This document shows, piece after piece, positions 1 through 37,358 of a stretch of DNA of 37,358 bases; within the stretch, counting starts at the first letter, position 1; each line of letters starts with the position of its first letter. The position numbers and the translations under genes are program-made. The stretch covers positions 1-37,358 of the forward strand of contig JAICSC010000003.1 in the NCBI GenBank assembly GCA_025937085.1, given 5' to 3'. The DNA comes from Nocardioides sp. (GTDB lineage: Bacteria; Actinomycetota; Actinomycetes; Propionibacteriales; Nocardioidaceae). The notes beneath the pieces are model-generated. The model searched no databases. It was not told where the DNA came from and was given only the letters and a program-made list of their open reading frames with translations.

Positions 1-1947
1 GACGTCCTGCTCAATGACCGCCGCCCGCGTGGTGCCGCCACCATGCCCGGAGTCGCGCAGCGGAAGCAACAGGTACGGCCCGCCGCCCGGGGCATCGGCC
101 TGCATCCGCGCGACCATCTTGACCGGGTCGTACGGAGGCGCCAGCTTGTCATTCATCGCCGGCACGAACGCGATCGCCGGATAGCGAACGCCCGGCCGGA
201 TGTTGTGGTACGGCGAGTACGCAGCCAGGTACCCGCCCTCGACCGGATCCTCGGGCGAGCCGAACTCGACGGTCGCGGTCCGGTTGTTGTCGAAACGGGC
301 GAATCGGATCATGTCCAGCGTGGGCGCCCGGCAGAACACGGCGCGGAACGCATCCGGGGCCTGCATGGCTGTGACAGCTACGAGGATTCCCCCGTTGCTG
401 TTCCCGCGTGAGACCAGCTGGTCGGTGGTCGTGTAGCCGTTGTCGACGAGCCAGCGGGCGGCCGCGATGTAGTCGTCGAAGGCGTTCTGTCGCTTGGTCC
501 CGATCGCCGCCTCGTGCCACTCGCGTCCGTACTCACCACCGCCGCGAATGTTGGCGTAGGCAAGGGTCCTGCCGGTGCTTAGCCAGGCCGCGTGGACAGG
601 TGAGTACCACGGCGACACGTCGATGTTGAACCCGCCGTACCCGCTGAGTCTGGTCGGCAGGGGTCCGTTGGCGCCCTTGGGCCGAACCACGAACATCGAC
701 ACCTGCGTGCCGTCCATCGACTCGTACCAGACCTGCTCGGTCACAGCGTCTATCGCCACCTCGGGAACGTGGTAGGCCGTGAGCTCGTCCTCGTCGAAGT
801 CGTAGCGGTAGATCGACAAGGGTTGGACGAACGACTGGAACTCGACCCACACCTCGTCGCCGTGCCAGCTCCCGGTGACACCGCTGATGACCCCGCCCCC
901 CTCGTTCCCGCTGACCGACCCGAGCGCCGGAAGCTCCACGTCGCGGATCTTGGCGCCATCGGCGGCGTGCACGGCGATCCGGTGTGACGCCGCGTGGGAG
1001 TAGACCGCGTACAACCGGCCACCGATCCCACTGACGGTCTGCAGAGTGTCGTTGCTCTCGGCAATGACGGTGTGCCACTCGGTCGGACTACGCACCGACG
1101 ACTTGCAGAGCCGGCCGCGCGGTGCGTCGAGATCGGTGACGATGAGGAGCTCGTCGTCGACCACCTGCACCTGATTCACCGCCCGCATAGTCGTTGCAAC
1201 CGGCACCAGCTCGTCATCGGCAAGTCTCAGAAGGAACACGATGTTGGCGTGGACGAAGTCCCACTGGTACAGGACGGCGTACCGGCCGCACTCGCTGACG
1301 GTCACCGAGCACCAGTAGTCCTCATGGCCACCGAAGACCTGCTGGGCAGGTGCATCCGATCCGATCCGGTGCTCGAGGATCGACTCCTTGCCGTCATCGA
1401 TCGCGGCGTAGAACAGGGCGGACGAGTCGGGCCGCCATGCGGCGTCCATATGGTTCGTGCCTCGTAGCCGATCAGGCCGGACCAGCCCGGTGTCGACCTC
1501 CATGATCTCGATCCGCGCGTCATGGGTGCTGCCGACCGCCTTGCCGAAGGCAACGAGCCTGCCGTCGGGTGACGGTACGGCGTAGACAAGCGCCTCAGTG
1601 CTAGGCCAGGTGTTCGGGTCGATGACCGTCTCCAGCTGTCCGTCGGGCTCTCGGCGCATCTTCAGCATGAGCTTCTCGTCGCCGGGACCGGCCTGCCAGA
1701 CGAACTCAGTTCCACCGGCGCGGACCGGCCGCGACAGCCGCTCATACCGCGATGCCCTGGTCACCTCGGCGCGCAGCCGCTCCCGGCTGGGCGCGGCGTC
1801 GAGAATGCGGTGCGTCGCCGCCTCCTGCTCCTCGATCCAGGATCGCGCCTCAGGGTCGTCGAGATTCTCCAGCCACTCGTATGGGTCGGGGATCCACTCC
1901 CCGTGGAACCAGAACCCGCTGTCCGGATCGCGCCGCGCCGGCCTCAC
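1..1947 (-). CDS. Prolyl oligopeptidase (S9A), C-terminus cut by window edge
   Basis: Serine peptidase that cleaves short peptides after proline. The frame stays open to base 1 with no stop, which explains its absence from the ORF track; I translated it from the minus strand. The N-terminus 'DPYEWLENLDDPEARSW' is typical of the family. A beta-propeller region follows, then an alpha/beta-hydrolase domain with 'GNSNGG' (nucleophile about Ser517), 'NDKLAPP' (Asp about 600) and 'DSGHGGG' (His about 635). The Ser-Asp-His spacing agrees with known prolyl oligopeptidases. 649 codons are visible, so only a short tail should be missing. The start is taken as the GTG preceded by AAGG; an in-frame GTG about 60 bases further upstream is possible. 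No signal peptide is seen, so it is probably cytoplasmic. Confidence 0.9.
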   Translation of the reverse strand, partial: MRPARRDPDSGFWFHGEWIPDPYEWLENLDDPEARSWIEEQEAATHRILDAAPSRERLRAEVTRASRYERLSRPVRAGGTEFVWQAGPGDEKLMLKMRREPDGQLETVIDPNTWPSTEALVYAVPSPDGRLVAFGKAVGSTHDARIEIMEVDTGLVRPDRLRGTNHMDAAWRPDSSALFYAAIDDGKESILEHRIGSDAPAQQVFGGHEDYWCSVTVSECGRYAVLYQWDFVHANIVFLLRLADDELVPVATTMRAVNQVQVVDDELLIVTDLDAPRGRLCKSSVRSPTEWHTVIAESNDTLQTVSGIGGRLYAVYSHAASHRIAVHAADGAKIRDVELPALGSVSGNEGGGVISGVTGSWHGDEVWVEFQSFVQPLSIYRYDFDEDELTAYHVPEVAIDAVTEQVWYESMDGTQVSMFVVRPKGANGPLPTRLSGYGGFNIDVSPWYSPVHAAWLSTGRTLAYANIRGGGEYGREWHEAAIGTKRQNAFDDYIAAARWLVDNGYTTTDQLVSRGNSNGGILVAVTAMQAPDAFRAVFCRAPTLDMIRFARFDNNRTATVEFGSPEDPVEGGYLAAYSPYHNIRPGVRYPAIAFVPAMNDKLAPPYDPVKMVARMQADAPGGGPYLLLPLRDSGHGGGTTRAAVIEQDV

Positions 1948-2118
1948 GTGGCCGCCTTGCGGGCGCGGTGAGCGGCGTCCGCGGACGAGAGCCGCGCCCG
2001 TCCCAATGCCCACTCATCCACAGGGCGAAGTCTGACACGTCGAAGCGACCGCTCATGGCGCGCTTTATGCCCATCCGGCCGACGAGTAGCCGGGCGCCGC
2101 AGCCGTACAGTTGAGACC

Positions 2119-2393
2119 ATGTCGCACGATGTTCGTGCCTCCCGATTGGGCCGCCTCGACCTTGTGGTCATCTCGCGGGCACGTCCGCGATCGTTGCCTT
2201 GCAGGTCGGCTTCCTCGCGGTGTCAGCGGGCTCTGCCCTGATCCAGTCGCTGCCCGCGCTGATGGGGCATCAGGGTGCCTGCGCGAGCGACGCGACGGTC
2301 GTCCTCGACAGCCAGCACCATCTGGTCTGCATCCCTGGGAGCACGAAAGTTCCGCCCGGATGGACGGTGGTTAGGCTGCCGATTGCCGGCTAG
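2119..2393 (+). pseudogene. Possible small single-TM protein interrupted by a frameshift
   Basis: An ATG at 2119 opens 'MSHDVRASRLGRLDLVVIS' and then enters a frame without hydrophobic character. A different frame (2199-2393 in the ORF track) carries a membrane-like segment 'VALQVGFLAVSAGSALIQ' followed by a short Cys-containing tail ending at TAG 2391. Joining the two frames near base 2175 gives one plausible small membrane or secreted protein. I do not recognise a family. It could be a decayed gene, a sequencing error, or two unrelated chance ORFs. A dispersed repeat begins five bases after the stop. Confidence 0.3.
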
Positions 2394-2397
2394 TCCC

Positions 2398-2442
2398 GAC
2401 CGCTCATCCGCGACGAGGTGCGTCAAACCGCCGGCTGTTGGC
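2398..2442 (+). repeat. 45-bp dispersed repeat, copy 1
   Basis: The sequence GACCGCTCATCCGCGACGAG and the following 25 bases recur in inverted orientation at 34629-34673, with about 38 of 45 positions identical by eye. It lies directly after a short ORF and before the MFS terminator region. Function is unknown. Confidence 0.6.
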
Positions 2443-2570
2443 CGGCCCAGGGACCGGCCAATGGCGACAGCAGCGCCTGGTAAAGGGCTCCAGCCTGGGG
2501 GGTGTGGCTACCGGGTGCCGCCGGTGAAATGGCCAGGTTGACTCGGCGTGAACTCTGAGGTGGTGCCGCA

Positions 2571-2604
2571 CCCCGGCGAGCGCTTGGGGGTCTGCTCGCC
2601 GGGG
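2571..2604 (-). terminator. Strong hairpin downstream of the MFS gene
   Basis: CCCCGGCGAGC (2571-2581) and GCTCGCCGGGG (2594-2604) form a perfect 11-bp GC-rich stem with a 12-nt loop, 82 bases past the MFS stop codon. There is no clear U-tract, as is common for actinobacterial terminators. The rest of 2443-2686 shows no convincing gene. Confidence 0.6.
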
Positions 2605-2686
2605 CGCGGGATTGTGTGGAGCGGCAGGTGTCGGGCCAGCTGGTGACCGCCTACCCGGTGGTACGCACGAGCTCCGGGGTGGTGGC

Positions 2687-4135
2687 TCAAGCGGGTACTT
2701 GTTCGTCCGCGACCGCCTCGGTTGGGGACTGCGTAGGCGCACGACGCAGCCAGGCGGCGGCGACCCCGGCGCCGGCCGCCGCGATGACCGCGGCACCGAT
2801 GAGGGCCGCCGAGTACCCATCGGTCAGGCCGCCCAAGTCCACGGCGGGGCCGTGGGTGCCGAACGCCGCCGCGACCGCCGTCATCGCTGCCAGCCCGAGG
2901 GCGGACCCGATCTGGTAGTTGGTGTTCACGATTCCGGCGGCCAACCCCGCCTCCTCGGGGGCAGCGGACGACACGGCCAGGCCGAGCGAAGGAATGAACG
3001 CCATCGCCATGCCTGCGGCGGTGACCAGGCTGGCTGGCAGTACGTCGAACCAGAAGCTGCCGTCAGCTCGGATGAAGGACAGCCAGGTCAGACCCGCGGC
3101 AAGGGTGGCCAGGCCCGCAACCGTCGGGGTCTTGGGGCCGAACCGGGCGATGAACCGTGGTGCGACCGTGATCATGCCCACCATGATGGTGACCGTCAGC
3201 GGGAGCAGCGCCGCGCCGCTGGCAAAGGCGCCGAGCCCCAGCACCTGCTGCAGGTAGAGGTTGACGAAGAAGAACATCGGAATCCAGGCCGCTCCCAAGA
3301 GGAATTGAGCGGCGTTGGCAGCGGTCAGGTTCGGCGCCTTGAAGATGCCCAACCGCACCAGCGGCTCCTCGGTCTTGGCCTGGACCGCGACGAACACCCC
3401 GACCAGGACCAGTCCGACGAGTCCCGCCGCCAGAGTGGAGGGCGAGGTCCACCCGGCCTGCGGGGCGCGGACGACCGCGAAGACGATGGAGGCCAGACCG
3501 AGGGTCACGGTGGTGGCCCCGGCGACGTCGACCGAGCCGCGGCGCGCGACGCTGGTCGGCATCACCGACCGAGCCAGCGCCACGACTGCCGCCGCCAGCG
3601 GCACGTTGATGAAGAAGACCCATGGCCAGGACGCGAACTGGGTGAGGATCCCGCCGAGGAACACCCCGGCGGTGCCGCCGGCGGGAGCCGCGGCGCCGTA
3701 GACAGCGAGCGCCTTGGTCAGCTCGTTCGGCGTGGAACCGAAGACGGTGAACAGCAGGGTCAGGGCAGCGGGGGCGATCAGCGCCGACCCTGCGCCCTGG
3801 GCTGCCCGGCCGATCAGCTCGGCTGTCGGGCCACCTGCGAACCCGGCCACCAGCGACCCAGTCGCGAGCACCACCCAGCCGGTTGAGAAGATGCGGCGGG
3901 CTCCGAGCAGGTCTGAGAGCCGGCCGCCGAGGAGCAGCAGTCCGCCGAACGCGACCACGTAGGCGTTGAAGACCCAGCTGAGGCCTTCTGGCGTGAAGCC
4001 GAGGTCCTGCTGGATCTCAGGCAATGCGACTCCGATGATGGAGGTGTCCATGATGACCATGAACTGAGCCGCGGCGATGAGCCCCAGCGCGAGCCAGCGC
4101 CTGCTGCTCGTCGCGGACGGTGAGGTGGACGACAT
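2687..4135 (-). CDS. MFS drug/H+ antiporter, DHA2 (EmrB/QacA) family, 14 TM
   Basis: Predicted proton-driven exporter of drugs or other small toxic compounds in the cytoplasmic membrane. The 482-residue protein begins 'MSSTSPSATSSRRWLALGLIAAAQFMVIMDTSIIGVALP', where the 'MDTSIIGVALP' motif in TM1 is characteristic of 14-TM DHA2 transporters. 'GGRLSDLLGARR' is the conserved loop 2-3 motif. The hydrophobic pattern fits about 14 helices. I chose the ATG at 4135 rather than the upstream start in the track (4213) because AAAGG lies six bases before it and homologous N-termini begin here. It is the last gene of a leftward group with the HMA-domain protein 112 bp upstream. Substrate cannot be deduced. 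Confidence 0.9.
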   Translation of the reverse strand: MSSTSPSATSSRRWLALGLIAAAQFMVIMDTSIIGVALPEIQQDLGFTPEGLSWVFNAYVVAFGGLLLLGGRLSDLLGARRIFSTGWVVLATGSLVAGFAGGPTAELIGRAAQGAGSALIAPAALTLLFTVFGSTPNELTKALAVYGAAAPAGGTAGVFLGGILTQFASWPWVFFINVPLAAAVVALARSVMPTSVARRGSVDVAGATTVTLGLASIVFAVVRAPQAGWTSPSTLAAGLVGLVLVGVFVAVQAKTEEPLVRLGIFKAPNLTAANAAQFLLGAAWIPMFFFVNLYLQQVLGLGAFASGAALLPLTVTIMVGMITVAPRFIARFGPKTPTVAGLATLAAGLTWLSFIRADGSFWFDVLPASLVTAAGMAMAFIPSLGLAVSSAAPEEAGLAAGIVNTNYQIGSALGLAAMTAVAAAFGTHGPAVDLGGLTDGYSAALIGAAVIAAAGAGVAAAWLRRAPTQSPTEAVADEQVPA

Positions 4136-4247
4136 GGTGAGCCTTTCTGAATGGCGAAGGAAGCGATCTCGCGTGCGTTCGGCAGTGGGTTCGGCTGCGT
4201 TCCGAAGCGTCACTGCGGCCTCTGTCCGACCGCTGTCGTGGCGCTGT

Positions 4248-4451
4248 TCAGACCAAATCGGGGCGGAAGGTCGTGCCGTCGAAGGCCCCGAGCACGTCCT
4301 CGACTGTCATCGACCCGCTGAGACGGACAGTCGACGAAGCGGAATCGGCGACGACGGTCTGCACGCCGGGCACGTCGCGCAATCTCCCGGTGACCTCCCG
4401 GACGCAGCGTCGGCAGCCCATGCCGCCGACGTACAAGGTCATCTCTCTCAT
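4248..4451 (-). CDS. Heavy-metal-associated (HMA) domain protein
   Basis: A stand-alone 67-residue ferredoxin-like metal-binding domain of the CopZ/Atx1 type. The motif 'GMGCRRC' (GMxCxxC) supplies the two cysteines that usually bind Cu(I) or another soft metal ion. The remainder ('VREVTGRLRDVPGVQTVVADSASSTVRL') follows the beta-alpha-beta pattern of the fold. The start used is the ATG of 'MREMTLYV'; a GTG at 4502 would add 17 charged residues not expected in this family. It is usually found beside a P-type ATPase or CsoR repressor, but here the next gene in the same direction is an MFS exporter, so its partner is not obvious. Confidence 0.85.
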   Translation of the reverse strand: MREMTLYVGGMGCRRCVREVTGRLRDVPGVQTVVADSASSTVRLSGSMTVEDVLGAFDGTTFRPDLV

Positions 4452-4488
4452 CGGTGCTCGCTCTCTTGGGTCGGACCGCCTTGTGAAT

Positions 4489-4725
4489 TCACCGTCGTGC
4501 ACCGGGCTGTCCGGCCGCTGTCCGTGTGGGAGCCACGGGCGGCTGCGGCAGGTGACGGCGGGTCAGGCAGGTGTGGGCCCTGATGGCGTCGCGACCCGAG
4601 GCACCCCGGGTGGGGTGCGTCTCCCAGGCCCCTGTTCGCGCCATTGCTTGCGGGATGGGCTGAACCCGGAGCTGTACCGCTGTGCCGGTGCCGGGCTCCT
4701 CGTAGCTGATGATGGCTCCGGACAT
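4489..4725 (-). CDS. Possible small protein of unknown function
   Basis: A 78-residue ORF beginning 'MSGAIISYEEPGTG' with AGGGAAG about nine bases before its ATG and high G/C in third codon positions. It runs into the HMA gene in the same direction, so a small-ORF, HMA, MFS operon is possible. I recognise no domain, and the Arg/Pro/Thr-rich C-terminal half looks like non-coding translation. The remaining stretch up to the SARP start (4726-4969) holds the tandem GGGCCCAC (4749-4756, 4758-4765) and an AGCAACG/CGTTGCT inverted repeat (4845-4863), possibly operators. Confidence 0.3.
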   Translation of the reverse strand: MSGAIISYEEPGTGTAVQLRVQPIPQAMARTGAWETHPTRGASGRDAIRAHTCLTRRHLPQPPVAPTRTAAGQPGARR

Positions 4726-4969
4726 GGGTGTCCACTTCCCTCACTGACGGGCCCACTGGGCCCACGATTCAATGGGTGCGCTCTCATCCGGGACGCTTGC
4801 GCTGTTCTGTCCATGTCCTGTCGCGCCGGCGGCTCAGCCGACGGAGCAACGAGCCCCGTTGCTGGGGCGGCCTGCCTCGGAATGGCGAAGACTGCCTTTG
4901 GTGGTTGCCTGGCGATTGAAGGGGCGGCCCCACTCGGGAGACGATGGCCGCGGTACTGAGGGGGCGGCC

Positions 4970-7900
4970 ATGGACCACATCCGATTCCAACTGCTCGGTC
5001 CGATGGAGATCCACGTAGAGGGAGGGCCGGCCAAGCTGCCGGGCGTGGCCGAGCGCGCCCTGCTGGTCCAACTGCTCCTCGCGCCCGGCCGGACCATCCC
5101 CGCCACCCTGCTGGTGGACCGGCTCTGGTCCGAGGCGACGCTGCCGGTGGATCCGATGAACGCGCTCCAGATCCGAGTCTCGAAGCTGCGCCGGGCGCTG
5201 AGGGCGTTGGGGGTCGACGAACTGGTTGCACGTGACGGCGTGGGGTACCGAGCGAGCGTCGACTCCTCCCATGTCGACGCCCTGGACTTTGCCCAACGGA
5301 TCCGGTCGGCGCGGGCGGCCACGACGCAGGCAGCTGCCGGTGGCGGGTACGAGCACCGCCATCTGCAGGCCTACGACGAGGCTTTGGGCCTGTGGCAGGG
5401 CGAGCCGCTGAGCGACTTTGTGACCGAGCAGTGGGCGATCGCGGAGGCCGCCAGGCTGGTGGAGCTGCGCCGTACCGCACTCATCGAGCGTGCCCACGTG
5501 GCCCTGGCGCTCGGCCTGCACCTGGAGGTCGTCGGCGACCTGGAGCCGCTGGTGTCCGCGGACCCGACTCTTGAGTCGCTGGCGGGCCTCCTCATGCTGG
5601 CCCTGTATCGAAGTGGACGCCAGGCCGATGCGCTGGAGGTCTACACCCGCACGCGCACCATCCTCGACGAGAACCTGGGGCTAGAACCCTCGGTGTCGCT
5701 GCGCTCGTTGCACGAGCGGGTGCTTCGCCAGGACCAGTCGCTGGGTGGCGGCTCGGATCTGGCGGTGGCGAGCCCTGTCGCTTCGGTTCGGAGCAGAGCG
5801 GTCGAGGGTGGTGCGGCCTCCACGAACCTCCCGACGGTCGTCCGTCCGCTCATCGGCCGCGACGAGCAGCTGGACTCCTTGGCTTCGATGCTGGGCGACG
5901 TGAGGCTCCTGTCGCTGATCGGTCCCGGTGGCGCCGGAAAGACCTCGCTGGCACTGGCAGCCGTGGTTCGGAACTCCCACGCCTACCAAGACGGTGCGTT
6001 CGGCGTGCGACTGGCATCGGTCGAGACCGGGGAGCAGGTGCCGCTTGCGGTAGCCGACGCGTTAGGCGTCCCTTTGGACGGAAGCGGCGCAGAGCGGGAT
6101 GTGCGCGAGCGCCTGACGGCCTTTCTGGCCAGACGCCAGATGCTGTTGCTGGTCGACAACTGTGAGCACGTCGTGGACGCGGCCGCGAGCCTGATCGATA
6201 ACATTCTGGCCCGGTGTCCCGACGTCACGGTCCTCGCCACGAGTCGGGAGGCTCTCGCGGTACCTGACGAGGTGCAGGTGACGGTGGCTCCGCTTGCGAC
6301 TCCGCCGGAGGACACGCCGATTGACCGCGTTCTGGAGTACCCGTCCGCACAGCTGTTCGTCGAGCGTGCCCGCGCCGTGAGTCCCGACATGGTCTTCGAC
6401 AGTGACGACCTCTCCGCGGTCGCCCAGATCAGCCGAGCGCTCGACGGCATACCGCTGGCACTCGAGCTCGCGGCCGCCCGGGTGGCCTCGATGTCACCCG
6501 GCGAGATCACGGACCGGCTCGCCCAGCGATTCTCGTTCCTCACCTCGGGTGCCCGGACGGCCGAAGCCCGGCAGCAGACCTTGCGGGCGACCGTGGAATG
6601 GAGCTATGCGCTCCTGAGCGACGTCGAGCGAAGGGTGTTCAACCGGCTTTCTGTCTTCCGCGGCGGCTGGTCGTTGACGGCCGCTGAGGCCGTGGTGAGT
6701 GATGACGGACTGACCTCTGGCGGGGTGCTCGACACCGTCGGCCGGCTCGTCGAGCGGTCGATGGTCTGGGTGGAGCGGGGCCGGACGACTCGCTACCGCA
6801 TGCTGGAGACCTTGCGGGAGTACGCCGCGGAGCAGCTGGTCAGTTCAGGGGAGGCCGAGGCCTGGGCGGGTCGCCACGCGAGCTACTTCAGGGCGGTCGC
6901 CGAGCGGGCCGAGATCGACCTGCGCGGCCACGGGCAACGTGAGACCCTTCGGATTCTGCGGGAGGAACAGCCGAACATCCGGGCGGCCATCACCTGGCTG
7001 TCCCGGCCCGGTGGCGACATCGACTCTGCGCTGGTGACGGCCGGGTCGTTGGGCATGTTCTGGCATCTGGGCCGCCATCTCGAGGGACGAGAGGTGCTGA
7101 GCCGGCTAGTGGAGAGCGGGGAGGGGTCGACGCCGGCACGGGCCAGGGCTCTGCAGGCGGTGTCCATCGTCGAGCGGCCACGCGGATGCCTGGTACATCC
7201 CCACCCCCGCTGTGCGGAGACCGCGGAGGAGAGCCTGTCGATCTTCACCGGACTCGGTGATCCCTGGCACGCCGCCCTTTCGAAAGTCCTGGTGTCGGTG
7301 GAGGGTGTGACCGGCGCGTTCCGCGAGCGCTCCGACACGTTCCTGCGCCAGGCCGAGGAGGAGTTCTCCCGCGAGGGCGATGCCTGGGGACTGGGCGTCA
7401 TCGGCTTCGTGCGCCTCGAGACCGCGATGAAGGCCGGCGACGTGACCGCGGCCCTCGCGCTCGGGCCGGCCACGGCGACCGCCTTCCGACAGCTCGAGGA
7501 CCCCTGGGGTCTGTCGGCGACCCTGTACCACTTCGGCTGGGGGCTCCGGCAGTTCGGCAGGCTCGAGGAAGGGGCGCGCGTCCTCGAGGAGGCCATCGAC
7601 GTAGCCGCGTCCGCTGGGCTATGGAACACGGTGCAGTGGGCCTACGCAGACCTGGCCATCGAGAAGGTTCACGTAGGCGACCTGACGACCGCCCGCGAGC
7701 TCTTCGAGCGCGCCGCGGGAGCTTCGCGGGAGGTCGGCGACGGCGCTGGTGAGGTGCTGGCCACCTATGGCCACGGGCTGCTCGCTGAGGTGGACGGGGA
7801 CTGGTCGACCGCCGAACGGCTCTACGCGGAGGCGGTCGCCGGTTTCGAGCGGCTCGGGACCCCGGTCTGGGTCGGCGGCTCGCTGGCCGGGCAGGGGCGC

Positions 7901-8173
7901 TGCGCTGAGGCACTCGGACAGCTCGCGGTCGCCGGTGGCCACTTCGAGAGTGCCCTGACGGTCGGGCGAAACCTCGGCGAGCCGAGCGTGACAGCGTCCT
8001 CGCTCGAGGGCCTGGGAAGGCTGGCCCGGGCCCGGGGTCAGGACGAGGACGCCGATCGCATGGCAGGTGAGGCAGCCGATATCCGAGAGCGGTTCGCGCG
8101 GCCGGCCCCACCGCACGAACGCTATGGGTCTGCCGTGCTCGGATCCGTGGACCCCGAAGCCACCTCGACCTGA
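4970..8173 (+). CDS. AfsR/SARP-like transcriptional activator (Trans_reg_C, BTAD, NB-ARC, TPR)
   Basis: Large regulator of 1067 residues. Residues 1-95 form an OmpR-like winged helix ('FQLLGPMEIHVEGGPAKLPG'). About 100-245 is the bacterial transcriptional activation domain ('LWQGEPLSDF', 'LALYRSGRQADALEVYTRTR'). An AAA/NB-ARC ATPase follows with Walker A 'GPGGAGKTS' near residue 320 and Walker B 'LLLVDNCEHV' near 393. The last 400 residues are TPR-like helical repeats. No C-terminal LuxR helix-turn-helix is present. The start is the ATG at 4970, where the winged helix begins, rather than the track start at 4772. Relatives (AfsR and pathway SARPs) activate secondary metabolism or stress genes in Streptomyces. 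No biosynthetic cluster is visible here, so targets are unknown. Confidence 0.9.
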   Translation: MDHIRFQLLGPMEIHVEGGPAKLPGVAERALLVQLLLAPGRTIPATLLVDRLWSEATLPVDPMNALQIRVSKLRRALRALGVDELVARDGVGYRASVDSSHVDALDFAQRIRSARAATTQAAAGGGYEHRHLQAYDEALGLWQGEPLSDFVTEQWAIAEAARLVELRRTALIERAHVALALGLHLEVVGDLEPLVSADPTLESLAGLLMLALYRSGRQADALEVYTRTRTILDENLGLEPSVSLRSLHERVLRQDQSLGGGSDLAVASPVASVRSRAVEGGAASTNLPTVVRPLIGRDEQLDSLASMLGDVRLLSLIGPGGAGKTSLALAAVVRNSHAYQDGAFGVRLASVETGEQVPLAVADALGVPLDGSGAERDVRERLTAFLARRQMLLLVDNCEHVVDAAASLIDNILARCPDVTVLATSREALAVPDEVQVTVAPLATPPEDTPIDRVLEYPSAQLFVERARAVSPDMVFDSDDLSAVAQISRALDGIPLALELAAARVASMSPGEITDRLAQRFSFLTSGARTAEARQQTLRATVEWSYALLSDVERRVFNRLSVFRGGWSLTAAEAVVSDDGLTSGGVLDTVGRLVERSMVWVERGRTTRYRMLETLREYAAEQLVSSGEAEAWAGRHASYFRAVAERAEIDLRGHGQRETLRILREEQPNIRAAITWLSRPGGDIDSALVTAGSLGMFWHLGRHLEGREVLSRLVESGEGSTPARARALQAVSIVERPRGCLVHPHPRCAETAEESLSIFTGLGDPWHAALSKVLVSVEGVTGAFRERSDTFLRQAEEEFSREGDAWGLGVIGFVRLETAMKAGDVTAALALGPATATAFRQLEDPWGLSATLYHFGWGLRQFGRLEEGARVLEEAIDVAASAGLWNTVQWAYADLAIEKVHVGDLTTARELFERAAGASREVGDGAGEVLATYGHGLLAEVDGDWSTAERLYAEAVAGFERLGTPVWVGGSLAGQGRCAEALGQLAVAGGHFESALTVGRNLGEPSVTASSLEGLGRLARARGQDEDADRMAGEAADIRERFARPAPPHERYGSAVLGSVDPEATST

Positions 8174-8208
8174 CGAACGCTGGGCATCAGACGGCCTCGA
8201 GTGCGAGC

Positions 8209-8235
8209 CGATCCGGCGCACCTGAAGCCGGATCG
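8209..8235. terminator. Inverted repeat between convergent genes
   Basis: CGATCCGGC (8209-8217) and GCCGGATCG (8227-8235) form a perfect 9-bp stem with a 9-nt loop, 35 bases after the SARP stop and before the end of the convergent serine-hydrolase gene. Likely a terminator acting on the SARP transcript; no U-tract. Confidence 0.5.
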
Positions 8236-8353
8236 CTACGCCGCGACGTTGCTCCAACAGTCTGCGCCGTCGGCGACCACCGTGCATGTCACTTCGCAGG
8301 TTGCAGAGTGAGCCAGGGTCGCAGGGACCGACGGTGCCTTGCCGATGTGCCGG

Positions 8354-9970
8354 TCACGGGGCGACATCCGGTTGCCGAGCGAGGTTCAAACCCGACGTCG
8401 GAAGCCGACCGGAGGGTGCAGCGGCCACCTGGGGGTCGGACGTGTCTCGTCGTGCCATCTGCCAGGCACGCGATACCAGAGTTGCACACGTCGCGAGGAG
8501 CACTGTGCCGAAGAAGATGGTGAGGGCGGGCCATCCATACGCAGCCGCCTCCCAGGTGACTTCACGGCCGATGAGGCTCCCCGTGAGCTGCGGGAACGCC
8601 GCGACTGCGGCCAGCACAGTCACGTGCGGCAGCGTGCGCACTCCGACAACGATCCACGACTTGTGCTTGCGTCGGCGAGCCCAGAGTCCGGCACGGAGTA
8701 CGCCGCGGGCGCCGAGCAGCAGCACGGCCAGGGTCAGCAGGCCGAGGGCCATGTCGAGAGTCGTTGAATTGAGTCTGGTGCCGGCCGGACCTGGGGGCGT
8801 CAGGTTGGTGCCTTCGATGATGTCGCGGACACCGTAGAAGATTCCGGCCTGGTCGAGCAGCAGCCCCGAGCCTGCGTTGAGGAGGACGACGACGCCGTAC
8901 CCCGAGTCGGGCACGATCTCCATGTAGGAGCTCCAGGTGAGAAGGCTGCCCGTGTGCTCGAGCCGGATAGGTGCGTCGAGAGGTCCGTCGGTGTCCCAGC
9001 CCAGGGCGTATCCGTGTGTTTGAGCGCCAGGGGTGTGTTGCTCGGCGAGGCTTCGGTCGCTGACGACGCGGGTCCCGTCGGCGGCGCGGCCCTGGTTGGT
9101 CTGCACGATCAGCCACTGGGCCATGTCAGCGGCGGAAGCGACCACACCTCCGGCTCCCGCCTCGAAGGCGTGTGGGCCGTCGACGGCGAACGCGTGCCCG
9201 TAGGCGACGGTGTGGCCGTCCCCCAGTCCTGGGACATCCTGGTCGTCGTAGTCGACGGTGAGCGCGGAGGTCATGCCCGCCGGCCGAAGTACGTGGTCTC
9301 GCAGATAGGTATCGAACGGTTCGCCGGCCACTACCTCGACGAGTCGGGCGGCGATCTCGTAGTTCGGGTTGGTGTAGTTCCACTGCGTCCCGGGCGCGGC
9401 CCTGAGCTGTGCCGAGCGGAGCGCGACCACCGAGTCCGCCAGGGAATCCGGCTGCTCACGAGATAGCTCGTGCACTTGCGAGTCGGTGAGACCGGAGGTC
9501 TGCTGGAGCACCTGTCGCACCGTGATGTCGGCGCCGCGGGGATCGGCGAGCCGGAACTCGGGCAGATGCTCGACGACCGGGTCGCCCAGGCGCAGGCGGT
9601 GCTCGTCCACCAGCTGCATGACGGCGAGTGCGGTGAACGACTTGCTGAGCGAGGCGACGCGGAAGAGGGTCTCGCCGGTGACGGGCGCGCCGCTGGAGTC
9701 GTGACCGAAGCCGGCTACGTGCACCACCTGGTCGCCGTGGGTGATCGCCACGGCGGCCCCGGGAATGGAGGCAGCATCGATCTGCTCGCGGAGGAACCGG
9801 TCTACGGCGACAATGTCCAACCGGGAGTCGTGGACCTTCGACGGGGCGATCGGGGCGGCATCGACGGGCGAGCCAAACGCGACCACGGCCAGGGCCGACA
9901 AGACCGCAGCGAACGCAGCCAGGGCCAGCCACCCTTGGCGGCTCCCCGCCGCCGTTGTTGTTGAGGTCAT
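8354..9970 (-). CDS. Membrane-anchored serine hydrolase, beta-lactamase/PBP4* family
   Basis: Exported 538-residue serine hydrolase of the class C beta-lactamase/D-aminopeptidase fold. Residues 1-39 form a signal peptide ('GWLALAAFAAVLSALAVVAFGSPVDA'). Catalytic motifs are SxxK 'SLSK' (Ser107, Lys110), YxN 'YTN' (Tyr199) and HTG (339-341). After about residue 400 there are three predicted membrane helices (about 404-424, 438-460, 475-500), so the enzyme domain should sit outside the cell tethered by its C-terminus. The start is the ATG at 9970 with AAGGG eight bases upstream; the longer track ORF lacks coding character. Family members act on peptidoglycan peptides, D-amino-acid esters or lipids; the substrate is not predictable. 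It is divergent from the alpha/beta hydrolase gene. Confidence 0.88.
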   Translation of the reverse strand: MTSTTTAAGSRQGWLALAAFAAVLSALAVVAFGSPVDAAPIAPSKVHDSRLDIVAVDRFLREQIDAASIPGAAVAITHGDQVVHVAGFGHDSSGAPVTGETLFRVASLSKSFTALAVMQLVDEHRLRLGDPVVEHLPEFRLADPRGADITVRQVLQQTSGLTDSQVHELSREQPDSLADSVVALRSAQLRAAPGTQWNYTNPNYEIAARLVEVVAGEPFDTYLRDHVLRPAGMTSALTVDYDDQDVPGLGDGHTVAYGHAFAVDGPHAFEAGAGGVVASAADMAQWLIVQTNQGRAADGTRVVSDRSLAEQHTPGAQTHGYALGWDTDGPLDAPIRLEHTGSLLTWSSYMEIVPDSGYGVVVLLNAGSGLLLDQAGIFYGVRDIIEGTNLTPPGPAGTRLNSTTLDMALGLLTLAVLLLGARGVLRAGLWARRRKHKSWIVVGVRTLPHVTVLAAVAAFPQLTGSLIGREVTWEAAAYGWPALTIFFGTVLLATCATLVSRAWQMARRDTSDPQVAAAPSGRLPTSGLNLARQPDVAP

Positions 9971-10311
9971 GATGGCGCCCTTCTGTGGTTGGGTCCGCCG
10001 AGGCGGCGGGCACGGATGAGCCTGACCACGACCGCTGTCCGTGCGCTGTTTCGGTGCGGTCGTCGCCCATCCGGCCGAAACCCAGCGCATCCCCTCCAGC
10101 GCGACCACGACACCGACGCGGCTCATCGAGCCGCCGCCCAGTGGCAGGACAGACCGACGGTGGTCGGAAACGCGTCGACACGGCATCGGCCACAGGAGAC
10201 GTTGCTGGACAGCCGACGGACAGACCGGGGAAAGAGCGGCGTCGGAGGGTCCACACATCAACCGAACCGGCCGAACCGAACTCGGCCCACGATGGCAAGG
10301 AAGTGGACCAC
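9971..10311. other. Divergent intergenic region between two hydrolase genes
   Basis: 341 bases with no supported gene. It must carry the start signals of both flanking genes. GGACAGACCG occurs twice in direct orientation (10147-10156 and 10218-10227), and CTGTCCGT at 10035-10042 is inverted relative to ACGGACAG near 10216, which could be regulator half-sites. I could not place convincing -35/-10 boxes. Confidence 0.3.
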
Positions 10312-11703
10312 ATGGCCGGCGCGATGACCTCCAACAACCAGACCGAACCCGAACCCGCATGCGCAGGTCGCCATGAGGGCGGTGCGCAGCCCCCGTCGAG
10401 CCGCCTGGGCTGGATCGTGGCCCTCGCGGTGGCCACCGGACTCGTCGTGGCGGCGCTCCTGATCGCCCTTCCGATCGTCCCGGTCGCCGAAAGCGCCTTC
10501 ACGGGCGCAGTCCTGTGCGGCTTCGCTTCGGGCTGGACGGTTCTGTGGCTGTTGTCCCTGCGGCTCACCGAGCATCCGCAGCGGTGGGCGGTTGGGCCCG
10601 CCCTATTCATGGGTATCGGCGGCATCCTGCTGGTGGTCTTCGGCTCCCCCATGCGCGAGGCCCTCGCCTGGGTCTGGCCACCCACGCTGGTCGCCCTGGT
10701 GATCTCGATGGTGCGCCGCACGAGGCGAGACATGCCCAGCCGCGGCGCCCGCGTCCAGCTCTACGTGGTCTTCGCGGTCCTCGCCGCCTCGGCGGTCGGA
10801 GGTGGCTACGAGGCCGTGGGAGAGGCGACAGACGTGAAGACCGTGCCCTCGACCGGCCGGCTCATCGACGTCGGCGGCCACGACCTCTACCTCAACTGCG
10901 TCGGCTCGGGCAGCCCCACCGTCGTCCTTGAACCCGGCGCCGGCGGAACCTCCTCACAAATGGGTTGGATCACACCACAGATCGCGGCCCACACACGGGT
11001 CTGCGCCTACGACCGTGCCGGTCGTGGCTGGAGCGAACCCGCCGACACTCCCCAGGACGGCGCCCAGATCGCGACCGACCTGCACACCCTGCTGCACCGC
11101 GCAGGCGTGCCCGGACCGTACGTTCTCGCCGGGCACTCATTCGGTGGCCTCTACGTCCGCATCTTTGCCGCGCACTACCCCAACGAGGTCGCAGGCCTCG
11201 TGCTCGTCGACTCCACAGAGTCGAAGGAGCCGGCGAAATCCGTTGTGCCGGCCAACCCGAGTTCCGACCAGCCCATCGGCCGGCTGCCGGTGGTCGCATC
11301 CCTCGCTGCCCGGGTCGGCGTCGCGCGACTACTCGCCCAAAGCAACTGGGGGGCACTACCCGCCGGTTCGCGGGCTGAGATACAGACCAGCAATTCGCAG
11401 GCGGGCTGGCTCGGCAGCACCGTCGACGAGTACCTGCGGGCCGGCGCCTCGGCGCAAGAAGCCGCATCACTGCACGACTTCGGCGACAAGCCCCTCTTCG
11501 TCGTGACGGCCGGCCGCCACCCGGAATCCTGGATGACCCTGCAGCGCAAAATGCTGGCCCTATCGACGAACAGCTCGCAGGAGATCGTGGAGGACGCCGC
11601 GCACATCGACCTGCTCATCGATCAGAAGTACGCCGCCGCCACCACCCGGGCCATCCTCGCCGTCGTGGCCTCCTCTAGAACAGGCCAACCCCTGAGCCAG
11701 TAA
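10312..11703 (+). CDS. Membrane-anchored alpha/beta hydrolase
   Basis: A 463-residue protein with an N-terminal membrane part of about four helices (near 33-57, 62-84, 94-112 and 148-165) followed by an alpha/beta-hydrolase domain from about residue 180. The nucleophile elbow is 'GHSFGG' (Ser276), the probable acid is Asp300 in 'LVLVDST', and the catalytic His is about 431 in 'DAAHIDLL'. 'EPGAGGTSSQMGW' near 207 supplies the oxyanion-loop region. I chose the ATG at 10312, preceded by AAGGAAG, over the track start at 9985. Its substrate is unknown; esterase or haloperoxidase-like labels would be guesses. It shares the upstream region with the anchored serine hydrolase, so the two may be co-regulated cell-surface enzymes. 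Confidence 0.85.
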   Translation: MAGAMTSNNQTEPEPACAGRHEGGAQPPSSRLGWIVALAVATGLVVAALLIALPIVPVAESAFTGAVLCGFASGWTVLWLLSLRLTEHPQRWAVGPALFMGIGGILLVVFGSPMREALAWVWPPTLVALVISMVRRTRRDMPSRGARVQLYVVFAVLAASAVGGGYEAVGEATDVKTVPSTGRLIDVGGHDLYLNCVGSGSPTVVLEPGAGGTSSQMGWITPQIAAHTRVCAYDRAGRGWSEPADTPQDGAQIATDLHTLLHRAGVPGPYVLAGHSFGGLYVRIFAAHYPNEVAGLVLVDSTESKEPAKSVVPANPSSDQPIGRLPVVASLAARVGVARLLAQSNWGALPAGSRAEIQTSNSQAGWLGSTVDEYLRAGASAQEAASLHDFGDKPLFVVTAGRHPESWMTLQRKMLALSTNSSQEIVEDAAHIDLLIDQKYAAATTRAILAVVASSRTGQPLSQ

Positions 11704-12334
11704 GCGCCACGCTTCCCGCGAGACCGGGCCCACGTCGAAGACTCCGCGGCTTGGTCACCGTCGTTTTAGGTCAATCACAACGGAGCGGTGGGCGCTCAAG
11801 ATGCAGGCGTATCAGGAACTCCTGGTGCGGGCGGTCCCCGGCGTCTGCATCCGCAAACACGTGGAGGAACCGCCTGCACACGGGCGTGAGCAAGAAGGGG
11901 AACTGCGGGTAGGGAGGGACAGACACGTGTTCAGATCAGAGCCGCCTGTCTTTCCGTCATTGGTCCGCACTACAAACTCGCCGCGTGCGGCACGCACCTC
12001 GGCGGGCGCTGTAAGGCAAGCTGCCGCCATTCCCACACGTCGCTAAGTCCGCGCCTCGTGCTCACTCCGAAACAGGTTCACCTTGATCCCTGCGGGGACC
12101 AGAGCGATGGCGCTGGCCGAACGCCGGTGTACCTGGGACATGCGCGTAGTCATTCCGCCGGGTTCCGGTGCATGCCTGGTCCGGCATCGATCTCGATGAA
12201 GAGGCGGGGTTCGCATCGGGACCCAGCCGCGGCGTCGATCAAGTCTCTTGACCTGCAGGTCTTGGCGGGCCCCATGGACGCTCGCGGCGACTGCCCCGGG
12301 GCCCTGACGGGCCGACAGCGAGACCGAGTCCGGT
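11704..12334. other. Intergenic stretch without a supported gene
   Basis: About 630 bases. Short ORFs on both strands (11801-12046 plus, 11812-12036 minus, 12058-12549 plus) translate to Arg/Pro/Ser/Thr-rich sequence without recognisable domains or consistent codon bias. No tRNA fold, terminator or insertion-sequence end was recognised. Confidence 0.4.
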
Positions 12335-12691
12335 TCAGGTCCGTTTCAGCTCCGCGCGGACCGCACGGGACAAACCGGCGACGACCAGGTCGTAGGAGTC
12401 CTCGATCAGTTCGCGCACGACGTCGTCCTCGACCGAGCCGTCGAGGTCAACGGTGTTCCAGTGCCGTTTGTTCTGGTGGTAGCCGGGTCGGATCCCGGCG
12501 TACGCCCCGCGCAACTCGAGCGCTCGCGCAGGGTCGCATTTCAGGTTGATGGACCCGGGGCCTTCAATGAGCGGAATCAGGGCGAACATCTTCTCGCCGA
12601 CCTTGATCACCTCGACCTCTTCGCCGAACGGGTATGTCTCCTCGGCCGCCGGCAGATCGAGGCAGATCGCCAGGACATCCTCGCGAGTCAT
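12335..12691 (-). CDS. MmcQ/YjbR family protein
   Basis: A 118-residue protein of the MmcQ/YjbR (CyaY-like fold) family, sometimes annotated as DNA-binding but without an established biochemical role. Family features visible are 'LPAAEETYPFGEEVEVIKVGEKMFAL' near the N-terminus, 'INLKCDP' in the middle, and 'IRPGYHQNKRHWNTVDLDGSV' with the conserved N-K-R-H-W-N segment. The length matches the family. It is a single-gene unit downstream of the GntR regulator gene in the same direction but separated by 117 bases. Confidence 0.88.
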   Translation of the reverse strand: MTREDVLAICLDLPAAEETYPFGEEVEVIKVGEKMFALIPLIEGPGSINLKCDPARALELRGAYAGIRPGYHQNKRHWNTVDLDGSVEDDVVRELIEDSYDLVVAGLSRAVRAELKRT

Positions 12692-12808
12692 GGACCCAGT
12701 GTGGCGTCTGCACGACAGTTACGTCGCGAAGAGGGCGTGTATCCGCCGCCTGCCGGGCTCTGCCCAGAAGCCGACCCGGGCGCCGGCGGTGTCCGGGCAG
12801 CGCAGCGG

Positions 12809-13531
12809 CTACGTGTCCACGGTTGCGGAGACCTCGAATGCAGCCCGGTCGGCTCGGTAAACGTCTTGGGCGTATTCGACGCATCGACCTGTGTGGTCGT
12901 AGCTCTTGCGGGTGAGCAGGGTGCCGGGGGAGGCGGCCCGGACCTTTAGGAGGCCTGTGGCCTCTTCGTTGAGGATGATGGACTCGATCACGGCGTCGCA
13001 GCGGACGATGTCGGTGCCGTAGCTCGCCGAGAGGATCTCCCACAGGGAGCCGTCCTCGGTCTTGTCGAGTATCCCTGGGGTGAGGTCGGCAGGGTAGAAG
13101 CTCTTCTCCAGGGCGATGGGTTCGTCGTCCATGAGCCGGAGCCGGTAGAAGGCGTGCACGCGTGCGTCGTCCCCGAGGTCGAGGGCGGCACGTTCGGCTC
13201 TCTCGGGCGGGAGGTCTCGGGCCCACAACAACCGGGCAGTGGCGACCTTGCCGAGGCGGGACGCCTCGTGGGAGAAGCTGCCGACGCGGAAGCGGACGCG
13301 TGGCTCTGCGACGAAGGTGCCGCGCGGTGGCCGGCGGTAGACGTGTCCTTCAGACTCGAGCAGGGTCAGCGCCTGCCGGGCGGTCATCCGGCTGACGGCG
13401 TACTGCTCGCAGAGCTCGCGCTCGGACGGCAGAAGGGTGTGAGGTCCGAGCTGCTGGCTCAGGATGCGGTCGCGCAGGTCGGCGGCGATGCCCACGTAGC
13501 GCGGGGAGCGTGACGCCTGTGACTCTGGCAT
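12809..13531 (-). CDS. GntR-family regulator, HutC/UTRA subfamily
   Basis: A 240-residue repressor-type regulator. Residues 10-75 form the winged helix-turn-helix ('LLPSERELCEQYAVSRMTARQALTLLESEGHVYRRPPRGTFVA'), with the arginine-rich recognition helix typical of GntR. Residues about 95-238 are a UTRA ligand-binding domain, including 'LLTRKSYDHTGRCVEYAQDVYRADR'. Members such as DasR and NagR sense phosphorylated sugars; others sense urocanate or trehalose-6-P. The upstream region contains palindromes of the TGGTCTAGACCA class that these proteins bind, so autoregulation and control of the rightward gene are likely. The ligand cannot be read from the sequence. Confidence 0.9.
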   Translation of the reverse strand: MPESQASRSPRYVGIAADLRDRILSQQLGPHTLLPSERELCEQYAVSRMTARQALTLLESEGHVYRRPPRGTFVAEPRVRFRVGSFSHEASRLGKVATARLLWARDLPPERAERAALDLGDDARVHAFYRLRLMDDEPIALEKSFYPADLTPGILDKTEDGSLWEILSASYGTDIVRCDAVIESIILNEEATGLLKVRAASPGTLLTRKSYDHTGRCVEYAQDVYRADRAAFEVSATVDT

Positions 13532-13556
13532 GGGCGAAATTTTATCGGATTACTAG

Positions 13557-13566
13557 ACCACGTGGT
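13557..13566. promoter_or_regulatory. Candidate GntR operator, gene-proximal copy
   Basis: ACCACGTGGT is a perfect 10-bp palindrome 26 bases upstream of the GntR start, embedded in AGACCACGTGGTT, and resembles the half-sites of the 13640 site. Confidence 0.45.
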
Positions 13567-13639
13567 TCGGACCACCCGGTTGGCTCCAGGGGTCTTGACG
13601 TGGCCAGGGTCACACTCCGACCATCATGGTACGGACCAC

Positions 13640-13653
13640 ATGGTCTAGACCAT
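13640..13653. promoter_or_regulatory. Candidate GntR (DasR-like) operator
   Basis: ATGGTCTAGACCAT is a perfect 14-bp palindrome. It overlaps a second one, GACCA-ca-TGGTC (13634-13645). The core TGGTCTAGACCA equals the core of the published DasR responsive element. It lies 10 bases before the ATG at 13664, in a position to block transcription, with TTGACG (13595-13600) as a possible -35 box. Confidence 0.6.
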
Positions 13654-13663
13654 AGGAGAACCC

Positions 13664-13874
13664 ATGAGTGAACAGTCCCGGGCCGCGGCGCCAGCTCAAC
13701 AACGCCTTGCACACCGTGGTCCAGAGCCGGATCCAGTACCAACAAGCCACCCGCGACTACGTCGCTCGCCGTACTGCCGAGGGCAAGACCAGCCGCGAGA
13801 TCAAACGCTGCCTCGCCCGCTACGTCGCCCGAGACCTCTACCGCCTACTTGAAAACAGGGCCACAGCTGCTTGA
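13664..13874 (+). pseudogene. IS110-type transposase C-terminal remnant behind a GntR-controlled start
   Basis: The frame ending at 13874 reads 'RRQLNNALHTVVQSRIQYQQ...DYVARRTAEGKTSREIKRCLARYVARDLYRLL'. This is the conserved C-terminal end of the IS110-family transposase (Transposase_20 region). Only about 62 residues are left; the catalytic DEDD N-terminus is absent. It joins, out of frame, a start region AGGAGAACCC-ATG with 'MSEQSRAA' at 13664 that sits right behind the GntR operators. The simplest reading is that the gene once driven by these signals was deleted during an IS110 insertion or recombination, leaving its promoter and first codons. No insertion-sequence ends could be delimited. 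Confidence 0.75.
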
Positions 13875-13959
13875 CGAAGCATAGGAGCGTCGCGCCTCAA
13901 GCTGACGAGTCATTGGCAGGCTCGACCAGCGCGATGTCGGTCGTGACAGCTCGGGTTGG

Positions 13960-14721
13960 TCAGGTGACGTCGCGGTGCGCGGTCAGCAGGGTGCCGATGG
14001 TGGCGATGGCGAGGCTGTATGCGGTGAGGACGAGTCCGCCTTGCCATGGTGTCAGGAGTGACTGGTTGGTCAGGGTGGATCCGATCAGGGCTTCTTGGGC
14101 CTGGCCGGGCAGGTACGGGGTCCACTGGTGCAGGGCGGTGATGTTGGTGAGGATGTTCTCGACCACGAACAGATAGATCAGGAGGGTGACTACCGCGGCG
14201 ACCTGCTCGCGGATCAGGGCGCCCAGCCCGACCCCGATCGCGGCGAACAGGGCTACCGAGGTCACCACGCCGAGATCGGTGGCGAACAGGTCTCGAGCGG
14301 GGACGGCGATCGAGATGTCTTGGGAGGCCAACCAGGGCGGCACGACTGCAGTGGTGATGGAGATGCAGACGACCGCGTAGGCGGCTCCGGCAAGTACGTG
14401 GACGATGAGCTTGGCGGTGATGATCTGGCCGCGGTGCGGGACGGTCAGGAATGTGATCGTCGCCGTACGGTGGCGATACTCCGCGGTGAGGCCGATCGCT
14501 CCCAGAAGTGCGGCGAAGGGCGCGGCGGCCCCTCCGACGGCGAACAGGGTGCGTTGTCCCTCGGCTGTGGTCAGGGGCGCTGTGAGCGCGTCCGGGGTGT
14601 CGGCGAAGGCCATGGTCAAGACGGCGTACAGGATGGTGAGACCCGCCGCGGCCAAGAGCAGCCAGAGCCAGACCCGGGTGGTGAGCACCTTGCGGGCCTC
14701 GCCAGCGATCAGCGGCCACAT
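13960..14721 (-). CDS. ABC transporter permease (ABC-2 type)
   Basis: A 253-residue integral membrane protein with about six helices, starting 'MWPLIAGEARKVLTTRVWLWLLLAAAGLTILYAV'. 'GAIGLTAEYRHRTATITFLTVPHRGQIITAKL' is typical of ABC-2 permeases paired with CcmA/DrrA-like ATPases. Its ATG at 14721 lies inside the end of the upstream ATPase gene (13-bp overlap), indicating translational coupling. The longer track ORF to 14928 is an out-of-frame reading of the ATPase gene. Together they form an exporter whose substrate may be a lipid, antibiotic or peptide. The divergent MarR gene suggests induction by a small toxic or phenolic compound. Confidence 0.87.
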   Translation of the reverse strand: MWPLIAGEARKVLTTRVWLWLLLAAAGLTILYAVLTMAFADTPDALTAPLTTAEGQRTLFAVGGAAAPFAALLGAIGLTAEYRHRTATITFLTVPHRGQIITAKLIVHVLAGAAYAVVCISITTAVVPPWLASQDISIAVPARDLFATDLGVVTSVALFAAIGVGLGALIREQVAAVVTLLIYLFVVENILTNITALHQWTPYLPGQAQEALIGSTLTNQSLLTPWQGGLVLTAYSLAIATIGTLLTAHRDVT

Positions 14722-15677
14722 GTCACGGCTCCTCCGGGAGGGTCGACGCCGGGGTCCGAGTCGGTGCCGGTGGCGTTGGTCAGGGAGAAGAAGACATCCT
14801 CCAGCCCGACGGCATGTGGGGTGAGCTCGTGCAGCATGACTCCGGCGGCGAACGCGATGTCGCCGATCCGCGAGGCCGGGACGCCGGTGACCCGCAGCCG
14901 GTCGGGTCCGGCCCGTTCCACCCGGCATCCCTCGGCGGCCGACAGGGCGGCGGTGAGCGCTTCAGTGCGTGGGGATCGGATGGACACGACGTGGGCGTCG
15001 GGTCCGGACAACTCCGCGAGAGGCCCGTGGTGCACCAGCTGGCCGCGTCGGATGATCACGACCTGGTCGACGAGTTGCTGTACCTCCGACAGGACATGGC
15101 TGGAGACCAGAACCGTGCGGCCCTGCTCGGCGAATCCCTGCAGGAGCCGACGCATCCAGGCGATGCCTTCAGGGTCCAAGCCGTTGGTCGGCTCGTCGAG
15201 TATCAGCACCGGAGGATCGCCGAGCAGGGCCCCGGCCAGGGCCAGGCGTTGCCGCATCCCCAGCGAATATCCCCGCACACGCCGGGTGCCTGCATCGGAG
15301 AGACCAACGAGATCGAGCACTTCGTCGACGCGGCGCAGTGGAAGGCCGCCCAGGGTGCACGAGACGCGTAGGTGGTCACGGCCGGATCGAGCGGGATGGA
15401 ACCCGCTTGCATCCAGGACGGCTCCCACCTCGTGGGCAGGTGTGGGCAGGTCGGCATAGCGACGGCTGCCGATCCGAGCCACACCGCTGTCCGGGGTGAC
15501 CAGGCCGAGCAGCATCCGCAGCGTCGTGGTCTTTCCGGCGCCGTTGGGCCCCAGGAACCCGGTGACGCCGCCAGGTTCCACCACGAAGCTCAACTCGTTC
15601 ACAGCGCGGACCGGGCCGAAGGACTTGGACACGCCCTCCACCACGATCCGTCCGTGCTCGGCGGGCGCTACTACCAT
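14709..15677 (-). CDS. ABC transporter ATP-binding protein
   Basis: A 322-residue ATPase of the CcmA/DrrA exporter type. Walker A 'GPNGAGKTT' is near residue 45, the signature is slightly degenerate 'YSLGMRQRLALAGALL', Walker B with catalytic Glu is 'VLILDEPTNGLDPEG', and the H-loop is 'VSSHVLSEV'. The C-terminal 80 residues form the variable domain common to this class. It is the first gene of a two-gene exporter operon. The start is the ATG of 'MVVAPAEHG'. The divergent MarR gene begins 48 bases away, so both share one short control region. Confidence 0.92.
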   Translation of the reverse strand: MVVAPAEHGRIVVEGVSKSFGPVRAVNELSFVVEPGGVTGFLGPNGAGKTTTLRMLLGLVTPDSGVARIGSRRYADLPTPAHEVGAVLDASGFHPARSGRDHLRVSCTLGGLPLRRVDEVLDLVGLSDAGTRRVRGYSLGMRQRLALAGALLGDPPVLILDEPTNGLDPEGIAWMRRLLQGFAEQGRTVLVSSHVLSEVQQLVDQVVIIRRGQLVHHGPLAELSGPDAHVVSIRSPRTEALTAALSAAEGCRVERAGPDRLRVTGVPASRIGDIAFAAGVMLHELTPHAVGLEDVFFSLTNATGTDSDPGVDPPGGAVTCGR

Positions 15678-15725
15678 GATGCGGAAGGGTACAACATAGT
15701 GAAGTGACTACACGGAATCGAGATC
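15678..15725. promoter_or_regulatory. Short divergent control region, candidate MarR operator
   Basis: The 48 bases between the ABC exporter and MarR genes contain TAGTGAAGTGACTA, an imperfect palindrome with TAGT/ACTA ends. It is markedly more A/T-rich than its surroundings, as expected for a promoter and MarR-binding site. Confidence 0.4.
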
Positions 15726-16175
15726 GTGGTGCCGGACGCCGACGGTGCGGTGGACCGCCTTTTCGACCTCGCCGTCGTGCTCGGCGACCTGATGAACCGG
15801 ACATTGGCCGTCCATGGCCTCACGGCGGCTCGCGCGGAGGTGATCTGGGTCCTTCACCACAGCGGCCGGCTGACCCAGCGAGAGCTCAGCGAGGTCTTGA
15901 AGTGCACGCCTCGCAACGTGACCGGCCTGGTCGACGCACTCCAGGTGGCCGGGCTGGTCGTGCGCACCCCGCACCCCACCGATCGTCGTGCCGTCCTGGT
16001 CTCGCTCACCGAGCGTGGAGCAGCACTCGTTTCGCAGTGGAGTGCCGAACGAGCCGACAGCACCGCCCGACTGTTCGGCGATACCTCGGATTCCGAGCTC
16101 GTCGCGTTCGTGACCGTGCTCGACCGGGTGTTGGTCGCGTTACGCCAAGGCGATGCGGCGCCCCGCGACAGGTGA
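15726..16175 (+). CDS. MarR-family transcriptional regulator
   Basis: A 149-residue winged-helix regulator. Helices 3-4 and the wing are visible in 'RLTQRELSEVLKCTPRNVTGLVDALQVAGLVVRTPHPTDRRAVLVSLTERGAAL', which contains the characteristic D-R-R wing tip. Dimerisation helices lie at both ends. Start is GTG at 15726 (a second GTG is the next codon). Given the 48-bp divergent spacing, it most likely represses the neighbouring ABC exporter and itself, with release by the exported compound. Confidence 0.9.
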   Translation: MVPDADGAVDRLFDLAVVLGDLMNRTLAVHGLTAARAEVIWVLHHSGRLTQRELSEVLKCTPRNVTGLVDALQVAGLVVRTPHPTDRRAVLVSLTERGAALVSQWSAERADSTARLFGDTSDSELVAFVTVLDRVLVALRQGDAAPRDR

Positions 16176-16254
16176 TCGGCAAGAGGGACTTGCCAAAACG
16201 CTCTGAAAGTGATCGCTTACGTACGTCGCGCCTTTCGAAGATGCCGATCTCAGC

Positions 16255-16563
16255 GTGCTCGGCGATCCGACGCGGCGTGCGATCTTCGAGATGCTGGCTC
16301 GCCAGCCCTCGTCCGTGGGTGAGCTCGCCGATCAGCTGCCGATCACGCCGCAGGCGGTCTCTCAGCACCTGGGGGTCCTCCGGGCGGGCGGCCTGGTCGT
16401 CGCCAGGCCGGACGGGACCCGGCGTGTCTACCGCCTCAACACGCAGGGGGTCGCGGCGCTCAAGGCGTACTTCGAGCGCATCTGGGACGACGCTCTTGCC
16501 GCCTATCAGAAGGCCGCAGACGTCGCGGCCGACAACTTCGATCACGAGAAGGAACCCACATGA
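16255..16563 (+). CDS. ArsR-family transcriptional regulator
   Basis: A 102-residue winged-helix protein: 'LGDPTRRAIFEMLARQPSSVGELADQLPITPQAVSQHLGVLRAGGLVVARPDGTRRVYRLN'. It lacks the metal-binding ELCVCDL motif of ArsR/SmtB and belongs to the subgroup that accompanies SRPBCC (AHSA1-like) proteins. Start is uncertain: GTG at 16255 is used, although the in-frame preceding codons 'PFEDADLS' also look like family sequence and have no standard start codon after the upstream TGA. Its TGA overlaps the next ATG (ATGA at 16560-16563), giving coupled translation with the SRPBCC gene. Confidence 0.88.
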   Translation: MLGDPTRRAIFEMLARQPSSVGELADQLPITPQAVSQHLGVLRAGGLVVARPDGTRRVYRLNTQGVAALKAYFERIWDDALAAYQKAADVAADNFDHEKEPT

Positions 16564-17090
16564 GCAGCGCACCGACGGTTCCCACCATGACCGGTACAGC
16601 AACCGTTGCCCTCGACGTCGACCGCGCTTTCGGTTTCTTCACAGAATTCTTCGGCAGCTGGTGGCCGACCGACTACCACATCGGTCAAACAGAGATGGCC
16701 GACGCCGTCCTCGAACCACGCGAGGGCGGACGCTGGTACGAACGCGGCGTCGACGGCACCGAGTGCGACTGGGGCCGAGTCCTGGTCTGGGAGCCACCGC
16801 ACCGGTTCGTGGTCACCTGGCAGATCAGCGGACGCTGGCAGTACGACGACGACCCAAAGCACGCCAGCGAGATCGAGGGCCCGCTTCAGCGCCGACCATC
16901 CGGAGGAACGCTCGTCGAGCTCGAACACCGACACCTCGACCGCCTCCTCGACGGCGAGCCATTCGCTCCACCATCGAAGAAGGTGGCGGCGGTTGGAGCA
17001 CCGTCCTGCAAACCTTCGCCCGCGCTGCCGAGAGCGCCGGCTTGACCCTCGTCGGTGTCGCTGACTCTCACGAGCACGCCTCCGCCGAGC
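16560..17090 (+). pseudogene. SRPBCC (AHSA1-like) protein gene with multiple frameshifts
   Basis: The start 'MSSAPTVPTMTGTATVALDVDRAFGFFTEFFGSWWPTDYHIG' and 'GGRWYERGVDGTECDWGRVLVWEPPHRFVVTWQI' match the activator-of-Hsp90 homology/SRPBCC ligand-binding fold. The protein then changes frame three times. After 'HASEIE' the expected 'RFSADHPE' is in another frame, 'GTLVELEHRHLDRLLDGEPF' returns to the first, and 'RSTIEEGGGGWSTVLQTFARAAESAGL' lies in a third. These shifts need at least one insertion and two deletions. The end coordinate is approximate because the final frame stays open into the opposite-strand kinase gene. Either a decayed gene or local sequence errors; it would otherwise be the effector partner of the ArsR gene. 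Confidence 0.75.
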
Positions 17091-17132
17091 CGGCTGGTAG
17101 GACACAGCCGATTCGCGGCGGAACGGGACACC

Positions 17133-18371
17133 TCATCGTCGAGCGGTCCCCGTCGCTTTCGGTTCAACATCGCCCGGGTCTGGGCGGTGGTGAGGCGGCG
17201 CGTCGCTTTCGTGGTGAGCCGTGGGAAGCGTGACGGTGACGGATAGTCCGCCGTTTCCGGGTGGGTGGGCGGTGGTGGTGCCGCCATGGAGTGTGGCGAT
17301 GGAGGCGACGATGGTGAGTCCGAGTCCGAAGCCGTCGTGGCTGGTGCGGTCGTCGAGTCGGTGGAAGGGCTCGAAGATCTGGTCGACTTGGGTGGGTGTG
17401 AGGCGGTGTCCTGTGTTGGTGATGGTGAGGTGACTGTTGCTGTCGGTGGTGCCGGTGGTGATCCAGATGTCTCCGTCGCGGATGTTGTAGCGGACCGCGT
17501 TGTCGATCAGGTTGGCGATGAGTCGTTCGACCAGCAGGGGGTCTCCGGAGATGGGGGCCGGTTCGAGGGTGGTGTGCAGCTGCAGGTACTGCAGGTTGGT
17601 GGTGTCGAGTACGTCCTCGGTGCCGGTGGCCAGGTCGGCGGGTTCGTGGGTGGTGAGACCTCGCTCGTTGCGGGCGAGGATGAGCAGGGCGCCGATGAGG
17701 CGCTCGGCGTGATCGACGGCGGCTCGGATGTCGACGGCCATGTCGCGGAGGTCGTCTGGTGAGGCGACGGGGTCGTCGAGGACGACGTCGACGGTGGCGC
17801 GCATGACGGTGAGGGGGGTGCGTAGCTCGTGAGAGGCGTTGGCGATGAACCGCTGTTGGGCCTCGAATGCGGTTTGGAGTCGGTCGAGCATGGCGTCGAT
17901 GGTTGCGGCGAGCTCGTGGAGCTCATCGTGCGGGCCCTCGAGGGCGACCCGAGCCGACAGGTTGTTCTCGGAGGCCGTGCGCGCGGTCGCGGTGATGGTG
18001 TGCACGGGCCGCAACGCTCGCCCGGCGGCGATCCAGCTCAGCATCGCGGCCAGGAGAATCATGAGCGCGAGGGCGGTGAGTGAGTAGGCGAGAAGGTGCG
18101 TGAGTGTGATGTGGCGCTGGTGCTGCGCGCCCTGCAGCTCGAAGTAGGAGGTGCACTTGGCGAGGATGCGGCCGTTCGGGTGGGCGCTGTGCTGCGCGGC
18201 GCGGCAGAGTGCCAGGAAGGCAGCCGGCGCCTGCTGGCTCTGTCCCGGTGGTTCGAGACGTGCGACCAGGGTGTAGCTGACCGCCACTACGAGCGCGCCG
18301 CACACGGCGAACAGGCCGGTGTAGAGCAGGGTCAGGCGGGTCCGGATGGTCAGCCGAGGGTGCCGGTTCAC
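17133..18371 (-). CDS. Sensor histidine kinase
   Basis: A 412-residue transmembrane kinase. TM1 is at about 13-35. A small extracytoplasmic loop of about 60 residues carries two cysteines (Cys56, Cys73). TM2 is about 92-116. HAMP follows ('GRALRPVHTITATARTASENNLSARV'), then HisKA with phospho-His181 in 'ASHELRTPLT', and an HATPase domain with N box 'LIANLIDNAVRYN' and G2 'GFGLGLTIV'. The DxGxG G1 box is replaced by 'NTGHRL', as in many relatives. It starts with GTG overlapping the regulator stop (GTGA), so the two are co-translated. Signal unknown. Its 3' end faces the broken SRPBCC gene. Confidence 0.93.
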   Translation of the reverse strand: MNRHPRLTIRTRLTLLYTGLFAVCGALVVAVSYTLVARLEPPGQSQQAPAAFLALCRAAQHSAHPNGRILAKCTSYFELQGAQHQRHITLTHLLAYSLTALALMILLAAMLSWIAAGRALRPVHTITATARTASENNLSARVALEGPHDELHELAATIDAMLDRLQTAFEAQQRFIANASHELRTPLTVMRATVDVVLDDPVASPDDLRDMAVDIRAAVDHAERLIGALLILARNERGLTTHEPADLATGTEDVLDTTNLQYLQLHTTLEPAPISGDPLLVERLIANLIDNAVRYNIRDGDIWITTGTTDSNSHLTITNTGHRLTPTQVDQIFEPFHRLDDRTSHDGFGLGLTIVASIATLHGGTTTAHPPGNGGLSVTVTLPTAHHESDAPPHHRPDPGDVEPKATGTARR

Positions 18372-19012
18372 ATCCGATATCCCCTGCCGACCACGGTCTC
18401 GATGAGCGGGGGGTCTCCGAGCTTGCGCCGTAGGCGAGTCATCGTGACCGAGACGATGTTGCTGAAGGGGTCGATGTTGAGGTCCCAGACGTGTTCGAGC
18501 AGTTGCTCGGCGCTCACCATGGCGCCGTCGGCCGCCATCAGCATCTCCAGGATGCCGAACTCCTTACGTGTCAGATTCAGCGAGCGTGAGCCGCGTGCTG
18601 CCCGATGCCGCGCGCGATCGACGGTCAGGTCCTGGTGTTGCAAGGCCGGCGGCGCGGACGGCGCCCGACGCGAGAGCGCCCGAACGCGGGCGATCAGCTC
18701 GACGAAGGCGAATGGCTTGCCCAGATAGTCGTCGGCGCCCAACTCCAGCCCAGCGACCCGGTGCTCGACCTCGGCAGCCGCGGTGAGCATGAGGATCCGG
18801 GGCCCCGAGCCCGTGAGTGTCCGGCACACCTGGTCGCCATGAACGATCGGGAGGTCTCGATCGAGCACGATCACGTCGTAGACGGTGCTCGACGAGACTT
18901 CGAGGGCGGCCGCTCCGTCGTAGACCAGGTCCACGGCCATCCCCGCCTGGCGGAGCCCTTGGGCGATGCGGCTCGCAAGCGTCGCATGGTCCTCGACCAC
19001 CAGCACCCGCAC
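18368..19012 (-). CDS. OmpR-family response regulator
   Basis: A 214-residue DNA-binding regulator. The receiver begins 'VRVLVVEDH'; acidic pocket residues are Glu7/Asp8, the phospho-acceptor is Asp51 in 'VLDRDLP', Thr is in 'MLTAAAE' and Lys in 'GKPFAFVEL'. The C-terminal Trans_reg_C winged helix ends 'NIVSVTMTRLRRKLGDPPLIETVVGRGYRM'. The start is GTG at 19012, since the extra 132 residues of the track ORF are antisense to the divergent gene. First gene of the two-component operon; 95 bases separate it from the divergent membrane-protein gene. Confidence 0.93.
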   Translation of the reverse strand: MRVLVVEDHATLASRIAQGLRQAGMAVDLVYDGAAALEVSSSTVYDVIVLDRDLPIVHGDQVCRTLTGSGPRILMLTAAAEVEHRVAGLELGADDYLGKPFAFVELIARVRALSRRAPSAPPALQHQDLTVDRARHRAARGSRSLNLTRKEFGILEMLMAADGAMVSAEQLLEHVWDLNIDPFSNIVSVTMTRLRRKLGDPPLIETVVGRGYRM

Positions 19013-19034
19013 CGTCCAAGTATGCGCCGATCCG

Positions 19035-19084
19035 GGTGACATCGATGCGACGTCATCGAGGTGACCGGTAGCGTTGATGTCACC
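19035..19084. promoter_or_regulatory. Inverted and direct repeats upstream of the two-component system
   Basis: GGTGACATC (19035-19043) and GATGTCACC (19076-19084) are a perfect 9-bp inverted pair. A further GGTGAC lies at 19060-19065, in direct orientation 25 bases from the first. CGATG-CGACGT-CATCG lies between. Plausible binding sites for the OmpR-type regulator, governing itself and the divergent gene. Confidence 0.5.
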
Positions 19085-19107
19085 TGCACTGGCGTAGAAC
19101 CGGGGAC

Positions 19108-20454
19108 ATGAGTGCAGAAGGCGCTCGACGAGACGAGCCGCTGCGGCAGGTAGCGCCTGCCGGCTCCGCCCCCACCATCGCAACGAACGCACGTGCGCTG
19201 ACGGTCGGGTGGTTCGACGTAGCGCTGGCTGCCGCCGCATTCGCCGCCTCGTGTGTGGTGACGCTGTCGGTCGCGCCCCAGAGCGCAGAGCCCGATGACG
19301 GCGCCTATCGTGCATCGATCGTCGCACTGACCGAGGGCCACTTCCTGACCTTGTCGTCCGCACAGGCGCAGACGTTGGCAGCCAGGTTGCACGACAACCC
19401 GGCAGCACCTCCCAACCAGTGGGTCGAGGTCACTCCCGGCCGGTACCTCAGTGAGAAGGACGCCGGCTACCCCTACCTCGCTGCCCCGTTCGAGAAGCTC
19501 GGGATGATCCGCTGGGCACCACTGTTCTTCGGGGCCCTTGCCTGTGTGGGACTCTTCGTCGGTGCCCGGCGCTGGCTCGGGCCGATCGGGGGCAGCGCAG
19601 CCGTCGGACTCTACTGCTCCTCGGGCGCTGCGCTGGCCTTCGCCTGGCGTGACTACATGCCTACCTTCACCGACGCCTCGCTCGTCGCTGCGGGGTGTGG
19701 GCTCCTCGCCTGGGCCATGCTCGCGAGCGAAGCCACCGTTGGGCGACGGCGACGGGTCGGCCTTGCCGGGTTCGTCGCTCTCGAGGCCGCGACCTTCGTT
19801 CGCTACACCAACCTTGTTGTCCTCGGCTGCGCGGTGGTGATCGTGATCGTCTCGTGGCGGCTACCCCGAGTCCCTCTGCCGCAGGGCACCCTGGGCTGGT
19901 GGCTGTCCTCAGTGGCCGTCTTCGGGGTGGGAGTCGCGGTATTCGACACCGTCGCCTACGGAGGTCCGCTCACCACCGGCTACCAACCAGGCGAAGTCAC
20001 CTTCGCGCTGCACGCGATCGCTCCCAATCTGCGGCTCATACCGGCACACCTCCTGCAAGCCATGCCCATGATCGTGCTGGCTGTCTTGTCCCTGGTGTGG
20101 ATCGCCGTCCGGTGGATCGCTACCCGCCGAGACGACAGCACCGCGTCGGCAGATGCCCGGCTGGACCTGCGGATCGCACTGTCCCTTGGAGCGATCTGGT
20201 GTGCGATCTGGGGCCTGTACTCGACCTACACCTGGACGACTGACCCCACGAGCGTCTCGGTCCAAGTGGTCAGGTTCTACCTGCCAGCGCTCGGTCCGAT
20301 CGCCTTGCTCGGCGCATGGCTGGTGACCCGCATCCCGGGCCGATTCTGGGTCAAAGGTTTGGTCACCGCTGCGGTCACGGCTGCGATGTTCGCCCAAGGA
20401 ACTCTCGCCTTCCACGCCATGTACACCGCGTTCGGAGTCCCGATCAAGAGCTGA
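19108..20454 (+). CDS. Polytopic membrane protein, possible glycosyltransferase (GT-C-like)
   Basis: A 448-residue protein with about 10-11 hydrophobic helices. After TM1 comes a loop with an acidic pair ('SAEPDDGAYRASIVALTEG'), then 'PGRYLSEKDAGYPYLAAPFEKLG'. A luminal acidic motif after TM1 and alternating helices are typical of GT-C-fold glycosyl- or mannosyltransferases using polyprenyl-phosphate donors, but no signature is strong enough for a specific call. 'FVRYTNLVVLGCAVV' and 'QVVRFYLPALGPIALLG' are similar to segments in such proteins. It starts at ATG 19108 with GGGG close upstream and is divergent from the two-component operon, whose regulator may control it. Confidence 0.75.
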   Translation: MSAEGARRDEPLRQVAPAGSAPTIATNARALTVGWFDVALAAAAFAASCVVTLSVAPQSAEPDDGAYRASIVALTEGHFLTLSSAQAQTLAARLHDNPAAPPNQWVEVTPGRYLSEKDAGYPYLAAPFEKLGMIRWAPLFFGALACVGLFVGARRWLGPIGGSAAVGLYCSSGAALAFAWRDYMPTFTDASLVAAGCGLLAWAMLASEATVGRRRRVGLAGFVALEAATFVRYTNLVVLGCAVVIVIVSWRLPRVPLPQGTLGWWLSSVAVFGVGVAVFDTVAYGGPLTTGYQPGEVTFALHAIAPNLRLIPAHLLQAMPMIVLAVLSLVWIAVRWIATRRDDSTASADARLDLRIALSLGAIWCAIWGLYSTYTWTTDPTSVSVQVVRFYLPALGPIALLGAWLVTRIPGRFWVKGLVTAAVTAAMFAQGTLAFHAMYTAFGVPIKS

Positions 20455-20590
20455 CCCTCCTGCTGGAGTACCTCGAAACGAAACGCGAGCTGCGACGTGA
20501 ATGGACGGCGCTCGAAGCACGGGTCGCGTTCGATGGGTCGCCGCAGGCCGCGCACAGGAGCAGCAGCCCCGACGCTCCGAGCAGCCGCAT
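20444..20590 (-). CDS. Possible short lipoprotein
   Basis: A 48-residue ORF 'MRLLGASGLLLLCAACGDPSNATRASS' with an n-region, hydrophobic core and a lipobox-like 'CAAC' before Cys16. The remainder is Ser/Arg-rich and shows no domain; codon bias weakens after about 24 codons. It may be a real tiny lipoprotein, a truncated gene, or chance. It converges on the end of the membrane-protein gene and overlaps it by 11 bases. Confidence 0.35.
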   Translation of the reverse strand: MRLLGASGLLLLCAACGDPSNATRASSAVHSRRSSRFVSRYSSRRVSS

Positions 20591-20675
20591 ACGGGGTAGG
20601 ACGTTGTCCACGTGTGTCTGACGGATCGCGGCCGGGCCCCTAATCCTCGGGCATGCACCCATCATGGTGGTCCAC

Positions 20676-20730
20676 GCGACCGCTCATCGGCTGAGAGTTT
20701 CGTTTCAAGCTGCGCGACAGGCGGCGGTGT
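20676..20730 (+). repeat. Dispersed repeat, copy resembling 35949-36003
   Basis: ACCGCTCATCGGCTGAGAGT and the following 35 bases align without gaps to the segment starting near 35950, with about 40 of 55 positions identical by eye. Translated leftwards, both copies give an 'RRLS..L.RNS...SG' peptide. Otherwise this stretch (20591-20758) shows nothing. Confidence 0.45.
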
Positions 20731-20758
20731 GACTCGCGCAGGTCGGTACGGCCGATTC

Positions 20759-21482
20759 TCATGATGCAACGGGTTGTACGCCCTGCTGCTGCAGCCACTC
20801 GATGAGGTTTGATCGCTGAGTCCCGTAAGACGCGGCCACGTCGAGCAGGCTCCCGTGTCCGTACTCGGGGGTGTACCCCAGGCTGGCGCCGAGCGAATAT
20901 AGACGTTCTGCTGCTCGGCGTTGGCCGCCGGCGCAGGCGTGCCACGGTGCCTGATCAAGCGCGTCTTGGGTCGCTCCACCGGCGACCAATTCGTTCAGAC
21001 GTGAGCAGACCCAAACCAGCGGCGATCCACAGATCTTCACCCCTGGCGCCGCGCTCCACGAGCAGGCGGGCGACGTTCCAGCAGCCGTACCCGACCGCAT
21101 TGGCCAGGGGGGTGCCGATGGAACCATCCGGCAACTCGATGTTCGCACCGCGGTCGACGAGTACGCAGGCGACGTCGACGTCGTCGCTGCTGGCCGTCCA
21201 ATGCAGCGGCGTTTCATCATGCCCGTCAGGGCCACGGTCATCGATCAAAGCGCCAGCGTCGATGAGTAGCGCCGCGACCTCGGGCCCGTTAGGAAAGTAG
21301 CCTGGCCAGTCCGTGACCACATGCAACGGTGTTCGACCTATCGACCCAAGTCGGGAGGTCGCCACATCGGGGTGCGCCGCAAGCAGTGCGGCCAGGTCGG
21401 CAACCCGCCCCTCGCGAATCGAGAGGAAGACGTTCCGCTCCTCGTCGCTCACATTGACGTCCGCTGGCTCGCCGCAGTCCAT
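20759..21482 (-). pseudogene. Ankyrin-repeat protein gene with a frameshift
   Basis: From ATG 21482 (preceded by AAGGGAA) the frame gives 'MDCGEPADVNVSDEERNVFLSIREGRVADLAALLAAHPDVATSRLGSIGRTPLHVV'. Further ankyrin units follow ('DETPLHWTASSDDVDVACVLVDRGANIELPDGSIGTPLANAVGYG'). Near base 21005 the ankyrin pattern continues in another frame: 'SRLNELVAGGATQDALDQAPWHACAGGQRRAAERLYSLGASLGYTPEYGHGSLLDVAASYG'. Together this makes a roughly 240-residue ankyrin protein of the kind common in actinobacteria, probably a protein-protein interaction module. A single-base indel accounts for the break; it may be a real mutation or a sequencing error. Confidence 0.8.
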
Positions 21483-21654
21483 GAGTTCCCTTGGCTCTGG
21501 ATGCTTCGAACGTACCGTTGCCCACCGAGACTGTGGCAGTGTCCAGGAACTCCCTGCTGCAAGCTCAATGGCCGCGTCCATCTGGGAGGACTGACGGGAC
21601 GCCTGGAGGCAACGGCGGCGATCGAGAGTGCCTTTTAAGTTCGCTAACGGGAGC

Positions 21655-22676
21655 TCATGTGGATCCGGTCGCGGCTTGAGTGTTGCGGGCTCTTCCTTCG
21701 AGGTTGAGGCAGGCGACCTCATGGGCGGGGTCTGGGCTCGGCGAGGGTTCGAGGGACGGGGAGAGTGACGAGCAATCCTCGGTGGAGATCGGGCAGCGGG
21801 GATGGAAGCGGCATCCCGTGGGGATCACGGCTGCGTCGGGGATTTCTCCGCTGAGGATGGCGCGCTTCACGCGGATGCGGTGCGGCTGGGGTACGACGGA
21901 GAGCAGGGCCCGAGTGTAGGGATGCTGCGGGTCGGTCACGATCCGCCGGGAGGGTCCGATCTCGACGATGCGGCCGAGATACATGACCGCGATCCGATCA
22001 GCGTAGTGGGCGGCGGTGGACAGGTCGTGGGTGATCATCAGGATGCCCAGCCCCGAGCGGCGGAGCTGGTCGAGGAGGTCGAGGATGCCGGCGCGCACGG
22101 AGACGTCGAGCATGCTCACCGGCTCATCCGCGATCAGCAGGTCTGGCTCCAGCACCAGCGCGGCGGCGATCGCCACCCGTTGGCGTTGACCACCGGAGAG
22201 CTCGTGGGGTCGGCGAGGGAGGAACAGCTCGGCCGGGCTGAGGCCGACCTGCTCGAGAGCCTGCCGCACGCGCTCCCGCCGCGCCTGCCGGGACGGCAGG
22301 CTCCGATGCACCAGCAGCGGCTCCTCCACGATGCGTCCCACCGGGTAGCGGGGATCGAGGGACTCGTAGGGGTCCTGGTAGATCAGCTGCATCTCCTTCC
22401 GGAGCGCCCTGAGCCGCGACCCGCTCAGGCCGGCCAGGTCCGACCCCTTGAATCTGACGGTGCCCGCGGACGCCTCGACGAGCCGGAGTACGGCGTGTGC
22501 CGTGGTGGTCTTGCCGCTTCCGGATTCGCCCACCAGCGCGAGCGTCTCCCCGCGGTCGAGGGTGAAGCCGACCGAGTCGACGGCTCGTACGACCTCTCGC
22601 CGGCGGCCAAGCGTGCCGACGCCGCGGCCCGAGCCGAAGGTGACCTCGAGAGCTCGGACGTCCAGCAGATGGTCGG

Positions 22677-22680
<4 letters not shown>
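21655..22680 (-). CDS. Peptide ABC transporter ATPase, DppF/OppF-like
   Basis: A 341-residue ATPase and last gene of the peptide-uptake operon. It has Walker A 'GESGSGKTT', Q-loop '[13 protein letters not shown]', signature 'LSGGQRQR', Walker B '[12 protein letters not shown]' and H-loop 'ITHDLS'. The C-terminal oligopeptide domain has the cysteine-containing '[15 protein letters not shown]', a motif that binds an Fe-S cluster in some family members. The start is a TTG in TTGA, overlapping the stop of the DppD-like gene by four bases; the long track ORF upstream of it is a shadow. It forms a heterodimer with the neighbouring ATPase to energise import. Confidence 0.93.
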
Positions 22681-23671
<991 letters not shown>

Positions 23672-23675
<4 letters not shown>

Positions 23676-24619
23676 CGCGCCGCTCCTGGCAGACCGCGCC
23701 GGCCGGGCAGGACGCGGAAGTGCTGACGCGACAGATGGGAGACGCGCAGTCGCGGGTTGAGCGCGTCCTCGAGCGCGGTGCCCATCATGGTGAGGCTCAA
23801 GATGATGGCGGTGACCACCAGGCCCGGGTAGAGGATCGCCCACCATGCGTTGTTGGAGACCGCACCGGCCTGGGAGGCCAGGGCGATCATCCGGCCCAGG
23901 GACGGCCGGTTCGGGTCGCCGAGGCCGAGGAAGCTCAGGGCAGTCTCGTCGAACACCGCGACCGCGAAGGCCAGCACCCCGCACACCACGAGCAGCGGGG
24001 CCAGCTGGGGGAGGACGTGCCGGGTGACGACGTGCCCTGGGCTGGCGCCCAGAGCTCGGGCACGTCGTACGTAGACCCGCTCGCGGAGACTCTTGGTCTG
24101 GGAGCGGATGACTCGCGCGGTCCACGTCCACAGGATCAGTCCGATCACCACGATCAGCTTGGTCAGACCCGTGCCCCACACCGCGGCGATGATCATCATC
24201 AGGGGCACCTCGGGAACCACGAGGAAGAAGTCGGTCAGCCGCATCAGCCAGCCGTCGGTGCGCCCGCCGGCGTACCCCGCGACCACGCCGACCAGGGCGC
24301 CGATGCCGACCGCAATGGCGGTGGCGCCGAAGCCCACCAGAAGCGTCGTGCGGGTGCTGTACAGCAGCAGGGTGCGGATGTCCTGGCCCCCGTCGTCCAG
24401 GCCGAGTGGGTGCGCACCCGACGGAGACGCGAAGCCCTCACCGACTCGCTGGTAGAGCGGCGTTGGTGCGAGCAGCGGCGCGGCGACGGCGGCGAGGACG
24501 ATCAGCAGCAGGACGACGAGGCCGATCATCGCCGAGACGTTCTGGCGCAGCAGCCGGCGCAGTGACCAGCTACGAGGCAACGAGGTTTCCGGGGCCAGGG
24601 CGAGGGGTGGTGTGCTCAT
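23672..24619 (-). CDS. Peptide ABC transporter permease, DppC/OppC-like
   Basis: A 315-residue inner-membrane permease. It begins with a cytoplasmic tail and TM1 ('NVSAMIGLVVLLLIVLAAVAAPLLAP'), then 'HPLGLDDGGQDIRTLLLYSTRTTLLVGFGA', a strongly conserved DppC segment. The EAA loop that contacts the ATPase is 'RRARALGASPGHVVTRHVLPQLAP', and 'DETALSFLGLGDPNRPSLGRMI' is characteristic. ATG 24619 overlaps the DppB-like stop (ATGA). It pairs with the DppB-like subunit to form the translocation pore. Confidence 0.93.
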
Positions 24620-25608
24620 GTGGTGATCCTCGGATCGAGACGGGCGTAGAGGAGGTCTGCCACGAGGTTGCAGAAGACCACCGAGATGGTGATGACCAGG
24701 AACGCGCCTTGGATCATCGGGTAGTCCCTGGCCTGGATGGCGTCGTAGCTGAGCAGGCCGATGCCCGGCCACGAGAACACGGTCTCGACCAGGATCGAGC
24801 CGCCGGCGATGAACCCGATCGAGAGTGCCACCAGGGTCACCACCGGCAGCAGCGCGTTGCGGAGCGCGTGCCGGATCAGGACGACGCGGGGTCGCAGGCC
24901 CTTGGCGCGTGCGGTGAGCACGAAGTCCTCGCCGAACGTCTCGAGCAGGGCCGAGCGCACCACCAGCGTGTATTCACCGAACAGCACGAGGGCCAGAGTC
25001 ATCGACGGCAGGAGCATGTGGGTCGCGGTGTCGCGCAGCACGGCGGTGCTCGAGACGGGGACGCCGATGTCGCGCGCGGCCATCAGACCCGGGTCGTGCA
25101 TCCCGGCCGAGGGGAGCCAGCCGAGCATGACCGAGAACACCAGGATCAGCATCAGGCCGAGCCACTGCGTGGGCAGCGCATAGAAGAACATCGACACGAA
25201 GGTCGAGCTCTTCTCCACCGCGTGTCCGCGCCACCACGCGGCGACCACTCCGAAGACCAGGCCGAGGACGATCGCGGTCACGGTGCCCAGGGTGACCATC
25301 GGCACGGTGGTCCGCAGCGCCTCCAGCAGCTGCGAGGTGACCGGCTGCTGGTTGGTGTAGGAGATGCCGAGGTTGCCGTGCCCGAGCTCGCGCAGGTAGT
25401 CCAGGTACTGCCGCCACAGCGGCTGGTCGAGGCCGAACTGCCGCACCAGTGCCCGCCGGGTCTCCTCGGTCCCGTTCGGCACCCGCGCGAGCCGGCTGGT
25501 CGGGTCGCCCGGCATCAGCCGGAGCAGGAGGAAGTTGAACGTCACCGCGACGTACGTCGTCAGCAGCGCGGCCCACACCCGCCGCAGTACGTAGCGCGAT
25601 TGCTTCAT
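24616..25608 (-). CDS. Peptide ABC transporter permease, DppB/OppB-like
   Basis: A 330-residue permease starting 'MKQSRYVLRRVWAALLTTYVAVTFNFLLLRLMPGDP', the typical DppB N-terminus. It has about six helices, the EAA loop 'TARAKGLRPRVVLIRHALRNALLPVV' and the final 'ETVFSWPGIGLLSYDAIQARDYPMIQG'. The ATG at 25608 follows GAGGACT and was preferred to the upstream start, which would read through a hairpin. 63 bases containing that hairpin separate it from the binding-protein gene, suggesting lower expression of the membrane components than of the binding protein. Confidence 0.93.
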   Translation of the reverse strand: MKQSRYVLRRVWAALLTTYVAVTFNFLLLRLMPGDPTSRLARVPNGTEETRRALVRQFGLDQPLWRQYLDYLRELGHGNLGISYTNQQPVTSQLLEALRTTVPMVTLGTVTAIVLGLVFGVVAAWWRGHAVEKSSTFVSMFFYALPTQWLGLMLILVFSVMLGWLPSAGMHDPGLMAARDIGVPVSSTAVLRDTATHMLLPSMTLALVLFGEYTLVVRSALLETFGEDFVLTARAKGLRPRVVLIRHALRNALLPVVTLVALSIGFIAGGSILVETVFSWPGIGLLSYDAIQARDYPMIQGAFLVITISVVFCNLVADLLYARLDPRITT

Positions 25609-25631
25609 GGAGTCCTCGCCGAAAAGGGAAC

Positions 25632-25662
25632 GTCCGGGAGGGTGGGTCACACCCTCCCGGAC
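25632..25662 (-). terminator. Intra-operon hairpin between binding-protein and permease genes
   Basis: GTCCGGGAGGGTG (25632-25644) and CACCCTCCCGGAC (25650-25662) are a perfect 13-bp inverted repeat with a 5-nt loop. On the transcribed strand it is followed by GTTCCCTTTTC. It can act as a partial terminator or 3' stabiliser so that the binding protein is made in excess. Confidence 0.7.
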
Positions 25663-25671
25663 GACCGGGGG

Positions 25672-27312
25672 TCAGTCGCGCTGTGCGTCGACCATGGAGG
25701 TGACGGCCAGTGCGTTGTAGGGGCCGTACATCGTGTTCTGGAAGCCGGACCAGGACTTGTCGTGGGCACTGATCTGGTTCTTGTAGCCCAGGAAGATATA
25801 CGGCAGGTCGTGCGCCAGGATTCGCTCCATCCGGTAGACGATCGCCTGCCGCTTCGCAGCGTCGAGCTGCTTGCCCTGCTCCTGGTAGAGCTTGTCGTAT
25901 GCCGGGTTGCAGTAGCCGGTGTCGCTCCAGCTGCCGTACTGGCTGCACAACACCACCGAGAGCGCGAAGTCCGGGTCGGGCAGCATCCCCCAGGTCCACA
26001 TCGCCAGGTCGAAGTCCAGGTACTTACCGTCCGGGGCGGTGACCAGGTCGAAGGCGGTCGAGTCGTCGACCTTCTTCTGGTTGACCTGGACGCCGATGGC
26101 CTTCAGCCACCCTTGGACCATCGAGAACATCCGGTCGCCCTCGGTCAGGTCCGGCATGATCACGTCGTAGCTCATGCGGTGGCCGTCTGCGACCCGGATG
26201 CCGTCGGAGCCGCGTCGGTAGCCGAGCGAGTCGAGGATCTGGTTCGCCTTCGCGGGGTCGTACGGCGCGGCGTGCAGCGAGGGGTCGGACCAGCTGCCCG
26301 TCGCCGGCGGGACGATCGAGTTGGCCAGCGTCGCCGTGCCGAGCCACACCGTCTGCACCATCTCCTGAAGGTTGAACGACAGGGCGAAGGCCTCGCGCAC
26401 CTTCGGGTCCAGCAGCTCACGATGCTGCGGCTTCTTCGGGTTGGAGTTGAAGATGAAGTCCGACAGGGCCGGGGACGGCGCCTGGTCGACCTGGAACCCG
26501 GCCTGCTCCAGCGGCTTGATCCCGCTGGGGGGGAGGGTCTCGATCAGGTCGATCTCGTGGTTGCGCAGGGCCGCGATCATCGCGTCGTCGTCATTGAACA
26601 TGGTCAGGCTGATACCGGCGACGTGCGGCCGTGTACCCCAGAACGTCGGGTTGGCCTTGAGCGTCGCGCTGGCGTTCTTCTTGTAGGACTGGACGATGAA
26701 CGGCCCGCCGGAAACCAGAGGTGTCGTCATGGAGGCGCTCTTGAAGTTCCCGGTCTTGGCGTAGGTGTCCCAGAATTGCTCGGGCAGGATCGGCACCTGC
26801 TGCAGCTGGGAGAGCACGTTGGCCACGGGAGCGTCATAGCTGAAGACGACGGTGTCGTCGTCGGTCGCGGTCACCGTCTTCAGGTGGCTCACGGTGCTGG
26901 CCCAGTTGCCCGCGCCCTTGTCCTGGTACTTCACCATCGTGGTGAACGACCAGGCGACGTCGTGGGCGTCGAGGGCTTGCCCGTCCGACCACGTCGCCCC
27001 GGGCACGGTGTGGAAGGTCCACTTCTTGCCGTTGTCGCTGGTGGACCAGCTCTTGGCGAAGTACGGGACGAAGTCCAGCTTGTCGTCGTACATCACCAGG
27101 TAGGGATAGGTGACCTGGAACGTGGAGTAGGTCAGGGAGTTCAGCCCCACGAAGGGGTTCAGCGAGTCGATCTCGTCGTTGCTGCCGATCCGCAGGATCT
27201 GGGTCGCGGACGACGACCCGCCTCCCCCGGTGCCGCCGCTCGAGCACGCCCCGAGCAGCACCATCGCCGCCGCGAGTCCGGTGGCGATCTTGTAGGCGCC
27301 GGTGTGTCGCAC
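25672..27312 (-). CDS. Peptide ABC transporter substrate-binding lipoprotein (SBP family 5)
   Basis: A 546-residue exported lipoprotein. Its signal 'TGAYKIATGLAAAMVLLGACSS' ends in the lipobox LGAC, followed by a Gly/Ser linker. The mature part shows family 5 features: 'DSLNPF', 'YPYLVMYDDKLDFVPYFAKSWSTSDNGKKWTFHTVPGATWSDGQALDAHDVAWSF', and 'LDPKVREAFALSFNLQEMVQTVWLG'. It captures peptides or peptide-like substrates outside the membrane and delivers them to the DppB/DppC-like pore. The GTG start at 27312 is preceded by GAGGAGG with good spacing. It lies 53 bases downstream of the deacylase gene, suggesting N-acylated D-amino acids or D-residue peptides as cargo (inference). Confidence 0.93.
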   Translation of the reverse strand: MRHTGAYKIATGLAAAMVLLGACSSGGTGGGGSSSATQILRIGSNDEIDSLNPFVGLNSLTYSTFQVTYPYLVMYDDKLDFVPYFAKSWSTSDNGKKWTFHTVPGATWSDGQALDAHDVAWSFTTMVKYQDKGAGNWASTVSHLKTVTATDDDTVVFSYDAPVANVLSQLQQVPILPEQFWDTYAKTGNFKSASMTTPLVSGGPFIVQSYKKNASATLKANPTFWGTRPHVAGISLTMFNDDDAMIAALRNHEIDLIETLPPSGIKPLEQAGFQVDQAPSPALSDFIFNSNPKKPQHRELLDPKVREAFALSFNLQEMVQTVWLGTATLANSIVPPATGSWSDPSLHAAPYDPAKANQILDSLGYRRGSDGIRVADGHRMSYDVIMPDLTEGDRMFSMVQGWLKAIGVQVNQKKVDDSTAFDLVTAPDGKYLDFDLAMWTWGMLPDPDFALSVVLCSQYGSWSDTGYCNPAYDKLYQEQGKQLDAAKRQAIVYRMERILAHDLPYIFLGYKNQISAHDKSWSGFQNTMYGPYNALAVTSMVDAQRD

Positions 27313-27365
27313 GTTGCCTCCTCGGGCACTGGGGTTTGTCGGACGTCGACCTCGACTGCGTGGGC

Positions 27366-28922
27366 TCACGACCCCTCCTGATGACGGGTGATGGGACGGC
27401 CGGGCATGTTGTGCGGGAGCAGACTCCCGTCGCGCACGACGGGTGTGCCGGCGACCAGCACGTGCCGGACGCCGTCGGACGGGAGCAGGTCGTGGTACGT
27501 CGCACGAGCCGCGATGCCGTCGGGGTCGAAGACCGTGATGTCGGCATCGGCACCCGGCCGCAGCCGACCCTTCCGGCTCATCGCCGGTGCCGCGTCGCCC
27601 AGGATCTGGGCTGGGACCAGCGTGCAGCGGCGGATGGCGTCGGGAAGCGACAGCAGGCCGCGCTCGCGCACCAGCGTGCCGAGCACCCGCGAGAAGCAGC
27701 CGGCGCTGCGCGGGTGGGCGAACGCACCGGGGGCCAGAGGCCAGTCGTCACGCCCGGACAGGGTGGTCGTGACCGGGATCGCGTCACTGGCGAACGCGGC
27801 ATGCGGGATCGTGAGGGACCGGTCGAACAGCCGTGCCTCGGCGGCGTCGGAGACGTCGTACGTCGTGGTCAGGACCAGCCCACCCGGGTCGGTGGCACGC
27901 AGCTCATCCAGCCGCCGGGCATCGGCGATCGACTCGCCGGTGGGCAGGTAGGTCAGCGAGGAGGGCGACCGGTCCTCGCGCGCGAGCTCCTCGGCGGACA
28001 GGAACGCCGCGCCGACGATCGTGGACCCGCGCTCGTAGGGATAGGCCTCGGTGGTGATGTGGACCCCGCGCGACCGCGCAGTCTCGATCGTCTCGACGAT
28101 CTGCGGCAGCCAGGACGAGGACGTGCTGTTGACGTGGCACAGGTGCACGTGGGCATCCGCCCGCTCTGCCGTGGTGACCAGCTCGGTCACGGCGTCGAGC
28201 GCGGTGACCGGACCGCGAGCCGCGCTCGAGCGGCTGTGCACGACGGTTGGGGATCCCAGCCGGGCCGTCAGGGAGGCGACGTCGGCCAGCTCGCCCGGCT
28301 CGGAGTCGGGCAGGTAGCCAAGCATCGCCCCCACGGCGACAGCGCCGTCGGCGACCTGGCGCTCGAGCAGCTCCAGTACGCGCCGCCGCTCCGGCTGGCT
28401 AAGGCTCCGCCGTTCCTTCGTGTACGCCGACATCGCCTGGAACGCCGCGAACCCGGTCTCGTACCGTTCCGGGGGAGCGACCGGCATCCCGTGCACGGCC
28501 GCGCGGGCCATCGCCCACGAGGCGGCGTACCCGAAGTTCAGCGGGCGGCCCTCGGCACGGGCACGGTCGTGCCACTGGGCCACTTCGAGCACGCCGCACT
28601 CCAGGTCGAGCGCCGTGGTGACGCCGTCCAGGACCTGCAGCCGGGCACCGGAGATCGACTGCGCATGCGAGTGGAGGTCGATGAACCCGGGACAGACCAC
28701 CAGGCCGGTGCAGTCGACGTACTCGCGGGCACGGCCGAGACCCGGGCCGACCGTGATGACCCGCCCGCCGCCGACGGCCACGTCCGCGATCGCGTCCAGG
28801 CCGCTCTCCGGGTCGATGACCCGCCCCCCGACCAAGGCGATCTCCACGCCGATCTCCCCGCCGATATCCCCGCCGATCTCCACGTCGTGCCCGACGTCGG
28901 CACCTGGTGGACTGATGAGCAT
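27366..28922 (-). CDS. Amidohydrolase, N-acyl-D-amino-acid (D-glutamate-like) deacylase family
   Basis: A 518-residue metal-dependent amidohydrolase predicted to release free D-amino acids from N-acyl-D-amino acids. 'GGRVIDPESGLDAIADVAV', 'GLVVCPGFIDLHSHAQ' (metal ligands His84, His86) and 'DGVTTALDLECG' (Cys109 in the place of the D-aminoacylase metal ligand) resemble N-acyl-D-glutamate deacylases. Later come 'HLCHVNS', 'TEAYPYERG' and the catalytic-acid segment 'FASDAIP'. It starts at ATG 28922 after GGAGAAGG. The N-terminus carries four GxEI-like tandem units from a 12-bp DNA repeat. It is the first gene of the ABC uptake operon, so transport and deacylation are probably co-expressed. Exact substrate is unknown; dihydroorotase-like function is less likely. 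Confidence 0.85.
   Translation of the reverse strand: MLISPPGADVGHDVEIGGDIGGEIGVEIALVGGRVIDPESGLDAIADVAVGGGRVITVGPGLGRAREYVDCTGLVVCPGFIDLHSHAQSISGARLQVLDGVTTALDLECGVLEVAQWHDRARAEGRPLNFGYAASWAMARAAVHGMPVAPPERYETGFAAFQAMSAYTKERRSLSQPERRRVLELLERQVADGAVAVGAMLGYLPDSEPGELADVASLTARLGSPTVVHSRSSAARGPVTALDAVTELVTTAERADAHVHLCHVNSTSSSWLPQIVETIETARSRGVHITTEAYPYERGSTIVGAAFLSAEELAREDRSPSSLTYLPTGESIADARRLDELRATDPGGLVLTTTYDVSDAAEARLFDRSLTIPHAAFASDAIPVTTTLSGRDDWPLAPGAFAHPRSAGCFSRVLGTLVRERGLLSLPDAIRRCTLVPAQILGDAAPAMSRKGRLRPGADADITVFDPDGIAARATYHDLLPSDGVRHVLVAGTPVVRDGSLLPHNMPGRPITRHQEGS
28840..28887. repeat. Four tandem 12-bp units inside the deacylase gene
   Basis: ATCTCCACGCCG, ATCTCCCCGCCG, ATATCCCCGCCG and ATCTCCACGTCG follow one another (plus strand). 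They encode DVEI-GGDI-GGEI-GVEI in the deacylase N-terminus, leading into the first beta strand. Copy number could vary between strains. Confidence 0.8.
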
Positions 28923-28967
28923 CGTCGCCTTCTCCGTCGGATCACGTGCGCGGCTTCCGGCCGCTGT

Positions 28968-28988
28968 GGCGCATCGAGACAATGCGCC
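28968..28988. promoter_or_regulatory. Inverted repeat between deacylase and PucR genes
   Basis: GGCGCAT (28968-28974) and ATGCGCC (28982-28988) form a perfect 7-bp inverted repeat with a 7-base spacer in the 121-bp divergent region. A direct repeat GGCCGCTG flanks it on both sides. A candidate operator for the PucR-family regulator. Confidence 0.45.
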
Positions 28989-29043
28989 GATCGTGGCCGC
29001 TGCGACCTGGCCTGCTCATTGGCAGATTCGCTAACGTTCCGCT

Positions 29044-30663
29044 GTGACCTTGTCCGATCCCACGAAGCATCGCTCCGGTACCGCGCCCATCTCGCTCCGT
29101 GCGTTGCTAGAGGCCCTCGGGCCCTCCGCGCTCGACGTGCTCGTGGCCCCGGTCGGACTCGACGTCGGGGTGCGGGGAACCGCGATCTTCGACGCCGTCG
29201 ACCCCGTGCCCGACGGCCCGGACTCGATGTTGATCCTCGTCGGCACCCGAGCGGACTCACCGGAGATCGCCGACCTCGTCCGCGCGGCCGCCGATCACGG
29301 GTTCGTCGCGCTGGTGGTCAAGCTGCGAGGGTGCGACACGACGGCTCTGGTCGACGAGGCCCGCGGGCGAGGACTGGCCGTGCTCGCGACCCCCGACGAC
29401 GTGCCGTGGCGGCACCTGGACGGCCTGCTCGTCTCGGTCTTGGGCTCCGGTGGCCTGCCGAACGGCGACGCTACCGGCCCGGGCGAGACCCTGTTCGCGG
29501 TCGCGAACGCACTGGGCGCGATCATCGGCGGCTCGGTGGCGATCGAGGACCTCGCCCAGCACGTGCTGGCCTACTCCTCGGTCGCGGGCCAGCAGATCGA
29601 CCCACTCCGGGAGCGCGGCATCCTCGACCGGCGTGTGCCGGACTATCCGCACCACCGCGGTCAATACCTCCAGGTGCTGCAGAGCCCCGGAGTGACCCGC
29701 TTCCCGCCGGTCGACGACGAGCTCCCTCGTGCCGCGGTCGCCATCCGAGCCGGCGACATGCCGCTGGGGACGATCTGGGCCATCGAAGGGGAGGACGGCC
29801 TGACGCCCGAGGGTGAGCGCGCCCTGCTCGACGGGGTCAAGGTGGCGGCCCTGCACATGCTCCGCGAGCAGGACGTGGGTGAGCGGGAGCGGCACCTGCG
29901 GGGCGAAGTGCTGCGGGCGATGCTGGCCGGCACTCGCTCGGCGGAGGACGGCGCGGAGCGGCTCGGCCTGACGCCGGGCTCGCGTGCGGTCCTGGTCGGG
30001 TTCGCCACGGTGGAGCCGGACCCCAGCGGGACCGTGATCGCCCGGGTCGGCCATGCGGTGAGCCAGTACGCCGCGGCGTACCGGCCGGAGGTCGCGATCG
30101 CGACCACACCGGACGCCGTGTACGCCGTGGTCTCCGGCGCCGATGACGGCGTCCGCCGGTTCTCGGACGGTGCCCTGGCCAGCTCGTCGAAGGCGACCGG
30201 CACCACCGTCCAGGCGGCGATGACCAGGTCCACCGGGGACCTCGACGACCTGGCCACCCTGCGCGCCGAGGTCGATGCCGTGCTCGGTGCGGCCATGGCC
30301 GATGAGCGAGCGCCGGCCGTCGCGACGGTCGCGGACGTCCACACCCGGCTGTTGCTCGACAGGGTCGGCGACCAGCTCGCCCGGGACCCGCGCCTTCGTC
30401 ACCCCGAGGTCCAGCGGATGACCGAGCACGACCGAGACCGCGGGACCGACTACGGCGTGACCGTGCTGGCCTGGCTGGAGGCGTTCAACGACATCGGCAG
30501 CGCCGCGGCCCGGCTCCAGGTGCATCCCAACACGCTGCGCTACCGGCTGCGCCGGATCGAGGAGAAGTTCGGGCTGGACTTCACCGACCCCGAGAGCCGC
30601 CTGTCGGCCTGGCTGCAGCTCCGGATGGTCGAGGCGCGACCTCCAGCCCAGAGCAGCACCTAA
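29044..30663 (+). CDS. PucR/CdaR-family transcriptional regulator
   Basis: A 539-residue regulator. The N-terminal PucR sensory domain spans about 15-130 ('LRALLEALGPSALDVLVAPVG', 'RAAADHGFVALVVKLRG'). A GAF- or GGDEF-like middle follows, and a C-terminal PucR helix-turn-helix lies at about 475-520 ('GVTVLAWLEAFNDIGSAAARLQVHPNTLRYRLRRIEEKFGLDF'). Start is GTG at 29044. Relatives activate catabolism of purines, sugar acids, amino acids or polyamines in response to the substrate. It is divergent from the deacylase/ABC operon and 94 bases upstream of the second D-aminoacylase-like gene, so it is the obvious local regulator of the cluster. Confidence 0.9.
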   Translation: MTLSDPTKHRSGTAPISLRALLEALGPSALDVLVAPVGLDVGVRGTAIFDAVDPVPDGPDSMLILVGTRADSPEIADLVRAAADHGFVALVVKLRGCDTTALVDEARGRGLAVLATPDDVPWRHLDGLLVSVLGSGGLPNGDATGPGETLFAVANALGAIIGGSVAIEDLAQHVLAYSSVAGQQIDPLRERGILDRRVPDYPHHRGQYLQVLQSPGVTRFPPVDDELPRAAVAIRAGDMPLGTIWAIEGEDGLTPEGERALLDGVKVAALHMLREQDVGERERHLRGEVLRAMLAGTRSAEDGAERLGLTPGSRAVLVGFATVEPDPSGTVIARVGHAVSQYAAAYRPEVAIATTPDAVYAVVSGADDGVRRFSDGALASSSKATGTTVQAAMTRSTGDLDDLATLRAEVDAVLGAAMADERAPAVATVADVHTRLLLDRVGDQLARDPRLRHPEVQRMTEHDRDRGTDYGVTVLAWLEAFNDIGSAAARLQVHPNTLRYRLRRIEEKFGLDFTDPESRLSAWLQLRMVEARPPAQSST

Positions 30664-30757
30664 AGCTGAACGGTATGTGAGCCACGACAAGGCCGGCCGC
30701 GCGAGTTGTCACGGGCGCGCAAAGCGCCGAGCTGGGCAGGGCTGGCAGGCTGCCCAG

Positions 30758-32383
30758 GTGCCCGACTTCGACCTCGTGCTGCGGCAGGGACTCCTGGTGG
30801 ACGGAAGCGGCGCCGACCCGGTGGTCGGCGACCTCGCCGTGGCCGGCGACCGCATCGCCGCGATGGGGCCCCGCATCAGCGGACGCGGCACTCGCGAGCT
30901 GGACGTGTCCGGGCTGGCCGTCTCACCGGGGTTCGTCGACATGATGAGCTGGGCACCCGAGACGCTGATCGAGGACGGGCGATCCCTCAGCGGCCTCATG
31001 CAGGGTGTGACGCTCGAGGTGATGGGCGAGGGGACCTCCATGGGTCCGCTCGACGAGACGATGCGGGCTGCGCTCCGGGCCGGCGGGATCTCCGGCCGCG
31101 AGGACGGGTTCCGCTACCCGGTCGAGTGGACGTCGCTGTGGCAGTACCTGGAGTGGCTGGAACGTCGAGGGGTCTCGGTGAACGTCGCCTCGTTCGTCGG
31201 GGCCGGGACGTTGCGCGAGCACGAGATCGGGTACGCCGACCGCCCGGCCTCGGACGCCGAGCTCCGGCGGATGTGTGCGCTGCTCGACGACGAGATGAGA
31301 CACGGCGCGGTCGGGGTCGCCTCGGCACTGATCTACCCGCCGGAGACGGCGTACACCACCGCGGAGCTGACGGCGCTGGCTCGCGTGGCATCGGCACATG
31401 GCGGGATGTACGCCTCGCACGTCCGAAGTGAGGGGGAAGGACTCCTCGAGGCGGTCGCCGAGCTGATCGAAATCGCCCGGGACGCGCACGCCCGCGCGGA
31501 GGTGTACCACCTCAAGGCTGCCGGCCGCGCCCACCGGCACCTGCTGCCCGCGGCGATCGCCCTCATCGACGACGCGCGCGACGCCGGCCTCGCGGTGACC
31601 GCGGACGTCTACCCCTACGAGTACTCGGGCACCTCGCTCAGCGCCTGCATCCCGCCGTGGGCGCACGAAGGCGGTCCGGCGGCACTCCGCGCACGCCTGG
31701 ACGACGGGTCCGTCCGCGAGCAGATCCGCGCGGACATGGAGCGTCCGGGCTGGGAGAACCCGATGCTCGACGCCGGCCCCGAGCACATCTCGGTCCGCGG
31801 GCCGCTGGGTGCCGAGCTCGCCCGGTTCTCGGGTCTCTCCCTGGCCCGGGTCGCCGAGGCCATGGGGACAACGCCCGAGGACGCCACCATGGACCTGGTC
31901 CGAGACAACCGCGGGGACGTCTTCGCGCTGTACTTCGACATTGATCCGTCGGACGTACGCCTGGTCGCGAGCCGTCCATGGGTGAGCTTCTGCTCAGACG
32001 CGGAGTCGCTGTCGTCTGAGGCTGCCGAGCGCGACGGTGCGGTCCATCCTCGGGCCTTCGGCGCGTTCGCCCGGGTGCTGGGCAGGTTCGTGCGCGAGGA
32101 GGGGATCGTGTCGCTGGCCGAGGCCGTGCGCCGGATGACCAGTCTCCCCGCGGAGAACCTCCGTCTCACCGGCCGCGGAAGGCTGGGGGTCGGGTACGCC
32201 GCGGACGTCGCCGCCTTCGACCCCGCGACCGTGGTCGACCGCTCCACGCCCGCGCAGCCGCACGCATACGCCGAGGGCATGGTGCACGTGCTCGTCAACG
32301 GCACGCCGGTGCTGCTCGACCGCGTCCACACCGGGGCCACCCCCGGACGGTTCGTCCGCGGGCCGGGCAGCCGCTCTTCCTGA
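30758..32383 (+). CDS. D-aminoacylase-family amidohydrolase, HxH-less variant
   Basis: A 541-residue amidohydrolase of the N-acyl-D-amino-acid deacylase family: 'FDLVLRQGLLVDGSGADPVVGDLAVAGDRIAAMG', later 'YHLKAAGRAHRHLLPAAIALIDDARDAGLAVTADVYPYEYSGTSL' and 'FCSDAESLSSE' with the catalytic-acid region. The usual 'GFIDxHxH' metal motif is replaced by 'GFVDMMSWAPETLIEDGRSLSGLMQGVTLEVMGEGTS'. This resembles a known subgroup reading 'GFIDMLGQSE...GEG', so substitution rather than damage is likely. Metal content and chemistry may differ from classical D-aminoacylase. Start chosen at GTG 30758, where homology begins; the track start at 30677 adds 27 basic residues. Same direction as PucR; convergent with the GNAT gene seven bases away. 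Confidence 0.82.
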   Translation: MPDFDLVLRQGLLVDGSGADPVVGDLAVAGDRIAAMGPRISGRGTRELDVSGLAVSPGFVDMMSWAPETLIEDGRSLSGLMQGVTLEVMGEGTSMGPLDETMRAALRAGGISGREDGFRYPVEWTSLWQYLEWLERRGVSVNVASFVGAGTLREHEIGYADRPASDAELRRMCALLDDEMRHGAVGVASALIYPPETAYTTAELTALARVASAHGGMYASHVRSEGEGLLEAVAELIEIARDAHARAEVYHLKAAGRAHRHLLPAAIALIDDARDAGLAVTADVYPYEYSGTSLSACIPPWAHEGGPAALRARLDDGSVREQIRADMERPGWENPMLDAGPEHISVRGPLGAELARFSGLSLARVAEAMGTTPEDATMDLVRDNRGDVFALYFDIDPSDVRLVASRPWVSFCSDAESLSSEAAERDGAVHPRAFGAFARVLGRFVREEGIVSLAEAVRRMTSLPAENLRLTGRGRLGVGYAADVAAFDPATVVDRSTPAQPHAYAEGMVHVLVNGTPVLLDRVHTGATPGRFVRGPGSRSS

Positions 32384-32390
32384 ACGACCT

Positions 32391-33263
32391 TCAGGCCCGA
32401 CCGCGGCGCACGACGTAGAACCCATCCCGGGTGAAGCCGATCGTCTCGGCCCCGGACCGCACGGCCTGCCCCAGGTGGTGGCGCAGCAGCATCCGCCACT
32501 CGAGCGCGAGCGACTCGTCCTGGGCACGCATCCCGGCGGCGTCCTCGGGGGCGGCGATCAGCACCATCGGCTCCCCGTGGTCGGGGCCCTCCCGGGGCGC
32601 ACCGTCCGCGTCCCGGGTCAGCAGAGTCGCCGAAGGAGACGTGATGAGCGTCGGGTCTGTCGGGACAACCTCGCCGCGCGCGGCCGAAGCGACCCGCGAG
32701 CTCCCGAGGTCCCAGGAGACCAGGAGCCGGTCGGTCGGGAACACCGACCCCGTGCCGTCGCCGTGATCGCCGTAGAAGTTGTCGAGGTACTCGACCGGGC
32801 GTGCCGAGAGCTTGGTCAGGTTCACGTACGCGTTGCGGGCCTCCAAAGGGTCGTAGGTCCACTGGATGCGCAGCACCCCGTGCGCCATGGCCCACGCGCG
32901 CTGCGAGACCTTCAGCGCCCAGCCGACCCCCGAGCTTCGCTCGGCGGGTGCGACCACGGCGAGATGACTGTGCAGGTCCTCGCGGCCCGAGGACCCGAAG
33001 AAGGCCACGCAGGCGCCGACCAGCACGTCGTCCCGGTAGGCGCCGCCGATGTAGCTGCCGACCTTCCGCAAAGCCCGAAGCGTCGAGACCGAGATCTCCG
33101 CCGGCCAGTTCTGGTTGATCACCTCCGCGGCGGCGGACAGCTCATCGACGGAGTCGAGCACGTCGGTCCGAACCCCCGACCGCGCAGCCGCGGCGGCCGC
33201 CGCGACAGCGGCCTCATCCCACGCACCGGACGCCGGCGGGACGGTGCGGCTCGACAGGCTCAT
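32391..33263 (-). CDS. GNAT-superfamily acyltransferase of the NSAR-associated type (COG3375-like)
   Basis: A 290-residue protein. An acyl-CoA binding GNAT core lies at about 85-150: 'VGACVAFFGSSGREDLHSHLAVVAPAERSSGVGWALKVSQRAWAMAHGVLRIQWTYDPLEARNAYVNLTKLSARPVEYLDNFYGDHGDGTGSVFPTDRLLVSWDL'. The segment 'WTYDPLEARNAYVNLTKLG..YG....PTDR' is distinctive of COG3375 proteins, often found next to OSBS/NSAR genes. In Geobacillus a GNAT neighbour of NSAR is reported as a succinyl-CoA:D-amino-acid N-succinyltransferase. This gene is divergent from the NSAR-like gene, supporting the same role here (inference). Start is ATG 33263; the track ORF beyond it is antisense to NSAR. Confidence 0.82.
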   Translation of the reverse strand: MSLSSRTVPPASGAWDEAAVAAAAAAARSGVRTDVLDSVDELSAAAEVINQNWPAEISVSTLRALRKVGSYIGGAYRDDVLVGACVAFFGSSGREDLHSHLAVVAPAERSSGVGWALKVSQRAWAMAHGVLRIQWTYDPLEARNAYVNLTKLSARPVEYLDNFYGDHGDGTGSVFPTDRLLVSWDLGSSRVASAARGEVVPTDPTLITSPSATLLTRDADGAPREGPDHGEPMVLIAAPEDAAGMRAQDESLALEWRMLLRHHLGQAVRSGAETIGFTRDGFYVVRRGRA

Positions 33264-33277
33264 GGGCGGGATCGTGC

Positions 33278-33404
33278 CCGCACCCGGGTGCGGACATCGT
33301 CGTACGACTGGACAAAAGACTCCAGATCCTTGGGTGATCGCCACAATGATCCTCCAGGCAAGCCCGACCGACAATCGAAGCGGATGTCCCGTTCCGGGGG
33401 AACG
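33278..33404. promoter_or_regulatory. Palindrome-rich divergent promoter region of the GNAT and NSAR genes
   Basis: Within the 164 bases between the two divergent starts there are three perfect symmetric elements: CCGCACCCGGGTGCGG (33278-33293), GTCGTACGAC (33299-33308) and CGTTCC-GGG-GGAACG (33390-33404). The first lies 14 bases before the GNAT start and the last lies just before the NSAR start. They are good operator candidates. Confidence 0.5.
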
Positions 33405-33427
33405 TCGGCCGAGAGGTGGGAGAAGGC

Positions 33428-34525
33428 GTGATCGTCGAGGCCGTCGAGATCCGCGTGGTCGACATCCCGCTGAAGCAGCCGTTCCGCACCTCGCAAAGCA
33501 TCCAGCACTCGCGACGAGCGCTGCTGGCGCGGGTGATAACCGACGCGGCCGAGGGTTGGGCGGACGTGAACGTCGAGGACGAGCCGATCTTCGGCCACGA
33601 GTTCCTCTCCGCGACCTGGGCGGCGCTCGAGGAGCTGTTGGTCCCCCAGCTGCTGGCCGGCCCGGCGAGCGCGCCCCTGGCCGCCGCGCGGATGTCGCGG
33701 GTGGTCGGACACCCGGCGGCCAAGGCGGGACTCGAGATGGCTCTCCTGGACGCCGAGCTGCGGGCATCTGGGATGTCGCTGCGCCGCTACCTCGGCGGCA
33801 CCCGCGACCGCGTCCCGGTCGGTGTCTCAGTCGGAATCACCGACACCCTGGCCGAGCTCCTGACCACCGTCACGGAGTACGTCGACGAGGGCTACCCACG
33901 GATCAAGCTCAAGGTCCAGCCCGGCTGGGACCGCGAGCCGATCGCCGCGGTGCGCGCCGAGTTCGGCGCCGAACTTGCCCTCCAGGTGGACGGGAACGGC
34001 GCATACAGCAGCGCCGACCTCCTGCACGTCTCCGGCTGGGACGAGTTCGGCCTGGAGATGATCGAGCAGCCCTTCCCGGCCCACGACCTGCTCAGCCACG
34101 CCCGGCTCGACGCCCGCATCTCCACCCCGGTGTGCCTGGACGAGTCGATCGGCTCCGCGACGGAAGCCGCCGCCGCGATCGCGTCGGGCGCGTGCCGAGT
34201 GGTCAACATCAAGCCCGGCCGGGTGGGCGGCTACCTGGAGGCGCGTCGCATTCACGACGTGTGCGACGCGCTCAGCGTGCCGGTCTGGTGCGGAGGCATG
34301 CTGGAGTCGGGTGTCGGCAGGGCAGCGAACCTGGCCCTCGCGTCGCTGCCGAACTTCCGGTTTCCCGGGGACATCTCTGCCACGTCCCGCTACTTCGCCG
34401 AGGACATCTGCCCACCCTTCGTCCTGCACGACGGCATGCTCGACGTCCCCGACAAACCGGGGATCGGGGTCGACGTCGACCCCGATGTCCTCGATCGGTT
34501 CACCTCCCGGCGCCTTCTTCAGTGA
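33428..34525 (+). CDS. Enolase-superfamily enzyme, N-succinylamino-acid racemase / o-succinylbenzoate synthase type
   Basis: A 365-residue enzyme of the muconate-lactonising subgroup. General acid/base lysines are Lys160 and Lys162 ('IKLKV') and Lys262 ('NIKPGRVGG'). Metal ligands are Asp188 ('VDGNGAY'), Glu213 ('MIEQPF') and Asp238 ('CLDESI'). 'WCGGMLESGVGRAANLALASLPNFRFPGDISATSRYF' is the NSAR/OSBS family hallmark. OSBS acts in menaquinone synthesis; NSAR interconverts N-succinyl-D- and L-amino acids, and many members do both. With no other men genes in the window and a GNAT and two deacylases nearby, NSAR is favoured. Start is GTG 33428 with GGAG five bases upstream; GTG 33416 is an alternative. 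Confidence 0.88.
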   Translation: MIVEAVEIRVVDIPLKQPFRTSQSIQHSRRALLARVITDAAEGWADVNVEDEPIFGHEFLSATWAALEELLVPQLLAGPASAPLAAARMSRVVGHPAAKAGLEMALLDAELRASGMSLRRYLGGTRDRVPVGVSVGITDTLAELLTTVTEYVDEGYPRIKLKVQPGWDREPIAAVRAEFGAELALQVDGNGAYSSADLLHVSGWDEFGLEMIEQPFPAHDLLSHARLDARISTPVCLDESIGSATEAAAAIASGACRVVNIKPGRVGGYLEARRIHDVCDALSVPVWCGGMLESGVGRAANLALASLPNFRFPGDISATSRYFAEDICPPFVLHDGMLDVPDKPGIGVDVDPDVLDRFTSRRLLQ

Positions 34526-34628
34526 CGGGACGCGGCGTCCGGCGCTCGAGAGGGCAGGAACCGCTCGAGCTTTGACTGGTGATTCGCCGGAGGGTGCCCC
34601 TGGCTCAAAATGGGACGCTGCCGATTGC

Positions 34629-34673
34629 GCCGACAGCCGGCGAAAAGACGTACCTCATCGCGGATGAGCGGTC
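34629..34673 (-). repeat. 45-bp dispersed repeat, copy 2 (inverted)
   Basis: The reverse complement GACCGCTCATCCGCGATGAG and the following 25 bases match 2398-2442 at about 38 of 45 positions. It contains the hairpin CTCATC-GCG-GATGAG (34654-34668), which may act as a terminator between the convergent NSAR and Nudix genes. Confidence 0.6.
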
Positions 34674-34675
34674 GC

Positions 34676-35170
34676 TCAGATCTCTACGGGGTAGCGACCC
34701 GCTGGCTCGCCGAGTAGCTCCCGGAGCAGGGCCGGTAGGTGCCGAGGACGGAACTCCTCGGGACCCGCCATGCCGTCCATCTCTGTGAGCGTCCACCACT
34801 TGAACTCCGTGATGCCTTCGCCCGCCAGTAGGTGGCCAGCCGAGTCTCCTTTCGCCATGAAGGCGTCGCACCGAACGACGAAGTAGTCGTGGATTGCGCC
34901 GTCCCACCCTTTGGCGTAGGTCGGTGAGACCACCTCTTGATGCCACACATGCCGGACCTCGTCAGCACTTGCCCGGTATCCGACTTCTTCGATCAGTTCC
35001 CGCACAACAGCCTCGACCGGCGTCTCGCCGACCTCCAGTCCGCCGCCAGGCGGGGCCCAGATCACCTCGCCGATGTGCCGGGAAGTCAGGTCATGCCTCG
35101 CCAGCAGAAGGCGATTGTCCGCGTCCAAAAGCAGGGCGCGCGCAGTATGACGCAGGCGCAATGGCGACAT
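34676..35170 (-). CDS. Nudix hydrolase
   Basis: A 164-residue pyrophosphohydrolase. The Nudix box is complete: 'GGGLEVGETPVEAVVRELIEEVGY' (G x5 E x7 REUxEExGU), with the Mg-binding glutamates in 'RELIEE'. The N-terminal strand 'RHTARALLLDADNRLLLARHDL' and 'GEVIWAPPGGGLE' are typical. The substrate (nucleoside diphosphate derivative, NDP-sugar or oxidised nucleotide) cannot be told from the sequence. Start is ATG 35170 by homology; no strong ribosome-binding site is seen. It lies divergent from the GrpB-family gene. Confidence 0.9.
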   Translation of the reverse strand: MSPLRLRHTARALLLDADNRLLLARHDLTSRHIGEVIWAPPGGGLEVGETPVEAVVRELIEEVGYRASADEVRHVWHQEVVSPTYAKGWDGAIHDYFVVRCDAFMAKGDSAGHLLAGEGITEFKWWTLTEMDGMAGPEEFRPRHLPALLRELLGEPAGRYPVEI

Positions 35171-35374
35171 GGCGTGAGCGTAACGAGGCGGCCAGATAGA
35201 CGACTCGGTGCAACTCACGCACATCGGCACGAGCGAGCACAGGACGGAGGCGCTGTGTTTACCGCTCATCGCCGGCATGTGCGTGCGACCGGATCGCGGG
35301 ACGAGCGGTTGCTTTTGGCGACAGTCGCCATTGAACAGTTCCCTTTGAGCGGTAGTGGTGTAGAACTTCTGGCC

Positions 35375-35944
35375 GTGACCGCACCTCGCCGCATCGTCAT
35401 TCAGCCGTACATCGAGCAGTGGCCGTCTGAGTTCGCCGTGGTGAGGGACCTTCTGCGCGAGGCCCTGGGAGATGTGGCGGATCGGATCGACCACATCGGT
35501 TCAACCTCGGTGCCTGGACTCGCGGCCAAAGACGTCATCGACGTGCAGGTCGGCGTTGCGGACCTGGAAGACCGCCGGCTGGTGCCCGCCTTCGAACGAC
35601 TTGGGGCGACGGCGACCGACATCACCAGTGACCACGTGCCGCCTGGCGACCAGAGCGGGCCTGTCGCCTGGGAGAAGCGCTACTTCCGTCCTCCTGCTTC
35701 CTGGCGGGCAACGCACCTGCACGTCCGCGAGACTGGGCGGCCGAACTTTCGATACGCGCTTCTGTTCCGAGACTACCTGCGTCACTCCGCAGTCGCTGCC
35801 GGTGCGTATGCCCAGGTAAAGGTGGCACTCGCCCGCCTGCACCCAGACGACGCGGAGGCGTACTACGACGTGAAGGACCCTGTCTGCGATCTGATCATGG
35901 ACGCCGCCGAGCAGTGGGCAGCCGGGGTGGGTTGGTCTGCATAG
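35375..35944 (+). CDS. GrpB-family protein (UPF0157, nucleotidyltransferase-like)
   Basis: A 189-residue protein beginning 'RIVIQPYIEQWPSEFAVVRDLLREALGDVADRIDHIGSTSVPGLAAKDVIDVQVGV'. The 'HIGSTSVPGLAAKDVIDVQV' stretch is the GrpB signature, resembling the nucleotidyltransferase GS...D.D motif. 'THLHVRETGRPNFRYALLFRDYLR' is also conserved. GrpB domains occur alone or fused to dephospho-CoA kinase; their function is not established. Start taken as GTG 35375, immediately before the conserved part; the longer track ORF is antisense to the Nudix gene. Confidence 0.9.
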   Translation: MTAPRRIVIQPYIEQWPSEFAVVRDLLREALGDVADRIDHIGSTSVPGLAAKDVIDVQVGVADLEDRRLVPAFERLGATATDITSDHVPPGDQSGPVAWEKRYFRPPASWRATHLHVRETGRPNFRYALLFRDYLRHSAVAAGAYAQVKVALARLHPDDAEAYYDVKDPVCDLIMDAAEQWAAGVGWSA

Positions 35945-36140
35945 GTGTCGTACCGCTCACGGCATGAGAGTTACGTTCGAGCCGCACCGACAGCCGGCGG
36001 TATGACCAGCCCTCGAGGTGCTGACGTATCCAGGTGGCGATGGCTGGCGCGCCCATGGTTCCGGTGGCAGCCGCGAGCATGAGTGTCTCTGCTTTGTTGA
36101 CGGTAAAGGTGAGATCGCGTCCGTTGTGGATGCAGGACAC
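35895..36140 (-). CDS. Uncertain small ORF with a ribbon-helix-helix-like segment
   Basis: An 81-residue ORF: 'DLTFTVNKAETLMLAAATGTMGAPAIATWIRQHLEGWSYRRLSVRLERNSHAVSG'. The pattern of a strand followed by two helices ending 'IRQHLEG' is weakly like ribbon-helix-helix/MobC-type domains. Its C-terminal part lies in the dispersed repeat shared with 20676-20730, and it overlaps the end of the GrpB-family gene by 50 bases. It may be a remnant of a mobile-element gene or not a gene at all. Confidence 0.25.
   Translation of the reverse strand: MSCIHNGRDLTFTVNKAETLMLAAATGTMGAPAIATWIRQHLEGWSYRRLSVRLERNSHAVSGTTPMQTNPPRLPTARRRP
35949..36003 (+). repeat. Dispersed repeat, copy resembling 20676-20730
   Basis: ACCGCTCACGGCATGAGAGT and following bases align without gaps to 20676-20730. 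Both lie just beyond gene ends, and both contain a CTCA...TGAG dyad. Confidence 0.45.
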
Positions 36141-36229
36141 CTTGGCGCTGATCGAGCGGGACGGGCCAGCGTATGAAGATCACCATCTTGGAGTAGGTAC
36201 TGCTCAGCCGCAGGCGGTAGCATTTCTCG

Positions 36230-36997
36230 ATGGGTGACCTATCTGCCCCGGCCTCCGACCCTGCCGACAGTCCGCTGGACGTAACGTCGACGAAGGCGGA
36301 CTTGGAGAATGCATTGCGGACGGTGGCCGCCGGCTCTGCTGCAGGTGCCCTGCTCGGAGTACTGGTGGGTGGAGTAGGCGGCCGCTCAGCGATGGCGTTG
36401 CTCGCCGCGCAGAATCCGGAAGACACGGGGAGGATTTCGGACGACGGATTCAGGATCGGGCAGTTCACAGTGGGCGGGACGATTCAACTGCTGGCAGCCA
36501 CCCTCCAACTGGGTTTGGTGGGGGCGTTGATCTACCTCGTCCTTCGGCGGCTGGCCATCGGCCCGCGCTGGCTGCGCGTCGCCTCATTGACCGCAGGGGG
36601 AGCCGTCGTCTTCGAAGCTGCTCTGCTCAATCCCGACGGTGTCGACTTCACCATCCTCGACCCTGACTGGCTTCCGGTTGTCCTGTTCATCATGATCCCG
36701 GCGACATTCGTGCTCCTGCTTTCGCTGCTGGCAGAGCACTGGCTGGCGCCAGACTCCTGGTTCGCCACTGCCCCGCTGCGCCGGGTAGGTGCGGTACTTC
36801 TGGTCTGGATTCCTACAGGTCCACTGCTCGTCCTCTTGGCGGCAGCCCTCGGCGTTGGTGTGATCTGGCGCCGCTTGGTTATCGGGTTCCCCGAACGCGC
36901 GAAGCCCGCCGTCGCGTGGACCGCTCGAGCGCTCGTCGGCATCCTCGGGGTCTTTGCTCTGGTATCCCTTGTCACCAACGTCGATGCTGTCACCTGA
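36230..36997 (+). CDS. Membrane protein of unknown function
   Basis: A 255-residue protein with about six hydrophobic segments (about 28-50, 83-105, 118-134, 145-168, 185-210, 230-250). After TM1 comes a polar stretch 'RSAMALLAAQNPEDTGRISDDGFRIGQFTVGG' that looks conserved-like, then 'TIQLLAATLQLGLVGALIYLVLRRL'. I recognise a style seen in actinobacterial hypothetical membrane proteins but no functional family. It starts at ATG 36230 with no clear Shine-Dalgarno. No operon partner follows in the same direction; 36998-37243 shows no supported gene. Confidence 0.7.
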   Translation: MGDLSAPASDPADSPLDVTSTKADLENALRTVAAGSAAGALLGVLVGGVGGRSAMALLAAQNPEDTGRISDDGFRIGQFTVGGTIQLLAATLQLGLVGALIYLVLRRLAIGPRWLRVASLTAGGAVVFEAALLNPDGVDFTILDPDWLPVVLFIMIPATFVLLLSLLAEHWLAPDSWFATAPLRRVGAVLLVWIPTGPLLVLLAAALGVGVIWRRLVIGFPERAKPAVAWTARALVGILGVFALVSLVTNVDAVT

Positions 36998-37243
36998 CGA
37001 CGACAGGCTGACCGCTCCCCCCACTGCCAATGTCCCGAGTTGCACAAGGGCCGTCGGGGCGTCAGAGCGGAACGACACGGGCACCACCGGGCGGTGGCTG
37101 GTGGCCACTGTCGCGGCGAAAAGACGCATCCGCGTGGGTGGTGCTCGAGCGGGCGAATCACGAACGTGACCGTGGGACGGCGGGCATGCGTTGCGACGAC
37201 TTGACCTTCGTCCGGCGGTGGGAGATCGTCCGCGGCGTAGGCC

Positions 37244-37358
37244 TCAGTGGGGCTCCAGGAGCACCGGATGCACTCGGGGATAGCCCTCGGGCAGGACGTA
37301 GAGGCCGTGGACGTCGCGGTAAAGCACTCGCCAGTGCCAGTAGCCGCGGTAGAGGTAC
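37244..37358 (-). CDS. C-terminal fragment of a gene running off the right edge
   Basis: From the window edge the minus strand reads 'YLYRGYWHWRVLYRDVHGLYVLPEGYPRVHPVLLEPH' followed by TGA at 37246-37244, with strong G/C third-codon bias. 37 codons are visible. The aromatic-rich sequence is not enough to identify a family. The ORF track omits it because the start lies outside. Confidence 0.55.
   Translation of the reverse strand, partial: YLYRGYWHWRVLYRDVHGLYVLPEGYPRVHPVLLEPH

Follow-up and report, generated by a model that had tools for sequence, protein, structure and literature searches.

OngB, a GlcNAc1A deacetylase built on the D-aminoacylase scaffold, holds one Zn on Cys97, His222 and His252 and uses Asp368 as both base and acid; its alpha site is empty and its activity is maximal at one Zn (PMC12017989). 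Replacing either HxH histidine (His68 or His70) with Ala abolishes activity, though no metal is bound there (PMC12017989). NagA-type enzymes carry a Glu/His/His site, classed as subtype IV (PMC12017989). The E. coli enzyme has QxN for HxH and a single metal at the beta site (PMC3880350), and among mycobacterial NagA variants QxN is active with a 7-fold higher Km and AxA is dead (PMC6016474).

Relatives of D-aminoacylase appear in several contexts. In Pyrococcus, the gene for the D-specific serine peptidase Pab87 lies near a D-aminoacylase gene and a dipeptide transporter, an arrangement read as D-peptide use (PMC2651629), and one D-aminoacylase homologue has been assigned to a uric-acid pathway (PMC12507026). 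We found no description of a Glu-type D-aminoacylase without HxH in a literature search that largely missed subscription journals.

Active site of the window protein

The window analysed here, 37,358 nucleotides of a Nocardioides sp. contig (JAICSC010000003.1), encodes a D-aminoacylase homologue, the window protein. It matches the Pfam profile PF07969 (38.2 bits against a cut-off of 29.7, E = 1.7e-9) and D-aminoacylase 1m7j/1rjp (E about 1e-59), and a profile of its clade matches 1rjp at 404 bits; NagA was absent from its sequence matches. We accepted the start at 30758 because homologues begin near there, and the gene limits given in the earlier note fit it; residues are numbered with this GTG as residue 1.

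For comparison, we collected homologues from plasmid records and the genomes of Actinomycetota and examined the equivalent positions. The 90 that were classified fall into three site types: E-type (22, including the window protein; GE followed by G, A or S), C-type (32; NCG) and D-type (36; QDG, PDG or VDG). The gene and its key residues are as follows.

30758..32383, + strand: E-type D-aminoacylase homologue, 541 aa from the GTG at 30758 (the ORF opens at 30677, GTG)
30938..30952, + strand: D61-M62-M63-S64-W65 at the DxHxH position, with neither His present (motif table, 90 homologues)
31025..31033, + strand: G90-E91-G92, one residue shorter than the N-C-G metal-ligand motif with which it aligns; Glu91 is the putative metal ligand (Glu in 22/22 E-type)
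31418..31420, + strand: His221, expected beta-metal ligand (His222 in OngB; invariant in 90/90; role per PMC12017989)
31508..31510, + strand: His251, expected beta-metal ligand (His252 in OngB; invariant in 90/90; role per PMC12017989)
31997..31999, + strand: Asp414, expected to act as catalytic base/acid (Asp368 in OngB; present in every E-type and D-type protein and in 31/32 C-type, with one gap)
32045..32053, + strand: H430-P431-R432, conserved motif (22/22 E-type)

Alignment to solved enzymes, which read DSHTH or DVHTH and GNCG at the two altered sites, bore out the earlier note's readings of DMMSW at the DxHxH position and GEG at the Cys position. Its view that the C-terminal catalytic region is well kept also held, with His221, His251, Asp414 and H430-P431-R432 all present. 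The GEG reading can be refined: by alignment, the change from N-C-G to E-G is a substitution plus a one-residue deletion, and the profile alignment sets Glu opposite Asn with Cys as an insert. Because of the deletion, sequence alone does not settle whether Glu91 matches the exact position of the Cys side chain. Glu91 is a metal ligand by inference, since the AlphaFold models of the window protein (mean pLDDT 33.5 from a single sequence and 41.8 with three sequences) are too poor to overlay.

The window protein departs from the subtype V metal site of D-aminoacylase in two features and keeps the third. Where that subtype has a Cys ligand in NCG, it reads GEG with no Cys, and where HxH lies on strand 1, it reads MSW; the two beta-site histidines and the catalytic Asp are all in place (H221, H251, D414). 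The Glu, His and His of a NagA-type (subtype IV) beta site have apparent counterparts in the window protein that are invariant across the E-type.

Three site types and a single E-type clade

The first HxH histidine separates the E-type from its relatives. Position 63 is Met or Leu in all 22 E-type proteins and His in all 68 others, with the whole HxH kept in 32 of 32 C-type and 36 of 36 D-type proteins. Position 65, the second histidine, is still His in 19 of the 22; Gemmatirosa has Gln there, and both Croceicoccus marinus and the window protein have Trp. With the second histidine gone as well, the window protein stands at an extreme of its clade. Glu91, His221, Arg223, His251, Asp414 and H430-P431-R432 are invariant throughout the E-type, whose members are 38–50% identical to the window protein where aligned and share type-specific residues outside the site, such as Glu333 (probably in an insertion region) and Trp408.

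NCG is present in every C-type protein (32/32), and the D-type has Asp at the Cys position. The D-type loci (L011, L044, L107, L113 and others) form a large actinobacterial group that keeps HxH and places the Asp of QDG at the metal-Cys position. With HATMN or a similar sequence replacing SHLKA after their second beta histidine, they represent a third kind of site within this family.

When the motif columns were left out, the tree placed the 22 E-type proteins on one side of a branch (SH-aLRT 86; 97 without Gemmatirosa, the deepest member). Since the E-type is a single clade on this motif-free tree, the link between Glu91 and the lost histidine reflects one ancestral event rather than 22 independent ones. 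The second histidine was probably lost twice, once in Gemmatirosa and once in the pair that Croceicoccus forms with the window protein (support 94). Six E-type pairs gave dN/dS values of 0.18–0.31; the window protein, which has no sufficiently close relative, was outside this test. The E-type proteins in those pairs are under purifying selection, and together with the invariant catalytic residues the values make a dead enzyme unlikely.

The E-type is a small clade with a patchy distribution over distant bacteria. Its members come from four phyla: Actinomycetota, Pseudomonadota (Croceicoccus), Deinococcota (four plasmids) and Gemmatimonadota. The actinobacterial members include a further copy in the source genome as well as sequences from two Embleya plasmids and one Rhodococcus plasmid. 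Among 397 genomes sampled in the order of the source organism, four scored above a strict profile threshold, and two of these four supplied further E-type sequences beyond the 22 (L165 and L166). A scan of genome contigs returned one homologue, and a search of viral contigs returned none. The second copy in the source genome (G000:C224:5363-6955; L002, L102) is 44% identical, reads NPLSH and GEG, and has no racemase or GNAT gene within the 16 kb read. Several Glu-type proteins carry the plain database label D-aminoacylase.

Gene neighbourhood

The genes around that of the window protein are as follows.

21655..27369, − strand: oligopeptide/dipeptide-type ABC transporter (PF00496, PF00528, PF00005, PF08352)
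25672-27369, − strand: transporter binding protein (ORF limits)
24616-25650 and 23672-24772, − strand: transporter permeases (ORF limits, overlapping)
22677-24179 and 21655-23406, − strand: transporter ATPases (ORF limits, overlapping)
27366..28982, − strand: second amidohydrolase, keeping HxH (DLHSH) and Cys (ECG) (NF006560, 545.8 bits against a cut-off of 340; PF07969)
29044..30663, + strand: PucR/CdaR-type transcription regulator, its gene separating those of the two amidohydrolases (PF13556, 1.4e-19)
32391..33263, − strand: GNAT-like acyltransferase, probable start 33263 (PF00583 weak, E = 0.011; clear homology to Deinococcus GNAT)
33416..34525, + strand: N-acylamino-acid racemase/o-succinylbenzoate synthase-type enolase-superfamily protein (1sja, 388.8 bits; TIGR01928, 272 bits against a cut-off of 200.65)

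The racemase/OSBS assignment of the 33416-34525 product is backed by a full-length alignment to 1sja in which the KxK, acid and NIKPGRVGG stretches are aligned; the protein may serve either as a racemase or in menaquinone synthesis. The GNAT-like protein scores 73–84 bits against annotated Deinococcus GNAT genes that lie beside E-type genes. Pfam barely recognises it; its relatives adjoin racemase genes in Deinococcus and actinobacteria, and the group has a conserved core, W-(T/A)-(F/Y)-D-P...N. The earlier note had the second amidohydrolase adjoining the window protein with HxH and Cys intact; both motifs are kept, but the two genes are not immediate neighbours, as the PucR-type gene lies between them. 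One more genome of this genus (L095) also pairs an E-type gene with an HxH homologue, and there the two occur together with transporter parts, GNAT, racemase and PucR genes. The two homologues may have divided roles, as the earlier note suggested.

Related gene sets recur in other phyla. In three Deinococcus plasmids the E-type gene belongs to an uninterrupted same-strand series with genes for racemase, GNAT, permeases, binding protein and a PF00144 serine hydrolase. Croceicoccus combines a dipeptide epimerase, a peptide transporter, a DUF1611 protein, a serine hydrolase and the E-type gene; there (L056, 5140-7292) the DUF1611 gene and an adjacent gene for a Pfam-less protein come before the serine hydrolase and E-type genes. 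Across the 21 E-type neighbourhoods besides the window, several of which end at contig ends, racemase and GNAT genes each appear in 5 and a serine hydrolase gene in at least 11.

We dropped the idea that a racemase/GNAT neighbourhood is an E-type speciality, as canonical Cys/HxH relatives show the same one. The slot is filled by the E-type in the window, in L095 and in the three Deinococcus plasmids. Among 20 control neighbourhoods, seven of nine C-type loci have a racemase gene, six of them with GNAT, and none of the 11 D-type loci gave a strong racemase match; the C-type controls come mostly from one family and are not independent. Because the C-type also occupies this slot, the neighbourhood points to use of N-acyl-D-amino acids or D-peptides by C-type and E-type proteins alike, and not to new chemistry.

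A D-type gene in Tsukamurella (L113, 3374-10647) clusters with alanine racemase, a sugar kinase, a 2-keto-3-deoxy acid aldolase, RidA and a gluconate symporter, a set that recalls the amino-sugar-acid cluster of OngB. A similar gene set occurs in the halophilic archaeon Haladaptatus (L110, 8584-11945), where two dipeptide-epimerase genes with a DUF1611 gene between them follow a C-type homologue.

A probable one-metal deacylase and its alternatives

We consider the window protein, with a probability of roughly 60%, an active one-metal deacylase that binds its metal through Glu91, His221 and His251 and acts on N-acyl-D-amino acids or D-peptides. The kept beta histidines and Asp, the lost Cys, the invariant Glu at the same strand end and the NagA precedent all point to a Glu/His/His site with one metal. 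Loss of HxH need not cost the catalytic metal, because OngB works with the beta metal alone (PMC12017989). Against this reading stand the abolished activity of the OngB His-to-Ala variants and of mycobacterial NagA AxA, the one-residue deletion at Glu91, and the presence of a racemase gene in just 5 of the 21 other E-type neighbourhoods, several of them cut off at contig ends.

In the proposed mechanism, loss of both HxH histidines would dismantle the alpha metal site, and Glu would take the place of Cys at the beta site. One divalent metal, probably Zn, would be held by Glu91, His221 and His251, polarise the amide carbonyl and carry the water, with Asp414 acting as base and then as acid. The substrate would most likely be an N-acyl-D-amino acid or else a small peptide containing a D residue, brought in by the neighbouring peptide transporter, and the GNAT/racemase pair would process the released D-amino acid. 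In a route described in Geobacillus, a D-amino acid is acylated, its N-acyl form is racemised, and the L-amino acid is released by an L-specific deacylase. Here the set includes a D-aminoacylase relative, which may supply such a route with D-amino acids instead of forming its last step.

The same metal site could instead serve another reaction or substrate class, such as another amide, a ureido compound or an N-acyl sugar-acid, with the D-amino-acid context misleading. Substrates do change in this family, as OngB and the uric-acid homologue attest (PMC12017989, PMC12507026), and the clade-specific Glu333 and Trp408 would fit such a shift. We nonetheless think it unlikely: neighbourhoods with racemase, GNAT, dipeptide epimerase, serine hydrolase and peptide transporter genes recur across phyla, and C-type relatives occupy the same racemase slot. 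The earlier note had offered altered metal use or a different reaction. The first is likely and well supported by inference from the lost alpha histidines, the exchange of Cys for an invariant Glu, the kept beta histidines and Asp, and the E. coli NagA precedent; the second is not supported, since canonical Cys/HxH relatives fill the racemase/GNAT slot in other genomes.

That the protein has lost its site and is non-catalytic or metal-free is improbable. Both HxH histidines and the Cys are gone, and the equivalents of those histidines, His68 and His70, are essential in OngB (PMC12017989); yet all 22 sequences keep both beta histidines, the Asp and Glu91, relatives have dN/dS of about 0.2–0.3, and the catabolic context recurs. 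An ordinary two-metal site, in which residues replacing HxH still bind the second metal, could draw on the second histidine kept in 19 of 22 E-type proteins. We give it very little credence: Met and Trp occupy the two His positions in the window protein, and the other clade-specific conserved acids, E248 and E333, probably face away from the barrel centre and lie in the insertion region, respectively. An assembly or base-calling error, conceivable in a fragmented draft of 435 contigs that is 86% complete, is refuted by the homologues, with the sister Croceicoccus marinus reading NMLSW and GEG and with GE-G and the lost first His common to 21 other sequences as well as to the later finds L165 and L166.

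Implications

For the clade as a whole, we tentatively propose, at somewhat short of even odds, that a D-aminoacylase with a Cys ligand and a dependence on HxH was converted in nature into an enzyme that uses Glu as ligand and has no alpha site, its catalytic Asp positioned and tuned by one histidine or, in the window protein, by neither. If so, the E-type is a distinct site type in the D-aminoacylase family, and the need for HxH seen in OngB does not hold generally. A natural clade in which one histidine and later the other disappeared allows a direct test of what HxH does in one-metal amidohydrolases, with HxH, LSH/MSH and MSW as a ready natural series. The database label D-aminoacylase also calls for caution where it covers Glu-type proteins.

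Comparison with known enzymes

Known enzymes share different parts of this arrangement. Alcaligenes faecalis D-aminoacylase (1M7J) and Bordetella bronchiseptica N-acyl-D-glutamate deacylase (3GIP) share the fold, full-length homology, the beta-site histidine pair and the catalytic Asp with the window protein, but have HxH and the NCG Cys ligand where it has DMMSW and a GEG that is one residue shorter. The Pyrococcus Pab87 neighbourhood likewise joins a D-aminoacylase to a dipeptide ABC transporter, and a PF00144 serine hydrolase gene occurs at many E-type loci as well; the window differs in having racemase and GNAT genes and no PF00144 gene among the ORFs scanned. OngB (9KB1) has in common with the window protein its family, the Asp base/acid and, probably, a one-metal beta site, and differs in its Cys/His/His ligands, its two essential HxH histidines and its chitin-oxidation context. 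E. coli NagA and the window protein are alike in lacking HxH, and the Glu/His/His beta site with one metal in NagA would have its counterpart in the window protein, whereas NagA belongs to another amidohydrolase family and acts on a sugar-phosphate substrate.
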